A DNA stretch of 64,000 nucleotides, taken from positions 124,001-188,000 of the forward strand of contig JAICWP010000005.1 of the NCBI GenBank assembly GCA_025934735.1. Reading direction: 5' to 3'. The stretch's first letter is position 1. Each line of letters opens with the position of its first letter. Shown one piece after another: positions 1 to 64,000 of this stretch. This DNA comes from Terriglobales bacterium (GTDB taxonomy: Bacteria; Acidobacteriota; Terriglobia; Terriglobales; Acidobacteriaceae). The translations under genes were made by a program, and so were the position numbers. A model generated the notes under the pieces. The model was not told the origin of the DNA. It was given only the letters and a program-made list of their open reading frames with translations, and did no database searches.

Positions 1-70
1 CCGGGTCTGAGTTGCGCGTGTGGACAACGCTCGCGCCCTGTCACTACACTCTTGCCGTACCCTGAACGCC

Positions 71-1096
71 ATGAAACTCGTCACCTTCTCCACAAGCTGG
101 GGTGAAACCCGGATCGGCGCGCTCACTCCTGACGGCGCCATCGTTGACCTCAACTCCGCCTGCGCTCTTTATCTGCGCGATTCCGAACGCGAATCGGCCT
201 ACGTGCGCCTGGCCCGAGCCCTGGTCCCGCCCAACATGCGCGAACTCTTCGGCGGCGGCGATACCGGCCTGGAAGCGGCGCACAAGTCGCTCGACCACGC
301 TCTCACGTTAAGTGGCGAGCTGCGCGGCGTGAATGGCGAGCCCGTCATCTACTCCCGCGAGGAAGTGAAGCTCAAGGCGCCGATCATTCCCAAGAAGTTT
401 TTCCACACCGCCGGCAACTTCCGCGAGCATCACGAAGAGGCCGTGCGCGCCAAGTTCTCCCATCCCGTGCGCCCGTGGATCGTATTCTTCCAGAACGTGG
501 ACGCCATCATCGGCCCTGACGAGCCGGTCATTTACCCCGAGCACCTCACTCAGGAACTCGACTACGAACTGGAACTCGCGGTCGTGCTCAAGAAAGCGGG
601 CAAGCACTTCTCCGCCTCCCAAGCCGGTGACTACATTGGCGGCTATGTCATCTTCAACGACATCACCGCCCGAGACATTCAGCGCGAGGAGATGAAGTCG
701 GGCGTATTCAGCTACTGCAAAGCCATTGACAGCTTCTGCCCCCTGGGTCCGCACATCGTGACCGCCGACGAAATCCCCGACCCGCACAACCTGGCTATGG
801 AGCTGCGCGTGAACGGGGAACGCCGCCAGGTGTCGCATTCCGGCAAGATGTCGGTAAAGATTCCGGAAATCATCGCCCACTACTCCGCTATGGGCTACAG
901 CGCCGGCGACGTGCTCTCCACCGGCACTGTTTCCGGTGTGGCTGCCTTCAGCGGCGATCCCAAAGCCTGGTACCTCAAGCCCGGCGACGTGATGGAATGC
1001 GAGATCGAGCGCATCGGCGTGTTGCGCAATCCCGTCATCTCCTGGGAGGAGGCCTATGGCAACAAGCCGGCCATGGCCATCCGCGAAAGCGCCTGA
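71..1096 (+). CDS. Fumarylacetoacetate hydrolase (FAH) family protein
   Basis: A 341-residue FAH-superfamily enzyme. The family cleaves or hydrates C-C bonds in acylpyruvate-like or hydroxylated dienoate substrates using a divalent metal. The metal-binding signature is visible: DYELELAVVL near residues 164-173 supplies two glutamates, and FNDITARD near 195-202 supplies an aspartate. The ATG at 71 was preferred to an in-frame upstream ATG at 20 because MKLVTFS is the usual first strand of the family and the 17 extra residues look non-coding. It lies 3 nt before the next gene, so the two are probably cotranscribed. The substrate cannot be told from sequence; acylpyruvase, 2-keto-4-pentenoate hydratase and ureidoglycolate-lyase-like activities are all possible. 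The family call is firm. Confidence 0.9.
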   Translation: MKLVTFSTSWGETRIGALTPDGAIVDLNSACALYLRDSERESAYVRLARALVPPNMRELFGGGDTGLEAAHKSLDHALTLSGELRGVNGEPVIYSREEVKLKAPIIPKKFFHTAGNFREHHEEAVRAKFSHPVRPWIVFFQNVDAIIGPDEPVIYPEHLTQELDYELELAVVLKKAGKHFSASQAGDYIGGYVIFNDITARDIQREEMKSGVFSYCKAIDSFCPLGPHIVTADEIPDPHNLAMELRVNGERRQVSHSGKMSVKIPEIIAHYSAMGYSAGDVLSTGTVSGVAAFSGDPKAWYLKPGDVMECEIERIGVLRNPVISWEEAYGNKPAMAIRESA

Positions 1097-1099
1097 CTT

Positions 1100-2314
1100 A
1101 TGCCTGAAAATAACCTGCATGGCCAAGTCTGGGTCAGCGAGTTGAATTCGCGCCCGGAAATTCGCGGCGCCTTCGCCCGCACCCAACCCATTCGCTTCTA
1201 CGACACAACCTTGCGCGATGGCGAGCAAACCGTGGGCGTGGTCCTCTCGCCCCAGCAGAAGCTGGAAATTGCGCGCAAGCTCGACGAGCTGGGCGTCAGC
1301 CGCATCGAGGCCGGCTTCCCTCGTGTTTCCGCCGACGACGCCGAGGCCATTCGCCTGATGTCTCGCGCCAGTCTGAAGGCCGAGCTCTGGGGCTTTTCCC
1401 GCGCCGTCAAGGCCGACCTGGAAGAACTGGTGCGCTTGGGCGTGCACGCCACCATCATTGAGGCTCCCACTAGCGACATCAAGCTCAAGGCCTACGGCAT
1501 TTCCCGTGACGAGGTGCTGGGCCGGGTGCGCGAGGCCATCAGCTTTGCCCGCCAGAATGGCATCACCGTCGCCTTCTTTGCCGTGGATGGCACCCGCACC
1601 GGCCTGGAATTCCTCAAGCAGGCGTATCTGGCAGCGCTTGAAGCCGGCGCCGCCGAACTTGTGGTGGTGGATACCATCGGCGCCTGCGGCCCGGAAGCCG
1701 CTGAATTTCTCACCCGCGAAGTGTGCGCCTGGGCCGGTCCCAACGTGCCGGTGCACTGGCACGGGCATAACGATTTCGGACTGGGCACCGCCTCCGCCCT
1801 TGCTGCGGTGCGCGGCGGCGCCACCTGGGTGCAGGGCACCATCAATGGGATGGGGGAGCGCGCCGGCAACGCCGACATCTGCGAAATTGCCCTGGCTTTG
1901 CGCTGTCTCTACGACGTGCCCGTGGCCATGGATCTGGCCAAAGTTCGCGAGGTTTCTGAAGCCGTTTGCCACGCCGCCGGCTATCAGCTTGAGGCCTGGA
2001 AGCCGCTGGTTGGCGAGAACCTGTTTACGCGTGAGAGCGGCGCCGTGGCCAGCCAGTTCCACATCCCCGAGGCCATCGAACCCTATTCTGCATCCCTCGT
2101 CGGAGCCGACCGCCGCATTGTGCTGGGCAAGAAAAGCGGGCTCGACAGCATTGATCTGAAAGCCCGCGAGTTGGGATTAGATGTTCCCGCCGACGCCCGC
2201 CCTGCCATCCTCGCCGAAGTGAAAAAGCGCGCCATCGCCAAGCGCGGCCTGCTCACCGACGCCGAATTTCAGGAGATTGTCGCCGGAACCGCTAAAATGA
2301 AAATGTCATCCTAG
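1100..2314 (+). CDS. Homocitrate synthase / 2-isopropylmalate synthase family protein (HMGL-like, NifV-like)
   Basis: A 404-residue alpha/beta-barrel acyl-transferase of the DRE-TIM (HMGL-like) family, which condenses acetyl-CoA with a 2-oxo acid. The DTTLRDGEQ signature is at residues 35-43, the catalytic glutamate region RIEAGFP follows at 68-74, and the metal-binding HGHND motif is at 221-225 with NGMGERAGN downstream. The C-terminal part (GKKSGLDS onward, about 60 residues) resembles NifV/homocitrate synthases. It is too short to carry the LeuA regulatory domain, so feedback inhibition by leucine is unlikely. No nif genes are nearby. Placement directly after the FAH gene suggests a catabolic or aldol-type role in the same pathway. 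The true 2-oxo acid substrate is unknown. Confidence 0.85.
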   Translation: MPENNLHGQVWVSELNSRPEIRGAFARTQPIRFYDTTLRDGEQTVGVVLSPQQKLEIARKLDELGVSRIEAGFPRVSADDAEAIRLMSRASLKAELWGFSRAVKADLEELVRLGVHATIIEAPTSDIKLKAYGISRDEVLGRVREAISFARQNGITVAFFAVDGTRTGLEFLKQAYLAALEAGAAELVVVDTIGACGPEAAEFLTREVCAWAGPNVPVHWHGHNDFGLGTASALAAVRGGATWVQGTINGMGERAGNADICEIALALRCLYDVPVAMDLAKVREVSEAVCHAAGYQLEAWKPLVGENLFTRESGAVASQFHIPEAIEPYSASLVGADRRIVLGKKSGLDSIDLKARELGLDVPADARPAILAEVKKRAIAKRGLLTDAEFQEIVAGTAKMKMSS

Positions 2315-2549
2315 GCGCGGGCGAGTATACAGAGCCCGCCAAGTGAAGGCCCTCTGCATTTGTCGAACCAGCGCTGAAGGGGCGGCCGAACGTAGCCCGT
2401 CCACTTCAGTGGCGGGAAAAAGCGCAACATGACCCAAAGTCCCGCAGGGACGACTGAGATTCACTGACTGCTGTGGTCTCCGTGGAAGCGCCTGGCCTTA
2501 GCATGGCGAAACTGCGTAAAGAAAACGTAGGGATTTAGCCCCGGGCGAA
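2315..2549. other. Intergenic region between convergent genes, with short palindromic words
   Basis: A 235-nt gap between two converging genes. No credible ORF is seen. It contains a small hairpin GTCCC-GCA-GGGAC near 2441-2453 and degenerate words such as a TTTAGCCC motif near 2535, of the kind seen elsewhere in this window. It may act as a weak bidirectional terminator, but no U-tract follows the hairpin. Confidence 0.4.
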
Positions 2550-3644
2550 TTATTCTCTCGCCGCCGCGGCCACGCCCTTGAAATGCGGCAACACGGCTTC
2601 GCCGAACAGCTTGGCCTGCGCCTCGCGATCCTCGCCCCAAACTTCCAGCAGGATGTGCGTGCACCCCGCCGCCCGGTACTGCTCAATGGCGGCAATGCAA
2701 TCATCCGGCGTCCCCGCAATCGGGCATACCTTGCGCAGAATATCGTCGGTCACCGCCCGGGCGGCGGCTTTGCGGCCCCATCGCTCCATCCCATCGGCAA
2801 TCGGCTGGATTTCCTCAAACGTCAGCCCCGCGTTCTCCAGGATCATGTCAGCCGAGCCGCGAATGTTCTGCACCTTATTGGCCAGGTACATGGCCGCCAT
2901 CTCCCGCGCGCCCTCGCGGCCCTTCTGCCGGTCCTTGGCGATGCTGCCCACCACCACCGAGCCCAGCTCCAGCGTTTCCGGATCGCGACCGGCTTTTTTC
3001 GCGCCTTCATCCAAGTTCTGGCGCGAGTAGCGCACGAATCCCGGAGTGGTGATGCTGGCGGTCAGCAATCCGTCATAGTGCGTGCCCGCCAGGCGCTGCA
3101 GCACCGGCCCGGTCGCGCCGATAAACGTGGGCGGCATCCAGCGTGGCGTGTCCGCATCCTCCTTCAGCGGCGGCACCAGCGCGGTGAAGGCCTGCCCTTT
3201 GTAGTCGAGCGCCTTGCCCGCCAGCACTGCTTTGATGATCTCGATGCTTTCGCGCATCACCACCGCCGGCGACGCCTCTTTGCCCTTTTCCCCTTCCCCG
3301 ATCTCCTTCATGAAAATTTTGGAAGCCCCCAGACCGAGCAGGAAGCGGCCCTCGCCCGCGGCCTCCTGCATGACTCGTGCTTCCATGGCGATCTGCACTG
3401 GGTGCCGGGTGTAAGGCGAAATGATGCCCCAGCCGATAGGAATGTGCTTGGTCTCGCGCGCGATGATAGCGGTCACCGCGGTGGAGGAGCGCGCCTCCAT
3501 GGAGTGTTTGCGCCACCAGGGATAGGCTTCCGCCAGCCAGAAGGCGTCAAACCCGGCGGCGTCGCAGGCCTTGGCCATGCCCACGGTCTCCTCCAGCGGC
3601 TCCATGCTCAGCTGCAACACCCCAATGCGGAATGGGACGCTCAT
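2550..3644 (-). CDS. LLM-class (luciferase-like) flavin/F420-dependent oxidoreductase
   Basis: A 364-residue bacterial-luciferase-like TIM-barrel oxidoreductase, using FMNH2 or F420H2. The N-terminus (RIGVLQLS, then AGFDAFWLAEAY) and the GRFLLGLGAS and TFIGATGP segments are typical of the branch containing methylene-tetrahydromethanopterin reductase and F420-dependent dehydrogenases. The C-terminus ends with a conserved GTPDDCIAAIEQY stretch. The ATG at 3644 is preceded by a purine-rich GAAGGGAAGAG tract. It is the last gene of the long minus-strand block and converges with the HMGL-like gene. Sequence alone does not separate an FMN monooxygenase from an F420 oxidoreductase. Confidence 0.85.
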   Translation of the reverse strand: MSVPFRIGVLQLSMEPLEETVGMAKACDAAGFDAFWLAEAYPWWRKHSMEARSSTAVTAIIARETKHIPIGWGIISPYTRHPVQIAMEARVMQEAAGEGRFLLGLGASKIFMKEIGEGEKGKEASPAVVMRESIEIIKAVLAGKALDYKGQAFTALVPPLKEDADTPRWMPPTFIGATGPVLQRLAGTHYDGLLTASITTPGFVRYSRQNLDEGAKKAGRDPETLELGSVVVGSIAKDRQKGREGAREMAAMYLANKVQNIRGSADMILENAGLTFEEIQPIADGMERWGRKAAARAVTDDILRKVCPIAGTPDDCIAAIEQYRAAGCTHILLEVWGEDREAQAKLFGEAVLPHFKGVAAAARE

Positions 3645-3808
3645 GCGCTTCGCTCTTCCCTTCTATTATCAGAATAGCAATTTGACCCCATATTCTGGGC
3701 ACTCACAGACAAAATATATTTTATTCACCAGCAAGGGCTTATGCGGCAATCAAGGCCACGCCGCTCTTGACTGATTTTGTGGCGCGGGCGCCCTCGGTCC
3801 ACGGACAC

Positions 3809-4753
3809 CTACCGGCTACCCACTGCCGACTCCCGTTCCTCTTCCCACGACCGCTCCAAGCCCTTGATCAGTGCCCACACGGCTTTATTCAGCGGCGTCG
3901 GCACACCCGTCTTCTCGCCCCACTGCACGATGGCGCCATTCATGAAGTCCACTTCCGTTTGCCGCTTGGCCAGAACATCCTGCAGCATGCTGGCTTTGTG
4001 CTTGCCGGGCGCATTGGCGCCCTTCATCACCATATCCCAGGGTTCGCCGTGCAGCGTGATGCCCAGCGCCTTGGCCACAGCCTTTCCTTCCTCGATCAGG
4101 TCCCTGAACAACTGGCCGGTCGGCGGCAGAAACGTAGCCGCACCATGGTGCAGCAGGGTGAGCGCGCCCACCGGATTGGTGGAGGCGTTGAAGATCAGCT
4201 TGGTCCACTGCGCCCCGCGCGCGTCTTTCAGTGGAATTGTATTCATGCCCGATCCGGTGAGCATGGCCGCTAGCTCCTCCACCCGCTGCATCGGCGTGTT
4301 CGTGGGCTCGAAGGGGCCGATCCAGGTATCGCCCTTGATGTCATAGCCGATGTGCCCGGGCTCAATGGGATGGCCGGCGGGAAAGGTGGTGCCGCGGATC
4401 ACGTACTTGACGTGCTCCGCGATGAGTTCCTCGTTGCCCACGCCATTCTGCACTGAGCACACCGCGCTGTTCTCATCGAAGGCGCGCGCCGCCTGGGCGA
4501 TGGCTGAGCGCGTGTGAATGCTCTTGGTGGCAACTATGCCGTAGTCGCAGCGCGGTATTTCAGCGGCATCGCTGGTCGCGTTCAGGCGGGCGGTGAAATC
4601 GGCGGCGCCGGAAAGCCGCAACCCGCGCTGGCGGATAGCCTCCACGTGCGGCTTCCACACGTCATAAGCCCAGACTTCGTGCTGGCCGGAGCGCGCCAGG
4701 TGCGCGGCAAACAAGCTGCCCACCGCGCCGCAACCTACAACGCAGACCTTCAT
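3809..4753 (-). CDS. 2-dehydropantoate 2-reductase (ApbA/PanE) family protein, copy 1
   Basis: A 314-residue NAD(P)H-dependent reductase of the ketopantoate reductase family. The N-terminal Rossmann motif GCGAVG is at residues 8-13. The C-terminal helical domain has the WTKLIFNASTNP region that carries the catalytic lysine. A second member (9349-10323) lies in the same block and is clearly homologous along its length, so the pair is likely to have a pathway role beyond pantothenate synthesis. The last residues, RESAVGSR and stop, come from a repetitive intergenic word also found at the end of iscS. The substrate is uncertain; PanE is possible. Confidence 0.85.
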   Translation of the reverse strand: MKVCVVGCGAVGSLFAAHLARSGQHEVWAYDVWKPHVEAIRQRGLRLSGAADFTARLNATSDAAEIPRCDYGIVATKSIHTRSAIAQAARAFDENSAVCSVQNGVGNEELIAEHVKYVIRGTTFPAGHPIEPGHIGYDIKGDTWIGPFEPTNTPMQRVEELAAMLTGSGMNTIPLKDARGAQWTKLIFNASTNPVGALTLLHHGAATFLPPTGQLFRDLIEEGKAVAKALGITLHGEPWDMVMKGANAPGKHKASMLQDVLAKRQTEVDFMNGAIVQWGEKTGVPTPLNKAVWALIKGLERSWEEERESAVGSR

Positions 4754-5050
4754 GAGGTTCTCAGTTCTCGTTCTCAGAAGTAGTTGGTAGCCAGTAACGG
4801 GTAATTGGGAGTCACCAACCGCTAACTACTAGCTACCAACTACCAGATTTCGTCTTCGTATCAGGGCATGGCTTCAGCCATGCCAAAGGCGTGCTCTCAA
4901 GAACTCCGGCTTTAGCCGCTGGGAATTCCGCATCAGATCTCAACTCATCCTCAGCGGCTGAAGCCGCTTCCAACGCGCTCGCTTCGGCACGCCTGAAGGC
5001 GTGCCCTGATACAAATTTGATCCACGAACTACTCAATGCCAGATCACCGG
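4754..5050. other. Intergenic region made of repeats
   Basis: This 297-nt gap starts with a degenerate block of TAGTTGGTAGCC / CTAACTACTAGC words (about 4768-4850), followed by a 155-bp MITE-like palindrome listed separately (4858-5012). No promoter or ORF is evident on either strand. Confidence 0.6.
4858..5012. repeat. MITE-like palindromic element, copy A (27-bp terminal inverted repeats)
   Basis: The ends 4858-4884 and 4986-5012 are imperfect inverted repeats of 27 bp, both starting GTATCAGGGCA and each containing its own CTTCAG-centred hairpin. A second nested inverted pair (about 4910-4925 and 4955-4970, CGGCTTTAGCCGCTG against its complement) lies inside. There is no coding capacity. 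A similar structure is at 20164-20333. No clear target-site duplication is visible. Confidence 0.65.
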
Positions 5051-6196
5051 CTATCTTGTCGCGACTGACTTCCTCTTCTCATTCCCCGAGAAGAACTTCC
5101 ACGGCACATTCGCCAGGCACTCGCCTTCGGTCTTGCCGATGCGGTACGTATCTTGCGTGTAGAGGCATACCTTGCCGTCTTTATCCACCACCTGGGGGTG
5201 CAGGGAAAATATCATGTTCTCGCGCAGCGGAACCTCAGCCTTGGCGCCGATGGCCGGGTGCTCAATCATGGTCGCGCCGATGGAGTGCCCGGAAAGGTGC
5301 CCGAGTGCGAAGCCATGCCGGGCGAAGGTGTCGGCCACGGCATGGTGCACGGTGCTGGCCAGTTCGCCATCGCGCATCAGCTTGCGAGCCGCCTCCAGCG
5401 CCTCCGGATAGGCGTCAGCCATGGCCTGCGTGCGCGGGCTCGGCTTGCCGCTGATGAGCGCCCGCGAAAACTCAACCCAGTAGCCGCCCGCCCCGGTGAT
5501 CTCTAAAGAGTAGAGCAGCAGGTCGTCGGCCTTCACCACGCGATGCCCCGGCACCTTAAACGACGCTTCCGCCTCCCCATGCTCGCCTGAAAGCAGGATA
5601 TTCATCATGCGCGGCCCGGCGCCGCGGGCAAAGAACCGCTCCACCGCCGGGGCCATGATTTCGGCCTCGGTCTTGCCCGGCCGGTAAGCCTCCACCAGCG
5701 CCCAGAAGCCGTCGAGGATGATGTCCATGGCATCGCGCACTTCGGCCAGCTCTTCTTCGCTTTTGACCGCGCGCGCCATATCGAACTGGAAATCGAACGC
5801 AACCAGCTCAAGTGGGCCCTGCGCCAGCTCGCGGTAGTCGCGCACGGCCATGATGAAGTTCATGCCATAGACGCCTACCCGCTTCCAGCCGTGGTCCTGC
5901 GCAAGCTCGCGAAGCCATTGGCCGGGTACAGCGGGCCACACCTGTTCGCGCACCCAGGGCTTGGTCTTGTCGCCGATCCAGCGTGCTTCCGCGGGGAACA
6001 CCAGCGTGGGCTCGCCCTTCAGCGGCAGCAGCACATACACATAGCGGTGCACGATTTCAAAGCCGGCGGTGTAGAGCACCGCGCCTTCGAAGCCGGCATA
6101 CTGGTTGCCGCAGACGATAAGCGCCTCCAGGCCCTCCGCCTGCATGGCGGCGCGCAGCGTGGCATAACGGCGAGCGATTTCCTTTTGACTCGGCAA
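5051..6196 (-). CDS. M24 (pita-bread) family protein, metal ligands degenerate; creatinase-like
   Basis: A 381-residue protein with the creatinase N-terminal and pita-bread C-terminal domains of the Xaa-Pro dipeptidase family. The five metal ligands expected for M24 peptidases (D, D, H, E, E) are largely lost. From a TTG start they read Glu or unrelated residues at SLEITG (about 230-235), Glu at WVEFSR (about 242), His at GHSIG (304), His in SLHPQ (333) and Gln in YTQD (348). Creatinase, which shares the fold, is also metal-free. The TTG at 6196 was chosen because GAGGAA (6206-6201) lies 4 nt upstream; the ATG at 6277 would overlap the upstream gene and add repeat-derived sequence. The substrate is unknown; a C-N hydrolase or lyase is likely. 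Confidence 0.8.
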   Translation of the reverse strand: MPSQKEIARRYATLRAAMQAEGLEALIVCGNQYAGFEGAVLYTAGFEIVHRYVYVLLPLKGEPTLVFPAEARWIGDKTKPWVREQVWPAVPGQWLRELAQDHGWKRVGVYGMNFIMAVRDYRELAQGPLELVAFDFQFDMARAVKSEEELAEVRDAMDIILDGFWALVEAYRPGKTEAEIMAPAVERFFARGAGPRMMNILLSGEHGEAEASFKVPGHRVVKADDLLLYSLEITGAGGYWVEFSRALISGKPSPRTQAMADAYPEALEAARKLMRDGELASTVHHAVADTFARHGFALGHLSGHSIGATMIEHPAIGAKAEVPLRENMIFSLHPQVVDKDGKVCLYTQDTYRIGKTEGECLANVPWKFFSGNEKRKSVATR

Positions 6197-6258
6197 ATGT
6201 TTCCTCAACAAACTAATCCGTGTTGGTCCGCGTTCAATCTCCGGCGAAGAAGTTCGGA

Positions 6259-7530
6259 CTACAAATGCGCGCCGCACAGCTCGGCGGCAGTCAGAGCATA
6301 GATTTTGGTGATCTCCACCAACGTCTTGATGTCCACCTTCTCGCCTTCGGCATCGCGCGGCCCGCTGGAAGGACCATAGTTCACCGTATCAATGGCAAAG
6401 CGGGTCATCACCGAGGCGTCCGAGCACCAGAGAACCGTGTCATGTCCCGCCGGCTTGCCCGTAATCCGCTGATGGTTGGCTTCAATCGCCTTCACCATGG
6501 GATGATCGGCGGCAATCGTTGCACCGGGCACGGAAACAAAGGTCTCGAACTCCAGCCCGTAGTCGGGATATTGCTTCTGCAACTCGCGGAACAGAGCGCG
6601 CGCTTCGCGCCGGGCCTGCTGCAGCGTCATCGTGGGCGGCACCCGCAGGTCCAGAAAGAGATCGGCGCGGTCCGGGGTGCGGCTCACCCGCCACGGATGC
6701 CCGGCCTGCAGGCATCCAATGTTGGCCACGCCCTGATGCCCGCCATACGCGGTTTTCTTCTCCCATTGCTCCGTCCACTTCACCACCGCATCGAGCACGT
6801 CTTTCATGCGGCGCGTGGAGGTCTTCTGCGCCCGGCCTTCGGCGAAGGCGCTGTGCACATAGATACCATGGGTGGAGATCCGCACCCACAGCGAGCCAAA
6901 GTGTTCCAGCACCACGTTCATGTCAGTGGGCTCGCCCAAAATGCACATGTCAGGCAACACGCCGTGGTTCACCATGTAGTGCGTCCCGACGCCGTAACCA
7001 CGGTACTGTTTGCCCTTGTACTCGCCCCACTGCGTCTTTTCGATCTCGCCGGCCACCGCGCCGATAATGATGTCGCCTTCCAGCTTCACCCCGGCGCGTT
7101 TCAGCGCGCGCACCGCGTGGGTGTAGCACACCAGCGCGCCTTTCATGTTGTAGATGCCCAGGCCGTAAATCATCCCGTTCTTGATCACAGCTTTGGGCTT
7201 GTAGCCCAACCCGGTCAGGAAGGGCTCGTCGCCAGTATTGGAAGTATCCATGTGGCCGTTGAACATCAGGCTCTTGCCTTCGCACTCGCCATCCCAGCGC
7301 GCAATCACGTTGGCGCGGCCCTCCTCCACCTCCTGCCAGGTAACGTTCAGGCCGAGCCGTTCCAGGGCGGCCTTCATGTACTCGGCCATCCGGCCTTCTT
7401 CGCCGGTGGGGCTGGGAATATTGATGACGTCGCAGCACATGGAAACAATCTGCGGCTCGTCCACCTCGGCCAGGATGCGTTCAGCCAGCTTGGCGGGAAG
7501 GCCCGATTCTTTCTTTTGCGGGGCGGCCAT
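6259..7530 (-). CDS. M20 family metallopeptidase-like amidohydrolase (ArgE/DapE/ACY1 type), altered catalytic residues
   Basis: A 423-residue M20 fold protein with catalytic and dimerisation domains. The first metal motif GHMDT is intact (H93, D95). The position normally held by the bridging aspartate in GRGxxDMKG reads GIYNMKGAL here, giving Asn128, and the usual EE pair that carries the catalytic base reads AGEIE (residues 160-164). These changes in two core motifs suggest either changed chemistry or reduced activity. It sits between two M24 proteins in the same direction. The family normally removes acyl groups from amino acids or cleaves dipeptides; the substrate here is not known. Confidence 0.8.
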   Translation of the reverse strand: MAAPQKKESGLPAKLAERILAEVDEPQIVSMCCDVINIPSPTGEEGRMAEYMKAALERLGLNVTWQEVEEGRANVIARWDGECEGKSLMFNGHMDTSNTGDEPFLTGLGYKPKAVIKNGMIYGLGIYNMKGALVCYTHAVRALKRAGVKLEGDIIIGAVAGEIEKTQWGEYKGKQYRGYGVGTHYMVNHGVLPDMCILGEPTDMNVVLEHFGSLWVRISTHGIYVHSAFAEGRAQKTSTRRMKDVLDAVVKWTEQWEKKTAYGGHQGVANIGCLQAGHPWRVSRTPDRADLFLDLRVPPTMTLQQARREARALFRELQKQYPDYGLEFETFVSVPGATIAADHPMVKAIEANHQRITGKPAGHDTVLWCSDASVMTRFAIDTVNYGPSSGPRDAEGEKVDIKTLVEITKIYALTAAELCGAHL

Positions 7531-7558
7531 AGGTCAGGTCAATTGAGGAGCGCGTTGC

Positions 7559-7690
7559 AGTATAGCTGGCTAGCTTGCTGGCTGGCTAGCTAGCCGACGG
7601 GCTCATAGTTACAACTACCTGCCACGCTAGTCAGCCAGGCAGCTATTCAGCTAAACAGGTCCATCCGCGTTAATCCGCGGCCAATGAAGT
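7559..7690. repeat. TAGC-word degenerate repeat block plus AATCCGCGG word
   Basis: Between the M20 and second M24 genes there is a run of GCTGGCTAGC-like words (about 7560-7655), followed by a CCGCGTTAATCCGCGG word (about 7666-7681). A decayed relative of the second word is near 6212-6240. Similar TAGC blocks lie at 12845-12920, 27394-27470 and 41150-41200. No gene is seen. Confidence 0.6.
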
Positions 7691-7693
7691 TTT

Positions 7694-8887
7694 TTAAACT
7701 CGCGCCGCGTTCGCCAGCCGAAAATCGTCCGGATAGGTGCACAACTTCTCGTTTCCTGTTTCGGTGATCAGAAAATTGTCCTCCAGGCGCAGGCCGCCAC
7801 CCTGCGGCCAGTAAATGCCCGGCTCGATGGCCAGCACCATGCCCTTGCTCATAGTCCCCGTGCCCGCCTGGTGCGCATAGGGCGGCTCATGCGCACGCGC
7901 GCCCACGCCGTGGCAGATGGGATGGGAAGGCTGCCCAGGATAGCCTCCCTCGGCGATGCGCGCGCGAATCAGCCGGTCCAAGCCGGGAAAGTCGGCGCCG
8001 TCGCGCACATAGCTTACCGCCTCGTTGAACACCTTCAGCAACAGTTCGAGCAGCTTCTGATATTCCTTGGTCAGCTCGCCGGGACACGCGTTCTTGGTCA
8101 AGTCGGTCCAGTAACCGTCGGCGCATACCCAGATCTCGAACAGCGTAGGCTCATTCTTCTGAATGGGACGGTCGCCGGTAGCGGTAAAGGTGCGAATCCC
8201 CGGCCCCGACCAAACCAGGGTGAAAGCTCGCGCCATCTCCACCTTGCCCTGATAGCCGACGCCAATGCTGTGCACATAGCCTTCGTACATGGCACCCACT
8301 TCGCTCTCCTTCATCCCGGGACACATGTGCTCGCGGGTGTATTCCATGGCCAGCGCCGCCAGTTCGTTGGCCAGGCGCATGCGCTCGATCTCCTGCGCCG
8401 TCTTAATGGCGCGCGCCTCTACCAGCACCGGGGTGCCATCCACCACCTCGCGCGACACTTTCTTGAATGCATCGAAAAAATTCTGCGTGGGCGTGGTCGG
8501 CTCGCCCACCATGCGGTCGGCGCTCTGCGTGCCCATGTTCAGTTCCAGGCCGACCTTATCGCCTAGCCCGCGTTCCCGGATCACCTGCAGGGCAATATCC
8601 AGGGCGCGGTATTGCGGGGGACGCAGGTCGCGCTCGTCGTAGCCCTTAAAGAGCCGCAGGTCGCGGGTCCAGGAATTGCGCTCGGCATCGGCCTGCTGTG
8701 GCTCCAATGCGATCAGGGTGGGCTCGCCTTCCTGCGGAAACACCACCGCGTCGTAGCCCTTCATGCCCCAGTAATTAGTGAGATAGAGAACGTTATCAGG
8801 CGCGCGCACCACCAGCGCGCTCAGGCCGCGCTCTTTCAGCAGGGCGCGCATGCGGTCGAGCTTCGGCTTGTCAATGGGATAGGGCAT
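7694..8887 (-). CDS. M24 family Xaa-Pro peptidase-like metallohydrolase
   Basis: A 397-residue creatinase/prolidase-type protein with the N-terminal domain (residues 1-160) and the pita-bread domain (165-390). Unlike its neighbour at 5051-6196 it keeps a plausible dinuclear metal site: E251 in place of the first Asp (LFEIWV), D262 (WTDLTK), H326 (CHGVG), E355 (IEPGIY) and E369 (RLEDN). It is therefore the likely active enzyme of the pair. Its ATG is 2 nt after the stop of the upstream small secreted protein, which suggests translational coupling. It could cleave a dipeptide with a C-terminal proline or another amide in the pathway. Confidence 0.85.
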   Translation of the reverse strand: MPYPIDKPKLDRMRALLKERGLSALVVRAPDNVLYLTNYWGMKGYDAVVFPQEGEPTLIALEPQQADAERNSWTRDLRLFKGYDERDLRPPQYRALDIALQVIRERGLGDKVGLELNMGTQSADRMVGEPTTPTQNFFDAFKKVSREVVDGTPVLVEARAIKTAQEIERMRLANELAALAMEYTREHMCPGMKESEVGAMYEGYVHSIGVGYQGKVEMARAFTLVWSGPGIRTFTATGDRPIQKNEPTLFEIWVCADGYWTDLTKNACPGELTKEYQKLLELLLKVFNEAVSYVRDGADFPGLDRLIRARIAEGGYPGQPSHPICHGVGARAHEPPYAHQAGTGTMSKGMVLAIEPGIYWPQGGGLRLEDNFLITETGNEKLCTYPDDFRLANAARV

Positions 8888-8889
8888 GT

Positions 8890-9336
8890 TCAGGGATGAG
8901 GGACCTCGCGCATGATTTTCCAGGGCCGGGGAGTGGGAATGCCGACGTGCCGTCCCGGGATCACCAGGAGCAACTCGCCGTCGCTATTGCTACTGACCTG
9001 CATCTTCCAGTTCATCGCTTCACCGGAATCCTGATCTTTCGTATCAAACGAAAGAGTATCGCCAGCGATTTTTGCATCGGTGATCTCGCTTTCGCTGCCC
9101 GATTTCTCGGCTGACGTCAGATTGCCATCGTTGTCTAGATTAATATTTGCGCCGGTCATGGAACCGGTCAGCTGGTTGTCCTTTGCTCTGAGCGTCAGCG
9201 TGGCAAACGTTTTGCCCTGGAATTTCGCATTCCAGATTCCCGCGAAACGTTGCGCCGAAGTTTTGCTCTGCGCTCCGGCAGAAATGGCGACGGCCATCAG
9301 CAACAGCCCTGCTAAATGCAGCGGAGTCGATTTCAC
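8890..9336 (-). CDS. Small secreted protein of unknown function
   Basis: A 148-residue protein with a clear signal peptide (residues 1-22, hydrophobic LAGLLLMAVAISA, cleavage near AGAQS). The mature part is short beta-rich sequence of the kind seen in lipocalin-like or extracellular beta-barrel domains (repeated strands, LTLRAKDNQLTGSM, a hydrophilic middle, and a final PWKIMREV). The start is GTG at 9336, with GGGAGG 4 nt upstream. It lies 12 nt after the panE-like copy 2 and 2 nt before the M24 gene, so it belongs to the same transcript. I do not recognise a family and assign no function. Confidence 0.75.
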   Translation of the reverse strand: MKSTPLHLAGLLLMAVAISAGAQSKTSAQRFAGIWNAKFQGKTFATLTLRAKDNQLTGSMTGANINLDNDGNLTSAEKSGSESEITDAKIAGDTLSFDTKDQDSGEAMNWKMQVSSNSDGELLLVIPGRHVGIPTPRPWKIMREVPHP

Positions 9337-9348
9337 GCGTCCTCCCTT

Positions 9349-10323
9349 TCAGTTACTTGCTGGGACCTTAGTAGCGACCGCGCGGTTCTCCTCAGTAAAA
9401 TTCCACGAAGCTTCCTTTGCTTTGATCAGCCGGTACATGGCGGTATGCAGGGGAGCGGGAACACCTGCGTGTTGCGCTTCACGCGCAATTGCGCCGCAAA
9501 GAAAATCAATCTCGGTCGGCAGATGGTGCCGGACGTCATAGAGCATGGAGGGCGGATGGTTGGTCTGCGCGCCGATCTTGTTCATCTCCCAAGGGTCCTC
9601 GTGCAGTTCGACGCCTGTAGCCGCGGCCACGGTCTTGCCCTCTTCAATGAGCGCGTGCAGCAGGTGACCCAGGTCGGAGAATTCGCCCTCCGCCGAAAAA
9701 TGCGGTGAATGCGGCAGTTCGGTCAGCGCCGACGCCGCATTCACCGAAGAATTGAAAATCAGCTTCGACCACTGCGCCGGACGCGCATCCTCCAGCGCCT
9801 CCGCCTTCAGGCCACCCGCTACTATCAACTCGGCCGCCTGCTGGACCACGCTGAAGGGCGTGCCCCGTGGCTCGAACGGCCCAATCCAGGTGGCGGTATC
9901 GAGCTCGTACTGCACGTGCGTGTCGCTGTGGCGCGTGCCGCTCATGAAGGTAGTGCCACGGATCACCCCGCCGCGCGTGTGCGCCGCGATTATTTCCTCG
10001 CTGCCCAGGCCGTTCTGCGCGGAAATCACCGCGCCGTTGTCGAACAACGATCCGACCGGCGCAAAAGCTTCTTCCGTCTGCGTCGCCTTGCAGGCCACAA
10101 TACCCAGGTCGAATTGCGGCAGCTCGCGCGCGTCCGTGCTCGCCTTGAGCTTGGCCGTGAAGTTGTGAGCCGGTGACGTGCTGGTTACGCGCAGCCCATG
10201 GCGGTTTAGGGCCTCGGCGTGATCCCGCCGCCGCACGAATGCGTAAACTTCGGCGACCCGCGCCAGGTGCGCGGCATACAGGCTGCCGATGGCCCCACAA
10301 CCGATGATGCAGACGCGCTGGAT
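9349..10323 (-). CDS. 2-dehydropantoate 2-reductase (ApbA/PanE) family protein, copy 2, apparent AUC start
   Basis: A 324-residue paralogue of 3809-4753. The ORF as defined by normal start codons begins at a GTG (10236), after the Rossmann motif, but the same frame upstream encodes RVCIIGCGAIGSLYAAHLAR, exactly the family N-terminus. Between the stop of the coxL-like gene (10362-10360) and that motif there is no in-frame ATG, GTG or TTG. A perfect AGGAGG (10337-10332) lies 8 nt before an ATC codon at 10323, which aligns within one residue of the start methionine of copy 1. I therefore place the start at ATC. Alternatives are a sequence error, or readthrough of the preceding TAG, which is in frame. 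The family call is firm. Confidence 0.8.
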   Translation of the reverse strand: MQRVCIIGCGAIGSLYAAHLARVAEVYAFVRRRDHAEALNRHGLRVTSTSPAHNFTAKLKASTDARELPQFDLGIVACKATQTEEAFAPVGSLFDNGAVISAQNGLGSEEIIAAHTRGGVIRGTTFMSGTRHSDTHVQYELDTATWIGPFEPRGTPFSVVQQAAELIVAGGLKAEALEDARPAQWSKLIFNSSVNAASALTELPHSPHFSAEGEFSDLGHLLHALIEEGKTVAAATGVELHEDPWEMNKIGAQTNHPPSMLYDVRHHLPTEIDFLCGAIAREAQHAGVPAPLHTAMYRLIKAKEASWNFTEENRAVATKVPASN

Positions 10324-10337
10324 AGCTTCTGCCTCCT
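10324..10337 (-). promoter_or_regulatory. Perfect Shine-Dalgarno AGGAGG before a non-canonical AUC start
   Basis: AGGAGG at 10337-10332 is followed by 8 nt and then ATC at 10323-10321. The surrounding bases (GCTAGCAGCCAGG...) resemble the TAGC-word repeats of this window, so the ribosome-binding region may have been built from such a word. Confidence 0.6.
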
Positions 10338-10359
10338 GGCTGCTAGCTTTGGGCTGGCT

Positions 10360-12831
10360 CTACGCCGGCACGGCGCGCGGCTTCACCCGAGCCGGCTTCT
10401 TGCCTTTGCCCGCCTGCTGCATCAGGTGGTACACGCGGTCGCCGTTGTTGAACGAATCGTCAATGATGATGCCCTTGTCGAACAGCGCATCCTGCAGCGC
10501 GGCCGAAAGCGTATGTATCGGCGCTGCCCCGCCTTCTCCCATGCCCTTGGCGCCGTTGAAGCTGTGGGGCGAGGGCGTCTGAATGTCGCCAAACTTCACG
10601 TTCGGCATGTTCACCGACGTGATCGGCGTGTAGTCGCTGAAGGTGGAGGTCAGCATGTTGCCTACTTCATCGTAGAAGCAGCCCTCCATCAGCGCCGCGC
10701 CAATGCCGTGCGCCGTCGCGCCATAAACCTGGCCTTCCACGATGGGCGGGTTGATCACGGTGCCGCAGTCGTCCACCGCCACGTAGTCGAGGATGCGGGG
10801 CACATAGGTATCGCGGTCCACCTCGAGCACGGCAATGTGCAGCTGAGAAGCGTAGGTCAGCGTGAGGTTGCCGTACTTCTTCGCCTTGTCCGGCACCTTA
10901 AACGGCGCGCGCCAGATGTAGCGGCAGTTCAGGGTGATTTCGTGCAACTCTTCCGGCATGACCGCGCTGTTCACGTTGACAATGTTGGCCAGGCCGCCAT
11001 AGGGAATGCTGCGCTCGGTGCCGCGCACCCGCACCTCAGGCCCTTGCGCGCCGATGCCAAGCTCCAATTCATCTTCCTTCGCATTTAAAGTGAACGCCGC
11101 CAGGCGAAGCATCTCTTTCTTGAGTTTCTGCGCCGCGCCGTGCACCGCCGACAAGCCTGACACCGCGAACTGGCTGGCATAGGTCCCGGAAAACCCGGTA
11201 TGCACGTTGCGCTCGGTGTCGAAGCCGGTACGCACGGTGATCAGATCCGGCGTAACGTTGAGCAAGTCAGCCACGATCTGCGCCGCCGTGGTCTCGTGTC
11301 CCTGGCCCTGGGGGCAGGAGCCGACCGCCACCACGATCTCGCCGTAAATGTCGAGCTTCACGTTGGCGCCTTGCGAGTTGCCGGAAAAGGGCGCGTAGGG
11401 ATTGATGATCTGCGACTGCCCGAAGTTATTGGTACCGGAATCGAGCGTGGTGCCGATCCCAATCCCGATCAGGCGGCCGTCTTTGCGCGCCTCCGCCTGC
11501 TTGCGTTTCCACTCGTCCCAGCCGATCAGCTTTTTCCCGACCTCCAGCATCTTGGGGTAATTGCCGGAGTCGTAGACGCAGCCGTTGGGCGTGGTGTAAG
11601 GCATCTCCTCCGGGCGAATGTAGTTGCGCAGGCGCATCTCGTCGGCGGGAATCTTCAGCTCGTGGGCGCAGATGTCGCAGATGCGCTCCAGAAACCACAG
11701 GTGCTGCATGCGCGAGTAGCCGCGATTGGGGCCAACCGGGCACTTGTTGGTCACCACCTGGGTGAAATCAATTTTCGCGTTCCTGAAGCGGTACACTCCG
11801 GGAAACACCTGCGACCAGATGACGCAGCCCAGAGGCTCGTAGCGCGGGTAGGCGCCGCAGTCGTCTATGTGCCGCGAATCAATGGCGGTGATCACGCCAT
11901 TCTTATCCAGGGCCACGCGCGTGTTCAGGAACGTGCGCTCGTTGCCGTGGGCGCTGGAAAGCATGTGCTCGGTGCGCGTCTCCACCCATTTGACCGGCCG
12001 TCCCCCGCACTTGCGCGAGGCCAGGGCGCACACCGCCATCTGGGTGTAGTTGGTGATCTTGATGCCGAAGCTGCCGCCAATGTCGAAGGTCTGCACCCGG
12101 ATCTGGTCAATGTGAATGCGTAGGTGCGGCGCCAGAAACTGGATGGCAAACGAAGGAAAGGAATTGTTGCACCAGTAGTAGAGGCGGCCGTCCTTATTGT
12201 CCCACTGGGCGATGATGACGTTCGGCTCGAGCGGGGTGCTGGAGAAGCGGTGGAAGTGCAGGCGGTCAATTTCCACCACGCTGGCAGCCTCGCGGAACGC
12301 CTTCTCCACATCGCCGTACTCGAAAACGCCGCGCCATACCACGTTGGTGCCGGCGTTCTCGTGCAGAATGCTCTCGTTCTTCTCCGCCTGCTCCGCATCG
12401 GTCACGGCGGGAAGCGGGTCGTAATCCACCTGCACCAGCTCGGCGGCGTCCTCGGCCAGGCGCGGCGATTCCGCCACCACTGCCGCCACCGGCTCGCCCT
12501 GGAAACGCGCCTTGCTGCCGGCCATGGGATAGTCGGCAATTTTCTGGCACTGGTCGGGGCCGATCTCGATGAACGGGCTGGTCAGGGATTCGACTTCGCG
12601 CCCGGTCAGCACCGCCGCCACACCGGGCAGCGCCTCGGCGGCCGAGGTGTTGACGTTCACCACCCGGGCGTGGGCATAGGGCGAGCGCACGAAAGCGAGG
12701 TAGAGCATCTCGCGCAGCTTAATGTCGTCAATGAACTTGCCCTGGCCGCGCAGCAGCCGTCCTTCTTCCTTGCGCGGCACGCGCTGCCCTACCCAGCGCT
12801 TCTGCCCGTTGCTCTTGTCTTGATCAGCCAT
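10360..12831 (-). CDS. Molybdenum hydroxylase large subunit (xanthine dehydrogenase/CoxL family)
   Basis: An 823-residue molybdopterin-binding subunit of the xanthine oxidase family. The N-terminal RRLLRG-like domain (VGQRVPRKEEGRLLRGQGKF) is followed by the Mo-binding domain with GGSFGIK (about 252-258) and the C-terminal catalytic glutamate in GMGEGG (about 766). The active-site loop reads GPNRGYSR (about 367-374). This is neither the VAYRCSFR loop of form I CO dehydrogenase nor the AYRGAGR loop of form II, so the true substrate is unlikely to be CO. The ATG at 12831 is taken as the start rather than a TTG two codons earlier. It forms a complex with the coxM- and coxS-like products encoded upstream. 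It probably hydroxylates an aldehyde or N-heterocycle. Confidence 0.9.
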   Translation of the reverse strand: MADQDKSNGQKRWVGQRVPRKEEGRLLRGQGKFIDDIKLREMLYLAFVRSPYAHARVVNVNTSAAEALPGVAAVLTGREVESLTSPFIEIGPDQCQKIADYPMAGSKARFQGEPVAAVVAESPRLAEDAAELVQVDYDPLPAVTDAEQAEKNESILHENAGTNVVWRGVFEYGDVEKAFREAASVVEIDRLHFHRFSSTPLEPNVIIAQWDNKDGRLYYWCNNSFPSFAIQFLAPHLRIHIDQIRVQTFDIGGSFGIKITNYTQMAVCALASRKCGGRPVKWVETRTEHMLSSAHGNERTFLNTRVALDKNGVITAIDSRHIDDCGAYPRYEPLGCVIWSQVFPGVYRFRNAKIDFTQVVTNKCPVGPNRGYSRMQHLWFLERICDICAHELKIPADEMRLRNYIRPEEMPYTTPNGCVYDSGNYPKMLEVGKKLIGWDEWKRKQAEARKDGRLIGIGIGTTLDSGTNNFGQSQIINPYAPFSGNSQGANVKLDIYGEIVVAVGSCPQGQGHETTAAQIVADLLNVTPDLITVRTGFDTERNVHTGFSGTYASQFAVSGLSAVHGAAQKLKKEMLRLAAFTLNAKEDELELGIGAQGPEVRVRGTERSIPYGGLANIVNVNSAVMPEELHEITLNCRYIWRAPFKVPDKAKKYGNLTLTYASQLHIAVLEVDRDTYVPRILDYVAVDDCGTVINPPIVEGQVYGATAHGIGAALMEGCFYDEVGNMLTSTFSDYTPITSVNMPNVKFGDIQTPSPHSFNGAKGMGEGGAAPIHTLSAALQDALFDKGIIIDDSFNNGDRVYHLMQQAGKGKKPARVKPRAVPA

Positions 12832-12844
12832 AATCAAAAGTCGT

Positions 12845-12920
12845 TAAAGAGCTGACTAGCTGCCTGGCCTGAAACGACGTATTTAGCTAGTCCGCCAGTC
12901 AGCTAGCTCGTCAGCTCGCC
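12845..12920. repeat. TAGC-word degenerate repeat block overlapping the coxG-like 3' end
   Basis: This block repeats GCTGACTAGCTG / TTAGCTAGTCCGCC / GTCAGCTAGC words. The stop codon and last two codons of the coxG-like gene lie inside it. It fills the whole gap between coxG and coxL. Confidence 0.6.
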
Positions 12921-13420
12921 ATGCTGGCGCTGCCGTCCGGCGGTGGCACTTGGGCGGGTGCCGCGGCAACATTTCCCCCTGCCGTCAGCGCCGCCTGCAA
13001 TGCGTCAATCAGCTTTTGCACGTTCTTCTTGCCCAGTGGCTCCAGCAACCCGCCCGCGATGGACGCCAGGCGTCCCAGCACCTGGGCCTCGCCGCTCCAG
13101 GTCACCTTGGTGCCGCCGTTCGCGCCGGCAAGATCGAATCCCGCCACAATGTTGGCGCCGCCGCCGGGCACGCTGCCCTGGCCTGTGTACTTGGCGCGAC
13201 GCGGGCGTTCCGCTTCGGCCAGCACCATTTTTACCTCCGCCGCGCCCTTAATGTAGGAGACGCCCACGTTCACCTTCACTGTGAAGTGAGTCGGATCCTG
13301 CACCGACATGCCTTGAAAATCCGGCAGCAGCGGCCCAAATTTCTGTGGGGTCGTGAGGAAGTCGTACACCTCTTCCGGGCTGCGCTTGACTTCAAATTCC
13401 CCGCCGAACTTGATCGCCAT
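12911..13420 (-). CDS. CoxG-like SRPBCC protein (carbon monoxide dehydrogenase subunit G family)
   Basis: A 169-residue SRPBCC/START-like protein. The family signature is present at the N-terminus (FEVKRSPEEVYDFLTTP) and in the GLLEPLGKKNVQKLIDALQ helix, followed by a Pro/Ala-rich tail (about 150-169) that may tether it. CoxG proteins accompany molybdenum hydroxylases and are linked to membrane recruitment and quinone or electron transfer. Here it lies between the iron-sulfur and molybdenum subunit genes, so it is probably an integral partner of the enzyme. The stop codon falls in a repeat block. The coxD/E/F-type maturation genes are not seen in the window. Confidence 0.85.
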   Translation of the reverse strand: MAIKFGGEFEVKRSPEEVYDFLTTPQKFGPLLPDFQGMSVQDPTHFTVKVNVGVSYIKGAAEVKMVLAEAERPRRAKYTGQGSVPGGGANIVAGFDLAGANGGTKVTWSGEAQVLGRLASIAGGLLEPLGKKNVQKLIDALQAALTAGGNVAAAPAQVPPPDGSASMAS

Positions 13421-13422
13421 AT

Positions 13423-13902
13423 TTATGCTCCCTTGGCTGCAGCCTTAATCGCCTTGAAGACATTCTGGTAACCGGTGCAGCGGCAGGTGTTGCCGGCAAT
13501 CGCCTTGCGTATGTCTTTCTCGCTGGGATTGGCATTGCGCTGCAGCAGTTGGTAGGTGGAAATCAGCAGCCCGGGCGTGCAGTAGCCGCATTGCAGGCCG
13601 TAGGCGTCGCCAAACGCCTTCTGGATGGGATGGAGCTCGCCGTTTTTGGCGAGGCCCTCCACCGTGAGCACTTCTCCGCCATCGGCATGCACCGCCAGCA
13701 CGGTGCAGGACTTCACCGCCTTGCCGTTGAGCAGCACCGTGCAGGCGCCGCAATAGCTGGTGTCGCAGCCGATGTGCGTGCCCGTCAGGTCAAGATTCTC
13801 GCGCAGCAATTCCACCAGCAGCAGCCGGGGCTCCACCTGGAGCTTGTGCTCCTTGCCATTGACCTTCACTCGGATCGCGACCATCTGCTCTTGTTCAGGC
13901 AT
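13423..13902 (-). CDS. Molybdenum hydroxylase small subunit, [2Fe-2S] protein (CoxS family)
   Basis: A 159-residue two-cluster iron-sulfur subunit. The plant-ferredoxin-type cluster is bound by CDTSYCGAC plus a cysteine in VKSC. The second helical-domain cluster is bound by CGYC and CRC (in QCGYCTPG and GNTCRCTGY). It passes electrons from the Mo centre to the FAD subunit. It overlaps the upstream FAD subunit gene by 8 nt (ATG at 13902, previous stop ending at 13895) and ends 2 nt before coxG, so coupling within one operon is very likely. All eight cluster cysteines are present. Confidence 0.93.
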   Translation of the reverse strand: MPEQEQMVAIRVKVNGKEHKLQVEPRLLLVELLRENLDLTGTHIGCDTSYCGACTVLLNGKAVKSCTVLAVHADGGEVLTVEGLAKNGELHPIQKAFGDAYGLQCGYCTPGLLISTYQLLQRNANPSEKDIRKAIAGNTCRCTGYQNVFKAIKAAAKGA

Positions 13903-14788
13903 AAATGTGGCTGAGCTCTACTTTTTCTCCACGCGCCCGCTTCAGCGCGACTTCCAGGCCACGTTTGACCAGCGCCGTCACCAGTTGCCGCTTGTACTCG
14001 GCAGAACCGCGCATATCCGGTTGAGGATCGGCGGCCGCGCGCGCCGCCTCGGCAGCTGCCTCCATCGTCTTAGCTGTCACCTGGTTATTGCGCAAAGCCG
14101 CTTCGGCCTCGAGCGCACGTACCGGGGTCAGGCCCACGGCGCCCAGCACAATGGCGGCATCGCGGCAAACTCCGTCCTCCATGGCGAGCCGCACGGCGGC
14201 GCTGGCGCTGGCATAAACCGGCGCCGAGCGCTTGAACGCTATGTACGCCCCTCCGCTGCTTTTGGGCGGCGCCTGGATCAGAACTTCGATGATCAGTTCG
14301 TCTTCGCCCAGCGCGCTGGTGTAGGCATCGACTACGAATTTCGAGATGGGCACGGTGCGCTCGCCCTTCGGTCCCAGGCAGCGTACGTCCGCATTCAGCG
14401 TCAACAGCACCGGCGCCCAATCGCCGCTGGGATCGGCTTCGGCGAGAGAGCCGCCGATGGTGCCGCGGTTGCGAATCTGCACGTCGGCAATGCCGGCGGC
14501 GCAGTCGTGCAGGATGGGAATCGCCGCAGCCGCGGGCGAATCTTCAATGTCAGCATGGCAGGTGAGGGCGCCCACGCGCAGCCCGCCAGCATCCTGCTTT
14601 ACGTACGCGGCCCCAGGGATGAAGTTCAGGTCCACCAGGTGGGGAGGGCCAGCGAAGCGCAACTTCATGAGCGGGATCAGGCTCTGCCCGCCGGCCAGCA
14701 GCTTGGCCTCCGGTCCGAGCTGGGAGAGCATGGTAGCGGCTTCTTTCAACGAGCCGGCGCGATGGTAGTGGAAGGCGCGGGGAAACAT
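13895..14788 (-). CDS. Molybdenum hydroxylase medium subunit, FAD-binding (CoxM family)
   Basis: A 297-residue FAD-binding subunit of the xanthine dehydrogenase/CO dehydrogenase family. The two FAD pyrophosphate loops AGGQS (residues 32-36) and TIGGS (about 110) are present, and a CoxM-type C-terminal domain follows. It is first of the four subunit genes in transcription order M-S-G-L and accepts electrons from the two [2Fe-2S] clusters. It begins about 100 nt downstream of the histone-deacetylase-like gene and may share its transcript. Family membership is clear; the electron acceptor is unknown. Confidence 0.92.
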   Translation of the reverse strand: MFPRAFHYHRAGSLKEAATMLSQLGPEAKLLAGGQSLIPLMKLRFAGPPHLVDLNFIPGAAYVKQDAGGLRVGALTCHADIEDSPAAAAIPILHDCAAGIADVQIRNRGTIGGSLAEADPSGDWAPVLLTLNADVRCLGPKGERTVPISKFVVDAYTSALGEDELIIEVLIQAPPKSSGGAYIAFKRSAPVYASASAAVRLAMEDGVCRDAAIVLGAVGLTPVRALEAEAALRNNQVTAKTMEAAAEAARAAADPQPDMRGSAEYKRQLVTALVKRGLEVALKRARGEKVELSHIYA

Positions 14789-14886
14789 TGTCGGGCGAAA
14801 GCCTGACCCGCAGCAGACGAGGGTTGGTCAGGCGGCGAACAAGCTTATCAGAGATGGGCAAATTTTGGGTAGGCGGCGCAGCTTCC

Positions 14887-15885
14887 TTATGCCTCGCGAA
14901 ACTCCTCCTTGGCCGCCACTACCGTGTTGCAGTGAATGGCCACCGTGTCCTCCACGTGCCAGGCATACCCGCCGGCAAAGGTGACCATCACTGGAATGTT
15001 GCGGGCGTGAGCCACCCGAAACACCAGCTGGTCGCGTTTTTTTAACCCGTCCACGGTCAGTTTCAACCCGCCCAGTTGGTCTTCGGCGTAGGGGTCGGCG
15101 CCGGCAACGTAACAGATCAGGTCAGGATCGAACTGGCGCAGGCCGGAGCTGAGGGCATTGTCCAGCCAGGCAAGATAGTCGTCATCACCAGTGCCGTCCG
15201 GCAGGTTCACATCAATCGAAGAGGGCGGCTTCAGCGCAGGATAGTTGTGCTCCTGGTGCAGCGAAATGGTGAACACGCTGCCTTCGGGCGCCTCCGGGTG
15301 CGGGATCTCCTCCGCGGGCAGCCCGAACATGGCGCTCGACCAGGAGGGCAGCGGCTGAGCAGCGGCGTGCGCCCGCCCGAAAATGGCAGCCGTGCCGTTG
15401 CCCTGGTGGACGTCGCAGTCCACCGTCATGGCACGGGCGATCTTGCCGTCCTTCTGCAGGCGGCGAATGGCTACGGCCACATCGTGGATCATGCAAAACC
15501 CTTCCCCGTGATCAGGAAAGGCATGATGGAAGCCGCCGCCCATGTTGACGGCGCACTTCTCAGCCAAGGCATGTTCCGCGGCCAGCATGGAGCCTCCTGC
15601 CGCCATCCAGAAGGCCCGCACCAGTTCCGGTGAGTAGGGCACCTCCAGTGTGAGTTCCTCCCGCGCCGAGAGCGTGCCCGTTTTCAGCTTGTGGACGTAC
15701 TCCGGCGTGTGTACCAGCAGGATGTCCTCGTCGGCCGCCGGCTTGGGAATCAGGAAGTCAGCCGCTTCGGCTACTTTGTGGGCCAGCAAACGTTCTTTGA
15801 TTAGCCGGTACTTCTCTGCCGGGAACACGTGCTCGCCAATGGGAAGGTAGTAGCCGTCGCTGTAAACCAGCTTGAAGGGCAGCAT
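14887..15885 (-). CDS. Histone deacetylase family (AcuC-like) zinc amidohydrolase
   Basis: A 332-residue arginase/deacetylase-fold enzyme. The zinc ligands are visible: D158 and H160 in DCDVHQGNG, and D264 in AGADPYAEDQLGG. The catalytic GGGFHHA histidines (120-121) and the GGYAW tyrosine near the end are present. Bacterial members deacetylate acetylpolyamines, acetylated enzymes such as acetyl-CoA synthetase, or other amides. An in-frame insertion of about 32 residues (171-202), rich in Ala, Pro and Glu, separates the DVHQGNGTAAIF strand from SVFTISLHQ, which are normally nearly adjacent. It is the first gene of the minus-strand block. A palindrome lies just upstream of the start. Confidence 0.88.
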   Translation of the reverse strand: MLPFKLVYSDGYYLPIGEHVFPAEKYRLIKERLLAHKVAEAADFLIPKPAADEDILLVHTPEYVHKLKTGTLSAREELTLEVPYSPELVRAFWMAAGGSMLAAEHALAEKCAVNMGGGFHHAFPDHGEGFCMIHDVAVAIRRLQKDGKIARAMTVDCDVHQGNGTAAIFGRAHAAAQPLPSWSSAMFGLPAEEIPHPEAPEGSVFTISLHQEHNYPALKPPSSIDVNLPDGTGDDDYLAWLDNALSSGLRQFDPDLICYVAGADPYAEDQLGGLKLTVDGLKKRDQLVFRVAHARNIPVMVTFAGGYAWHVEDTVAIHCNTVVAAKEEFREA

Positions 15886-15899
15886 GGGAAGCAGAGCTG

Positions 15900-15920
15900 C
15901 TGGACAGCAACTCTGTCCAG
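15900..15920. promoter_or_regulatory. Perfect palindrome upstream of the deacetylase gene, possible operator
   Basis: CTGGACAG (15900-15907) and CTGTCCAG (15913-15920) form a perfect 8-bp inverted repeat with a 5-nt centre, 15 to 35 nt upstream of the ATG at 15885. The spacing fits a transcription-factor operator, or a small hairpin in the leader. No regulator gene lies beside it. Confidence 0.4.
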
Positions 15921-16071
15921 TGTTGAATGTGAGTTGCGTTCCGCGCTACACATAATAAGCAAATTTCGCACGGTGTGCGGCACTGCTCTGCTTCAACTCT
16001 GGCCAGCAGAGGCAGTTTCCGTAAGCGGCAGTCTTGCATCCCAATTTCCGCGAAGTTTCTGGGGAAAGCTC

Positions 16072-16347
16072 ATGAGTTTGATCGGAAAATTACGCCAAGC
16101 AGAGTACCAGGGGCGGGAAGTGGCCCTGCAGGGTATCTCGCGAGCCTACAACAGCCTGGAGGAGGCGCAAAGCCGTCTGCGGCGCAAGATGCGCATTCAC
16201 CCGCGCGCTGCCAAGCCGTCGGTTCCCGTGTTTGTGTCGGTGCAGAAAAACGATGAAACCACAGGATCGCCTGAGCCCATTGTCACGGTAAACGGGCACG
16301 ACCTTCCGCCCACAAAGACGGAGAACACCGAGGAGCAGGTGGCTTAG
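16072..16347 (+). CDS. Small hydrophilic protein of unknown function
   Basis: A 91-residue charged protein. The ATG at 16072 has GGGGAAAG about 3 nt upstream and was chosen over in-frame upstream starts, whose sequence looks non-coding. Residues 1-45 are predicted as two basic helices (LRQAEYQGREVALQGISRAY, then SLEEAQSRLRRKMR); the rest is Pro/Thr/Glu-rich and probably disordered. There is no signal peptide, membrane segment or cysteine. It is convergent with the HspR-like regulator, with only 2 nt between the stops. I do not recognise a family. Confidence 0.6.
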   Translation: MSLIGKLRQAEYQGREVALQGISRAYNSLEEAQSRLRRKMRIHPRAAKPSVPVFVSVQKNDETTGSPEPIVTVNGHDLPPTKTENTEEQVA

Positions 16348-16349
16348 GA

Positions 16350-16742
16350 TTATTTTTTCCGCACCGGCGCCGGCGGAGGCCGCCGGATGGGCACGATCGC
16401 TCCCTTGGAGGGGTCGGCAGCGGCTGTCGCCCGAGTCAGCACTTCCTGCTGAATGTAAGTAACGAACTCCTGGATCTGCCGCTGCATTTCTTCCATCCGC
16501 TCCCGCATCTGCAGGATGATGGCAATCCCGGAGATGTTCACGCCCAGATCGCGGGCCAAAGAGAGGATGAACTCCAGACGCTGCAGGTCTTCATCGGTGT
16601 AAAGCCGGGTGTTGCCCTCGGTGCGGGAAGGCTTGAGCAGGCCTTCACGCTCGTAAAGGCGCAGGGTTTGCGGGTGAATGCTGTACATCTCGGCCACCGC
16701 CGAGATCATGTACGCCCCGCGGCCTTTGCGCTTGCTCGCCAT
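16350..16742 (-). CDS. hspR: MerR-family transcriptional regulator, HspR-like
   Basis: A 130-residue regulator with a MerR-type winged helix-turn-helix at residues 12-80 (MISAVAEMYSIHPQTLRLYE, where HPQTLR is the HspR/MerR recognition helix) and a short coiled coil (about 85-115). There are no metal-binding cysteines, which fits HspR, the repressor of dnaK/clpB-type heat-shock genes that senses protein damage through DnaK. No chaperone gene is in this window and no HAIR-type inverted repeat was found upstream, so its targets must lie elsewhere. The C-terminus is Pro-rich. HspR is the likely subgroup; another MerR activator is possible. Confidence 0.75.
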   Translation of the reverse strand: MASKRKGRGAYMISAVAEMYSIHPQTLRLYEREGLLKPSRTEGNTRLYTDEDLQRLEFILSLARDLGVNISGIAIILQMRERMEEMQRQIQEFVTYIQQEVLTRATAAADPSKGAIVPIRRPPPAPVRKK

Positions 16743-16962
16743 TCCACTTCATTGTAACCACAGAGGACATAGAGGGCACAGAGAATGAAGGCATTTGTAA
16801 TTGAGTAATTTTTAATTGGTAAGTTGCGGGAACCTACCGATCCGCCTCCGGGCTTAACTGCTTTACTTTGTGAGCTGCGGTTCCGCCAGGTTTCAAATTT
16901 GCAAATTACAAATTACTCAATTACCAATCCTGCGTGATCCCTCGTTGCTCATTGTGGTGAGA
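16743..16962. repeat. Intergenic inverted repeat built from AATTGAGTAATT words
   Basis: Copies at about 16796-16817 and 16901-16924 are near-identical in opposite orientation (GTAATTGAGTAATTT against AAATTACTCAATTAC). An ACCACAGAGGACATAGAG word (16757-16774) also belongs to a family found elsewhere in this window. The region is upstream of hspR and downstream of the permease gene. A long-stem hairpin is possible. Confidence 0.6.
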
Positions 16963-18357
16963 TTAGGTTTCCGGGGCGGGCGCCAGCAGCCCGGAGTGGC
17001 GCAGGATCTCCTTGATACCGTAGGCCACCAGCCCGGCGGCGATCAGCAGCAAGCCAAACAGCAGCGAACTCATGCCCAGGATCTGCTCCTGGGCGCTGTG
17101 TACCAGGGCAAACCCCAACAGCAGCACGGGGAAGACTCCCACCAGGGCGGCGCCAAACATGCCGCCAGGCACACGGAAGGGCCGCTTGAGGTTGGGTTCG
17201 CGCACTCGCAATACCAGCAGGGCCACGAACTCGAGGGCCAGGCTCAGCCCGTAGATCAGGATGTCAATGGTCACCAGGCGTTCAAATCCCAGCCCCAGGC
17301 ACATGGCCCAGCCCACAGCGCACACCAGAATGGCAACGTAGGGCGCCCGGGTTTTGGGATGGACCCGCGCAAACACCCGGGGCAGCATGCCATCCTGAGC
17401 CATCGCCAGGGGAAGGCGGGAGTAGCTCATCACCAGGGCATTGAACATGCCAAAGCCGGACATCATGCCGCCAGCCACCAGCGCTACCCGCAGCCAGTTG
17501 CCACCCAGCATGCGGGCAATGTCCGCCCAGGAGCCGGTTTCGAAAGCAGTGGCGGGCAGCCGGGTCGTCCAGGCCGCGAGCACGGGCAACACATAGGTCA
17601 AGCCAACTATGGTGACGGCAGCCAGCAGGGCGCGCGGGTAAGTGCGCTGCGGCCGGTGGACCTCGGTGGCAACGGTGGTGGCGTTGTCCCAGCCCATGTA
17701 GTTCCACATGGCGATGAGCAGCCCGCCCACAATGCCCACGGTCGAACCGCTGGCCGTGCTGGCCGTCGCCAGGGCGCCATGATGAAAGGGCGCCAGCACC
17801 ACAATCACGGCAAACGGCGCCGATAACAGGAAGAAGAGCCACAGCGAGGTGGTGCCCACCACCTGCACGCCGGCAATATTCAGCAGCGCGCACACGGCCA
17901 CGACCGCCACGCCCACCATTACACCCCGATGACCTTCCTGAAACCAGGGGAACAGGCGGTCCAAATAGGCGACGAACAGCGTGGGGTAGATGGCCATGTC
18001 GAAGATGGAGGCCACCAGCGAAAGCCAGGCTTCCTGGAATCCCCAGAAATTGCCCATCGCGCGCCGCACCCAGGCGTAATAGCCGCCTTCGGCCGGTATG
18101 GAGCTGGAAAGCTCGCCCAGCATGAGCGCGGTGGGCAGGCTCCACAGGACAGGCGTGACCAGCAGAATGAGAATGGCGGCGCCGTAGCCGGCCCCGTGCA
18201 CGATGTCTTCAGTGCCGTAGGTGCCGCCGGAAACCATGAAGAAGGTGGCCGCTACCAGCGGCCATAGCCGGAGCTTGGACGAAGATTTCTTTTTCCCGGT
18301 CAGCGGTTGGGAAACCGCAGGGAAGTCCTGGCTACAGCGGGCAGGAATGGTGGCCAA
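16963..18357 (-). CDS. APC-family amino acid/amine permease
   Basis: A 464-residue integral membrane protein with about 12 hydrophobic segments. The amino-acid/polyamine/organocation signature is visible in TM1 (WPLVAATFFMVSGGTYGTEDI) and in the IPAEGGYYAWVRRAMG loop. It is probably a proton-coupled importer of an amino acid or amine. The start is TTG at 18357, with AGGAGGAA about 10 nt upstream; no ATG precedes TM1. No obvious metabolic partner lies next to it, although the amide-degrading block is close. The substrate is unknown. Confidence 0.88.
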   Translation of the reverse strand: MATIPARCSQDFPAVSQPLTGKKKSSSKLRLWPLVAATFFMVSGGTYGTEDIVHGAGYGAAILILLVTPVLWSLPTALMLGELSSSIPAEGGYYAWVRRAMGNFWGFQEAWLSLVASIFDMAIYPTLFVAYLDRLFPWFQEGHRGVMVGVAVVAVCALLNIAGVQVVGTTSLWLFFLLSAPFAVIVVLAPFHHGALATASTASGSTVGIVGGLLIAMWNYMGWDNATTVATEVHRPQRTYPRALLAAVTIVGLTYVLPVLAAWTTRLPATAFETGSWADIARMLGGNWLRVALVAGGMMSGFGMFNALVMSYSRLPLAMAQDGMLPRVFARVHPKTRAPYVAILVCAVGWAMCLGLGFERLVTIDILIYGLSLALEFVALLVLRVREPNLKRPFRVPGGMFGAALVGVFPVLLLGFALVHSAQEQILGMSSLLFGLLLIAAGLVAYGIKEILRHSGLLAPAPET

Positions 18358-18876
18358 TTTCTATGGCTTCCTCCTCAGGCTTTCTCAAGAAGTGCAGTGC
18401 AAGCGCAGAATACACAGAATTGCCACGCTGTGAAAAAAAATTTGCGGAAAAAAACACGCGAGAGTGCCGGGTTGGGCTTTGGACGTTCATGCAAAAGCGT
18501 TCACCAGCAGCACGCAAAAGAACATTTTCACCGCCGAGACGCAGAGAACGCCGAGAACACCCTCGTTAGAAATGTCATTCCTGACCTGGAAATGTCATCC
18601 TGACGTAGAAAATGTCATTCTGAGCGCAGCCGGCTGATTTGCTTGCAAATCGGCCAGCGGAGTCGAAGAACCCCTACCCTGCCGGGCACCGCCACGCTGC
18701 GGAGGGGAGTTTTCCCACGAATTGGCTGGACGGCCGCTGCAGGATGCTGACCTCCCGGCGAAACACGCCCGGCTCATAGCCGTTCACGATGGGGTGGCGC
18801 ATGGCTTCAGGCTTGCGGACAGGGGGTAATCGCAAGCGTTGTTCCCGACGCCGCGAAAAGTCTAGAATCGCTATTT
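18358..18876. other. 519-nt gene-free region holding several repeat words and the iscS promoter
   Basis: No convincing gene. The region contains a CCGCCGAGACGCAGAGAACG word (about 18531-18550), three copies of an AATGTCATYCTGA word (about 18571, 18592 and 18610), a CAGCCGGCTGATTTGC hairpin with its complement (18626-18655) and a GGAGTCGAAGAACCCC word (18659-18674). The last 40 nt carry a promoter-like sequence for iscS. Confidence 0.6.
18839..18868 (+). promoter_or_regulatory. Promoter for iscS, apparently leaderless
   Basis: TTGTTC (18839-18844) and TAGAAT (18863-18868) are separated by 18 nt. The -10 box ends 8 nt before the ATG at 18877 and no Shine-Dalgarno sequence is present, so transcription would begin at or next to the start codon. 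Confidence 0.5.
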
Positions 18877-20085
18877 ATGAGCGCTGACACCCGAGGTCAA
18901 GCCCCCAATCCGGTCAAGCTCCCCATCTACATGGATAACCACGCCACCACCCCGGTGGACCCACGGGTGATGGAGGCCATGCTGCCCTACTTCATGGAGA
19001 AGTTCGGCAACCCCGCCAGCCATAGCCACGAGTTCGGCTGGACGGCGGAGGCGGCAGTAGAGCAGGCGCGCCAGCAGATTGCCGCCCTCATCGGCGCCCA
19101 GGCCAAGGAGATTGTTTTCACCTCCGGCGCTACCGAAAGCGACAATCTCGCCATTACCGGAGTGGCTGGAGCCTGCCGCGACAAGGGCGACCACATCATC
19201 ACTGTAATTACCGAGCACAAGGCGGTACTCGATACCTGTCGCCACTTGGAGAAGGCGGGCTGCCGGGTCACCTACCTGCCCGTCGCCAAAGACGGCCTTC
19301 TGAACCTGGACGAATTGCGGCGTGCGATTACCGACAAGACCATCCTGGTGACCGTGATGGCCGCCAACAATGAGATCGGCGTCGTCCAGCCCCTGGCCGA
19401 AATTGGCCGGATGTGCCGCGAACGCGGTGTGCTGTTCCATTCTGACGCCGCCCAAGGGGCGGGAAAGATCCCCATCAACGTGGACCAGCTCAACCTCGAC
19501 TTGCTGTCCATTTCCGGGCACAAGCTGTACGGCCCCAAGGGGGTGGGCGCGCTCTACGTGCGCAGCAAGCCGCAGGCCTGCGTGGCGCCCATCATTCATG
19601 GCGGAGGGCACGAGCACGGCATGCGCTCCGGCACGCTGAACGTCACCGGCATCGTTGGCCTGGGCAAGGCCTGTGAAATTTGCGCCCGCGACATGGAAGA
19701 AGAAAACCGGCGCCTGGCCGCCCTGCGCAACCGGCTCAAAGAAGCCATCCTGGGGCGGCTTGAGGATGTGCACGTGAACGGCAGCCTGGAACATCGCCTG
19801 CCCGGCAACCTGAACCTGGCTTTTGGCCACGTGGATGCCGAGGCGTTGCAGATGGGGCTGCGCGACGTGGCCGTTTCCAGCGGTTCGGCCTGCTCCTCAG
19901 CCTCGATCGCGCCCTCGCACGTGCTGAAGGCCATCGGGATGCCGGAGAACTACGCCGCTATCCGCTTCGGCATTGGCCGCTTCAACACCGAGGCGGAAGT
20001 GGACTACGTAGCCGACCGCATTTGCAAGACAGTGGACAGTTTGCGGGAACTGGAGCCCAGAGAGTCAGGAGTCGGCAGTCAGTAG
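18877..20085 (+). CDS. iscS: Cysteine desulfurase (IscS/NifS family)
   Basis: A 402-residue PLP enzyme that removes sulfur from L-cysteine as an enzyme-bound persulfide for Fe-S cluster and thio-cofactor synthesis. Visible features are H114 (TEHKA), D190 (HSDAAQ), the PLP lysine K216 ([10 protein letters not shown]) and the active-site loop cysteine C339 (SSGSACSS). The loop length fits the IscS/NifS group rather than SufS. The C-terminal RESGVGSQ and stop are encoded by a repetitive intergenic word (20062-20090), the same kind that ends panE-like copy 1. The gene has no Shine-Dalgarno and a -10 box close to the ATG. iscA follows about 300 nt downstream. IscU and regulator genes are absent here. 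Confidence 0.95.
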
Positions 20086-20163
20086 TCGGCAAACCGGGAG
20101 TGAGCGGTCAAGGGCCGGGAGTCCACCGGCGCGAGGGTTCTCCGACTAGCGACTGCGATGACT

Positions 20164-20333
20164 TCGGAAGGGCGCGGCTTCAGCCGCGCCGAAAAGAATT
20201 GCAAAGGAATATGGGTTTCAGCCCCTGAGTATTGGTGGACGTCGGGACGGACGGCAAACTTTGGAAAGCAACGGGCTAAAAGTCCGGATTTTCAGAACAC
20301 CTTGGCGGCACGGCTGAAGCCGTGCCCTTCCGA
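20164..20333. repeat. MITE-like palindromic element, copy B (27-bp terminal inverted repeats)
   Basis: The left end 20164-20190 and right end 20307-20333 are inverted repeats of 27 bp with two mismatches, both beginning TCGGAAGGGC and containing a GGCTTCAGCC-type hairpin. The 116-bp interior has a GGGTTTCAGCCCC hairpin and a GGGCTAAAAGTCC word. The layout is the same as copy A (4858-5012). It fills most of the iscS-iscA gap. Confidence 0.7.
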
Positions 20334-20382
20334 AAACCCATTTTGGGAAACCAGTTCTCCTGACTCCTGACTACCATTCGCT

Positions 20383-20739
20383 ATGAATAGACACACGGCT
20401 CCGCTTGCCATTCAGATCACGCCGAGAGCCTTGGCGGAACTCCATGCCGCTTTGCGCCGCGACGGCATTTCGCCCCAGACGGGCGGCATGCGGCTGGCCG
20501 TGGAGGGCGGAGGCTGCGCCGGCCTGACCTGCCGGGCGGTGGTTGAACCGGAGCCGGGTGATCGGGACCGCATTCTGCAACTGGATGGCGCCCGGCTATT
20601 CTTAGATCCCCGGTCGTTTATCTTTCTATTCGAATCCACCCTCGATTACCAGGAAACGCCGCCCTCGGGCTTTATCGTGAAATCCAAACATGGCACCAAC
20701 GGCTTTTGCGGCTGTCCCTCCGGAAAGCCAAATTCCTGA
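20383..20739 (+). CDS. iscA: Iron-sulfur cluster assembly/carrier protein (IscA/HesB family)
   Basis: A 118-residue A-type Fe-S carrier. The three conserved cysteines are C45 (GGGCAG), C109 and C111 (FCGC), matching the usual C-x(n)-C-x-C pattern. It accepts clusters from the scaffold and delivers them to apoproteins. It lies downstream of iscS but is separated by a MITE-like element, and it has its own -10-like TACCAT (20372-20377) 5 nt before the ATG with no Shine-Dalgarno, so it may have an independent leaderless transcript. The N-terminus has about 10 extra residues. ErpA or another A-type homologue is the alternative name. Confidence 0.9.
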   Translation: MNRHTAPLAIQITPRALAELHAALRRDGISPQTGGMRLAVEGGGCAGLTCRAVVEPEPGDRDRILQLDGARLFLDPRSFIFLFESTLDYQETPPSGFIVKSKHGTNGFCGCPSGKPNS

Positions 20740-20852
20740 ATCAACTCCTTGAACGTAGAATGAGTAACTTGCTTCGCTGCGCCTGCATGTTCGGTGAATA
20801 GCGCTGGACTTCACTTGAATAAATGCAGCCGCCCCGTGGCTGCGGGGGCTAA

Positions 20853-21260
20853 ATGCTTTCAAGATGGTGGAGTGCGAGCCTCGGCTCCCTGGCGGCGGTG
20901 GCTACCGGGTGCATCGAACTATGGATGGGATACCAAACTCGGCCGGCGACCGGGAATTGGTCGTCGTCATTCTTTTGGTCTCCCCTGCCGCTCATGCTGG
21001 CGTGCTCCGTCGCGCTTCTTGCCGGCAGTCTTGTATTTGCAATTTCCAAGAAAGCTCGGGGGGTGGTGCTACTCTCCAACCTAGCCTTGGCCGCGTGGTG
21101 GGTACCTGTAGCTGTGGTTGCGTTGCGCTATCACTTCTGGCCCACACCGCTGAGCACTGATGCAGTCTCCTTCCCCTTCTTCCTGGTGATTCCTGCGGCT
21201 CTGGTCTTGCTCTCGCTGCTGAACCAAGTCATCAGTCAGAAGCGGCGTCCCACCCAGTGA
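20853..21260 (+). CDS. Small integral membrane protein of unknown function
   Basis: A 135-residue protein with probably four hydrophobic segments (about 8-22, 38-62, 70-92 and 103-125) and a basic C-terminus (SQKRRPTQ). The hydrophobic spacing and charged ends support a real protein rather than a chance ORF. It has no catalytic motif that I can recognise. It lies between iscA and a secreted NTF2-like gene on the same strand, with gaps of over 100 nt. No function is assigned. Confidence 0.55.
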   Translation: MLSRWWSASLGSLAAVATGCIELWMGYQTRPATGNWSSSFFWSPLPLMLACSVALLAGSLVFAISKKARGVVLLSNLALAAWWVPVAVVALRYHFWPTPLSTDAVSFPFFLVIPAALVLLSLLNQVISQKRRPTQ

Positions 21261-21379
21261 CAGCCCTTTTGTGGGCTGAGGTCTGGCAACTGCGCTCTAG
21301 GTAGTGGGTCCTCCCCCCTGATACAATCGCGCCCGCGCTCACCAAGCGACATCGGACCCGCTCGGCGGAAATTCGTCGC

Positions 21380-21856
21380 ATGCGAACATGGTTTGAATAC
21401 GTTTCTTTATTCGTGCTGGTAGGCAGTATGCCGGCGCTTCTTGCCGGTGCGACTCCCGACAAGCCGGCCGCCGAGAGTGCCGCGACCGAAAAGGTTCGGC
21501 GGTTGAATGAGCAAGAAGTTGAAGCGTTCCTGCATCGGGACGCCGAGGCCATGGCAGGCATGTGGTCGGATGACCTCGTGGTCAACAATCCGCTCAACAA
21601 GTTTGTGGATAAAAAGCAGGTTCTGGACATGGTCAAGTCCGGGTTCCTGGCCTTCGCCTCCTACGAGCGGCAAATCGAATACATCCGCGATTACGGCAAA
21701 ACCGTGATCGTGGCCGGGAATGAAACCGTTCTGTGGGGCGGCAAGATGCCCAATGCCGGCAAAACCGAGCACCTCCGCTTCACCGCCGTGTGGATGAAAC
21801 AGCACGGGCGCTGGCAGGAGGTGGCCCGCCATGCCAACATCGTGCCCCAGCGGTAG
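21380..21856 (+). CDS. Secreted SnoaL/NTF2-like (DUF4440-type) protein
   Basis: A 158-residue protein with an N-terminal signal peptide (residues 1-22, hydrophobic VSLFVLVGSMPALLAGA), followed by an NTF2-like cone fold: the helix EQEVEAFLHRDAEAMAGMWSDDLVVNNP, then strands ending in FTAVWMKQHGRWQEVARHAN. This is the typical pattern of the DUF4440 group, many of which have unknown ligands. A TACAAT hexamer near 21322 could be its -10 box. It is 46 nt upstream of cdd, on the same strand. The function is unknown. Confidence 0.8.
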   Translation: MRTWFEYVSLFVLVGSMPALLAGATPDKPAAESAATEKVRRLNEQEVEAFLHRDAEAMAGMWSDDLVVNNPLNKFVDKKQVLDMVKSGFLAFASYERQIEYIRDYGKTVIVAGNETVLWGGKMPNAGKTEHLRFTAVWMKQHGRWQEVARHANIVPQR

Positions 21857-21902
21857 CCATGCGGCCCCGAGTACCTATGCCATGAAGCACCGAGTCTGAC
21901 TC

Positions 21903-22313
21903 ATGCCTGACGTTCTCCCCGGCCAACAGCGCGATCATTTACTGCGGGCGGCGCGTGAAACCATGGCCCGCGCCTACGCGCCCTATTCCAAGTTCCTGGT
22001 GGGCGCGGCCATCCTCACCGAGCTCGGAGAGGTCTTCACCGGCTGCAACGTGGAGAACGCCTCTTACGGGCTTACGATGTGCGCCGAGCGCACGGCGATT
22101 TTCTCCGCGGTGGCGCACTCCGGCGCCGATAATGTCCGCATTCGCGCCATCGCGGTGACTACTCCTGACGACGTGGCCTGCTCGCCCTGCGGGGCCTGCC
22201 GGCAGGTGATTTACGAATTTGGATCGGACGCGGTGGTGCTCTTCCGCTCCCACGACGGGTGGAAAGAGTCGCGCATCCGCGATCTGCTGCCGGAGGGCTT
22301 TCTCCTGCTGTGA
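21903..22313 (+). CDS. cdd: Cytidine deaminase
   Basis: A 136-residue homotetrameric-type cytidine deaminase converting cytidine and deoxycytidine to uridine and deoxyuridine. The zinc site is intact: C60-A-E62 (the general-base glutamate) and PCGAC with C96 and C99. The substrate-binding GCNVENASYG is at 47-56. Its stop TGA overlaps the GTG start of pdp (GTGA), so the two are translationally coupled. With pdp and nupC it forms a pyrimidine nucleoside salvage operon. Confidence 0.95.
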   Translation: MPDVLPGQQRDHLLRAARETMARAYAPYSKFLVGAAILTELGEVFTGCNVENASYGLTMCAERTAIFSAVAHSGADNVRIRAIAVTTPDDVACSPCGACRQVIYEFGSDAVVLFRSHDGWKESRIRDLLPEGFLLL

Positions 22314-23668
22314 GCCAATCCTCGCCCAGCCTGGTGCCCTTTCGTGCGGTGGACGCCATTCGAAACAAGCGCGATGCGAAGGAGCACACGCGCCAGGAAA
22401 TCGAGCAACTGGTGTCCAGCTACACCCGCGGGCAAATCCCTGATTACCAGGTAGCCGCCTGGCTCATGGCGGTGGTGCTGAAGGGCATGACCCGCGCAGA
22501 GACCGCCGCCCTCACCGAAGCCATGCTGCATTCGGGCGAGGTGCTGGACCTCTCTTCGCTGCCCGGGATCAAGGTGGACAAGCACTCCACCGGCGGCGTG
22601 GGCGACAAAACCTCGCTGGTGCTGGCGCCGGTGGCGGCGGCCGGTGGGCTGCTCGTGCCCATGATCAGCGGGCGCGGCCTGGGCCACACCGGCGGCACAC
22701 TCGACAAATTGGAAGCCATTCCCGGCTTTAACGTGAACCTTGTGCTGCCCGAGTTTCTGCGCGTGCTGCGTAAGTGCGGCTGCGCCATGATCGGGCAGAC
22801 GGCCGAAATCGCACCCGCCGACAAAAAACTCTACGCGCTACGCGACGTGACCGCCACAGTGGAGAGCCCCTACCTGATCTGCGCCTCCATCATGAGCAAG
22901 AAGCTGGCGGAAGGCATTGACGCCCTGGTGCTCGACGTCAAAACCGGCAGCGGCGCTTTCATGAAGAAACAGGAGGACGCGGCTTTCCTAGCCGAACTCA
23001 TGGTCGAAACTGGCCAGCGCATGGGCAAGAAGATGGTTGCCTTGCTCACCGACATGGACCAGCCTCTGGGACGCAAAGTGGGCAACGCGCTGGAGGTGGA
23101 GGAATGTATAGAGGTCCTGCGCGGCCAAGGTCCGGATGACCTGCGCCAGCTTTGCCTCGACCTATGTGGCTGGATGTTCAAGCTGGGGGCCGCCAGCGCG
23201 AGTGTAGAGGAAGGCAGGCAGCGCGCCGCCGAAATCATCGCCTCCGGCCGCGGGCTGGAGAAACTTCGCGAGATGGTGCGCCTGCAGGGCGGCGATGCGC
23301 GGGTGGTGGATGATCCTGCCCTGCTGCCGCAGTCGCGGCACAAGTCCGACGTACTCAGCCCACGGGACGGATTCGTGACTGCGATCCAGTGCGAGCAGGT
23401 CGGAGTGGCCAGCATGATGCTGGGCGGCGGCCGCGAAAAGAAGGAAGACAGCATAGACCCGGCGGTCGGCCTGGTGCTTCACAAGAAGTTCGGCGAGCGT
23501 GTGACCCGGGGCGAACCGCTGTGCACCATTCACTACAATGCCGAGGCGCGGGTGGCAGCGGCGCGGCAAATGATCGAGGCCAGCTACCAGATTGCGGACC
23601 AGGCCTCTGCCGCGGTCCATCCTTTGGTTCACGGTTTCATTTGCGGAACAGAAAACGAGGGTAGCTGA
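22310..23668 (+). CDS. pdp: Pyrimidine-nucleoside/thymidine phosphorylase
   Basis: A 452-residue phosphorylase that splits uridine, deoxyuridine or thymidine with phosphate into base and (deoxy)ribose-1-phosphate. The family signature GRGLGHTGGTLDKLEAIPG is present, along with the phosphate-binding KHSTGGVGDKTS. The start is GTG at 22310, overlapping the cdd stop by 4 nt, with GGAGGG 12 nt upstream. A second in-frame GTG at 22334 would give a protein 8 residues shorter, matching the family start equally well. It ends 2 nt before nupC. DeoA and Pdp cannot be separated with certainty. Confidence 0.92.
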   Translation: MSQSSPSLVPFRAVDAIRNKRDAKEHTRQEIEQLVSSYTRGQIPDYQVAAWLMAVVLKGMTRAETAALTEAMLHSGEVLDLSSLPGIKVDKHSTGGVGDKTSLVLAPVAAAGGLLVPMISGRGLGHTGGTLDKLEAIPGFNVNLVLPEFLRVLRKCGCAMIGQTAEIAPADKKLYALRDVTATVESPYLICASIMSKKLAEGIDALVLDVKTGSGAFMKKQEDAAFLAELMVETGQRMGKKMVALLTDMDQPLGRKVGNALEVEECIEVLRGQGPDDLRQLCLDLCGWMFKLGAASASVEEGRQRAAEIIASGRGLEKLREMVRLQGGDARVVDDPALLPQSRHKSDVLSPRDGFVTAIQCEQVGVASMMLGGGREKKEDSIDPAVGLVLHKKFGERVTRGEPLCTIHYNAEARVAAARQMIEASYQIADQASAAVHPLVHGFICGTENEGS

Positions 23669-23670
23669 CC

Positions 23671-24906
23671 ATGGGGCGTTTCACCGGCATTCTGGGGCTG
23701 CTGACCATGCTGGCCCTGGCGTTTATTTTTTCCACCAACCGGCGTGCTATCCGCTTCAAGACCGTGGGCTGGGGCCTGGGCCTGCAGTTCGCTTTTGCCG
23801 TGCTGGTGCTGCGCTGGGAAGTGGGTAGAAAGATATTCCAGGTGATCGGCGACTACGTCACCCGGCTGCTCTCCTATTCTTTTGCCGGCTCGGAATTCGT
23901 GTTTGGCGAACTGGGCAAGAAGAATTCGCACCTGGGGATGTACTTCGCCTTCCAGGTGCTGCCCACCATCATCTTCATTGCCGCCTTCTTCGCCGTCCTC
24001 TATCACTTCGGGATCATGCAGTTCATCATCCGCCAGGCGGCGCGGGTGATGACCCGCTTCATGGGCGCCAGCGGGGCAGAGTCGCTGAATGTGGCGGCCA
24101 GCATCTTCATGGGACAGACGGAAGCGCCGCTCACCATTCGCCCCTACCTGCCGAACGTGACCCGCTCCGAACTGATGACCATCATGACCAGCGGCATGGC
24201 CCATGTTTCCGGCGGAATCATGGCTGCCTACATTATGTTTGGCATTGACGCGAAGTCGCTGCTCAGCGCCGTCATTATGACCGCACCCGGCACCATCCTG
24301 ATTTCCAAAATGCTGGTGCCGGAAACGGAGAAGCCTCTTACCGCCGGCAAAGTCGAACTGGCGGAGATGGAAGATAAAAGCGAAAATGCCATAGGCGCCA
24401 TCGCCCGCGGCACCACCGATGGCCTGCACCTGGCTCTCAACGTGGCCGCCATGCTCATTTCATTTCTGGCGCTGATTGCCCTGTGCAACGGCATTCTCGG
24501 CGGCATCCACAACGGGCTGGCACATCTCGGCTTCACCCGCTTTCCGGAGAGCCTGCAAATTATTTTCGGAACCGTGTTCGCCCCCATCGCCTGGCTTATT
24601 GGCGTGCCCTGGAAGGACTGCATGGCCGTGGGCAATCTTCTGGGCACGCGCATGGTGATGAACGAACTTGTGGCCTTTTCGCTTTTGGGACCACAAAAGG
24701 CAGTGCTGGCGCAGCGCTCGTTCACTATTGCTACCTTCGCGCTTACCGGCTTTGCCAACTTCAGCTCTATCGGAATCCAGATCGGCGGCATTGGAGCGCT
24801 GGCGCCCAATAAGAAGGGTGAACTGGCCCGCCTTGGCGTGCGCGCCATGCTGGCCGGCACCATGGCCAACATGATGTCTGCCTCCATCGCCGGCATGCTG
24901 TTGTAG
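23671..24906 (+). CDS. nupC: Concentrative nucleoside transporter (NupC/CNT family)
   Basis: A 411-residue inner-membrane nucleoside:proton (or sodium) symporter. The N-terminal Nucleos_tra2_N segment (FSTNRRAIRFKTVGWGLGLQ), the gate region and the C-terminal domain (TGFANFSSIGIQIGGIGALAP) are all recognisable. The conserved GQTEAPL motif, which binds nucleoside, is present. It starts 2 nt after pdp, completing the cdd-pdp-nupC operon that imports and degrades pyrimidine nucleosides. Confidence 0.95.
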   Translation: MGRFTGILGLLTMLALAFIFSTNRRAIRFKTVGWGLGLQFAFAVLVLRWEVGRKIFQVIGDYVTRLLSYSFAGSEFVFGELGKKNSHLGMYFAFQVLPTIIFIAAFFAVLYHFGIMQFIIRQAARVMTRFMGASGAESLNVAASIFMGQTEAPLTIRPYLPNVTRSELMTIMTSGMAHVSGGIMAAYIMFGIDAKSLLSAVIMTAPGTILISKMLVPETEKPLTAGKVELAEMEDKSENAIGAIARGTTDGLHLALNVAAMLISFLALIALCNGILGGIHNGLAHLGFTRFPESLQIIFGTVFAPIAWLIGVPWKDCMAVGNLLGTRMVMNELVAFSLLGPQKAVLAQRSFTIATFALTGFANFSSIGIQIGGIGALAPNKKGELARLGVRAMLAGTMANMMSASIAGMLL

Positions 24907-24960
24907 AACGGTGCAGCGAGGTTTTCATTCTTCCATCAACAATCTACAATCATCAATCCC

Positions 24961-25713
24961 ATGCGCCTCCGCCTGCTTCGTCATGCCACGCTCATCGTAG
25001 AGTTCGCCGGCCGCAAGCTGCTGATTGATCCCATGTTGAGCGCGCCCGGCGCCATGCCCGCCATTGAAAACTCGCCCAATCCCCGGCCCAACCCTCTGGT
25101 GCCCTTGCCGGTTGCGGCCCAGGAAATCGTGCAGGACCTGGACGCGGTGCTGGTGACGCACACGCATCGTGACCACTGGGACGAGGCTGCCGCCCGCGAA
25201 TTGCCTAAAGAGGTGCCACTGCTGTGCCAGTCCGAGGATGAGGCCAAGCTGCGCGGCCACGGTTTCACCCATGTGCAGCCGCTGCAGACGGGCTTGATCT
25301 GGAACGCGCTGGAGGTCACACGCACCGGCGGCCAGCACGGCACCGGCGAGATTGGCAGAAAAATGGCGCCCGTCTCCGGATTCGTGCTGCGCGGCCCGGG
25401 CGAGGACCCACTCTACATCGCCGGCGACAGCATCTGGTGCAGCGAAGTGCAGCAAGCCATCCAGCAATTCCGCCCTGCGACCATTGTGGTGAATGCCGGC
25501 GCCGCCCAATTCCTGGAAGGCGACCCGATTACGATGACCGCCGCCGATGTCGTTTCCGTCTGCCATGCCGCGCCGCAAGCCAAAGTGATCGCCGTGCACA
25601 TGGAAGCCATCAACCACTGCCTGCTCACCCGCCAGCAACTGGCCGCCGAGGTGCAGGCCGCCGGCGTGGCACGCCAGGTACTCATCCCCAAAGATGGAGA
25701 TTGGATCGGCTAA
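24961..25713 (+). CDS. MBL-fold metal-dependent hydrolase
   Basis: A 250-residue metallo-beta-lactamase-fold protein. The HTHRDHWD motif (about 61-68) supplies the first zinc ligands; IAGDSIW provides the bridging aspartate, and AVHMEAINHC a later histidine. The first strands (HATLIVEFAGRKLLIDPM) match the L-ascorbate-6-phosphate-lactonase/UPF0173-like branch of small MBL hydrolases. It starts about 55 nt after nupC in a CAATCTACAATC word tract and is followed by a triple hairpin repeat. The substrate is unknown. Confidence 0.85.
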   Translation: MRLRLLRHATLIVEFAGRKLLIDPMLSAPGAMPAIENSPNPRPNPLVPLPVAAQEIVQDLDAVLVTHTHRDHWDEAAARELPKEVPLLCQSEDEAKLRGHGFTHVQPLQTGLIWNALEVTRTGGQHGTGEIGRKMAPVSGFVLRGPGEDPLYIAGDSIWCSEVQQAIQQFRPATIVVNAGAAQFLEGDPITMTAADVVSVCHAAPQAKVIAVHMEAINHCLLTRQQLAAEVQAAGVARQVLIPKDGDWIG

Positions 25714-26026
25714 GGCTGAGCGCGTGTGGGGGCGGAGCTTCGCTCCGCCCTGCGCGGGGCAGAGCCCCGTGCCCACAAGCCGCTTTCCAGGCTGCCGACT
25801 CGCGTGTGGGGGCGGAGCTTTGCTCCGCCCTGCACGGGCAGAGCCCCGTGCCCACACAAGCCGCTTTCCAGGCTGCCGACTCGCGTGTGGGGGCGGAGCT
25901 TCGCTCCGCCCTGCGCTGGGCAGAGTCCCGTGCCCACACAAGCCACTTCCCGGGCTGCTAAAATGACAGAGTCCCGACCGGCGCGTCTGCCTCCGCGCAC
26001 CTTAATTTCAGGATCTATTCGCCTTT
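25714..26026. other. Gene-free region before ffh, mostly the tandem hairpin repeat
   Basis: A 313-nt gap between the MBL hydrolase and ffh. Positions 25721-25960 are three tandem copies of an 80-bp hairpin unit (listed separately). The remaining 66 nt lead into ffh and must hold its promoter and ribosome-binding site. No ORF in the repeat is credible. Confidence 0.6.
25721..25960. repeat. Three tandem copies of an 80-bp palindrome-rich unit
   Basis: Units are 25721-25800, 25801-25881 and 25882-about 25960. Each starts CGCGTGTGG, then carries the hairpin GGCGGAGCTTCGCTCCGCC (one T variant in unit 2), a second hairpin around GGGCAGAGCCCCGTGCCC, and a spacer reading CCGCTTTCCAGGCTGCC. The units are over 90 percent alike; the last is the most diverged. 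There are no unique spacers, so this is not a CRISPR array. Confidence 0.85.
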
Positions 26027-27385
26027 ATGTTTGAAAACTTAACCGAAAAACTGCAGCGCACTTTCAAGAACCTGCGCGGCCAGGGCAAGCTGACCGAGGA
26101 GAACATCGGCGAAGCCATGCGCGAACTGCGCCTGGCCATGCTGGAGGCCGACGTCAACTTCAAAGTGGTCAAGGACCTGATTGAGCACATCCGGGAGAAA
26201 GCGGTAGGCCAGGAAGTAATGACGGCGCTCTCGCCCGGCGAGCAGGTCATCAAGATTGTCCGGGACGAACTGGTTAACCTGCTGGGCCAGGATACGGCGC
26301 GGCTCAAGTTTGCCTCCCAGCCGCCCACGGTGGTGCTGATGGCGGGCCTGCAGGGCTCCGGGAAGACCACCACCTCGGGCAAGCTGGCCCACTGGCTGAA
26401 AAAAGGCGGGCACCGGCCCATGCTGGTCAGCGTGGACGTTTACCGTCCCGCCGCCCGCGAGCAGTTGAAGGTGGTGGCCAAGGCGGTGGGCGCCAACATT
26501 TATGAAGGCGAGGTCGGAGACGCCAATACCGCCACCGTGGAGCGCCTGGCCAAGGAAGCGCGCCGCGAGGCGGTGAATAGCGGCTGCGACGTGCTGGTGG
26601 TGGACACCGCCGGCCGCCTGCACATTGACGAGCAACTCATGGAGGAGATGCAGTCGCTCAAGAGCCTGCTCAATCCCCAGGAAATCCTGTTCGTAGCGGA
26701 TGCCATGACCGGCCAGGACGCGGTCAAATCCGCCGACGAGTTTCACAAAAAGCTTTCCCTCACCGGCGTGGTGCTCACCAAGATGGATGGCGATGCCCGC
26801 GGCGGCGCGGCGCTTTCCATCCGGCACGTGACCGGCGCCCCCATCAAGTTCATCGGCATCGGCGAAAAGTACGATGCCCTGGAGCCCTTTCATCCTGACC
26901 GCATCGTCGGCCGCATCCTGGGCATGGGCGACATTCTCTCGCTGATTGAAAAAGCGGAAGCCACGGTGGACAAGAAAAAAGCCGAGCAGTTCGCGCAGAA
27001 GGCGCTCGCCGGCGACGGCTTCTCCCTGGGTGATTTCCGCGACCAGTTGCTGCAGGTGAAGAAGATGGGCTCGCTGCAGAGCCTTATTGGCATGCTACCC
27101 AAGATTGGCCCGTTCTCAAACCTGAAGAACGTGGCCGACAAGGTAGATGAGAAAGAAATCTCGCGCGTGGAGGCCATCATCAACTCCATGACCCCGCACG
27201 AGCGCGACCATCACGAGGTCATCAACGGCAGCCGGCGCAAGCGTATCGCCCGCGGCTCCGGCACCACGATTCACGAAGTCAACCAGCTGCTCCGGCAGTA
27301 CGCGCAAATGCGCAAAATGTTTAAAGACATGGGAAAGGCCAGCTTCGCCCGCAAGCTGGCTGGCATGAAGCTGCCAGGGATGTAA
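26027..27385 (+). CDS. ffh: Signal recognition particle protein Ffh
   Basis: A 452-residue SRP54 GTPase that binds signal sequences and SRP RNA and directs ribosomes to FtsY at the membrane. The N domain (1-90) is followed by the G domain with the P-loop GLQGSGKTT (107-115), DTAGR and TKMDGDARGG. The methionine-rich M domain begins near residue 300 and includes the RNA-binding SRRKRIARGSGTTIHEVNQLL segment. The length is normal for the family. No SRP RNA gene was recognised near it. Confidence 0.97.
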   Translation: MFENLTEKLQRTFKNLRGQGKLTEENIGEAMRELRLAMLEADVNFKVVKDLIEHIREKAVGQEVMTALSPGEQVIKIVRDELVNLLGQDTARLKFASQPPTVVLMAGLQGSGKTTTSGKLAHWLKKGGHRPMLVSVDVYRPAAREQLKVVAKAVGANIYEGEVGDANTATVERLAKEARREAVNSGCDVLVVDTAGRLHIDEQLMEEMQSLKSLLNPQEILFVADAMTGQDAVKSADEFHKKLSLTGVVLTKMDGDARGGAALSIRHVTGAPIKFIGIGEKYDALEPFHPDRIVGRILGMGDILSLIEKAEATVDKKKAEQFAQKALAGDGFSLGDFRDQLLQVKKMGSLQSLIGMLPKIGPFSNLKNVADKVDEKEISRVEAIINSMTPHERDHHEVINGSRRKRIARGSGTTIHEVNQLLRQYAQMRKMFKDMGKASFARKLAGMKLPGM

Positions 27386-27393
27386 ACCCGATT

Positions 27394-27470
27394 CCTAGCT
27401 GGCTAGCTTTCTGGCCGGCTAGCTTGGTGCCGTTAGCGAGTGAGCGAGTTAGCTACCCAACTAGTCAGCG
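27394..27470. repeat. TAGC-word degenerate repeat block after ffh
   Basis: Repeated GCTGGCTAGCTTTC and GTTAGCTACCCAACTAG words, the same family as at 7559, 12845 and 41150. It lies immediately after the ffh stop codon. Confidence 0.55.
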
Positions 27471-27511
27471 ACAACCTCCCGCTGGTTTAGAATCCCACTT
27501 GGAGTGCAGCC

Positions 27512-28201
27512 ATGAAATGGCGCAGCCTCGAAGAATCCAGACCGGGACAACAGGCCGCCACCCTGCGCCAGGAACTCGACGAACGCAAGGCGCTGGCCGA
27601 GCAGTACGTCCCTGAGGACGTTCAGGAGGTCAACCGGCAAACGGTGGAAGGTCTGCGCGCCGCCGGGCTGGCCGAAAGGATTTTGCCTGCCGGAACCCAG
27701 GCTCCCAGCTTTGAACTGCCCGATCACGATGGGCACACTGTATCTTCGGCCGAACTGCTCAGCCGCGGCCGGCTGGTAATCTGCTTCTTCCGCGGGCGCT
27801 GGTGCCCGTTCTGCGTCGCCCAACTCGAAGCCATGAACGCCGCCCTCCCTCAAATCGAGAAAGCCGGAGCCACCCTGGTGGCTATTTCTCCCCAAACCGT
27901 CAAGCAGTCATTTTTTATGCGTGACCAGCACCGGCTGCGGTTTCCCCTGTTGAGCGATTGCGGCAACCAGGTGGCACGCCGCTTCGGGCTGGTCTATTCG
28001 GTCTCGGCCGAGCAACAACAGGTTTATAGCCGCACGTTTGTGAACTTGCCTCTCCTCAACGGCGAGTGCAGCTGGGAACTGCCAATTCCCGCCACCTACA
28101 TCCTGGAGCGGAACGGCGCCGTCCTCTTCGCCAGCGCCGATCCCGATTACACCCGGCGTCCCGAACCAGAAGAGGTGGTCCGCCTGCTGGACCACAGCTG
28201 A
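27512..28201 (+). CDS. Peroxiredoxin-like AhpC/TSA family protein
   Basis: A 229-residue thioredoxin-fold peroxidase. An N-terminal helical extension (1-60) is followed by the AhpC/TSA domain with FFRGRWCPFCVAQ, placing the peroxidatic cysteine at C98 and a possible resolving cysteine at C101 in a CPFC motif. GGAG lies 8 nt before the ATG, and TAGAAT (27488-27493) is a likely -10 box. It sits between ffh and the rpsP operon and may be transcribed separately. It reduces hydroperoxides, with the electron donor not known. Confidence 0.85.
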   Translation: MKWRSLEESRPGQQAATLRQELDERKALAEQYVPEDVQEVNRQTVEGLRAAGLAERILPAGTQAPSFELPDHDGHTVSSAELLSRGRLVICFFRGRWCPFCVAQLEAMNAALPQIEKAGATLVAISPQTVKQSFFMRDQHRLRFPLLSDCGNQVARRFGLVYSVSAEQQQVYSRTFVNLPLLNGECSWELPIPATYILERNGAVLFASADPDYTRRPEPEEVVRLLDHS

Positions 28202-28522
28202 GCAGCAGCTATTTACGGTTCCAAAGCCGGAATGGAGCGGCGGCTCGTGGCGGCCACTCGGGGCAAAGTCCGGTGGGCCGGGGCATCCGCGAGTTGAAAC
28301 GTTTAAAAATCGCGACTCCCATCGTGTTCTGCAAATCGAACACACCAACTTTGCCCTTTACAAACACCCTTGCCGCGAGTTAGTTTTCGCTGTTTGGAAA
28401 TTCTCCTCGGAGGGAATGCCTGACCGCCGTGCGTGCCAGGTCGGGGTTGCCAAGCCCTGCAGCTTACGCGATAATAAGGGTTTGTGCATCCTGACTAAGA
28501 ATCAGAAGGAAGGTCTCATTTC
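28202..28522. other. 321-nt gene-free region upstream of rpsP
   Basis: No ORF is credible. It contains the rpsP operon promoter (28447-28475) and several short GC hairpins near 28228-28290. An AAAGTCCGG string near 28266 resembles RNase P RNA, but the rest of that RNA is absent. Confidence 0.5.
28447..28475 (+). promoter_or_regulatory. Promoter of the rpsP-khpA-rimM-trmD-rplS operon
   Basis: TTGCCA (28447-28452) and GATAAT (28470-28475) have an ideal 17-nt spacer. The transcript would begin about 40 nt before the rpsP GTG. A strong GAAGGAAGG (28505-28513) follows. Confidence 0.6.
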
Positions 28523-28774
28523 GTGTTAATGATTCGACTGGCCCGCATGGGGGCGCGTAAACAGCCTTACTACCGTGTGGTCGTGATTGAGAAGGAGCGC
28601 GCGCGCAATGGCCGGGCGCTGGAGGTTGTGGGTACGTACAATCCGCGTACCAATCCCGCCAGCGTTGAGCTCAAACGCGAACGCATCGAGCATTGGCTTT
28701 CCAAAGGGGCGAGAATGTCCGACACGGTCAGCCACCTGTTCGCCAAGGCTCCCACCTCGCAGACCGCAGCGTAA
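28523..28774 (+). CDS. rpsP: 30S ribosomal protein S16
   Basis: An 83-residue S16. The start is GTG at 28523, 9 nt after GAAGGAAGG; with it the N-terminus reads MLMIRLARMG and aligns exactly with MVTIRLARHG of other S16 proteins. The ATG at 28529 would be too far (15 nt) from the ribosome-binding site and shorten the conserved strand. It is the first gene of the classic rpsP-khpA-rimM-trmD-rplS operon. Confidence 0.97.
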   Translation: MLMIRLARMGARKQPYYRVVVIEKERARNGRALEVVGTYNPRTNPASVELKRERIEHWLSKGARMSDTVSHLFAKAPTSQTAA

Positions 28775-28819
28775 AACGCGCAGGCAGGCAGACCACCCGC
28801 AACCAAGGAGCAGGTCCCG

Positions 28820-29074
28820 ATGGCGACGGATCAGGGTGGGGATATGCGAGCACTGGTGGAGCAAATTGCCAAGGCTCTGGTTGACGAACCCGCGCAGGTT
28901 TCAGTACAAGCCGTTGATGGAGAGCAAGTTACGGTTTTGGAATTGCGTGTTGCTCCCAATGACTTGGGCAAAGTGATTGGCAAGCAGGGCCGCACGGCGC
29001 GCTCCATTCGCACCATCCTGAGCGCTGCCGGCATGAAGTTGCGCAAGCGTTTCACCCTGGAGATTTTGGAATAG
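28820..29074 (+). CDS. khpA: KH-domain RNA-binding protein KhpA (YlqC family)
   Basis: An 84-residue protein that is almost entirely one KH domain, with the RNA-contacting [15 protein letters not shown] loop (about 53-67). KhpA pairs with KhpB in other bacteria as a global RNA binder linked to cell elongation and division. It has the usual place between rpsP and rimM. Its TAG stop (29072-29074) overlaps the apparent ATA start of rimM (29071-29073). The C-terminus [10 protein letters not shown] is typical, so the stop is in the expected place. Confidence 0.95.
29059..29073 (+). promoter_or_regulatory. Ribosome-binding site and AUA start overlapping the khpA stop
   Basis: GGAG (29059-29062) precedes ATA (29071-29073) by 8 nt. 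ATAG combines the rimM start and the khpA TAG stop. An ATG here would remove the khpA stop, so the ATA is not easily explained as a single sequencing error. Confidence 0.5.
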
Positions 29075-29649
29075 CCGAAGCGTTCATCACCATTGCCCGC
29101 GTGGTCAAAACCCAGGGGCGGCGGGGCGAAGTCGCCGCAGAACTCCACACTGATTTTCCGGAACGTTTCCCCGAGCGCGAGCGCCTTTATGCCCTGGCGA
29201 CCGACGGCACGCGCCGCGAACTGCACCTGGAAGATTCCTGGCCGCACCTGGGGCGTTATGTCTTCAAATTCCGCGGCGTGGATTCCATAAACGCGGCTGA
29301 GGATCTGGTGGGCTGCGAACTGCAGATTCCCGCCGCCGAACGCGCGACCCTGGAGTCGGGAGCGGCCTACGTCAGCGACCTGGTGGGCTGCACCGTGTGC
29401 GACATGGCTAATAATGGAACCGAGATTGGCACTGTGGCTGACGTCCAGTTTGGGGCCGGCGAAGCTCCCCTGCTGGTGGTGCGTTCCGAAAAAAAGGAAT
29501 TCCTGATTCCTTTTGCCGCGGAATTCCTGCAAAGCCTGGACTTGCCGGGACGCAGGATTGAAATGCGCTTGCCGGAAGGACTGCTCGACGTGGATGCACC
29601 GCTGACCGAAGAGGAAAAACGGCGGCAGCGCGGGGAAGAAGAAGAATAA
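29071..29649 (+). CDS. rimM: Ribosome maturation factor RimM, apparent AUA start
   Basis: A 192-residue RimM, which binds S19 and assists 30S head maturation. It has the N-terminal RimM domain and the C-terminal PRC-barrel (from about residue 100, [10 protein letters not shown]; later [11 protein letters not shown]). A GTG at 29101 is the only canonical start in the frame, but it would delete FITIAR, the first strand of the domain. Reading back to ATA at 29071 gives an N-terminus of [16 protein letters not shown], with GGAG 8 nt upstream. From the previous in-frame stop near 28960 up to 29101 there is no ATG, GTG or TTG. The tail is Glu-rich (EEEE). Confidence 0.9.
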
Positions 29650-29667
29650 GTATTCGGCACTCAATTC

Positions 29668-29698
29668 GTGGAAGGGCACGGCTTTAGCCGTTCCGTCG
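29668..29698. repeat. Solo GGCTTTAGCC hairpin upstream of trmD
   Basis: GGAAGGGCACGGCTTTAGCC and the following GTTCC resemble a single end of the 27-bp inverted repeats of the MITE-like elements at 4858 and 20164. It lies between rimM and trmD and could form a small stem in the operon mRNA. Confidence 0.5.
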
Positions 29699-29715
29699 AA
29701 ACTGGAAATTTGCGC

Positions 29716-30546
29716 ATGCAGTTCGACATCATAACCATCTTTCCGGATTTTTTTCGCGGGCCTCTCGACCACGGCATCATTCGGCGGGCCCGCGAGGCCG
29801 GTCTGGCGAATATCCGCGTGGTTGACCTGCGCGAGTTCACCCACGACCGCCACCGCACCGTGGACGACCGTCCCTTCGGCGGCGGCGAAGGCATGGTGCT
29901 GAAACCGGAACCAATCTTTGAATGCCTGGAAAGCCTGCAGGTCGCGCCCCGGGAAACGCGCCTGGCGGACACGTCCACGGAATCCGTGGTGTTGCTCTCC
30001 GCCCAGGGTCAGCGCTTTGATCAGGGCGTGGCCGAGGAGTTGGCGTCGCGTGAGCGATTGGTGCTCATTTGCGGGCGTTATGAAGGCGTGGATGAGCGGG
30101 TGAATGCGTTTCTGGCCGACCGCGAGCTTTCCATTGGCGACTATGTTTTGAGCGGCGGCGAACTGGCGGCCGCCGTGGTGCTGGATACGGTCACCCGGCT
30201 GCTGCCGGGAGCGCTGGGCAACGAAGCTTCCGCCCGCCAGGAGTCGTTTTCTGCCGGAACGGTGCGCCAACCTGTGCCCGTCGTTGAGGGCCAGAGGCCT
30301 GCGCCTTCTTCCACTTGCGCGTCTGGCGGGCTTTTGGATTATCCCCACTACACGCGCCCGGCGGAATTTCGCGGCATGGCGGTGCCGGAGGTGCTGGTTT
30401 CCGGCGACCACGAGCAGATTCGCCGCTGGCGACGCCGTTCGGCGCTGGAAAAGACGCTGCACAACCGGCCCGACCTCCTGCAGGAGGCAGACTTGAGCCG
30501 GGAAGACCAAGAATTGCTTGCCCAAATTTCGGGCAAAAGAATTTAG
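29716..30546 (+). CDS. trmD: tRNA (guanine-37-N1) methyltransferase TrmD
   Basis: A 276-residue SPOUT methyltransferase making m1G37 in tRNA. The SAM-binding trefoil-knot elements are visible ([34 protein letters not shown]). The ATG at 29716 ([13 protein letters not shown]) is chosen over an in-frame ATG at 29668 that would translate a repeat. The linker that normally reads about EDSFxxGLLDxPHYTRP is split by about 23-26 extra residues (about 179-204, [10 protein letters not shown] onward) before [12 protein letters not shown]. The rest of the protein aligns normally, so the enzyme is probably functional. Confidence 0.95.
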
Positions 30547-30591
30547 AATGGTGCCAGGGCCAACCTGGCCGACAGATAAAGGAAAAAGCAC

Positions 30592-30954
30592 ATGTCGAAC
30601 CTCATCATTGAAAAGCTGCTGGCCAAGAGCCGCCGCACCGATTTGCCCCAGTTTGGCCCCGGGGACACCGTGCGCGTCCACGTCAAAATCAAGGAAGGCG
30701 ATAAGGAACGGGTGCAGGCCTTCGAAGGCGTGGTCATCTCCCGCACCTCAGGTCCGCAAGCCAGTTTCACCGTGCGCAAGATCAGCTTTGGCCAGGGCGT
30801 GGAACGCATTTTCCCTGCCAACTCCAAGGTGATTGACCGCGTGGATGTGGTGCGTTCCTCGCGCGTGCGCCGCGCCAAGCTCTATTACCTGCGCGCGCTT
30901 CGCGGCAAGGCAGCCCGCCTGCGCGAAGTGGAGAGAGTGGTTCCCAGCACCTAG
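30592..30954 (+). CDS. rplS: 50S ribosomal protein L19
   Basis: A 120-residue L19. The core motifs [28 protein letters not shown] and the basic C-terminal [22 protein letters not shown] are all as expected. AAAGGA is upstream of the ATG. It ends the translation operon. In many genomes rnhB follows directly; here a TonB receptor gene on the other strand intervenes. Confidence 0.97.
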
Positions 30955-31250
30955 TAGCTGGTTGTAGCGCTGCGCGGGATCCCCGGCACGCCCGGTTTGG
31001 GGGTGCTGTCGTGGTCGCCCGCGATGCCCCCCTTCGAAGAAGCCGTCATGCTGAGGGCCCTTAGGCCCGAAGCATCTTGCGTGCTGTACCACAGAGTAAG
31101 GCAGTGGCCAGTGGTCAGTACGGAGTAGTGGCCAGTGGTCTGTACGTAGTAGTGATTGCCAGTTCTTCAGCGCGGCGCCCTTGCCCGCGATCGACGCCCC
31201 CAACAAACTGGGCACCAGGAACCAGGTGCTGGGTACTAGGGACTGAGGTT
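30955..31250. repeat. Intergenic region with CAGTGGCCAGTGGT and GGAACCAGGTGCTGGG words
   Basis: Between the converging rplS and TonB receptor genes. It contains a GTCATGCTGAGGGC word (about 31048), a run of AGTGGCCAGTGGTC words (about 31099-31165) and a CAGGAACCAGGTGCTGGG word (about 31214). No ORF and no clear terminator with a U-tract. Confidence 0.55.
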
Positions 31251-33557
31251 CTACCTTCCGCCAAACTCCAGCCTTATTCCCGCCCGCGCCAATATTGGCG
31301 GAGCCACCGTCAGCACCGGGGTGCGGCCTATCTGGTATTGCTGGTTGAGCAGATTCTCCCCCGCCACGAATACCTCTACCCCCGGCCGCAGCGGATGGGA
31401 CACCATCGCATCCAGCGCAAAATAGCGCTCCAGCGGCAGCCGGTTCTGGTCGTCGTCGAACTGGGTGCCCACATACCTTCCCTGCACGCCCACCACCAGA
31501 AACGGCTTCACATACCGGGCCTGCAGGGTGAGCTGGTGGTGCGGCACCTGCGGGAGCCATAATCCCACCAGCGCCGGATTAGCTGAGAAGCTGGTCACCG
31601 TGGCGTCGGTGTATTCGTAGGACCCGGAGAGGGTGATTGCTTTGGTCAGCCGCTCGTCAGCCTCCAACTCCACGCCGCGGGAATGGGTGCGACCCAGGTT
31701 CTGGCGCTGGCGCGTGATCAGGTCGGGGGCAACGCTCAGGGTGACGTTGGCGATGGGCCGGGTAATGTCGCTCCAGAAGAAATTCCCGCGCAGCAGGAAA
31801 CGCTGGTCCCAGCCGGTGACGATCGCACCCGCTTCGGCTCCCGTCAGGCGCTCAGCCAGAAGCTGGTCATTCGCCTGGGTGACGATGTTGCCCACGCGGA
31901 AGGAACGGTAAAGCTCGTTCAGGGTGGGTGCGCGAAAAGAGCGGTATGCTGACCCGGTGAGCGAGAGCTTGTTGCTTACCCGCTGCAGCAGCGCCATGCG
32001 CGGGCTGAAGAAGGATTCGCTGCGATCGGCAAACGGGGTGGCCGTTCCTCCCGCGCCGCTCAGCCGTGGATTGGCGGAAAAGGCGTCAAAATTCAGCCAG
32101 CGGTCTACCCGGCCGCTCAGGGTCAGCAGGGTGCGCCGGGTAAGGCTGATCATGTCTTCGCCGTAGGCGCCCCAGTTATTCTCCCGCCCGCCCGCATTCA
32201 GGCGGCTGCTCGGCAGCCCGTGCGAGAAGCCGATCTCATCGCTTTCCCCGTGCACGTTCCATTCTTCCGCTCCCGCCACCAGGTTTTGGCGCGCGCCCAG
32301 GCTGCGCGTCCATTGCGCCGAAAAGCCCACCTGCTGCGCCGGCACACGCTGCTCGCGAGTAAGGGTTTCGCTCGCGCGGTCGGTCGCGATGGCGGAAAAG
32401 TTCTGGTTCAGAACCTGCCTGCTCACGTAGGAGCGCAGCGTGAACGCCCCCAGTGCCTGCGAATTCCAGTTTCCGCCCAGATCCAGCTCGCGGACCGTGG
32501 TGCGGTTGGGCGTGAGCGGGGTGCCGTTCTGGCGTTCCTCTCCCAGCAGCGAGCCGCGGGCGAACACGCTGGCGTACTGGCCGAATTTGCGCTGTACAGT
32601 GGCTTCGCCCGTGGCGTGCTTGGAGTTCACCGGCGTGTCCACAGGCCCACGCAGGCTCAAGGGCACGTCAATGTAGCCATCCGTGCGAAACAGCTCGCCG
32701 GAAATAGCGCCGGACCAATTGCCAGCGACGTGGCTGCCCAGGAAGGAAACATCGGGCGTGTCCTGGTTGCCGTAGGAGGTTTCCAGAGTAAGGGCGTTGC
32801 GGTCCACCGGCTCGCGCAGCAGGCTGACCACCCCGCCGAGGGCGTCGGAGCCGTAAAGGTGGGAGGCGCCGCCGCTGGCCACTTCCAGGCTGCCAATCTC
32901 CGCGCTGGGAATGCGATCCCAGTACACCCAGCCGCCGAACGGGTCATTCAGGGGGATCCCGTCGGCCAGCACCAGGGCGCGGCTGGCTCCGCTGGCCCCC
33001 AGGCCGCGCAGCGAGACGCCTTGCGCTGTCGGGTTTGCGGTGCGGCTGTCGGTGCGGCGAAACAGGCTGAAGCCCGCCACCTGGCGCAGCTTGTCGTCCG
33101 TGGTGAGCGCGGCGGTGGCAGCCAGGTCCTGATGCGAAAGCACGACCACGCTGGTGGGCGTATCAATCACCCGCATACTGGCGCGGTTGGCGGTGACCGT
33201 CACCTCCTCGGCGGCTCCCGCCGGCTCCAGCATGATTTCCAGTTCGCTGCCGGCCTTCCACGGCACTTTGCGGGCTACGAATCCGACGGCGCTGGCCTGC
33301 GCCGTTCCGCTTGAGGCGGGCACGTGATCGAAGCTGAACCGGCCATGGCTGTCGCTCACTTCGGTCGCCCGGAAATCCTGGCTGGAAAGCACCACTGTGG
33401 CGCCGCTGATCGCCGCCCCGCTACTGTCGGTGATCGCGCCAGAAACGCGTCCCGTACCTTCAACCTGGGCGCTCGCGAACGCGCACAGCAGGACCAGAAG
33501 GGCGACGCACAACGCGAAATCGCGCGGCAACAGACTGCGGATAGAAAGCTCGTTCAT
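31251..33557 (-). CDS. TonB-dependent outer-membrane receptor with N-terminal carboxypeptidase-regulatory-like domain
   Basis: A 768-residue receptor. A signal peptide (about 1-32, ALCVALLVLLCAFASA) is followed by a carboxypeptidase-regulatory-like beta domain (about 35-115, GRVSGAITDSSGAAISGATV), a TonB plug (about 120-240, TVTANRASMRVIDTPTSVVV, then GVSLRGLGASGASRALVLAD) and a 22-strand barrel ending in LEFGG plus R. It probably imports a siderophore, vitamin B12 or another chelate. The ATG at 33557 is used; a TTG six codons upstream is an alternative. No cobalamin riboswitch was recognised upstream. It interrupts the usual rplS-rnhB neighbourhood. Confidence 0.9.
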   Translation of the reverse strand: MNELSIRSLLPRDFALCVALLVLLCAFASAQVEGTGRVSGAITDSSGAAISGATVVLSSQDFRATEVSDSHGRFSFDHVPASSGTAQASAVGFVARKVPWKAGSELEIMLEPAGAAEEVTVTANRASMRVIDTPTSVVVLSHQDLAATAALTTDDKLRQVAGFSLFRRTDSRTANPTAQGVSLRGLGASGASRALVLADGIPLNDPFGGWVYWDRIPSAEIGSLEVASGGASHLYGSDALGGVVSLLREPVDRNALTLETSYGNQDTPDVSFLGSHVAGNWSGAISGELFRTDGYIDVPLSLRGPVDTPVNSKHATGEATVQRKFGQYASVFARGSLLGEERQNGTPLTPNRTTVRELDLGGNWNSQALGAFTLRSYVSRQVLNQNFSAIATDRASETLTREQRVPAQQVGFSAQWTRSLGARQNLVAGAEEWNVHGESDEIGFSHGLPSSRLNAGGRENNWGAYGEDMISLTRRTLLTLSGRVDRWLNFDAFSANPRLSGAGGTATPFADRSESFFSPRMALLQRVSNKLSLTGSAYRSFRAPTLNELYRSFRVGNIVTQANDQLLAERLTGAEAGAIVTGWDQRFLLRGNFFWSDITRPIANVTLSVAPDLITRQRQNLGRTHSRGVELEADERLTKAITLSGSYEYTDATVTSFSANPALVGLWLPQVPHHQLTLQARYVKPFLVVGVQGRYVGTQFDDDQNRLPLERYFALDAMVSHPLRPGVEVFVAGENLLNQQYQIGRTPVLTVAPPILARAGIRLEFGGR

Positions 33558-33691
33558 TCCTTCGCCCCAGAGCAAGCATCGCCCGCCGGCTCAGCGCGGC
33601 GGCGAGCCACCCATGGTAAAGCCTTTCCCGGAGCAAAACATCTGCTTGCGTGCTATTTGGGTCGGGGCGATAGTGGAGTCAGCCGCTCCCC

Positions 33692-34450
33692 ATGCCAAAG
33701 AAGTCCAGCAAAAAAGGCAAGCAACTATCCAAGGCTGCGGCCAAGCTGCGCCTGCTGAAGTCGCTGCGCTGCACCACGCGGTTCGAGAAACGTGCCTGGG
33801 CGGCGGGCGCCAGGCTGATAGCGGGAGTGGACGAGGTAGGCCGCGGCTCCCTGTTCGGTCCGGTGGTGGCGGCGGCGGTCATCCTCGACCCCAGCTACCG
33901 CATTCGCGGACTGCGCGATTCCAAACTGCTCAAACCGGAGCGCCGCGAGGTGCTGGCGGCGCGCATCCGCGAGCACGCGGTCGCCATTTCCGTGGCCGCG
34001 GTGGACAACGCCCGCATTGACCAGCTCAACATTTATTGGGCATCGGTTGAAGCCATGGTGGAAGCCGTGCGCCGGCTCTCGCCCAATGCTGATTACCTGC
34101 TGATTGACGCCCTGCGCATCCCCTGGGAATGCCCACAGACCAAAATCATTCACGGCGACGCACTCTCCGCCTCCATTGCCGCCGCCTCCATCATCGCCAA
34201 AGTAGAGCGCGACCGCCTGGTGCGCGAGTGGGCGCCCGTCTTCCCCGCTTATGATCTCGCCTCCAACAAGGGCTACAGCGCCCCCAAGCACATCGCTGCC
34301 CTGCGCAAATACGGCCCTTCTCCCCTGCACCGCCAGTCCTTTGCCCCGGTGTGGATGGCTCCCGCGCCGCAAGAGGTGCTGGAGTTCATGCTGTCCGACG
34401 TGGCCGAAGAAGTTGCGGAAGAAGCGGCAGAGGCAATCGCCGGGGATTAA
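33692..34450 (+). CDS. rnhB: Ribonuclease HII
   Basis: A 252-residue RNase HII, which removes ribonucleotides and RNA primers from DNA. The active site GVDEVGRGSLFGPV includes D47 and E48; later acidic residues are in LLIDALRIP and in the YDLASNKGY segment. The N-terminus carries a Lys-rich extension of about 30 residues (KKSSKKGK), and the C-terminus an acidic, Glu-rich helix. It is transcribed divergently from the TonB receptor. Confidence 0.94.
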   Translation: MPKKSSKKGKQLSKAAAKLRLLKSLRCTTRFEKRAWAAGARLIAGVDEVGRGSLFGPVVAAAVILDPSYRIRGLRDSKLLKPERREVLAARIREHAVAISVAAVDNARIDQLNIYWASVEAMVEAVRRLSPNADYLLIDALRIPWECPQTKIIHGDALSASIAAASIIAKVERDRLVREWAPVFPAYDLASNKGYSAPKHIAALRKYGPSPLHRQSFAPVWMAPAPQEVLEFMLSDVAEEVAEEAAEAIAGD

Positions 34451-34470
34451 TTTCTACTCGGCTCGGGTGG

Positions 34471-34499
34471 CCCACTCAAGCGGTTTTTGCTTGAGTGGG
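34471..34499 (+). terminator. Strong hairpin after rnhB
   Basis: CCCACTCAAGC (34471-34481) and GCTTGAGTGGG (34489-34499) form a perfect 11-bp stem with a 7-nt loop, starting 20 nt after the rnhB stop. There is no U-tract, so it may be a processing or attenuation hairpin rather than a classic terminator. Confidence 0.5.
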
Positions 34500-34565
34500 G
34501 TAGTTTGCACTCACAGAACACTTCTGAGATGAGTACCGGGTACCGCTGGCTACGGCCTCCTGATT

Positions 34566-34571
34566 TATTCT
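34566..34571 (+). promoter_or_regulatory. -10-like TATTCT close to the PIG-L gene start
   Basis: TATTCT ends 7 nt before the ATG at 34579. There is no Shine-Dalgarno and no good -35 box. This fits a leaderless promoter. Confidence 0.4.
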
Positions 34572-34578
34572 GGAATAC

Positions 34579-35322
34579 ATGCACCGACTGCTCTGCCTCA
34601 CCGCGCACCCCGACGATGAAGCCGGCAACTTTGGCGGCTCGCTGCTGCTCTACCGAGAGCGCGGCGTCGAAACTCACGTCATCTGCCTGACACCCGGACA
34701 GGCCGCCTCTAACCGCGGCGGCGCCCGCACCGACCAGGAACTGGCCACGCTGCGGCGCAAGGAGTTCGCCGCCTCCTGCGAAATTCTGAAGGTTGCGCAT
34801 GCCGATGTGCTCGACTACGCCGACGCTCACCTGCACCGCATTGACCTTTACAGCGTGGTGGCGGAGCTGACCCGGCGCATGCGCCAGATTCGTCCGCAGG
34901 TGGTGCTGACCTTCGGCCCCGAGGGCGGCATCACCGGCCACCCCGACCACGGCATGGCCGGCATCTTCGCCAGCCTCGCCTTCCAGTGGGCGGGCCGCAG
35001 CAACCGCTTCCCGGAACAACTGCAGGACGGAGTAAGCCTCTACCGCCCGCAGAAACTCTACTACGCTGCCGCTCCCTTCGCCCTGCCGAATCGCCAGCCG
35101 ATTTCGCCGCCGCCGGCCACCATCACCATCAACATCGGCAAATTTCTGGAAGACAAGATTTGCGCCTTCAAGTCGCACACCAGCCAGGCGCCGCTATTCC
35201 CGATCTTCGAAAACGGAGTGCGCCAGCGCGGCGCAAAAGAAGAATTTCACCTGGCGGCCACCAGCACGCCAGGGGCGCTCAAGCCGGAAAATGACTTGTT
35301 TGACGGAATAATCGAGGACTGA
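34579..35322 (+). CDS. PIG-L family deacetylase (LmbE-like)
   Basis: A 247-residue zinc deacetylase with the signature AHPDDE at residues 9-14 and the later HPDHGMAG motif (about 115-122) that gives the third zinc ligand. Members remove acetyl groups from N-acetylglucosaminyl or bacillithiol/mycothiol-type conjugates. Acidobacteria often carry several LmbE-like proteins, and bacillithiol BshB-type activity is possible, but no bshA or bshC is nearby. The gene converges with the M61 peptidase through a long inverted repeat. Confidence 0.88.
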   Translation: MHRLLCLTAHPDDEAGNFGGSLLLYRERGVETHVICLTPGQAASNRGGARTDQELATLRRKEFAASCEILKVAHADVLDYADAHLHRIDLYSVVAELTRRMRQIRPQVVLTFGPEGGITGHPDHGMAGIFASLAFQWAGRSNRFPEQLQDGVSLYRPQKLYYAAAPFALPNRQPISPPPATITINIGKFLEDKICAFKSHTSQAPLFPIFENGVRQRGAKEEFHLAATSTPGALKPENDLFDGIIED

Positions 35323-35403
35323 TCACCACGGAGGCACAGAGGCACGGAGAACTTCACCCTCGTGAATTATGAATTTCTCTGTGTCTCCGTGTCTCCGTGG
35401 TGA
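35323..35403. repeat. 29-bp inverted repeat between convergent genes
   Basis: Arms 35323-35351 and 35375-35403 are inverted copies of a word built on CACGGAGGCACAGAGG / CTCTGTGTCTCCGTG, with a 23-nt loop. This word family is common in environmental bacterial genomes. It could fold as a bidirectional terminator for the PIG-L and M61 genes. Confidence 0.7.
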
Positions 35404-35405
35404 AA

Positions 35406-37310
35406 TCACCTTGCCGGGAGCGCCTTGATGATCTCGCTCAGCAAATCGGGCTGATTTGCCGCGCGCTCCAGGTGGGGATACATCTCGCCGCCGTGATAGT
35501 TCAGCGAGTAGGTGGTGAAGTAATCGGTGTTCTCCACCAGCAGCTGCAGCGGCCCGCTTGCCGTCTTCGTCGCCTTCAGCGCATCGTGCCAAACTTCCGG
35601 CGTGAACTTGCGGCTGTTGACCGCAATTACCTTCATGCCCGGCCCGATCCCGGCTTCGGCGGCGAGCCCGCCATGCACCGTATCCACCACCGTGCCGTCG
35701 TCGCGCAACAGCAGGCCCACGGAATATTCGGCGTTGATGGCCTTGCGCTCTTGCTCGGAGAGTTTCGACATTGCCGAGGGCGTGTCCGTGTACACCACGC
35801 GCCAGCCGCTGCCCTCAATGCCGCCCAGGGGCGCGTGCGCCGCCTTGCTGGTCAGCCGCTCGTGCCAGAAGCCACGCCAGTCATAAGGAGCAATCTGGTT
35901 GAGGGCATTCACCAGCTCGTCAAAGGTGTAGGGCTTCACCATGGGCGCCTGGCCCGGCTGCGGCGTCGCGCCGGCGTAAAACAGCTTGCAGAAGTCGTTC
36001 AGCGATTTCTGGTTGTGCGTCTGCTGGCGGATGATGACGTCAGCCCATAGCCAGTCGAGGACGCCTTCATCGTAAAAATCGGTGCCGCGCCGCCACGAAT
36101 CCCATGCCTCGGAGGAAAAGTACAAAAGCTGCGCCGCGTCGTTGGTGTCCTGCAGGTCGCGCCAGGTGCGCCCCGGACGATGATCGAGCTCCGCGCCGAT
36201 GCTGGCCAGCGCATCACGATAGTCCTGCGGCGTCCACAAGCCGCTGCGCGCGGTGAGCACGTCGCCCAGATACGAGGTGAGCCCTTCGTAAACCCAAAGC
36301 ATGGTGGTGACCATGGGCTGCTCGTAGTCGGGCGTGGTCAGGTCGGCGGGACGGCGGTACTTGCCGTTCCAGGAGTGGACATACTCGTGCGGCAGAAGGC
36401 CGGCTACCAACTTGCGCTCGCTGGGATCGGTCAGCCCGCGCTCTCCCACCCGGCTGTCGTCTGATTCGTGGTGCTCCAGCCCGAAATGCGCCACGTGGTC
36501 GCTCAGGCTGTAGAGAAAGTGGTAGTCGCGATAGTGACGCGCGCCGAACAGCGCATAGGCCTGCGCCACCAGGTTGCGGTACTGCTGCCAGACGTCCTGC
36601 GGCGCGTCCAGAGCGGCGGCGCTATCGGCGGCAATATCCATCTCGTGGGTGGGATACTCTCCCGCCGGGCTCAGCGGCACCACCTTCAGATACTCGCCCG
36701 CGATTACCGGTGAATCCACCAGGGTGTAAAGCGAAGCCGGCTTGAACTGGATTTCGTCGCCGCTGTGGCTGGCCACCGGCAGGGCGCTCCCGAACTGCCA
36801 ACCCGGGGGCAGGCGCAGGCTAGCGGTATAAGTAATCTGGTCCGCCGGCCAGCCTTTGGGGTAGAGCAGCACCTGGTTGAAACTGACGACGGTCATGCGC
36901 GCCGTGGCCGAAGCCGCTCCCGAAAAACCACGCTCTGCCGCCGGCGAGAGGTAATCCAGCGACGCTTCCACGCTGGTCACGCCGGCCGGCACCTCCACGT
37001 TGATGGTGAACATGTCCAGCAGGTCGCGGCGCCAGTTCAGCGTCTGCCCGTTGCCAGTGAACTTCAGCCCAGCCAGGTCCACAATCGGCCCGTCCGGCGC
37101 GTGTTCCCCGGGAATCCACTTGGGGTAATAAAGGGTCAGCGTGCCAGGCGTGGCGGGGATGGTCAGCGTGGCATGAAAGATCTTGCGCGCTGCCTGGGTG
37201 GCGTCCACCGCCAGCCTGATGCTGGGCGCCTTGGGTTGAGCCAGGATGGGAATAGAAAAAACCAAGACAACAATGGCCGCGACCAGCGCACGGCAGCGGG
37301 GGAAAGACAT
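35406..37310 (-). CDS. M61 family peptidase (glycyl-aminopeptidase-like) with C-terminal PDZ domain
   Basis: A 634-residue secreted or periplasmic metallopeptidase. A signal peptide (about 1-25, ALVAAIVVLVFSIPILA) is followed by the M61 N-terminal beta domain. The catalytic zinc motif HEYVH is at 308-312, and a PDZ domain follows near 500-600 (GLLLRDDGTVVDTVHGGLAAEAGIGPGMKV). The start was set at ATG 37310 because AGGAG lies 7 nt upstream; the ATG two codons earlier has only 1 nt of spacing, and the longer ORF has no ribosome-binding site. M61 enzymes cleave N-terminal glycine or act as general aminopeptidases. Confidence 0.9.
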   Translation of the reverse strand: MSFPRCRALVAAIVVLVFSIPILAQPKAPSIRLAVDATQAARKIFHATLTIPATPGTLTLYYPKWIPGEHAPDGPIVDLAGLKFTGNGQTLNWRRDLLDMFTINVEVPAGVTSVEASLDYLSPAAERGFSGAASATARMTVVSFNQVLLYPKGWPADQITYTASLRLPPGWQFGSALPVASHSGDEIQFKPASLYTLVDSPVIAGEYLKVVPLSPAGEYPTHEMDIAADSAAALDAPQDVWQQYRNLVAQAYALFGARHYRDYHFLYSLSDHVAHFGLEHHESDDSRVGERGLTDPSERKLVAGLLPHEYVHSWNGKYRRPADLTTPDYEQPMVTTMLWVYEGLTSYLGDVLTARSGLWTPQDYRDALASIGAELDHRPGRTWRDLQDTNDAAQLLYFSSEAWDSWRRGTDFYDEGVLDWLWADVIIRQQTHNQKSLNDFCKLFYAGATPQPGQAPMVKPYTFDELVNALNQIAPYDWRGFWHERLTSKAAHAPLGGIEGSGWRVVYTDTPSAMSKLSEQERKAINAEYSVGLLLRDDGTVVDTVHGGLAAEAGIGPGMKVIAVNSRKFTPEVWHDALKATKTASGPLQLLVENTDYFTTYSLNYHGGEMYPHLERAANQPDLLSEIIKALPAR

Positions 37311-37715
37311 GCGCATGCTCCTGCTACTGCAAAGTTCAGCCCTGTGGGCGAAAACTAATGAATATATCAGTTTGGAGCGCGCGCTGTCGAAAGCGGGACA
37401 TGTCGTATAGCGATATAACGCCGTTGCCACCGCCGAGACGCCGAGAAAATCTCAACGCAGAGAACGCAGGGAAAATCCTAGGGGAAAGCACTTGAAGAAT
37501 TCGCTGGAGCAGCCAATGCGCCCGGCTGGCCAACTCTCAACTATTGTCTTTAGCACCCCAGAAAGTCTCAACGCGGAGAACGCAGAGAAAATCCTGGGGG
37601 AAGACAGTTGAAACACTCGCTGGAGCAGCCGTCCAGGCCTTCTACGCAGACTCTGAGATTTTCTTTGCGACCTCTGCGAGAAAAGCTTTTCTCGGCGTCT
37701 CGGCGGTGAATGGTT
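37311..37715. other. 405-nt gene-free region with two 65-bp direct repeats and GAGACGCCGAGAA words
   Basis: Upstream of the M61 gene. Two direct copies (37450-37514 and 37566-37630) share about 86 percent identity, each beginning TCTCAACGC and ending GGAGCAGCC, 51 nt apart. Flanking words CCGCCGAGACGCCGAGAAAA (about 37430) and CTCGGCGTCTCGGCGG (about 37692) are inverted relative to each other, so the whole region can fold. The M61 promoter must lie near 37320-37400. Confidence 0.65.
37450..37630. repeat. 65-bp direct repeat pair
   Basis: Copies at 37450-37514 and 37566-37630. Nine mismatches over 65 bp by eye. Each carries an internal TCTCAACGC-rich word of the family seen at 18531 and 35323. 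Confidence 0.7.
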
Positions 37716-39203
37716 TTATTGGTGCTCGCCGCTTTTGAACTCCGTCCACGGCCCGGCTTTCATGTCGCGCAGCTTGGAGCTTTGCCAGGAATATTCCGGG
37801 TGCGCCGCCAGGAAATCCTTAGCCAAAAAATCTTCGCCACAGGGATGTCCGGCCCGCGCCCACAAGCCCATATGGGCTGCCAGTTGGCTGTCTGTCGCTT
37901 TGCCCTGCACCGCCCCGCCGGGATAGTACGGGCCCCAATCCCACTCGGGAATGCCGCGCGAGGAAACGTCGGTGTGCCCGCACAAGGTACGCTCGTCGGC
38001 ATCTTCTTTCTTTTGGTAGCTGTCATCGTGGTCGGCGAGGAATTTCTCCGCCATGGCTACATCAATGTTGCCTTTGTTTTCCTTCATCAGCCCTTCCCAC
38101 CGCGCTCGCCGCGCATTGGGCGAAGAGCCACCGTTGTTGGAATCGAAGGTGGTCTCGTCTTTGAGCACCTGCGGGTCGCGGGCGAAATTGGAGCTGACGA
38201 AGTAGCCGTCTTTAGTCTTCCATAGCGGCGTGTGCTTTAGGCCCAGCTCGAGATAGCCGATCTCGCCCGTTTTGCGGTCGCCGATTAACCAGTCATTGGC
38301 ATAGCCGCCGTTATCGCCCTGGCGCATGATTTTGGCGTAGCTATCAATGGAATTGGCATACTGCAGCGCCTTACGCGAGCGCACAAATTCGGGAATGCCG
38401 TTCGGATCCCAGCCGTGGAACTGCGTGATGGTGGTTTCGCTGACCATGAGCCCGTCGGAGTTGATGCCGAAATCGTCGTCGCTCGTGATCACCCCGGGGA
38501 TGCCATCCATCAGGATGCGGTAGCCGTGCTGCGGCGCGATATCGAACATCACCGTCCAGCGCGAGCCCACCAGGTAGCTGGTCCAGTTGTTGTGCGCGAT
38601 CACGATCTGGTGGTCCTTGGTGTAGCTGCCCGTGGCCACAAAAGCGCTGCAATTGCCAGGGCTGTGCAGAGACGGCGCGCTGGCCACCTTATTTTTATCG
38701 TTCAGCCAGGGCACGTAGTAGTCGGGAACTTCTTCGAAAGCATTGAGCGCCACCACGTCATCCACGTCCAGCGCCACGCCGCGCTCCTTGAGTCCTTCGG
38801 CGATGCCGGTCAGCTCCTGCCGGTACTCCGCCTCAATATGCTGCCACAACATTTTGTGCGCTGTAGCGCGGAAGAACTGCCAGTCGCGCTTGGTGTCATG
38901 CACATCGCGCAACTGGATGGCCTGGAACGTGTCCTCGATCTCCGGCGCCAGCAAATAGCCGTGCTGGAATCCGATCTGCTCCGGCGTGCCTTCCAGGTGC
39001 ACATAAGTCCAGCCGCCGCGCTGGAACCTGTACGCGCCCTGCAAGCGGGGATCTTTGGCCCCGGTATTTTGGCGTGCCGGTTTGCGTCCCGCCGCCTCCA
39101 AGACTGGGCGTGGCCCGCTAAGCAGAAAGAAAGCGGCCGCGCAGAGACTGATCAGCAGCAGGCTAGCGATGGGAAGGAACTGAGCACGTGATGGACTCTG
39201 CAT
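37716..39203 (-). CDS. Phospholipase B-like (C45/Ntn-type) secreted hydrolase
   Basis: A 495-residue protein with a signal anchor (about 10-30) and an Ntn-hydrolase domain of the phospholipase-B-like family. The likely nucleophile is C185 in SPGNCSAFVATG, which would be exposed by autoprocessing. Later segments (IAHNNWTSY, FDIAPQHGYRILMDGIPG, GINSDGLMVSETTITQ) fit the family. The family was first described in eukaryotic lysosomes (PLBD). Substrates could be phospholipid, an acyl-amide or a peptide. It is transcribed alone, divergently from tmk. Confidence 0.85.
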   Translation of the reverse strand: MQSPSRAQFLPIASLLLISLCAAAFFLLSGPRPVLEAAGRKPARQNTGAKDPRLQGAYRFQRGGWTYVHLEGTPEQIGFQHGYLLAPEIEDTFQAIQLRDVHDTKRDWQFFRATAHKMLWQHIEAEYRQELTGIAEGLKERGVALDVDDVVALNAFEEVPDYYVPWLNDKNKVASAPSLHSPGNCSAFVATGSYTKDHQIVIAHNNWTSYLVGSRWTVMFDIAPQHGYRILMDGIPGVITSDDDFGINSDGLMVSETTITQFHGWDPNGIPEFVRSRKALQYANSIDSYAKIMRQGDNGGYANDWLIGDRKTGEIGYLELGLKHTPLWKTKDGYFVSSNFARDPQVLKDETTFDSNNGGSSPNARRARWEGLMKENKGNIDVAMAEKFLADHDDSYQKKEDADERTLCGHTDVSSRGIPEWDWGPYYPGGAVQGKATDSQLAAHMGLWARAGHPCGEDFLAKDFLAAHPEYSWQSSKLRDMKAGPWTEFKSGEHQ

Positions 39204-39328
39204 TTTCTACAACTCCTGAGTGCGGGACGAACTCGCGCCAGCATTATACGATTTCAGCCTTTTCGCACGATCATACCCGCTCCTCAACTGACTCAATCTT
39301 CAATCCTCAATCGCCAATCGCCTGCTGC

Positions 39329-39334
39329 TATGAT
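39329..39334 (+). promoter_or_regulatory. -10-like TATGAT close to the tmk start
   Basis: TATGAT ends 6 nt before the GTG at 39341. No Shine-Dalgarno is present. This again suggests a leaderless transcript. Confidence 0.4.
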
Positions 39335-39340
39335 TTCCCC

Positions 39341-40021
39341 GTGGCCGCGCGGAGAGGCATCTTCATAACCATCGAAGGCTTGGACGGGTGCGGCAAGAGC
39401 ACGCAACTGGAGAGACTTGCCGGCGTTTTGCGGGCCGACAGCCTGGATGTCCTGGCCACTCGCGAACCCGGCGGCACCGCGCTGGGCGACCGAATCCGCG
39501 GCGTGCTGCTTGATTCTGCCACCACCGGCCTTTCTCCCTGGGCGGAGATGGCGCTCATGTTCGCCTCCCGCGCCCAGCACCTGCACGAGCTCATCCTGCC
39601 GGCTCTGGAAAACGGCCGCATCGTGCTCTGCGACCGCTTTACCGACTCCACCGAAGCTTACCAGGGCGGCGGCCGCAAGCTGGGCAGCGAGGCAGTGCTC
39701 AGCCTGCATCGCGTGCTGTGCGGCAACATCCAGCCCGATCTGACCATCCTGATGGATTCCGAGCCCGGGGCCTCGGTAGCCCGCGCCCGCCGCCGCAATC
39801 GCGCCCGGGCAGCCAGCGATGCCGGCGAAGCCGACGAGAACCGCTTCGAGCGCGAGAGCCGCGCCTTCTTCGACCGGGTCCACAACGCCTATTTGGCCAT
39901 CGCCCGCCGTGAGGCTCACCGCTTTTTCGTGGTGGACGCCCGCCGCTCCCCCGAGGTGGTCCACCCGGAAATCGTGGCCGCCGTCCGCGAGCGTTTGAAG
40001 CTGGCGGCCCGCACCGCCTAG
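39341..40021 (+). CDS. tmk: Thymidylate kinase
   Basis: A 226-residue dTMP kinase (dTMP to dTDP with ATP). The P-loop GLDGCGKST and the TREPGGTALGDRIR motif, which binds dTMP, are present. DRFTDSTEAYQGGGR gives the DR(Y/F) motif and the following region. The start is the GTG at 39341, since in-frame sequence further upstream is repetitive and the family begins just before FITIEGLDG. A TATGAT hexamer lies 6 nt before it. rapZ follows after about 90 nt on the same strand. Confidence 0.93.
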   Translation: MAARRGIFITIEGLDGCGKSTQLERLAGVLRADSLDVLATREPGGTALGDRIRGVLLDSATTGLSPWAEMALMFASRAQHLHELILPALENGRIVLCDRFTDSTEAYQGGGRKLGSEAVLSLHRVLCGNIQPDLTILMDSEPGASVARARRRNRARAASDAGEADENRFERESRAFFDRVHNAYLAIARREAHRFFVVDARRSPEVVHPEIVAAVRERLKLAARTA

Positions 40022-40112
40022 CTCCATCCCCTCAGCGGCTCTGCGTTTGCCTGCTGTTCCAGTTCCGTTGTAGTTTTCCTGCGCCCTTTGCTGCTACCAT
40101 CGCCTTAAGGGC

Positions 40113-41036
40113 ATGGCCTCAACACCTGGAAAATTGACGCGAAACGCGGCCCGCAACGCAGCCGGCCACGGCCACCGCGGCGAATTGCGCCAGTTGGTGA
40201 TTATCAGCGGCATGAGCGGCTCGGGCAAGAAGACGGTGATCAACACCTTCGAGGACCTGGGCTTCTACTGCGTGGACAACCTACCGGTGGACCTCATCCC
40301 GCGCTTCGCCGAGCTGGCGCGCCATTCCGCCGACATCGAGCGCACCGCCATCGTAGTGGACGTGCGCGAGGGCGAGGGCCTGGAAAAGCTGCCCTCCATG
40401 CTCAAGTCGGTGCGCCGCCTGCTGCCAACAACGGTCATTTTCCTGGAAGCCGACGATGCGGTGCTGCTGCGCCGTTATAGCGAAACCCGGCGTCCTCATC
40501 CCCTGGGCGCGGACGAACCGGTCAAGGCGGCGCTGCAGGCGGAACGCAAGCGCCTGCAACCCATCCGCCGCATTGCCGACCTGGTGCTCGACACCTCCAA
40601 GTTCAACGTCCACGAGCTGCGCGCCCACGTCACCCAGCGCTTCCAGCCCGATTCCACCGGCAAGAACATCCTGGTTTCCTGCGTCAGCTTCGGCTATCGC
40701 CAGGGGGTGCCCCAGGACGCCGATCTGGTGTTCGACGTGCGCTTCCTGCCCAACCCCCACTTTGTGCCGGAATTCCGCCCGTACAGCGGACGGCATCCCA
40801 AGGTGGCCAAGTACATCCGCTCGTTTCCCCAGACGCAGGAGTTCATCAAGCGCATCTCCGACCTTCTCATTTACCTGTTGCCGCACTACTTGCGCGAGGG
40901 TAAGAGCTACCTGACTATCGCCTTTGGCTGCACCGGTGGGCAGCACCGCTCGGTGATGATCGCCGAGGACGTGGCCAAGCGTCTGCGCAAGGCGGGGTAT
41001 CGCCTGAAGGTGGGTCACCGCGATATGGCGCGCTAG
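40113..41036 (+). CDS. rapZ: RNase adapter protein RapZ (YvcJ family)
   Basis: A 307-residue P-loop protein. In enterobacteria RapZ guides RNase E to a small RNA controlling glucosamine-6-phosphate synthesis; in other bacteria (YvcJ) its role is less clear. The Walker A segment is GMSGSGKKT (33-41), with Lys where Ser or Thr is usual. EDLGFYCVDNLP and the C-terminal GCTGGQHRSVMIAEDVAKRL are typical. It has no ptsN, hprK or glmS-type neighbours here. Nucleotide hydrolysis may be weakened by the Walker A change. Confidence 0.92.
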   Translation: MASTPGKLTRNAARNAAGHGHRGELRQLVIISGMSGSGKKTVINTFEDLGFYCVDNLPVDLIPRFAELARHSADIERTAIVVDVREGEGLEKLPSMLKSVRRLLPTTVIFLEADDAVLLRRYSETRRPHPLGADEPVKAALQAERKRLQPIRRIADLVLDTSKFNVHELRAHVTQRFQPDSTGKNILVSCVSFGYRQGVPQDADLVFDVRFLPNPHFVPEFRPYSGRHPKVAKYIRSFPQTQEFIKRISDLLIYLLPHYLREGKSYLTIAFGCTGGQHRSVMIAEDVAKRLRKAGYRLKVGHRDMAR

Positions 41037-41149
41037 CGCGGCAATCAGCCTGCACTCTTTTCAAAGCGCGACACTTCAGCCGCGCCCACAACTCCACTTA
41101 TATATATGTCGCGCCTGAAGGCCCTCAGCAGACGCCGCGAGCGATCAGC

Positions 41150-41200
41150 CATTTAGCTAGTCAGCCAGACAGCTAACTGAGCTACCCAGCTATCTCGTCA
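41150..41200. repeat. TAGC-word degenerate repeat block overlapping the glycosyltransferase 3' end
   Basis: TTAGCTAGTCAGCCAGACAG and similar words. The last codons and TAG stop of the glycosyltransferase (41190) lie inside it. Just upstream (41075-41120) is a GCGCGACACTTCAGCCGCGC type hairpin pair around a TATATATAT tract. Confidence 0.55.
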
Positions 41201-42581
41201 GCCACCCTTTGGCGCGCACCGTGAGCACGGCGTAAGGGAAAATCCAGAACATCAGGAAGAAGGAAAAATATCCGTAGAGCACACCATAAAGGAAGTCCTT
41301 GGAGGGCTCGCTGCGCAGGTAATAAATCATGTTGAACAAGGAAACCACGCCGATGGCCAGCAGCAAGCGCGGTATCATCCCCGGCCGGGTGTAGGCCAGA
41401 GAACCAACAAGGATCAAGGTGAGGTAGTTCACGGGATAGCGCAGGTTGGAGGTGATGCGCTCCCACACCGAGATAATGCGCGGCACCAGCGGCCGCTTCC
41501 ACACAATGCGCATGAAGTTAATTTCTTCGCGCACGTAGCTGCGGTCCCAGCGCAGGAACATCTTGCACATTTTCATGTAGTTTTCCGGCACCACGGTGCG
41601 CACCTGCGCCGTGCGCTGGTATACCGTGTCGTAACCCTGGGCCAGCACCATGTTGGTCATGGCGCGATCCTCGCCGAAGGTGCAGCGCGAGCCCAGGAAC
41701 GTCTGTTGCATCCACGCGGGCAGCACCCGCCGCACTACCGAAGTGCGGTACGCGGTAAGCGCGCCGGGGCAGCAGTACACGGTGCCATAGGAGGACTCCA
41801 CCGCCCGCATCAGGTCAAAAGAAAGGATGTACTGCACGTGCAACATGCGGGGAATCACGCCATTGCGGCGGTTGTAGACTTCCACCTTGCCGGCCACCGC
41901 GCCGATCTTGGGATCGCGGAAAGGCCCGGTGATGGCCAGCAGAGCATCGCTTTCCACCACGCTGTCGGAATCGAGCGTCACGATCACTTCTCCGCGAGCT
42001 CTTTCGAAACCCCGGGCCAGCGCCGCACGCTTGCCTGCGTTTTTGGGCTGGCGCACCGCCGTGACCAGGTGAGGATAGCGGGCAGCCGCGCGCTGGATGT
42101 GAACCCAGGTGTCGTCGGTGCTGCCATCGTCCACCACAAAAATCTCCAGGCGCTGGTGCGGATAGAGCGCCGTGGCCACCGATTCCACCGACTTCAGCAC
42201 CATCGGCCCTTCGTTGTAAGCCGGGATGATGACCGTAAGCTGGGGCGCCTCCTCCATGGTGGCCGCCGCAAACGGCCGGTAGCGGAACCAGAAAATAGTG
42301 CGAAACACCAGCAAGCTCGCGCCCATGGTCATCCACAGGACGCTGGGACGCACCATCAGCTTGCCCCAGCGGTGGTGTTCCGCGGCCAGCCACACCGGCC
42401 GGAACAGGGAATCATGGAAGCTGGCGAAAATCAGGAAGGCGAGCCCGCCCACAATGGCCAGGCAGAACACCCAATCCCAATAGTCCCTGGAATTCTGCTG
42501 CCGGGCCTGAGTATTGCTTTCCTCTTGTGCCGGCAGCGGCTCTTCGCCGATCACCGGCAGGGGCATATCCAAGACATTCAT
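41190..42581 (-). CDS. Family 2 glycosyltransferase (hyaluronan synthase/NodC-like membrane synthase)
   Basis: A 463-residue membrane enzyme with two transmembrane segments before (about 36-55, 80-97) and several after (about 375-460) the GT-A domain. The processive-synthase motifs are present: DDGSTDD (151-157), DSDSV (204-208) with upstream KNAGKRAALA, FGEDRAMT (about 300) and a final RWDRSYVRE, a variant of QxxRW. It probably polymerises a beta-linked N-acetylhexosamine or glucose polymer from UDP-sugar and exports it. It stands alone. Substrate not known. Confidence 0.9.
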   Translation of the reverse strand: MNVLDMPLPVIGEEPLPAQEESNTQARQQNSRDYWDWVFCLAIVGGLAFLIFASFHDSLFRPVWLAAEHHRWGKLMVRPSVLWMTMGASLLVFRTIFWFRYRPFAAATMEEAPQLTVIIPAYNEGPMVLKSVESVATALYPHQRLEIFVVDDGSTDDTWVHIQRAAARYPHLVTAVRQPKNAGKRAALARGFERARGEVIVTLDSDSVVESDALLAITGPFRDPKIGAVAGKVEVYNRRNGVIPRMLHVQYILSFDLMRAVESSYGTVYCCPGALTAYRTSVVRRVLPAWMQQTFLGSRCTFGEDRAMTNMVLAQGYDTVYQRTAQVRTVVPENYMKMCKMFLRWDRSYVREEINFMRIVWKRPLVPRIISVWERITSNLRYPVNYLTLILVGSLAYTRPGMIPRLLLAIGVVSLFNMIYYLRSEPSKDFLYGVLYGYFSFFLMFWIFPYAVLTVRAKGWLTR

Positions 42582-42920
42582 GAAAACAGGATGCTCCGGG
42601 ACTGAACTGAGAAATAGACCACTGATTCTACTAAACCGGCGTTACTGAATAAGTTTCTGATGCCGGTGAAGTGGACGGGGGTGCGCGATTAAATTTAGCA
42701 TGCCCAGTCAAGTGCGTCACCCGTGGCCTTCCGACCCATATGCAAAAAATGTTTACCTAATCCCCCCGACATTCCTTCCCGTTTTGGCAACTAATTTTGC
42801 CGGCTCGGGTTAGCCCCTCCGGCCAGGTGCACCGAAATGCCCTCCCAAGTGCAAAGTCTTGCATCTTGATTATATCTACGGAGATGGTAGAGTATTGCTT
42901 TCCCGGCGAGGCCGGGCGGA
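42582..42920. other. 339-nt divergent intergenic region with Rrf2 promoter and operator-like palindrome
   Basis: Between the divergent glycosyltransferase and Rrf2 genes. The right end holds a promoter and operator (42866-42895). The rest has GC-rich segments that may fold (about 42800-42860), but no known riboswitch consensus was recognised. No ORF is seen. Confidence 0.5.
42866..42895 (+). promoter_or_regulatory. Rrf2 promoter with overlapping palindromic operator
   Basis: TTGATT (42866-42871) and TAGAGT (42888-42893) are spaced by 16 nt. An imperfect palindrome, ATATCTAC (42872-42879) and GTAGAGTAT (42887-42895) with 7 nt between, covers the spacer and -10. Its position fits autoregulation by the Rrf2 protein. 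Confidence 0.5.
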
Positions 42921-43385
42921 ATGAAGATCTCGCAAAAAGGACTCTACGCTCTGCAGGCCCTGATGGTGCTGGCCCGGCGCTACCGCCAGGGCGCCATCCG
43001 CATTCGCGACATCGCCTATGAAGAAAACCTGCCGGAAAAGTTCCTGGAGCTGATCCTGCTGGAACTGAAGAATGCGCGCATGGTGGAAAGCGTGCGCGGA
43101 GCCAAGGGCGGCTATCAGCTCAAGCGCCCGCCCAATCAGGTTTTTCTCAGTGAGGTGATTCGCACGATAGACGGGCCTCTTGCGCCCTTCGCCGATGGCG
43201 CCGGCCTGCAGCACTTGATCGACAATGACAAGTCGCACCGCCAGCTATACAGCGTTTTTATGGACGTGCGCAATGCCGCCGCCCAGATTCTCGAGCACAC
43301 TTCGCTGGCCGACATCGCCGGTGATATTCCCCAACAGGAAGCCACCAGAAAGAAGCACCGAGGCCGCCAGACGGCGGAACAGTAA
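42921..43385 (+). CDS. Rrf2-family transcriptional regulator without cysteines (CymR-like)
   Basis: A 154-residue Rrf2 winged-helix regulator (residues 1-135: SQKGLYALQALMVLARRY, then LPEKFLELILLELKNARMVESVRGAKGGYQL). No cysteine is present anywhere, so it cannot bind an Fe-S cluster as IscR and NsrR do. That places it with cysteine-free members such as CymR, which control sulfur metabolism through protein partners. It is directly upstream of a sulfonate-type ABC transporter, which it probably represses. The promoter shows a palindrome. The C-terminal 20 residues are basic and probably disordered. Confidence 0.9.
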   Translation: MKISQKGLYALQALMVLARRYRQGAIRIRDIAYEENLPEKFLELILLELKNARMVESVRGAKGGYQLKRPPNQVFLSEVIRTIDGPLAPFADGAGLQHLIDNDKSHRQLYSVFMDVRNAAAQILEHTSLADIAGDIPQQEATRKKHRGRQTAEQ

Positions 43386-43405
43386 TTGCGGAAACGAGCT
43401 ACATC

Positions 43406-44422
43406 ATGCGCTTTTTTAAATTCTTAATGTCTAGTTTCGCGATTGGGTTAATTACCTTATCGGCCAAAGCCGAGGCCCAGGTGGTGCGCGCGGGTTGCTT
43501 CCCAACAATCACTCATTCGCAAGCCTTGATCGGCAAGGCTAACGGAAGCTTCGCCCGGGCGCTGGGGCCCAATGTCCGCATCGAGTGGAAGACCTTTAAT
43601 GCGGGACCGTCGGCCATTGAAGCCTTATTCGCCGGGGCCCTGGACCTTACCTATATCGGCCCCAATCCCGCTCTCACCGGCTATATCCGCTCGCACGGGG
43701 AGGCGCTGCGCATTGTCGCCGGGGCCACCAGCGGCGGCGCCGCCCTGGTGGTGCGCGCCGATTCCGGCATCCAGAAGCCCGAGGATTTCCACGGTAAGCG
43801 GGTGGCTTCGCCCCAACTGGCCAACACCCAGGACGTGGCGCTGCGCGCCTGGCTGCGTTCCCATGGCCTGAAGCCGCGCGCCCAGGGAGGCGACGTGCAG
43901 GTGCTTCCCATCGCCAACGCTGACCAGCTCAACCTATTTCTCAAGAAGCAACTGGACGCGGCCTGGGCGCCCGAACCCTGGGCCTCGCGCCTGGTGCGGG
44001 AAGCCAATGGCCGCGTCTTTCTCGATGAGCGCCAGCTCTGGCCGGGCGGCCGCTTCACTACCGCCCTGCTGGTGGTGCGGACGCAGTTTCTGCGCGACCA
44101 TCCTGACCTGGTCCGGGAGTGGGTGCGCGCTCACGTGCAACTGACCGACTGGATCAACCAGCACCCCGCGGAAGCCAAGCAACTGCTCAACCAGCAGATC
44201 AAGCGGGAAACCGGCATGGCGTTGCCCGCGTCCGTGCTCGATGACGCCTTCAGCCGCCTGCAGATAACTTATGACCCGCTGCGCTCTTCCCTGCTGACCT
44301 CGGCGCGCTGGGAGTTCGAAGAAGGCTTCCTGGGACGCCAGATGCCCGACCTTTCCGGCTTGTATGACCTCTCGATTCTCAACCAGGTGCTGCGCAGCCA
44401 GCAGCAAAAGGAAGTGCAATGA
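43406..44422 (+). CDS. ABC transporter substrate-binding protein, sulfonate/taurine/nitrate type (SsuA/TauA-like)
   Basis: A 338-residue periplasmic binding protein with a signal peptide (about 1-25, SSFAIGLITLSAKAEAQ). The SsuA-like sequence WKTFNAGPSAIEALFAGALD (about 56-75) and TYIGPNPALTGYIRS follows, with the typical two-lobe layout. It binds an organic sulfur compound or a similar anion. It starts 20 nt after the Rrf2 gene, and its TGA overlaps the ATG of the ATPase gene (ATGA), so the three genes are tightly linked. The exact ligand is not deducible. Confidence 0.88.
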   Translation: MRFFKFLMSSFAIGLITLSAKAEAQVVRAGCFPTITHSQALIGKANGSFARALGPNVRIEWKTFNAGPSAIEALFAGALDLTYIGPNPALTGYIRSHGEALRIVAGATSGGAALVVRADSGIQKPEDFHGKRVASPQLANTQDVALRAWLRSHGLKPRAQGGDVQVLPIANADQLNLFLKKQLDAAWAPEPWASRLVREANGRVFLDERQLWPGGRFTTALLVVRTQFLRDHPDLVREWVRAHVQLTDWINQHPAEAKQLLNQQIKRETGMALPASVLDDAFSRLQITYDPLRSSLLTSARWEFEEGFLGRQMPDLSGLYDLSILNQVLRSQQQKEVQ

Positions 44423-45318
44423 CGAGTCCCGCTCAGCATCCAGCGATCCAGCGCGATTTAGAAGATGGCAGCCGTTCGCCGCTGCAGGTGCCAAACGCCG
44501 CGCCCGCTTTGGCGCCGCTTCCGCCCAAACTTTCCCTGAGGGGCATTTCCCGCAATTTCCGCAATAGCAACCAGCACGACCTGCTGGCCCTGGAGAGGAT
44601 TGACCTGCAGGTTCGCCCGGGAGAATTTGTCTGTGTGGTCGGCCCGTCCGGCTGCGGCAAATCCACCCTTCTGCACCTGATTGCGGGTCTGGCCCAGCCC
44701 AGCGCCGGCACCGTCCTGCTCGACGGCCGCCCCGTGGATGGGCCGGACACCGGGCGCATCCTCATCTTCCAGGACCTGGGGCTCTTTCCCTGGCTCACGG
44801 TGATTCAGAACGTGGAATTCGGCCTGCGCATGGCGGGCGTTCCCAAACCAGAACGACGCTTCAGGTCCCGCAACTACCTGCGCCTGGTCCATCTGGGCGA
44901 ATTTGAAGACAGCTACATCCACCAGCTTTCCGGCGGCATGCGCCAGCGCGTTGCCCTGGCCCGCGCCTTGGCCACCGAACCCGACGTCCTGCTCATGGAC
45001 GAGCCCTTTGCCGCTCTCGACGCCCAGACCCGCGATCTGCTGCACGATGAGTTGGAGCGCATTTGGAGGGAGACCGGGCGCACCATTATTTTTGTCACCC
45101 ACAACGTGCGTGAGGCCGCGCGCCTGGGCGATCGCGTGCTCCTGCTGACCTTCCGCCCTGGCCGGGTGAAGCGGGAATTCACCATTGATCTGCCCCGGCC
45201 GCGCCACCTGGAAGATGTGGAAGTGGCCCGCACCGCGCGCGACATTCTCGACGAACTGCGCGATGAGATCAACAAATCCCGGGAAGCCGAGTACCGCCAT
45301 GACAAAACGAGCCGCTAG
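44419..45318 (+). CDS. ABC transporter ATP-binding protein, SsuB/TauB-like
   Basis: A 299-residue ATPase. Walker A GPSGCGKST (about 74-82), Q-loop FQDLGLFPW, signature LSGGMRQRVALARAL, Walker B LLMDEPFAALD and the H-loop THNVREA are all present. The N-terminus has an extra 40 residues of low complexity (Pro/Ala/Leu-rich). It overlaps the substrate-binding gene by 4 nt and the permease gene by 20 nt, so stoichiometric translation is expected. It powers the adjacent SsuC-type permease. Confidence 0.93.
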   Translation: MTSPAQHPAIQRDLEDGSRSPLQVPNAAPALAPLPPKLSLRGISRNFRNSNQHDLLALERIDLQVRPGEFVCVVGPSGCGKSTLLHLIAGLAQPSAGTVLLDGRPVDGPDTGRILIFQDLGLFPWLTVIQNVEFGLRMAGVPKPERRFRSRNYLRLVHLGEFEDSYIHQLSGGMRQRVALARALATEPDVLLMDEPFAALDAQTRDLLHDELERIWRETGRTIIFVTHNVREAARLGDRVLLLTFRPGRVKREFTIDLPRPRHLEDVEVARTARDILDELRDEINKSREAEYRHDKTSR

Positions 45319-46063
45319 GCAAGTGCTGTTCTACGCTGTTCTGCTGGGCCTGTGGATTCTGATCGCCCGGCTTAAGATCTGGCCGCCTTACATACTCCCC
45401 ACTCCCAAAGGCGTGTGGGAGGCGCTGGCCGCGGGCTTCGCCGACCACAGCTTCTGGATCGCTATTGAGGTCAGCATGCGCCGCATTGCCATTGGCTACG
45501 GCATCTCCGTGCTGCTGGGTGTGGTGCTGGGCCTGGCCATCGCCGGCAGCAAGTTCCTGGAGGATACGCTCGGCGGCCTGCTGGTCAGCCTGCAGAGCCT
45601 GCCCAGCATCTGCTGGCTGCCCCTGGCGGTGCTGTGGTTCGGCTTGACGGAGAAGGCCATCCTCTTCGTGGTCATCATGGGGTCGGTGCTCTCCGTCACC
45701 ATTGCCATGGAAACCGGGCGCCAGCAGATGCCCCGCATCTACGCCATGGCCGGTCGCAATCTGGGGGCGCGTGGTCTTAAATTGTTTTTGTACGTGCTGC
45801 TGCCCGCCAGCCTCCCCTATCTCGTTTCCGGGCTGAAACAAGGATGGGCGTTCGCCTGGCGCTCGCTCATCTCCGGCGAAATGATTTTTGTTAGCCTCGG
45901 CCTGGGTCAACTGCTCATGCTGGGCCGCGACTTGAACGATATGAGCCAGGTGGTGGCGGTCATGCTGCTGATCATTGCCATTGGATACCTCGTGGACGGA
46001 TTGCTGTTCCGCACCCTCGAGCGACGGTTGCAGGAGAAATGGGGTCTGTCGCCGGCCGCTTGA
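45299..46063 (+). CDS. ABC transporter permease, SsuC/TauC-like
   Basis: A 254-residue binding-protein-dependent inner membrane protein with about six hydrophobic segments. The start at ATG 45299 (MTKRAARQVLFYA) precedes the first transmembrane helix; the longer ORF extends into the ATPase gene out of frame and is not translated. The EAA-type loop AAGRNLGARGLKLFLYVLLP (about 155-175) contacts the ATPase. It overlaps the ATPase gene by 20 nt. The typical ligand class is aliphatic sulfonate, taurine, nitrate or aromatic sulfonate. Confidence 0.9.
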   Translation: MTKRAARQVLFYAVLLGLWILIARLKIWPPYILPTPKGVWEALAAGFADHSFWIAIEVSMRRIAIGYGISVLLGVVLGLAIAGSKFLEDTLGGLLVSLQSLPSICWLPLAVLWFGLTEKAILFVVIMGSVLSVTIAMETGRQQMPRIYAMAGRNLGARGLKLFLYVLLPASLPYLVSGLKQGWAFAWRSLISGEMIFVSLGLGQLLMLGRDLNDMSQVVAVMLLIIAIGYLVDGLLFRTLERRLQEKWGLSPAA

Positions 46064-46171
46064 AGCAGAGTGTCTGGCTGCGGGCTTACCCGTTAAGGGA
46101 CGCGCAGTTTGCACCAGATTCCGCCATCGGTTTTGCAGTCCGGTTAACGCGTAAGCGAAAAGGGAACCACC

Positions 46172-47464
46172 GTGAAACGTCTAGCTCAGCTGAAGCGTTT
46201 TTCATTATTCCTGGCCATATTTATCATATTTGTAGTAATTACCTCGTCCGGCCAAAGCGACTCGCCTGCCACCGCAGTCCCTGTTTCCAGCGGAGCTGCG
46301 GCGAGCTCACGTGCGGTTTCCTTCGGCCATGATGGTCTGCTCTTCACCGATGAAGACAAGTCCACACAATTGCGGGTCCATGGCTACATTCAGGGCGACG
46401 GCCGGTTTTTCTCCAGCGACCTGAAGGACCAAAGCCCTGACAAGCTTCTGTTCCGCCGCATACGGCCCCTGTTCGAGGGCACGCTGTTCAAAGTGCTCGA
46501 TTTCCGCTTCATGCCCGATTTCGGCCAGAACAACCCGCAAATCCAGGACTTGCACGTGGAATGGAAGCTGGCTTCCTTCGCCAAGCCGCGCATCGGCAAG
46601 TTCAAAACGCCTCTCGGCCTGGAAGCTTTGCGGTCGGATAGCGAATCAACCTTTGCCGAACGCTCCCTGGCTTCCGACCTGGTTCCGCTTCGTGAAGTAG
46701 GAGCGCAAGTGGGCGGCGCGCTGCTGGGAGATTCCATCAACTATGCCGCCGGATACTTCAACGGCACGCCCGATGGCTCCAACGGAAACTTTGAATGGCG
46801 CACCAGCAACGAGGGCGTGGCTCGGATCTTTTTGCGGCCATTCCTCCGTGGCAGGATCAAGCCCCTGCGCGGCTTCGGCGTGGGCCTGGCCGGCTCCTCC
46901 GCTCACGAACACGGCGCGTTGCCCAAGTTCAAGACCGTCGGCCAGAACACCTTCTTCAAATACTCATCCAGGGTATTGGCCGACGGCCAGCACAACCGAC
47001 TGACGCCCCAGGCCTACTATTACTGCGGCCCGTTCGGGATGCTCGGCGAGTACACCGTGTCCTCCCAGGAAGTGCGAAACCAATCGTTTGCACGCCGCTT
47101 GCGCAACCAGGGCTGGCAGGCCACGGCTTCCCTCATGCTCACGAGCGAACGCAACAGCTATCTGGGTGTGCGCCCCCGGCGCGCCTTTGAACCCTACAAA
47201 GGCATTCGCCACTTCGGCGGGTGGGAATTAGCCGGCCGTTATAGCCGGCTGCGGGTGGATGGGGCTGCGTTCCCGCTTTTCGCCGATCCCAAAAGTTCCG
47301 CCGCTGGCGCCGCCGAGTGGGGCATCGGAGTCAATTGGTACCTGAACCGCTTCACTAGAATCATGAACTCCTACGGGCACACCAGCTTCCGCATGGCTGA
47401 GCCAAGGTTAACGCCCTTGCACAGCGAGAATGTGGTGATGTCGCGCCTGCAATTCTCGTTCTGA
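46172..47464 (+). CDS. Phosphate-selective porin O/P (OprO/OprP) family outer-membrane protein
   Basis: A 430-residue outer-membrane porin with a signal peptide (about 1-28, FSLFLAIFIIFVVITSSG). The typical OprP start LLFTDEDKSTQLRVHGYIQGD, the RRIRPLFEGTLFKVLDFRFMPDF segment and a barrel that ends in a C-terminal aromatic residue (RLQFSF) are present. The start is GTG at 46172 with AGGGA upstream. It lies about 110 nt downstream of the SsuC-like gene and probably provides outer-membrane entry for the anionic ABC substrate. Confidence 0.9.
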   Translation: MKRLAQLKRFSLFLAIFIIFVVITSSGQSDSPATAVPVSSGAAASSRAVSFGHDGLLFTDEDKSTQLRVHGYIQGDGRFFSSDLKDQSPDKLLFRRIRPLFEGTLFKVLDFRFMPDFGQNNPQIQDLHVEWKLASFAKPRIGKFKTPLGLEALRSDSESTFAERSLASDLVPLREVGAQVGGALLGDSINYAAGYFNGTPDGSNGNFEWRTSNEGVARIFLRPFLRGRIKPLRGFGVGLAGSSAHEHGALPKFKTVGQNTFFKYSSRVLADGQHNRLTPQAYYYCGPFGMLGEYTVSSQEVRNQSFARRLRNQGWQATASLMLTSERNSYLGVRPRRAFEPYKGIRHFGGWELAGRYSRLRVDGAAFPLFADPKSSAAGAAEWGIGVNWYLNRFTRIMNSYGHTSFRMAEPRLTPLHSENVVMSRLQFSF

Positions 47465-47893
47465 GCAGTGCGCGGGAAGCCGAAGAGTGATCTGGCCGGA
47501 GTCCCAAGCCGGCTTTGACGCTGGCAATGGCCGCCAACCCGCCGCCCTCCTCCTCCATCTGTCCGCAATATGGCTCTGTTGCGCGCTCCCTCCCCCTTTC
47601 CCGGCCTCCCCGTCCCACCTGAACCCGATCCCGGCCCAGGACCGGTGCGTGATCCCGAGCCCAGCCCGGAACCGGAGCCCGGTACCGGCCCGGACGTGCT
47701 GCCTGAGCCCAGCCCAGGCGTGCCTGGCATGTTAATTCAATAACTTACAGCGAAGCGTATCGCTATTCCTGTGAACGCCCGCACCGCCGGTGCAATGGAC
47801 ATTCGTAACCTCGGCTGCCGTTTACTACCCCGGTTCCCCGAACTAGAGTTGATGAGGGTACAAGTCCTGGAGCGAACTCTGGCCGGAGTGAAA
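47465..47893. other. Region between the porin and PilZ genes, with one Pro-rich microORF
   Basis: Of 429 nt, the only candidate coding feature is the 57-codon Pro/Glu-rich microORF at 47570-47743. The leader of the PilZ gene fills 47744-47893, which is open in the PilZ frame but has no conserved domain. No strong terminator after the porin. Confidence 0.5.
47570..47743 (+). CDS. Possible proline-rich microprotein
   Basis: A 57-residue ORF from ATG 47570 to TAA 47743. After 10 mixed residues it is dominated by Pro, Glu, Gly and Asp (PEPSPEPEPGTGPDVLPEP). The third-position GC bias and repeated PEP/PGP units resemble short proline-rich proteins known in several bacteria. The upstream region has no clear ribosome-binding site. 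An antisense Gly/Ser-rich ORF on the minus strand is its shadow. It may equally be a non-coding GC-rich tract. Confidence 0.35.
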   Translation: MALLRAPSPFPGLPVPPEPDPGPGPVRDPEPSPEPEPGTGPDVLPEPSPGVPGMLIQ

Positions 47894-48241
47894 ATGTCAA
47901 ATAATTCCTTGTCGGACAGCAACTTAGCCCAATTCTCGAGCCGCCGCCGCTTCCCCCGCGTCGAGGTCAACCGCCCCGTAACCGCCATTCTTTACTGGGA
48001 AAGTTCGCCGACCGTGCTCATCCCCGGCCGTTGCCATAGCTTGAGCGAGAGCGGGTTGGGGGCCACCATGTCACAGCAACTGCGGGTGGGCGAGGTGGTC
48101 AACCTGGAAGTGGCACACGGGGTGCGCGTCTATGCCGAGGTGCGCAACCTGAGCGGTTTCGCCCACGGGTTTGAGTTCGTACTGGTCCGGGAGAATCAGC
48201 GGGCTGCCCTGCGGCGCTTGTGCCAGCCGCGGTTCAGCTAG
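47894..48241 (+). CDS. PilZ-domain protein
   Basis: A 115-residue PilZ domain, a c-di-GMP receptor fold. The RxxxR-type start RRRFPRVEVNRPV is near residues 16-28, and the strand with SLSESGLGATMS carries the (D/N)xSxxG-like second motif as SESGLG. The start ATG 47894 has GGAGTG 3 nt upstream; the longer frame upstream looks non-coding. It stops 9 nt before the convergent pgl gene. It may link c-di-GMP to motility or envelope functions. Confidence 0.85.
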   Translation: MSNNSLSDSNLAQFSSRRRFPRVEVNRPVTAILYWESSPTVLIPGRCHSLSESGLGATMSQQLRVGEVVNLEVAHGVRVYAEVRNLSGFAHGFEFVLVRENQRAALRRLCQPRFS

Positions 48242-48250
48242 CCACCGCCG

Positions 48251-49006
48251 TCATGCGGGCTTGGATTGCAGGGCGCTGCTCCCCGGCAGGGCGGCGCGGT
48301 CCACCAGCCAAATCAGGCGCCCGTTCACCGGTTGGATCAGCTTGGCAGGAAACTGCTCAGGGGGAGCATCGCTGTATAAAACCGACTGCAGGGCCGGCGC
48401 CTTTTCCTCGCCGCTCACCAGAAACATCACTTCGGCGGCATTGTTGATCACGGGAGCAGTAAAGGTGAGCCTGTAATGGCCGAACTTCTCCACCCAGTTG
48501 GCCACCACCAGGCGCGAGCGCTCGCGCAGGGCCGCGCTCCCGGGAAACAGCGAAGCAGTGTGCCCGTCCGGACCCAGGCCCAGCAGCACCAGGTCAAAGC
48601 GCGGTAACTCACCCGGCTTCAAGCCAAAAAACTGCATGAGGGTCTGCTCGTACTGGTCGGCCACCCGTGCCGCGTCCTTGTCTTCGGCGTGCATGCGGAA
48701 AACATGATCGGGTGGGATAGGCGCGTGCGAGAGCAAACTCTCGCGCGCCATACGGTAGTTGCTGTCTTTGTCGTCTGGCGGGACGTGCCGCTCATCGCCC
48801 CAGAAGAAGTAAATCTTGTCCCAGGGCAGGTTTTGCCCCGCCTGCGCCACCCGGGAGTAGAGGCCCCGAGGCGTGGAACCGCCGGAGAGGCTCACGGTAA
48901 ACCTGCCGCGGGCCTGCACCGCATTGCGGGCCAGGTGCTCAAATTCGGCTGCGCCTACCCGGCTTAGTTCGTCGGCATCGGAAACGAGTTTGATCTCAGA
49001 TTGCAT
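48251..49006 (-). CDS. pgl: 6-phosphogluconolactonase
   Basis: A 251-residue lactonase of the oxidative pentose phosphate pathway. The conserved SLSGGSTPRGLY (about 40-51), FFWGDERHVPPDDKDSNYRMA and LLGLGPDGHTASLFPGS motifs are present. No zwf or gnd gene is adjacent in this window. It is followed on the same strand by no other gene; the thrB stop is about 50 nt upstream. Confidence 0.94.
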   Translation of the reverse strand: MQSEIKLVSDADELSRVGAAEFEHLARNAVQARGRFTVSLSGGSTPRGLYSRVAQAGQNLPWDKIYFFWGDERHVPPDDKDSNYRMARESLLSHAPIPPDHVFRMHAEDKDAARVADQYEQTLMQFFGLKPGELPRFDLVLLGLGPDGHTASLFPGSAALRERSRLVVANWVEKFGHYRLTFTAPVINNAAEVMFLVSGEEKAPALQSVLYSDAPPEQFPAKLIQPVNGRLIWLVDRAALPGSSALQSKPA

Positions 49007-49058
49007 GTAGCATTGTAGCTCCGCCGTTCCGCCGCCCTAGGAGGGTCGGGACGCCCGC

Positions 49059-50030
49059 CTACCGCACTCTTGCCGTAGTCGCACGACCGACACCCGCGGA
49101 TGCGCCGTTTTCCGCCATTGAGGTCAGCAGCAGCTCGGCTTTCAAGCGACGCTGCGCCAGGTGCTTGCTGACCCGCTCCATGGTTTTGGATGCCGCGGTC
49201 TCAGGTTCAAGAAACATAAGCACCGAAGGGCCGGCGCCGCTCAGGACTGCGCCCAGAATGCCTTCGCTCCCCGCCAGTTCGCGCAGTGCCGGCAGCAGCG
49301 GGCACAGGGGCGCGCGATAGGGCTCATGAATGCGGTCGTGCAAGGCCGAGCGCAACAGGTCGCTTCGAGCATGGGTGAAGCCCGCCAGCAGAAACATCGC
49401 ACTCTGCACATTGAAGACGGCGTCCCCCCGCGAATATTGCCCCGGCAGCACCCGCCGCGCCTCTTCCGTGGGCAAAGGCTCCTCCGGGATCGCAAACAGC
49501 AGCGGCCAGGGGCAAGTGCCTGCCACTTTCACCGCCTGCACTGTAGGCGAACCGTCGGCAGCCATTGCATTGCGCGCGATGGCCAGTCCGCCAAGCCAGC
49601 AGGCGGCGGCATTATCGGGATGGCCCTCCCGCCGCGACGCCTCGGCAATAATCTGCTCACCCGTCCAATTCAGTTCGCCCCCGCGCACGGCCAAGGCAAT
49701 GCCCGCCAGGCGCGCCGCAGCCGAGGAGCCGCAGCCCTTGCCGATGGGGATCTCATTGCTCACTTCCAGGCGCAGAGGCGCGGGCTGCTTACCTGCGCTT
49801 TGCAGCACCTCGCGATAGGTCTTCAGAATCAGGTTTTCGGCGCCGCCGCCGCAAAACTGCGCGTCGCGTCCCTTCGCCTCCACCGAATATTCGCTGCTGG
49901 ATTCCGCACGCACCCGCAGATGAAGGGAGAAGGCCAGCGCCGCCGCGTCAAAGGCTGGGCCCAGGTTGGCGGAAGTCGCGGGCAGGACCAACTCGCCGCT
50001 CTCCAGCGCTGCCCGATCAGTTCGTGGCAT
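49059..50030 (-). CDS. thrB: Homoserine kinase
   Basis: A 323-residue GHMP kinase phosphorylating L-homoserine. The ATP loop GKGCGSSAAA (a PxxxGLGSSAA-type motif) and an N-terminal PATSANLGPAFDAAALAF are typical. The start was set at ATG 50030, which overlaps the thrC stop by 14 nt; the longer ORF would read back through thrC in another frame. With thrC it makes threonine from homoserine, and the overlap implies coupled translation. Confidence 0.92.
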   Translation of the reverse strand: MPRTDRAALESGELVLPATSANLGPAFDAAALAFSLHLRVRAESSSEYSVEAKGRDAQFCGGGAENLILKTYREVLQSAGKQPAPLRLEVSNEIPIGKGCGSSAAARLAGIALAVRGGELNWTGEQIIAEASRREGHPDNAAACWLGGLAIARNAMAADGSPTVQAVKVAGTCPWPLLFAIPEEPLPTEEARRVLPGQYSRGDAVFNVQSAMFLLAGFTHARSDLLRSALHDRIHEPYRAPLCPLLPALRELAGSEGILGAVLSGAGPSVLMFLEPETAASKTMERVSKHLAQRRLKAELLLTSMAENGASAGVGRATTARVR

Positions 50031-51405
50031 CGGTCTTCTCCGCCTTTTCCAGAACCCGCAGCACGGCTTCCACTTCGGGCTCAACCTCCAGCGGCGCCCG
50101 CCGGTATGGATCCAATCGCTCCCGCTCCCCTTGCGCCGCATCCGTCAGCAGTTCCCCCCGATGGAATCTCAAGGTGTACTCCGGATCCTTGAGCAAGTGC
50201 CCGGTCAGCACCAGCACCACGCGCTGCTGCCGGTGCACAAAGCCCTGGCGTACCAGCTTCTTCAAGCCTGCCTGGGTGACCGCCGAGGCGGGTTCGCAGC
50301 CCACGCCATCGCTGCCGATTTCCGCCTTAGCGATGGCGATTTCCGCCTCGCTCACCTGCTCGCAGCGTCCGCCGGTGGATTCCAGCACGCGCACCGCCTT
50401 CTTCCAGGACACAGGATTTCCGATGCGAATGGCGGTGGCGGCCGTCTCTGCCTTCACTGTCACCAGCTGTTTGCCGCCCTTTTCCCGTACCGTGCGCACC
50501 AGCGCATTGGCCCCTTCCGCCTGGATCACCGACAGCTTGGGCAGGGTGTGAATCAGTCCCAGGCTGCGCAGTTCCTCCAGGCCCTTGCCCAGGGCCGAGC
50601 AGTTGCCAAGGTTGCCGCCGGGCACGATCAGGTGATCGGGCACTTCCCAGTCCAACTGCTCCAGCAGCTCAATGGCCGCTGTTTTCTGGCCTTCCAGCCG
50701 GTAAGGGTTAATGGAATTGAGCAGGTAGATGGGATGCCGGCGCACCAACTCCGTCAGGATGCGGAGGCAGCCATCGAAATCGGTGCGCAGCTGGCAGGTG
50801 AGCGCCCCGTAATCCAATGGCTGCGAGAGCTTGCCCCAGGCAATCTTTCCTTCCGGGATCAACACCAGGCTGCGCAGGCCGCCATGCGCCGCGTAGGCCG
50901 CCATGGAGGCGGAAGTGTTGCCGGTGGACGCGCAGGCTACCCAGGAGAAGCCCTGCTGGCGCGCCACGGAGATGGCCACCGTCATGCCCGTGTCCTTAAA
51001 GGAGCCGGTAGGATTCATGCCCTGGTGCTTGGCCAGGAGCCGGTCCAGGCCGGCGCTTCGGGCGCATTGGGGCAATTCAAAAATGGGCGTATTGCCTTCG
51101 CGCAGGCTGATGATCTGCCCAGCATCGGCAAAATGCGGCAGCAACTCGCGGAAGCGCCACACCCCGCTGGCATTCTCGGAATCAAACGAAAGCTTGCGTT
51201 CGCGCCAGACCTGCTTGAGGTGCGAGCCCCACGCCGTGGTCTTGCCTTCGCTTTCCGCCCATGCCGGATATACAACTTCCAGCAGGTCGCCGCAGCGGGG
51301 GCAGCGGAACTCTGCTTCCGCGCGCTCGAATTCCGCCCCGCATTCGATGCAGCGCAGCGCGTGGCCGCCCTTCATCTCAGCATGCGTTTTGGCCCCGGCG
51401 GTCAT
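50017..51405 (-). CDS. thrC: Threonine synthase
   Basis: A 462-residue PLP enzyme converting O-phosphohomoserine to threonine. An N-terminal zinc-ribbon-like segment (CIECGAEFERAEAEFRCPRCG) precedes the beta-family PLP domain with the PLP lysine in NPTGSFKDTGM and a phosphate loop in the GGNLGNCSALGKG region. The ATG at 51405 lies 14 nt after the cupin stop; a shorter start 10 codons later is possible. Order cupin-thrC-thrB on one strand. Confidence 0.93.
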   Translation of the reverse strand: MTAGAKTHAEMKGGHALRCIECGAEFERAEAEFRCPRCGDLLEVVYPAWAESEGKTTAWGSHLKQVWRERKLSFDSENASGVWRFRELLPHFADAGQIISLREGNTPIFELPQCARSAGLDRLLAKHQGMNPTGSFKDTGMTVAISVARQQGFSWVACASTGNTSASMAAYAAHGGLRSLVLIPEGKIAWGKLSQPLDYGALTCQLRTDFDGCLRILTELVRRHPIYLLNSINPYRLEGQKTAAIELLEQLDWEVPDHLIVPGGNLGNCSALGKGLEELRSLGLIHTLPKLSVIQAEGANALVRTVREKGGKQLVTVKAETAATAIRIGNPVSWKKAVRVLESTGGRCEQVSEAEIAIAKAEIGSDGVGCEPASAVTQAGLKKLVRQGFVHRQQRVVLVLTGHLLKDPEYTLRFHRGELLTDAAQGERERLDPYRRAPLEVEPEVEAVLRVLEKAEKTDATN

Positions 51406-51419
51406 TTTCCAGAGAGGAA

Positions 51420-51806
51420 TCAGCGGCGCAGGTATTGGTCGGTTTTGCCCAGCCAATCGGCGCGTGGCGGGGTGAACACGTCCAGATCCACCGTATCTTC
51501 CAGCGCGATTGCTTTGTGGGGCATGTGAGAAGGAATGCAGAGCACTTCCCCGGCATGGACCACGATTTCGCGGCCATCAATTTCGAATTTCAGCGCGCCT
51601 TCCAGAATGTAAGTGATCTGCTCGTTTTCGTGGCTGTGCAGCGGCACCACGCACCCCTTTTTGAGCAGCACGCGCGCCAGCATCATCTTTTCGCCCACCA
51701 CCATCTGCCGCTGCAGCAGTGGGTTCAGGTCTTCCAGTTCCACTGATTTCCAGGGAATGTACTTCAGCTTGCCGGTTTGTCCTTCGCTCTTGGGCATGGT
51801 TGCCAT
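51420..51806 (-). CDS. Small cupin-domain protein
   Basis: A 128-residue single-domain cupin. The metal-binding motif HSHENEQITYILEGALKFEI (about 64-83, with two His and one Glu) and a second strand pair including PSHMPH (about 100-105) are complete. The start ATG 51806 has GAAGGA about 7 nt upstream. It is directly upstream of thrC, perhaps cotranscribed. Enzymatic or regulatory role is unknown. Confidence 0.85.
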   Translation of the reverse strand: MATMPKSEGQTGKLKYIPWKSVELEDLNPLLQRQMVVGEKMMLARVLLKKGCVVPLHSHENEQITYILEGALKFEIDGREIVVHAGEVLCIPSHMPHKAIALEDTVDLDVFTPPRADWLGKTDQYLRR

Positions 51807-51909
51807 GGCACATCCTTCGATTTTGGGGTCGCCTGCGGTGTCACGAGTATAAATCCCCGCCCCAGCGCTTGCCACGGGCTTAGGGAGGGTTGGGGCGGAG
51901 CGCAAGCCG

Positions 51910-52878
51910 CTAGCGCGCGTAATAGCCCTGGCGCGCGTTCACTTTGAGTTTCTTGCCGGAGTGGCGGGCCTGGATGCGGATACGGTGAAAGCGGCCGTTG
52001 GGGGCGAACTCCGAAGGGCGATACGCAACCGCATAACGATGGCGCAGTTCCTCGCTGATGCGGGTAAAGGCGCGCGTCAGGTTCCGCGCTTTCTCCGGAA
52101 ACAGGGCTTGACCGCCGGTGGGCGAAGCCAGATGGGTCAGGTTTTTGTTGCCGTTAGAATCGCTCAACGCGTAGTTGGTGCTGATGGTGTAAATCGTTAC
52201 CTCCGCCTGCTGGGCAAGGGCGATGGCGGTGTCACGGGTGATCCTGCTGGCATTGTCATCGCCGTCGGAAACTACGATCAGAACCCTGGCCACCACTCCA
52301 TCTTCGGGACGGGCCAGCATGCGGCAAGCGTCACCCACGGCATCGAACAGGGCGGTGCGGCCGCCCGGCGCCAGGCGGTCAATGCCGGCGGAGATCAAAG
52401 CGGAATCGTGGCTGAAGCGCTGGCTGACATGCAGCCGGCTATCGAACCCCGCAACCATGGCTTGGTCGGCATCGCCGCGCAGCGTCCCGCGCAAAAATAA
52501 AGCGGCGGCTTGCTTCTCAAATCGGAAGCGCTCCCGGATGGAGTCGCTGGTGTCCACCAGCAGCGCGATGCGCAACGGCAGATTGTCCTGGTCGCGGAAA
52601 TCCACGATCTCGGCAGGCTTGTTATCGTCCCTGACCTTGATCTCATCCTCGGTCAGGCCAGTAATGAATTTGCCGTGCCGCGAGGCGGTAAAAAGCACCT
52701 GAACTTCATTCACCTGCTTGCGCAGCGTCCAGGATTCTGTGCTAGCCGCCAGCAGAGTCTCCGGCGCGGCACAGGCTCTGCAAACCTGGGCGGCGCCCCG
52801 GGGGCTAAGGCTGCCGCCGAAAACAATGAGAAGCATGGCCAGCATCAATTGCGCTGGCAAAATGGGCCGGGCGCGCAT
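51910..52878 (-). CDS. Secreted VWA-domain protein (acidobacterial VWFA-related)
   Basis: A 322-residue protein with a signal peptide (about 1-30) and a von Willebrand factor A domain. The MIDAS sequence DTSDS (in ALLVDTSDSIRERF) is complete, and the preceding domain has the GLTEDEIKVRDDNKPAEIVDF type opening found in acidobacterial VWFA-related proteins. The function of these abundant proteins is unknown; adhesion or complex assembly is inferred. It lies downstream of a TPR protein on the same strand. Confidence 0.87.
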   Translation of the reverse strand: MRARPILPAQLMLAMLLIVFGGSLSPRGAAQVCRACAAPETLLAASTESWTLRKQVNEVQVLFTASRHGKFITGLTEDEIKVRDDNKPAEIVDFRDQDNLPLRIALLVDTSDSIRERFRFEKQAAALFLRGTLRGDADQAMVAGFDSRLHVSQRFSHDSALISAGIDRLAPGGRTALFDAVGDACRMLARPEDGVVARVLIVVSDGDDNASRITRDTAIALAQQAEVTIYTISTNYALSDSNGNKNLTHLASPTGGQALFPEKARNLTRAFTRISEELRHRYAVAYRPSEFAPNGRFHRIRIQARHSGKKLKVNARQGYYAR

Positions 52879-52903
52879 CGTACGGCACCCCCGTCTGGTT
52901 AGG

Positions 52904-54097
52904 TTATTTCTGTGTGGCCGACTGCGAAGATGAAACCTTTTCGATCCTTGCGATCTGCTCGTTCACTTGGGCGACGTCATCAGCCTTGGGCGCCAGGCGC
53001 ACGTAATTGCGCATGTGCTCCGTCGCTCCCTGGAGGTCATGCTTCTGCACCAGAATGACCCCCAGCAGGTATTCGAGCTTGGGAACGCGGTGCTCCACAT
53101 CTGTCTGAATGCCCTGGCGCGCGCTTTTTTCCGCCAGGTCAAAATGGCCCAGGTAGTAGTTCGCCGCGGAATTGTAGAACCAATCTTGCGCGAAACTCAG
53201 GGGATTCAAGCGCAGCACGGCGCTGGTCTCGTCCACCACACCCTGCCAGCGCTTTTCCTGAAAAGCCATGAGCGCCAGCAGCTGGTGAGGGCTGACGAAC
53301 TGGGTATCGGCGGTTACAGCCTGCTGCAGGGATTGCCGCGCTCCATCTGCATCCTTTAACTCCAGCTGGCAGCGGCCCAGTTCCATCCAGGCCACGGCAA
53401 ATTTCGGGTACACCGCCACCGCCTCTTGGAATTTCTTCTCCGCCGCTTCCCACTTCTTCTTTTGCTCCTCGCTGCGGCCTTTCTCAAACGCTTTTTTAGC
53501 TTTCGACGGCGCCATCGCCGTGGTGGCGCTGATGGTAAACCCTTCCACATGCGCCAACCGGTGCATGACAATGGTGCCCACGTTCATGGATTCAGTCATG
53601 TCCCCGGCCGACAGCTCCACGGTTTGCGAAGTGAAGCCGGGCAAAACCGCGATCAGTTCGCACTCCCGGATTTCCCGGCGCTGCTGCATTGCCGAGCGGG
53701 GCTGCCCGGGCATGCCCGCCCCCATGCTGCTGGTGGACACGTCATCGTTGCCCATGTTGCGTTGTTTGCCGAATTCAAAGCTGAAATTGCCTTTGCGGTC
53801 CGTGTAAGCTTCGAAATGGCGGTCGCCGCTGCACACGCTTTCAATGGTGGCCGCATCGGTCAGTTCGCTGCCGTCATCCAGCCTCACCTTGCCGGACAGG
53901 AAAAAGGTCATCGGCATGGGGGAGAGGTTTGGATTGTTGTTGATGGGAGGAATGTTGGTGTTGCTTCTGGGCATGGTAGAGCCGGTACTGCCCACTGAGG
54001 GCCGGCCGGTGCCGCCCGTCGGCTTGCCTTGAGCCGCCAGGCCCACGCTTAAAAACAATATGCATAGGAAGGTGCCGAGAAAATGTGCCGGTCTCAT
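52904..54097 (-). CDS. Secreted tetratricopeptide-repeat protein
   Basis: A 397-residue protein: signal peptide (about 1-22, FLGTFLCILFLSVGLAA), a low-complexity Asn/Pro/Ser stretch (about 25-60), a carboxypeptidase-regulatory-like beta domain (about 63-180) and TPR repeats (about 215-370, EQKKKWEAAEKKFQEAVAVY, SFAQDWFYNSAANYYLGHFD). It is 25 nt upstream of the VWA protein on the same transcript. TPRs give a protein-protein scaffold in the periplasm. Confidence 0.85.
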   Translation of the reverse strand: MRPAHFLGTFLCILFLSVGLAAQGKPTGGTGRPSVGSTGSTMPRSNTNIPPINNNPNLSPMPMTFFLSGKVRLDDGSELTDAATIESVCSGDRHFEAYTDRKGNFSFEFGKQRNMGNDDVSTSSMGAGMPGQPRSAMQQRREIRECELIAVLPGFTSQTVELSAGDMTESMNVGTIVMHRLAHVEGFTISATTAMAPSKAKKAFEKGRSEEQKKKWEAAEKKFQEAVAVYPKFAVAWMELGRCQLELKDADGARQSLQQAVTADTQFVSPHQLLALMAFQEKRWQGVVDETSAVLRLNPLSFAQDWFYNSAANYYLGHFDLAEKSARQGIQTDVEHRVPKLEYLLGVILVQKHDLQGATEHMRNYVRLAPKADDVAQVNEQIARIEKVSSSQSATQK

Positions 54098-54282
54098 GAG
54101 GACCTCCGAATCCGCGAAGCCGTTCTGTCGGTAGGCGGCGTGTGCAGGGTAGGATTAGCCGCACCCCAAGCTAGTTGGTTCGAGCGTACACCTTATCCCT
54201 TTGTCAAGACAAATGAAAGACTGCTGGAAGCTGCGCCAGGATACGGGAAAATGGAAACTTTCTCGGGCCCGAGGCATCATGG

Positions 54283-55254
54283 ATGGATATGCGTGCGTGG
54301 ACCTCTAAGCTGTTGATCCTGGGGTGTATGGCCTGGGGCACTGCGGCGGCAGCGCAGAAGGCTGTGCCCTCGCCTCGCCAGGTGGCGCAGGCGGAGGCGC
54401 AGGTCCAGGCGTATCGCGCCCAGCACGGCAACAGCCCGCAACTGCTGCAATTCATGTCGGAAATCGCCCGCGCCAAGCTGACCTTAGGACAAAATGCGGC
54501 GGCGGAATCCTATGCCCGTCAAACGGAGCAGTTATGCCGCCAGGAATTGCAGCGCCGTTCCCTGGATGCCGAGCCGCAGCTACCGTTGGCGCTGGGGGCG
54601 AGTCTCGAGGTGCAAGCGCAGGCCCGGGCCGCCAATGGCGACCGCAGCGGCGCTCTGGCCTTGCTGCGATCAGCGCTGCGCGAGTATGGCGCTACTTCTC
54701 TGCGCCCTCGGCTGCAGAAGAACCTGAACCTGCTCACACTGGAGGGTAAGCCCGCTCCTCCGCTGGTTGAAGGGCACTATCTAGGTCCCAAGCCTCTGCC
54801 GCTCAGTTCCCTGCGCGGCCGCCCCATTTTGCTCTTCTTCTGGGCGCACTGGTGCCTTGACTGCAAGCACGAGGAGCCCATCATTAGCCGATTGCAGGGG
54901 GAATTTGCGCCGAAAGGGCTGGTGCTGCTGGGCCCCACCCAGCTTTATGGCTACGCCGCTTACGGACAGACGGCCGCGCCGCCAGCCGAACGGCAATATA
55001 TTGACAGCATCCGCCGCCAGTATTACGCAGACCTGAGCAATATGCCCGTCCCTGTCAGCAAGCTAAACTTTGACCGCTATGGCGCCAGCACCACCCCTAC
55101 CCTGGTGCTCATCAACCGTCGCGGCGTGGTGGCCATGTATCACCCCGGCGTGCTCAGCTATGACGAGCTGCGGGCGGAGATTGAGAAAGTCATTGCACCA
55201 GCCGCTGCCGAGGGGCGCCAGCGATTGTCGGGAGACGCCAAAGCGCGCCGCTAG
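54283..55254 (+). CDS. TlpA-like thioredoxin-domain protein with N-terminal TPR-like region
   Basis: A 323-residue secreted protein. A signal peptide (about 1-24, LLILGCMAWGTAAAA) is followed by an alpha-helical region (about 30-150) and a TlpA-type thioredoxin domain (160-320) with the redox motif WCLDC (C191, C194). It probably reduces or isomerises disulfides in the periplasm or outer membrane. It is divergent from the TPR gene and converges with the ABC permease operon. Confidence 0.86.
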   Translation: MDMRAWTSKLLILGCMAWGTAAAAQKAVPSPRQVAQAEAQVQAYRAQHGNSPQLLQFMSEIARAKLTLGQNAAAESYARQTEQLCRQELQRRSLDAEPQLPLALGASLEVQAQARAANGDRSGALALLRSALREYGATSLRPRLQKNLNLLTLEGKPAPPLVEGHYLGPKPLPLSSLRGRPILLFFWAHWCLDCKHEEPIISRLQGEFAPKGLVLLGPTQLYGYAAYGQTAAPPAERQYIDSIRRQYYADLSNMPVPVSKLNFDRYGASTTPTLVLINRRGVVAMYHPGVLSYDELRAEIEKVIAPAAAEGRQRLSGDAKARR

Positions 55255-55289
55255 CCTGCACACTCTTCGAATGTCATCCTGGGCGCAGC

Positions 55290-56456
55290 TCACAGTTCGC
55301 GCAGCGCTACCGCAATGCGGGCGCGTGCGGCGCGAACCGCGGGGGGCACGCCCCCGGCAACTCCCATGATCAGGGCAAAAACAATTCCTCCCACCAGCAG
55401 TGGCGGCGTCACCCGGAAGGCGAAGGCCAGGTGGGAGAAGGTTTGCCAGTTCATGGCACCGGTGGTCATGCCGTTCAACGGCAACACGCCCAGGCAGCCG
55501 ATCAAGCCACCCACAAAAGCGATGCACAGCGCTTCGAAAACGAAGGAAGTGACCACGCTCCCCGTGCCGAATCCCAGTGCCCGCATGGTGGCAATCTCGC
55601 GCGAGCGCTCCGCCACCGCGGAATACATGGTGTTGAGCGCGCCGAATACCGCTCCCACTCCCATCACCAGCGCCACCAGCGTGCCCAGCACCGTAATCAG
55701 CGTAGTAAGCGCGCGCGACTGCTTATCGTAGTATTCGAGTTCGCGCTCCACGTCCAGCGTAAGCCGCGGATCCGAGGTCAGGGTGTCTTTGAAATGCTGA
55801 AAAGCCTCAGGCGAGGTCAGCCGCACCGTGACCGACTGAAAATTATTCTCCGGCCGCTTATACACGCCGTTGAGCACGTGGGCGTCAGCCCACACTTCCG
55901 AATCGAAGGCGCTGCCGCCGGCGTCGAACACACCCACCACTTTCCAGGTGCCACCGCCGAACTTCACCGTGTTGCCCAAGTCGAAACCGGAGTAGGTGCC
56001 GGCTACGTTTCGTCCCACTACCAACTCGTCCAGGCCGGGCTGGAAGAATCGGCCGGAAACCACCTTGATGTTGCGCACCGCCAGCGCTTTGGGCGAAACG
56101 CCGCGCACCTGGACGTTGGCGTCGGTGCCCGTGGCCTTCAGGGGAAAGGGCGCGATCACCACCACCTCGCCGCTGACCAGGGGGCCGGAGGAATCGCGGG
56201 CCACTCCCGGAGCATCCTCGATGATATGTTCCTGGTCGAGAGAGATGGCGCTTGACATCTCGCTGGTTGAGCCACCGCGCAGGAGCAGCGCGTTGCCAGG
56301 CGAACCCGAAGCAACCAGCGTCGTTTTGAAGCCCTTGGCCAGGGCCAGCACAGCCACAAAAACGCCAACAGTGCCCGCTATGCCCAGCACCGCCACCACG
56401 GTGGAACTCCAGCGCACGCGCAGGCTGTTCAGGTTGTAATTCAGGGGAATGGCCAT
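55290..56456 (-). CDS. ABC transporter permease, FtsX/MacB-like, copy 2
   Basis: A 388-residue permease with one N-terminal and three C-terminal transmembrane helices around a large periplasmic domain (MacB_PCD and FtsX domains). The start is ATG 56456, 2 nt after the stop of the previous permease; the longer ORF has no ribosome-binding site. It is the last gene of the HlyD-ATPase-permease-permease operon. The two permeases differ throughout, so they may form a heterodimer. Substrate unknown. Confidence 0.9.
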   Translation of the reverse strand: MAIPLNYNLNSLRVRWSSTVVAVLGIAGTVGVFVAVLALAKGFKTTLVASGSPGNALLLRGGSTSEMSSAISLDQEHIIEDAPGVARDSSGPLVSGEVVVIAPFPLKATGTDANVQVRGVSPKALAVRNIKVVSGRFFQPGLDELVVGRNVAGTYSGFDLGNTVKFGGGTWKVVGVFDAGGSAFDSEVWADAHVLNGVYKRPENNFQSVTVRLTSPEAFQHFKDTLTSDPRLTLDVERELEYYDKQSRALTTLITVLGTLVALVMGVGAVFGALNTMYSAVAERSREIATMRALGFGTGSVVTSFVFEALCIAFVGGLIGCLGVLPLNGMTTGAMNWQTFSHLAFAFRVTPPLLVGGIVFALIMGVAGGVPPAVRAARARIAVALREL

Positions 56457-56458
56457 GT

Positions 56459-57601
56459 TCACACTCTCCGCAGTGCGTCCACTACTCTGAGTCGCCCGGC
56501 GGAGTAGGCGGGCCAAATGCCGGCCGCCAGCCCGACCGCCACCGCCAGAACCGCGCCCGCCGCCACTGCCTGCGGCGGCAGGTAAAAGAAGGGCAGTAAG
56601 CCGCCGGTGGGGTCACCGCGCAAGCTCAGCAACTTGGCAAGGGTCAGACCCACGGCGCCGCCAATCGCCGCCACCACCACCGACTCGAATACCACCAGCA
56701 GCAGAACGAAGTTATCGGAGAATCCCACCGCCTTGAGCACCGCCAACTCCCGGATGCGCTCACGCACCGCAATGGCCATGGTATTGCCCGCCACCAGCAG
56801 CAAGGTGAAGAAGACCACCGCTCCAATGCTCATGATCAAGAAGCTGATGTTGCCCATCTGCTTGACGAAGGAAGCAGCGAAAGCCTTCTCCGTATCGGTC
56901 TTGGTCTCCCAGGGGGAGTTGGCGAAAGTGGTGTCAATCGTCTTGGCGATTTTTACCGCGTCATCGGGATTGTTGACCTTCACCACGTACCAGCCCACGA
57001 GCCCATGCCAGTAGGTGTTTTCCCTCTCTTCCAGGTATTTGTAGTGAAACCAGAACTGGTTGGTATCGTCCGCTGGCCGGCGGCCGCTATAAATGGCGCG
57101 AAGATTGAATTCCCAGGTTCCGGGAAAGATGGTTCCTTTGATGGGAATGCGGTCGCCAACTTTCCACCCGAAGCGCTGCGCCAGCTTCACGCCAGCGACC
57201 GCGCCTTCACGGTCCTGCTTGTAGGACTGCCATTGGTCGCCGGGGATCACAAATTCCGGGTACATGGAGTGGAAGGTGTCATCGTCTATGGCGAACTGGG
57301 CAAAGAAATTTTTCGGATCCTGGTAGATGCCGCCAAACCAGTTGTTGTGCGTGACCTCTTTAATTCCGGGAATCCGCTCGAGCCGCTGCTGGTAGGCAAC
57401 GGGCAGCGGCTGGATAATGGAAACCTTGTTGACCACCACCAGGCGGTCTGAACCCGCCACCTCCAGACCCTGGCTGAAAGCCCCGCGCACGATGGCCAGC
57501 AACCCGAACAAAAACAGCGCCACAGCAAACGAACCCAGCGTCAGCGTGGTGCGGATCTTCTTCCGGAACAGGTTGGCGATAATAAGGTGGCGGTATTTCA
57601 A
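56459..57601 (-). CDS. ABC transporter permease, FtsX/MacB-like, copy 1
   Basis: A 380-residue permease with the same topology as the following gene: TM1 (about 17-37, TLTLGSFAVALFLFGLLAIV), the periplasmic domain, and three C-terminal TM helices ending near WPAYSAGRLRVVDALRRV. It overlaps the ATPase gene by 4 nt (57598-57601). Its family exports lipids, lipoproteins, peptides or antibiotics through the periplasm together with an adaptor. Confidence 0.9.
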   Translation of the reverse strand: MKYRHLIIANLFRKKIRTTLTLGSFAVALFLFGLLAIVRGAFSQGLEVAGSDRLVVVNKVSIIQPLPVAYQQRLERIPGIKEVTHNNWFGGIYQDPKNFFAQFAIDDDTFHSMYPEFVIPGDQWQSYKQDREGAVAGVKLAQRFGWKVGDRIPIKGTIFPGTWEFNLRAIYSGRRPADDTNQFWFHYKYLEERENTYWHGLVGWYVVKVNNPDDAVKIAKTIDTTFANSPWETKTDTEKAFAASFVKQMGNISFLIMSIGAVVFFTLLLVAGNTMAIAVRERIRELAVLKAVGFSDNFVLLLVVFESVVVAAIGGAVGLTLAKLLSLRGDPTGGLLPFFYLPPQAVAAGAVLAVAVGLAAGIWPAYSAGRLRVVDALRRV

Positions 57602-58335
57602 TTCCGGCCTCCCGCCGTGCTGCCCGCTCTGTGCGCTTCGACGAGCACGCCTTTGTCCAGGTGGAGCAATGTGTGGGCGCGGGCCGCGGCCACGGGGTCA
57701 TGCGTCACCAGCAGCACCGTCTTGCCGTGTTCCGCGACCAGGCGGTCAATCAGGTCCATGATTTCGTCGGCGCTCTTGCGGTCAAGGTCGCCGGTGGGTT
57801 CGTCGCATAGCAGGAAAGTGGGGTCGGCTACGATGGCGCGCGCAATGGCCACGCGCTGCTCCTGCCCACCCGAAAGCTGGCGAGGGTAGTGGTGCATCCG
57901 GTCTCCCAAACCAACCACCTGCAGCGCCGTTTCCACATGCTGCTTGCGCTCGCTCTTCGAGAGGCGGGTCAAGAGCAGCGGCAGTTCCACATTCTGAAAC
58001 GCGGTGAGCACCGGAATCAGGTTGTACATCTGGAAGATGAAGCCCACGTGGCGCGCCCGCCAGGTGGTGAGCTTACCGCCGGAAAGATGGGTAATTTCGT
58101 CGCCCGCAACCGTGATGGTGCCCCGGGTAGGCAGGTCAAGGCCGCCCAGCAGGTTGAGCAGCGTGGTTTTACCGGAGCCGCTGGGACCCATGAAGGCCAC
58201 AAAGTCGCCTCTATCCACGTCCAGGTTCAAGCCCTGCAAAACGTGGATTTCCTCGCTGCCGCGCTGGTACTTCTTGTCCAGGCCGCGCACCCGTACCAGG
58301 CTGCTGCCGTTCCCGCTGCCGTCCACCCTGACCAT
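57598..58335 (-). CDS. ABC transporter ATP-binding protein (MacB/LolD type)
   Basis: A 245-residue ATPase. Walker A GPSGSGKTT (about 50-58), signature LSGGQEQRVAIARAI, Walker B FLLCDEPTGDLD and H-loop VTHD are complete. It works with the two FtsX-type permeases and the upstream HlyD adaptor. Its N-terminal KYQRGSEEIHVLQGLNLDV is typical of LolD/MacB-like enzymes. It starts 8 nt after the adaptor stop. Confidence 0.93.
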   Translation of the reverse strand: MVRVDGSGNGSSLVRVRGLDKKYQRGSEEIHVLQGLNLDVDRGDFVAFMGPSGSGKTTLLNLLGGLDLPTRGTITVAGDEITHLSGGKLTTWRARHVGFIFQMYNLIPVLTAFQNVELPLLLTRLSKSERKQHVETALQVVGLGDRMHHYPRQLSGGQEQRVAIARAIVADPTFLLCDEPTGDLDRKSADEIMDLIDRLVAEHGKTVLLVTHDPVAAARAHTLLHLDKGVLVEAHRAGSTAGGRN

Positions 58336-58343
58336 AAGCCGCG

Positions 58344-59579
58344 TTACCTCCTGATCTCCACGCGCTCTCCATCACGCAAGCCATCCAGGCCGCTGACCAC
58401 AACCTGGTCCCCGGGCGCCAGACCGGCGGTAATTTCGGTATCGCTGCCGCGCGTTTCTCCGACGCCCACGGCGCGCCGTTCCACGTGCCCGTCACGGTAG
58501 AGATACACCACCTGGCTTCCGTTCTCGCTGCGCAGCGCGGTTTGCGGCACCAGCACCTTCACACCTTCGGATTTGGCCGCCCTGCCTTCGTTGCCCAGAA
58601 AGGTGACCTTCACGCCCATGTCGGGCAGGATACGCGGGTCAAGCTGGTCGAAGGCAATGCGCACCTTGACTGTGGCTTTCTGCCGGTCGGCGGTGGGAAT
58701 GATGGTACGCACCTTGGCGGGGATCTGCCAGTTGGGATACGCGTCCAACACCGCCGTTACCGGCATGCCGGACCGCACGCGGGCGATATAGGACTCGTTG
58801 ACGTCCACCTCCACTTCCAGCGACTTCATGTCCACAATGGTGGCGATGCCGGTGCGGGTAAATCCTCCGCCGGCAGAATTGGGCGAGACCATTTCGCCCA
58901 CCTGCGCGTCCTTGGAAACCACAATGCCGGCAAAAGGCGCGCGCACGGTGCAGTTGTCCACATCCTGCTGGGCCACGCGAATTCTCGCATCCGAGGCCTG
59001 GACCTGCTGCTGGGTGAGCGCAATTCTGGCGCGCAGGCTGTCGGCCGCGGTGCGTGCGTTGTCTAATGCCTGCGGGCTGCTGACGCCCTGCTTGGTTAGT
59101 TGCTGGGTGCGGCGCAGTTCTATTTCCGCATTGGCCAGTTGCACGTGCAGATCTTGCAGGCCGGCCGCGGTAGCGTCGCGGTCAGCTTTGGCGGAGGTCA
59201 GGCGCAGGTAATCGGAATCGTCGAGCAAAGCCAGGATCTGGCCTTCCCTCACATGCATGCCTTCCTCGGCATACATCTGGGTAACTCGGGCGGTGATCTT
59301 GGCGGCCACGGTGGCCCGCCGCCGCGGCGTCACGTAGCCGCTGGCATTGAGCAGCGCAACCTGGCCGCCGGCACTGGGCGCCTGCGCTGCCACCACTTCC
59401 ACCAACGGAGTTTTTCCGCGAATTGCGTAAACCGCGGCCGAGATCAGCAGAATTAGGCCCAGCGCCGCTGCCAGCCAGCGGGGCCATTTCGGGCTACCAC
59501 GCTGGTTCCGTGAGCCCTCATCGATTCTTAATGCCGACAGATCGGGGGCTGTCGAACCCGCGCGTACTGCCATCCTCAT
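58344..59579 (-). CDS. Efflux periplasmic adaptor (HlyD/MacA-like membrane fusion protein)
   Basis: A 411-residue adaptor with one N-terminal transmembrane helix (about 35-53), the lipoyl/barrel-sandwich halves, and a coiled-coil hairpin (about 120-220: LAALDDSDYLRLTSAKADRD, then RTAADSLRARIALTQQQVQASDAR). It bridges the inner-membrane ABC complex and an outer-membrane channel. It is the first gene of the operon. No TolC-like gene is in the window. Start: GAGG lies 3 nt before the ATG at 59579; the ATG 6 nt downstream is possible. Confidence 0.9.
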   Translation of the reverse strand: MRMAVRAGSTAPDLSALRIDEGSRNQRGSPKWPRWLAAALGLILLISAAVYAIRGKTPLVEVVAAQAPSAGGQVALLNASGYVTPRRRATVAAKITARVTQMYAEEGMHVREGQILALLDDSDYLRLTSAKADRDATAAGLQDLHVQLANAEIELRRTQQLTKQGVSSPQALDNARTAADSLRARIALTQQQVQASDARIRVAQQDVDNCTVRAPFAGIVVSKDAQVGEMVSPNSAGGGFTRTGIATIVDMKSLEVEVDVNESYIARVRSGMPVTAVLDAYPNWQIPAKVRTIIPTADRQKATVKVRIAFDQLDPRILPDMGVKVTFLGNEGRAAKSEGVKVLVPQTALRSENGSQVVYLYRDGHVERRAVGVGETRGSDTEITAGLAPGDQVVVSGLDGLRDGERVEIRR

Positions 59580-59803
59580 TACCTCAACGGGTGTTGCAGG
59601 GGCCGTGACCGATTTTGCTTCAGAACTTGAAGACCAGGCTCGCCGCTTTCTTCAGGAAAACTTACGTCGCGCGGCAGGCAAAGTTTCACTCCATTCTATG
59701 AATATTTTCCCCTTTGGTATACGTCGTTTAGGCCGAATACGGCCGCCCCCCGCAAGATTTCTGTCCACAAGAACGCGCGCTCCCGCTGTCCCATCGCGGG
59801 GGA

Positions 59804-59809
59804 TATACT
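59804..59809 (+). promoter_or_regulatory. -10-like TATACT close to the zinc-ribbon gene start
   Basis: TATACT ends 6 nt before the ATG at 59816. No Shine-Dalgarno and no obvious -35 box. This is the strongest of the leaderless-type promoter candidates. Confidence 0.45.
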
Positions 59810-59815
59810 GCCTGG

Positions 59816-59998
59816 ATGAACCAGCCGGAGCAGAAAGTGGATGTTTTCTGCAACACTTGTGGCAAAAATTTCTCCACTTTTCTGCGGCAAATGGCCGACC
59901 ATAATCAGCAAGTAGTCTGCCCTCACTGTGGCCAGCAACACGAGGCGGCAGCGATCCATTGCACCTCACCGGGTGCAGCTAAGCCAGACGTTACATAG
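59816..59998 (+). CDS. Small zinc-ribbon protein
   Basis: A 60-residue protein with two CxxC knuckles, FCNTC (about 11-15) and VCPHC (about 34-38), giving a four-cysteine zinc-ribbon. The rest is polar, with no signal peptide or membrane segment. Such small zinc ribbons often bind nucleic acid or act as adaptors in larger assemblies. It stands alone between the HlyD operon (divergent) and a VWA gene. The start has a TATACT hexamer 6 nt upstream and no Shine-Dalgarno. Function unknown. Confidence 0.7.
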   Translation: MNQPEQKVDVFCNTCGKNFSTFLRQMADHNQQVVCPHCGQQHEAAAIHCTSPGAAKPDVT

Positions 59999-60152
59999 TC
60001 TTACGCCGCGAGAGGTCAGGCCCCGCAACGCGCCGCAAACACGGTGATTGTTCTTCATTTCACTGCCGAATTGGTATAGCATCACGGCGACGTATTCAAC
60101 GCCGCTTTGCCCGTTCCGAGGTTCCCTTCCCTTGCGGCGACCGGAGGCGCAT

Positions 60153-61943
60153 ATGACTCGCAACCTGACCCGCACGGCACTGGTAGCAATTTCGGCCGCA
60201 GTCTGTCTCGTAGCTGCAGCCCAGCAGGCAGCGGAGCCGCAGGCAGCCACGCCCACCATTCGGGTCACCACCCACCTGGTTCTGGTGAATGTGATTGCGA
60301 CCGACAAGGCTGGCAAGCCGGTAACCGACCTCAAGCCGGAAGATTTCACGGTTGAGGACAATGGCAAGAAGCAGAAGCTTTCTGTGTTCAGCTTGCAGCA
60401 GCCGGTAACGCAGGCCTCTCACCCTGAATTGCCTCCCGACATTTACAGCAACAAGCCGGACTACCACATGCCCGCCGGACCTCTTACGGTGCTGCTGGTT
60501 GACGGGTTAAACTCACCCTTCATCAATCAGGCGGCGGCGCGGCTGGACCTCATCCGATACGCCGCCACCCAGGTCAAAGCCGGCCAGGAAGTTGCGGTCT
60601 ATGCTTTGGGAACCCGCCTCTACCGCTTGCAAGATTTCACCAACGACCCTGCCGTATTGCGTGCCGCCATCGAATCCTATAAACCGGTTTCGCTTCCCGA
60701 GCATGGCTCGACGCTGGCGCCATCAAGGATCACCTCAACCGGGGGAGCCATGGGCGGCGGGGCGGCGGCATCTGCCGCAATGGCAACCGCTATCCAGAAT
60801 ATCCAGCAATTCCAGGCAGAACAGGAGGGGCCGGCGCTGCAACTCCGTATTGAGACCACCCTGGCAGCGATGCGTGCGCTGTCGCGCGACTTGGCCGGCC
60901 ATCCCGGCAGGAAAAACCTGGTGTGGGTGACCACGGGATTCCCCGTCAGCCTGATCCCTCAGACCAACGAGGTCGCGTCCGTGACCATGCGCGGTGCCGA
61001 TCCCACGGCGCCTATCCCGCTTCCGTCCGAACAGACCTATGGCGCCTTCAACCGGGGTGTATTGCAGGAGTCCTCGGAAGACGTTCGCCGTACTTCCGCA
61101 TTCCTGTCCCAGGCCCAGATCGCCATTTACCCGGTGGATGCGCGCGGCCTGATGGGGGCCAGCAATGCCGATGCCAGCAGTTCAGGATTGAGCAGCGCGG
61201 GAACGCTGGTGATGGGCAACGACTTCGGTCAGACGGTCTCAAATTCCAGCGCCTTTCGCGAAGCTTCCCAGGCCAGCATGCAGGATCTGGCCCAGCAGAC
61301 CGGGGGCCGCGTGTTCAAGAATCGCAACGATATTGCTAATTGCGTTGGCGCGGCCAGTTCCGATGGCGGTACCTACTACGCCCTTGGCTACTATCCCGAC
61401 AAGAAGAAGTTCGATAACGCCTTCCACAAGCTGAAAATCGCGGTCAGCCGGCCGGGCACGCAACTGCGCTATCGCGCCGGGTATTTCGCCGTGGATCCCA
61501 GCAAGGAGAACCGCAAGGAAAGAGACGCCGAAATGGCCGCCGCCCTGCACGATGATGCCGTGCAGTCCACCATGGTGCTGTTCGACGCTCGCGTTGTGCC
61601 ACCCCCGCCGGCGGCAAACGCAACCGTGCCGGTTCAGTTCCTGGTGCAACCCGATACCTTCAGCATGGAGGAAGCGAAGAATGGCGGCCGCGCCATCAAC
61701 CTGGACTTCTACGTGGCCGCATTCACCGGCGACGGAAGAGTCGCCGCCAATACCGGCAAGACGGTTTCCGCCACCATCACTGCCGACCAGTATGCCCAGG
61801 TGCAACAAAAAGGACTGATGCTGCCTCTGGAGGTCAAATTGTCGCCGGGAACCTACAACCTGCGCTTGGCAGTGCGCGACAACCGCACCGGCTACCTGGG
61901 CACGCTGGGTGTTCCTTTAACCCTGACCGCGCCTGGGAAGTAA
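60153..61943 (+). CDS. Secreted VWA-domain protein, acidobacterial VWFA-related, large
   Basis: A 596-residue protein with a signal peptide (about 1-22), the acidobacterial VWFA-related opening IRVTTHLVLVNVIATDKAGKPV, a DLKPEDFTVEDNGKKQKL motif and a VWA core (about 110-340, LLVDGLNSPFINQAAARLDL). The MIDAS-like motif reads DGLNS instead of DxSxS, which may weaken metal binding. A C-terminal beta domain follows. The start ATG 60153 has GGAGG 5 nt upstream. It resembles the VWA protein at 51910. It may be an adhesin or scaffold. Confidence 0.88.
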   Translation: MTRNLTRTALVAISAAVCLVAAAQQAAEPQAATPTIRVTTHLVLVNVIATDKAGKPVTDLKPEDFTVEDNGKKQKLSVFSLQQPVTQASHPELPPDIYSNKPDYHMPAGPLTVLLVDGLNSPFINQAAARLDLIRYAATQVKAGQEVAVYALGTRLYRLQDFTNDPAVLRAAIESYKPVSLPEHGSTLAPSRITSTGGAMGGGAAASAAMATAIQNIQQFQAEQEGPALQLRIETTLAAMRALSRDLAGHPGRKNLVWVTTGFPVSLIPQTNEVASVTMRGADPTAPIPLPSEQTYGAFNRGVLQESSEDVRRTSAFLSQAQIAIYPVDARGLMGASNADASSSGLSSAGTLVMGNDFGQTVSNSSAFREASQASMQDLAQQTGGRVFKNRNDIANCVGAASSDGGTYYALGYYPDKKKFDNAFHKLKIAVSRPGTQLRYRAGYFAVDPSKENRKERDAEMAAALHDDAVQSTMVLFDARVVPPPPAANATVPVQFLVQPDTFSMEEAKNGGRAINLDFYVAAFTGDGRVAANTGKTVSATITADQYAQVQQKGLMLPLEVKLSPGTYNLRLAVRDNRTGYLGTLGVPLTLTAPGK

Positions 61944-62021
61944 GCTGAATTCGCCAATTTTGGCGGCCCACACTGGTTTTGGTATGCTTCCAAGGCGTCC
62001 ATCTCCAACTGGGTCATAGCT

Positions 62022-64000
62022 TTGTCTTTTCGTCTCCTGCTTCTGCTTGTCATCTTTTTGTGGAACGCGTTGCTTCCGTGCTCGGCGCGGGCCTCGAGTG
62101 CCGCGGCTTCCTCGCGTACCAACCTCCTGCTCATCACCATTGACACGCTGCGCCCCGATCACCTGGGCTGCTATGGCGATCGCCAGGCACACACCCCGAA
62201 CATTGACTCGCTGGCAGCCGCCGGCACCCGGTTCGAGCACGCCTACACGCCCGTGCCCATTACCCTGCCCTCGCACACGGTCATGATGACCGGCACCTAT
62301 CCCATGTACAGCGGAATTCACGACTTCAGCGGCAACAGCCTGAACCCGCAGCAACCCACGCTGGCATCTATTTTGCGGCAGCACGGCTACGCGACGGGCG
62401 CGGTGCTGGGCTCCGCGGTTCTCGACCACCGCTTTGGCCTGAACCAGGGGTTCGATTTCTACTACGACCATTTCGATTTCAGCCGCTTGGAGGACGCCAA
62501 TCTCGACCTGATGAAACGTCCCGGCAATGAGGTGGTGGACCAGGCGCTGGGATGGCTGGCCGCCAATGCTGGCAAGCCATTCTTCTTGTGGGTTCACCTA
62601 TACGACCCGCACACGCCTTACGATGTGCCGCCGCCCTTCGACCGGCAGTTTCAGGGCCGTCCTTATGACGGGGAAATCGCCTTCGCCGATTCGCAAGTCG
62701 GGCGCCTGCTCAGCTTTCTGAAAGAGAAACATCTTTATGGCCGCACCCTGATCGTGCTCACCGGAGACCACGGTGAATCCCTGGGCGAGCACGGGGAGAA
62801 GAACCACGGATTTTTTATCTACGATGCCACCCTGCGCATACCACTTTTGGTCAAGCTGCCCGTCGGCGAGCGCCAGCAGTCCGCGGTGGCAGAACCCACC
62901 AGCACGGTTAATTTACTGCAGACGGTGCTCGACGTTCTGAAAGTGCCTCCGCCGGCGGATGCGCAAGGCGCCAGCCTGCTGCCCGCCGTGCTCGGCAAGC
63001 CGCGTCCAGCGGCCACCCCCGTGGAGCTCTATTCGGAATCCTTTCTTCCCTTGCTGCACTTTGACTGGAGCGAACTGCGCGGCATTCAGATCGGCAACTA
63101 CCACTTTATTGATGTTCCCCAGCCGGAACTCTACGACATTGCCGCTGACCCCGGGGAACTGCATAACCTCTATGCCCGGAAGCCGGCCATCGCCCAGGAA
63201 CTGAAAGCCAAACTCGAGGCTCTGGTGCAGAAGTACACTGCCGGCCACCAGCAGGCACAATCCACGCCTCTCGATCCCGTGCTGATGGAGCGCCTGAAGT
63301 CGCTGGGGTACGCCGGGTTTTCCGGCGGCCATCCCCCCAAAGCCGGCGAGAATCGGCAACTGCCGGACCCGAAAGATCGCATCGCCATGTTCGAACTGAT
63401 TTCAGACGCCATTGACGCTAGCCAGCATGGGCGTTTTCAGGAATCCACCAGCAAGCTTACTCAGGCGCTAAAGACGGAAGACACCAACGTTCCGGTGCAT
63501 TATTTGCTCGGCTTGAATTATTACCGCACCCAGAATTTTCAGGAGTCCATCACCGAGTTCCGCCGCGTTCTGCAGCTCAGCCCGGATTACACGCTGGTGT
63601 ATTTCTACCTGGGGCTCGCTTATGCCCGGGTTGGCGATTATCAGAACAGCATTGATTACCTGCAGCGTACGCTGAAGGCCGACGGCACCAACTTCTCGGC
63701 TGCTTACAATCTGGGGGCCGCCTATCTGAAGCTGGATCGGGTGGACGATGCCGTGGCCGCTTTCCGCCAGTCACTGCAAATTTATTCCGGCTATGAACCT
63801 GCACACCTGGCACTGGGCGAGGTTCTGCTCTACCAGCAAAAGCTGGATGAGGCGCTGGCCGAGTTGCGCCAGGCGGTGGCGCTTGCGCCCAACGATCCCC
63901 GGGCTCATGCCGTGCTGGCCAAGGCGCTCCACGCCAAGGGGCTTGACAGCGAAGCGCAACAGGAAATGCAGAAGGCGGCCGCGGCCGGCCCTCAACACTA
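62022..64000 (+). CDS. Sulfatase-like hydrolase (alkaline phosphatase superfamily) with C-terminal TPR repeats, cut by the window end
   Basis: At least 659 residues. An N-terminal signal-like helix (LSFRLLLLLVIFLWNALL) is followed by the sulfatase domain: LLITIDTLRPDHLGCYG with its first metal aspartate, the nucleophile region ITLPSHTVMMTG, GDHGESLGEHG and a C-terminal part. The sulfatase C/S-x-P-S-R motif is absent; TLPSH suggests a threonine nucleophile, as in phosphotransferase-like members. TPR repeats (about 470-650, DTNVPVHYLLGLNYYRTQNF, SAAYNLGAAYLKLDR, PAHLALGEVLLY) follow. The start TTG 62022 is weakly supported; no ATG is in frame upstream. The next codon after 63998 begins TA, so the gene may end just beyond the window. 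Confidence 0.85.
   Translation, partial: MSFRLLLLLVIFLWNALLPCSARASSAAASSRTNLLLITIDTLRPDHLGCYGDRQAHTPNIDSLAAAGTRFEHAYTPVPITLPSHTVMMTGTYPMYSGIHDFSGNSLNPQQPTLASILRQHGYATGAVLGSAVLDHRFGLNQGFDFYYDHFDFSRLEDANLDLMKRPGNEVVDQALGWLAANAGKPFFLWVHLYDPHTPYDVPPPFDRQFQGRPYDGEIAFADSQVGRLLSFLKEKHLYGRTLIVLTGDHGESLGEHGEKNHGFFIYDATLRIPLLVKLPVGERQQSAVAEPTSTVNLLQTVLDVLKVPPPADAQGASLLPAVLGKPRPAATPVELYSESFLPLLHFDWSELRGIQIGNYHFIDVPQPELYDIAADPGELHNLYARKPAIAQELKAKLEALVQKYTAGHQQAQSTPLDPVLMERLKSLGYAGFSGGHPPKAGENRQLPDPKDRIAMFELISDAIDASQHGRFQESTSKLTQALKTEDTNVPVHYLLGLNYYRTQNFQESITEFRRVLQLSPDYTLVYFYLGLAYARVGDYQNSIDYLQRTLKADGTNFSAAYNLGAAYLKLDRVDDAVAAFRQSLQIYSGYEPAHLALGEVLLYQQKLDEALAELRQAVALAPNDPRAHAVLAKALHAKGLDSEAQQEMQKAAAAGPQH

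Follow-up and report, generated by a model that had tools for sequence, protein, structure and literature searches.

The question raised by this locus is where translation of a panE-like gene begins when its reading frame offers no canonical start codon ahead of the conserved N terminus. The gene lies on the minus strand of the window, a 64,000-nucleotide stretch of contig JAICWP010000005.1 (Terriglobales bacterium, an acidobacterium from soil), in a frame of 336 codons from stop to stop after TAG 10362-10360, and the first ATG, GTG or TTG of this frame is GTG 10236, 29 codons downstream of an ATC at 10323. An earlier note on this DNA had proposed that the gene starts at the ATC, behind a perfect ribosome-binding sequence. 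Its description of the region was confirmed in the sequence: in frame, there is no ATG, GTG or TTG between TAG 10362-10360 and GTG 10236, and an AGGAGG (10337-10332) precedes ATC 10323 with an 8-nt spacer (CAGAAGCT, 10331-10324, minus strand). Read on the minus strand, the leader consists of the TAG followed by AGC CAG CCC AAA GCT AGC AGC CAG GAG GCA GAA GCT, and the frame continues from the proposed start with ATC CAG CGC GTC TGC ATC ATC GGT TGT GGG GCC ATC GGC. In the predicted mRNA fold, the ATC is unpaired and half of the Shine-Dalgarno sequence is paired. The pattern AGGAGG-N8-ATCCA occurs three times in the 4.94-Mb genome (backwards pattern as control: 0); at the other two sites, the frame is still open upstream of the ATC, as judged by inspection of a short translation. 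Coordinates are given in Table 1.

Table 1. Positions of the features discussed, numbered from the first letter of the window.
Feature	Position	Strand	Basis
Putative start codon ATC of the panE-like gene	10321..10323	-	No canonical alternative in frame; orthologue starts
AGGAGG Shine-Dalgarno sequence, 8-nt spacer to ATC	10332..10337	-	Sequence; duplex energy -10.0 kcal/mol with assumed anti-SD
panE/apbA-like gene, 324 aa from ATC (coordinates include stop)	9349..10323	-	Pfam PF02558, PF08546; TIGR00745; solved relatives
GTG, first canonical start in panE frame, behind Rossmann motif	10234..10236	-	ORF list, Pfam
Spacer from upstream stop to Shine-Dalgarno sequence, with GCTAGC, a word found in other spacers too	10338..10359	-	Sequence
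CO dehydrogenase/aldehyde oxidase-type large subunit, upstream operon gene	10360..12837	-	No NCBIfam cut-off reached; TAG 10362-10360 in frame with panE
Small gene between panE and M24 gene, no family assigned	8890..9336	-	ORF, neighbourhood comparison
M24-type (Xaa-Pro peptidase-like) gene, conserved operon	7694..8887	-	Below NCBIfam cut-offs
M20 / ArgE-DapE-type gene, conserved operon	6259..7530	-	Below NCBIfam cut-offs
Paralogue panE2, ordinary ATG start (ATG 4753)	3809..4753	-	48% identity to panE
rimM, apparent start ATA 29071	29071-29649	+	GGAG upstream; relative L209 has ATG at the same place

Translated from the ATC, the protein belongs to the 2-dehydropantoate 2-reductase (PanE/ApbA) family, with both Pfam domains complete: ApbA (PF02558) is matched over profile positions 1-149 of 150 and ApbA_C (PF08546) over positions 2-125 of 125. 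TIGR00745 matches from residue 3 onwards with 213 bits (cut-off 141), and the best matches among proteins of known structure (5hws, 5ayv, 3hwr) are annotated as 2-dehydropantoate 2-reductases. As only this subfamily model passes and none of the NCBIfam equivalog models listed scores above its cut-off, the substrate may differ from ketopantoate. From GTG 10236, only positions 29-149 of the ApbA profile are covered and the Rossmann glycines are gone, which bears out the earlier objection that this start would delete the motif; sitting behind it, GTG 10236 is probably not the real start of panE. The Pfam and NCBIfam profiles start two to three residues past the ATC codon, and panE2, starting at ATG 4753, begins one residue closer to the motif, within the one-residue distance that had been claimed.

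For the comparison of start codons, loci were drawn from a scan of a genome collection (best 80 of 182 panE relatives kept), from whole-genome searches with panE matches in 22 of 100 genomes (E up to 1e-60) and from a further whole-genome search with panE in 52 of 398 family members (E up to 1e-130), the window's genome being counted in both of the latter. With 17 more start regions added, the pool of 147 loci yielded 106 distinct start regions. Seventy of these, with at least 60% identity, were counted as orthologues; the remaining 36 are the window's own copy and 35 sequences below 60% (paralogues, Actinomycetota and others). The start of each orthologue was taken as the codon homologous to the ATC if canonical, else as the nearest ATG, else as the nearest GTG or TTG within 14 codons.

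By this rule, every one of the 70 orthologues starts on a canonical codon that is either homologous to the ATC or at most four codons away from it, which firmly places the start of the family at codon 10323 and answers the alignment check that had been proposed. The start falls exactly on the homologous codon in 54 (49 ATG, 5 GTG) and one to four codons off in the other 16. The homologous codon itself is ATG in 49 orthologues, GTG in 5, ATC in 3 and something else in 13; in the three with ATC, it is the second codon after a canonical start (TTG twice, ATG once), so that ATC serves as the start of panE in 0 of the 70. The window's panE is the only gene of the 71 that lacks a canonical start codon there. 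Among the sequences left out, L077, an actinobacterial homologue with 53% identity, has neither ATG nor GTG nor TTG where the start is expected ahead of the motif, and CTG may be its start codon.

The duplex energy of Shine-Dalgarno sequences was computed with an assumed anti-SD, CACCUCCU; the 3' end of the 16S rRNA was not found in the assembly, where a 17-nt pattern had no match and a 13-nt match was no rRNA according to Rfam. With this assumed anti-SD, the window's panE reaches -10.0 kcal/mol, tied as the strongest of the 71 (median -3.0) with L105, which has a GTG start; AGGAGG is found in the leaders of none of the 70 orthologues. Among these, the 11 GTG or TTG starts have stronger Shine-Dalgarno sequences than the 59 ATG starts (medians -4.0 vs -2.6; one-sided p = 0.010, which serves as a guide only, because the orthologues are related to one another). 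Belinky et al. (PMC5622118) describe stronger Shine-Dalgarno sequences with GUG and UUG starts and call the association compensatory, and the orthologue trend runs in the same direction. A weak start codon together with an exceptional Shine-Dalgarno sequence is what compensation would look like. Of 344 genes sampled in the window's own genome, 28 have a value of -10 or stronger and 10 carry AGGAGG. As the orthologues, the beginnings of the Pfam and NCBIfam profiles and the strong Shine-Dalgarno sequence all agree, codon 10323 is well supported as the start position of panE.

We consider it fairly likely that AUG was lost in this lineage and that AUC initiation at 10323 is carried by the strong Shine-Dalgarno sequence. 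The gene would then encode a working PanE/ApbA family member in a conserved operon, and the site of its ancestral ATG would now be an ATC. The perfect AGGAGG with its 8-nt spacer would place the 30S subunit on this codon, where the initiator tRNA would put in fMet despite the mismatch at the third position. The expected yield would be lower than from AUG, and initiation would probably be sensitive to IF3, because IF3 discriminates against such codons, as has been reported for infC and sigR. We infer three things: the correctness of the base, the decoding of AUC as a start and the action of IF3 on it. Because none of the 70 orthologues starts on ATC and the closest one found is only 80% identical, a recent mutation or a base error is possible.

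If the ATC is real and the start was lost recently, PanE would be negligible or absent and the frame a memory of past selection, a reading that we regard as unlikely. It would account for an ATC start that is found in none of the orthologues, and panE2, which lies 5.6 kb away and has a normal ATG, could cover the activity. This paralogue is no recent replacement, however, as 20 of the 22 genomes with panE, including this one, have at least two homologues. The state of the protein was assessed in the 48 of 63 genomes (62 loci, L004-L065, and the window's own) in which the panE, M24 and large-subunit genes are all complete. Of 81 residues that are invariant in the other 47 genomes, the window's panE keeps 80, and when normalised to the operon neighbours its identity ranks 39th of 48 from the lowest, slightly more conserved than the neighbours predict and thus with no excess divergence. 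Such normal constraint without decay makes an old pseudogene less likely but is compatible with a very recent loss. The AGGAGG, absent from all 70 orthologue leaders, also argues against loss, since nothing would favour its gain in a decaying gene. The order large subunit - panE - M24 - M20 is kept in most of the listed loci that reach far enough; the small gene at 8890-9336 had tblastn matches (E <= 1e-10), among the loci listed, only in its own genome.

Next in order, and improbable in our estimate, is a sequence or assembly error, the organism having ATG at 10323. A single base change would restore the ATG of 49 of the 70 orthologues, and the 100 genomes searched included none of the same genus. 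Such an error would leave the unusual Shine-Dalgarno sequence unexplained, and it would affect one base where two are unusual: the +4 base is C in the window's panE and A in 53 of the 54 orthologues that start at the homologous codon, and the second codon is CAG, against AAG or AAA in most relatives. Because the +4 base is unusual too, a real local change from an ATGAAG-like to an ATCCAG-like sequence is mildly favoured. Furthermore, none of the eight genes flagged in a screen of the genome described below clearly needs a base error, with three of the eight without explanation and the screen not designed for errors.

A possible source of such a local change had been seen in the likeness of the Shine-Dalgarno region to a TAGC repeat, as if the repeat had replaced the original start. 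The likeness is weakly supported: the leader resembles the GCTAGC-rich spacers of the window (GCTAGCCAGC in the repeat, GCTATCCAGC in the leader), and only 2 of 1156 window chunks, probably the repeat itself, align with the spacer repeat at 7550-7659 as well as that repeat aligns with the leader. Against dinucleotide shuffles, the alignment was not significant in any of five comparisons (p 0.06, 0.08, 0.20, 0.25 and 0.52), and replacement of the start by a GCTAGC repeat is possible but statistically weak. Words rich in GCTAGC or CTAG are clustered in the spacers 7550-7659, 10338-10359, 12851-12910 and 27390-27469. Over the window, 44 CTAG are observed where 222 would be expected from base composition, a five-fold deficit; 24 of them fall within the 10.7 kb not covered by predicted genes.

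A shorter protein, made from GTG 10236 or another downstream codon, would make use of the frame's first canonical start and is very improbable: it would lack the motif that defines the family, and each of the 70 orthologues begins on a canonical codon ahead of that motif, 6 to 11 codons from the first Rossmann glycine. Least probable of all is readthrough of TAG 10362-10360 into a fusion of the large subunit with PanE, which the earlier note had offered as the other explanation: the large subunit and panE share one frame across the TAG, but 38 of the 70 orthologues have an in-frame stop at most 12 codons upstream of panE (32 have none), the codons before the start vary between loci, though some tblastn matches extend into them, and the Shine-Dalgarno sequence would be without purpose.

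For AUC initiation at 10323, the other genes of this lineage provide a setting. PF05198 was detected in 29 of 31 genomes from two families of the order, one of them the window's own, and the infC loci were compared by tblastn. All 29 (this genome and 28 relatives, L115-L142) have ATC at the conserved N terminus of infC, with GGAG shortly upstream in 28; in 17, the stretch from the last in-frame stop to the conserved IF3 core is entirely free of ATG, GTG and TTG, and the other 12 have a canonical codon elsewhere in that stretch. The infC of the window's genome (L114, contig C45 near 284.3 kb) reads CCGGAGGTTTGT-ATC, which contains GGAGG (-10.7 kcal/mol), and encodes a complete IF3 of 183 aa from its own ATC, residues 5-170 of which match a solved bacterial IF3. 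With ATC at this place in every infC locus compared, it is very likely that the translation apparatus of this lineage already initiates on AUC.

The window itself holds a further gene of this kind. The apparent ATA start of rimM overlaps the TAG stop (29072-29074) of the preceding gene (28820-29074), which we take to be KH-domain-like, as ATAG, and the canonical GTG 29101 falls inside the conserved RimM domain. In the best 30 loci, this one included, of 39 genomes with a match, the start of rimM reads ATA in six and ATC in four, and the 25 codons before the conserved motif contain no canonical start in any of these ten; the ATA of L205 lies seven codons further up than in the other ATA loci. 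For infC and rimM alike, the evidence comes from sequence comparison. Gene callers limited to ATG, GTG and TTG would truncate both panE and the window's rimM inside the fold.

Two screens covered 357 genes in 455 kb of the same genome. Behind strong Shine-Dalgarno sequences, ATC was not enriched (4 of 237, with 3.5 expected; for ATG, 28 of 364 in the same sample). ATC at this position thus being at chance level in the 455 kb, genome-wide use of AUC starts is rejected, and since ATC is not over-represented there, AUC starts are few in this genome. At two of the four ATC sites, no canonical start competes nearby: at panE and at a site on the plus strand at C44:114612 (in L185). At the latter, the ATC stands behind GGAGG (-10.7) near the start of coding, and GTG and ATG follow within a few codons; it could be another ATC start, or chance.

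The second screen looked for coding sequence extending upstream of the canonical starts. It is blind to infC-like genes with a canonical codon within about 15 codons, and therefore gives no full count of non-canonical starts. The eight genes that it flagged are panE, rimM, an amino acid permease, a PMT-type glycosyltransferase, prfB, a redoxin, an outer-membrane efflux gene and a TPR gene. The N terminus of the permease (L190:14895-16475, plus strand) lies at CTG (CTG AGC ACT GAT), where relatives have TTG or GTG; among 30 loci, CTG was found in this genome, in L270 and, less surely, in L262. The glycosyltransferase (L187:17843-19474, plus strand) has no canonical start before a GTG adjoining the conserved GADEPRY region, and a CTG start is possible. 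In prfB, an in-frame TGA was seen, presumably the site of the +1 frameshift. The redoxin, a Redoxin/AhpC-type frame on the minus strand (L182:5949-6782 plus preceding codons), contains W-TGA-P-F-C and is joined to a DsbD_N-like domain; it is a candidate selenoprotein with selenocysteine at the TGA. A tRNA-Sec match in this genome scores 70.6 bits (cut-off 47); 5 of 14 control genomes also have a match above the cut-off. In 20 sampled stretches of the genome, one tRNA was found (Glu).

A broader interpretation, which we advance tentatively and hold to be doubtful, is that the order keeps a small set of genes with ATN or CTG starts (infC on AUC, rimM on AUA or AUC, sporadically further genes, among them panE and the amino acid permease) whose translation would be set jointly by the level of IF3, panE being a recent recruit that gained its strong Shine-Dalgarno sequence when AUG was lost. 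If the AUC of panE is real, the locus would represent a natural loss of a start codon balanced by a strong Shine-Dalgarno sequence, and infC, rimM and panE would provide three testable non-canonical starts in one genome.

Several known systems resemble panE. The earlier view of AUC initiation as very rare has to be softened, as ATC starts are on record for infC of Streptomyces (PMC5472188) and rnhC of Listeria (PMC13068326), and ATC stands at the start of infC in this genome as well. In E. coli, ATC works as a start at a reduced rate (as cited in PMC13068326), and PMC10158994 reports that IF3 disfavours weak third-base pairs in vitro. In the portions of the open-licence literature available to us, no report was found on the infC start codon of Acidobacteria or on an AUA start of rimM. 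As in a gene starting on AUC, panE has no canonical start upstream of its conserved N terminus and an ATC at the homologous start. A close parallel is infC, with a non-canonical start (ATT in E. coli, ATC in Streptomyces) and autoregulation by IF3 (PMC5472188). Both genes have such a start behind a strong Shine-Dalgarno sequence, whereas the ATC of infC is conserved over the two families searched and that of panE occurs in one genome only. The sigR gene of Streptomyces shares with panE a strong AGGAGG-type Shine-Dalgarno sequence, a rare start codon and a start misplaced by automatic annotation; it differs in that its codon is GTC, present in 32 of 34 Streptomyces, repressed by IF3 and proven by mutagenesis (PMC5472188), while the AUC of panE is known from sequence. 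Conservation of the non-canonical start in relatives is a mark of regulated starts such as those of infC and sigR; panE lacks it, its ATC being private to its genome among those compared, with an ATC start in 0 of 70 orthologues. In rnhC of Listeria monocytogenes, the ATC start belongs to a gene other than infC, as in panE, and according to PMC13068326 its initiation site had been confirmed experimentally; that paper lists rnhC among the genes whose start usage is fixed across 60,690 genomes, in contrast to the single genome for panE. The rimM of the order resembles panE in having an ATN codon with a Shine-Dalgarno sequence where a relative has ATG, in the window's genome as well, and differs in that ATN starts occur in several genera and that the window's rimM overlaps the preceding stop. 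AUC starts are already known, and panE is a further example of a known phenomenon; the set of infC, rimM and panE in one lineage is a more interesting lead than panE alone.
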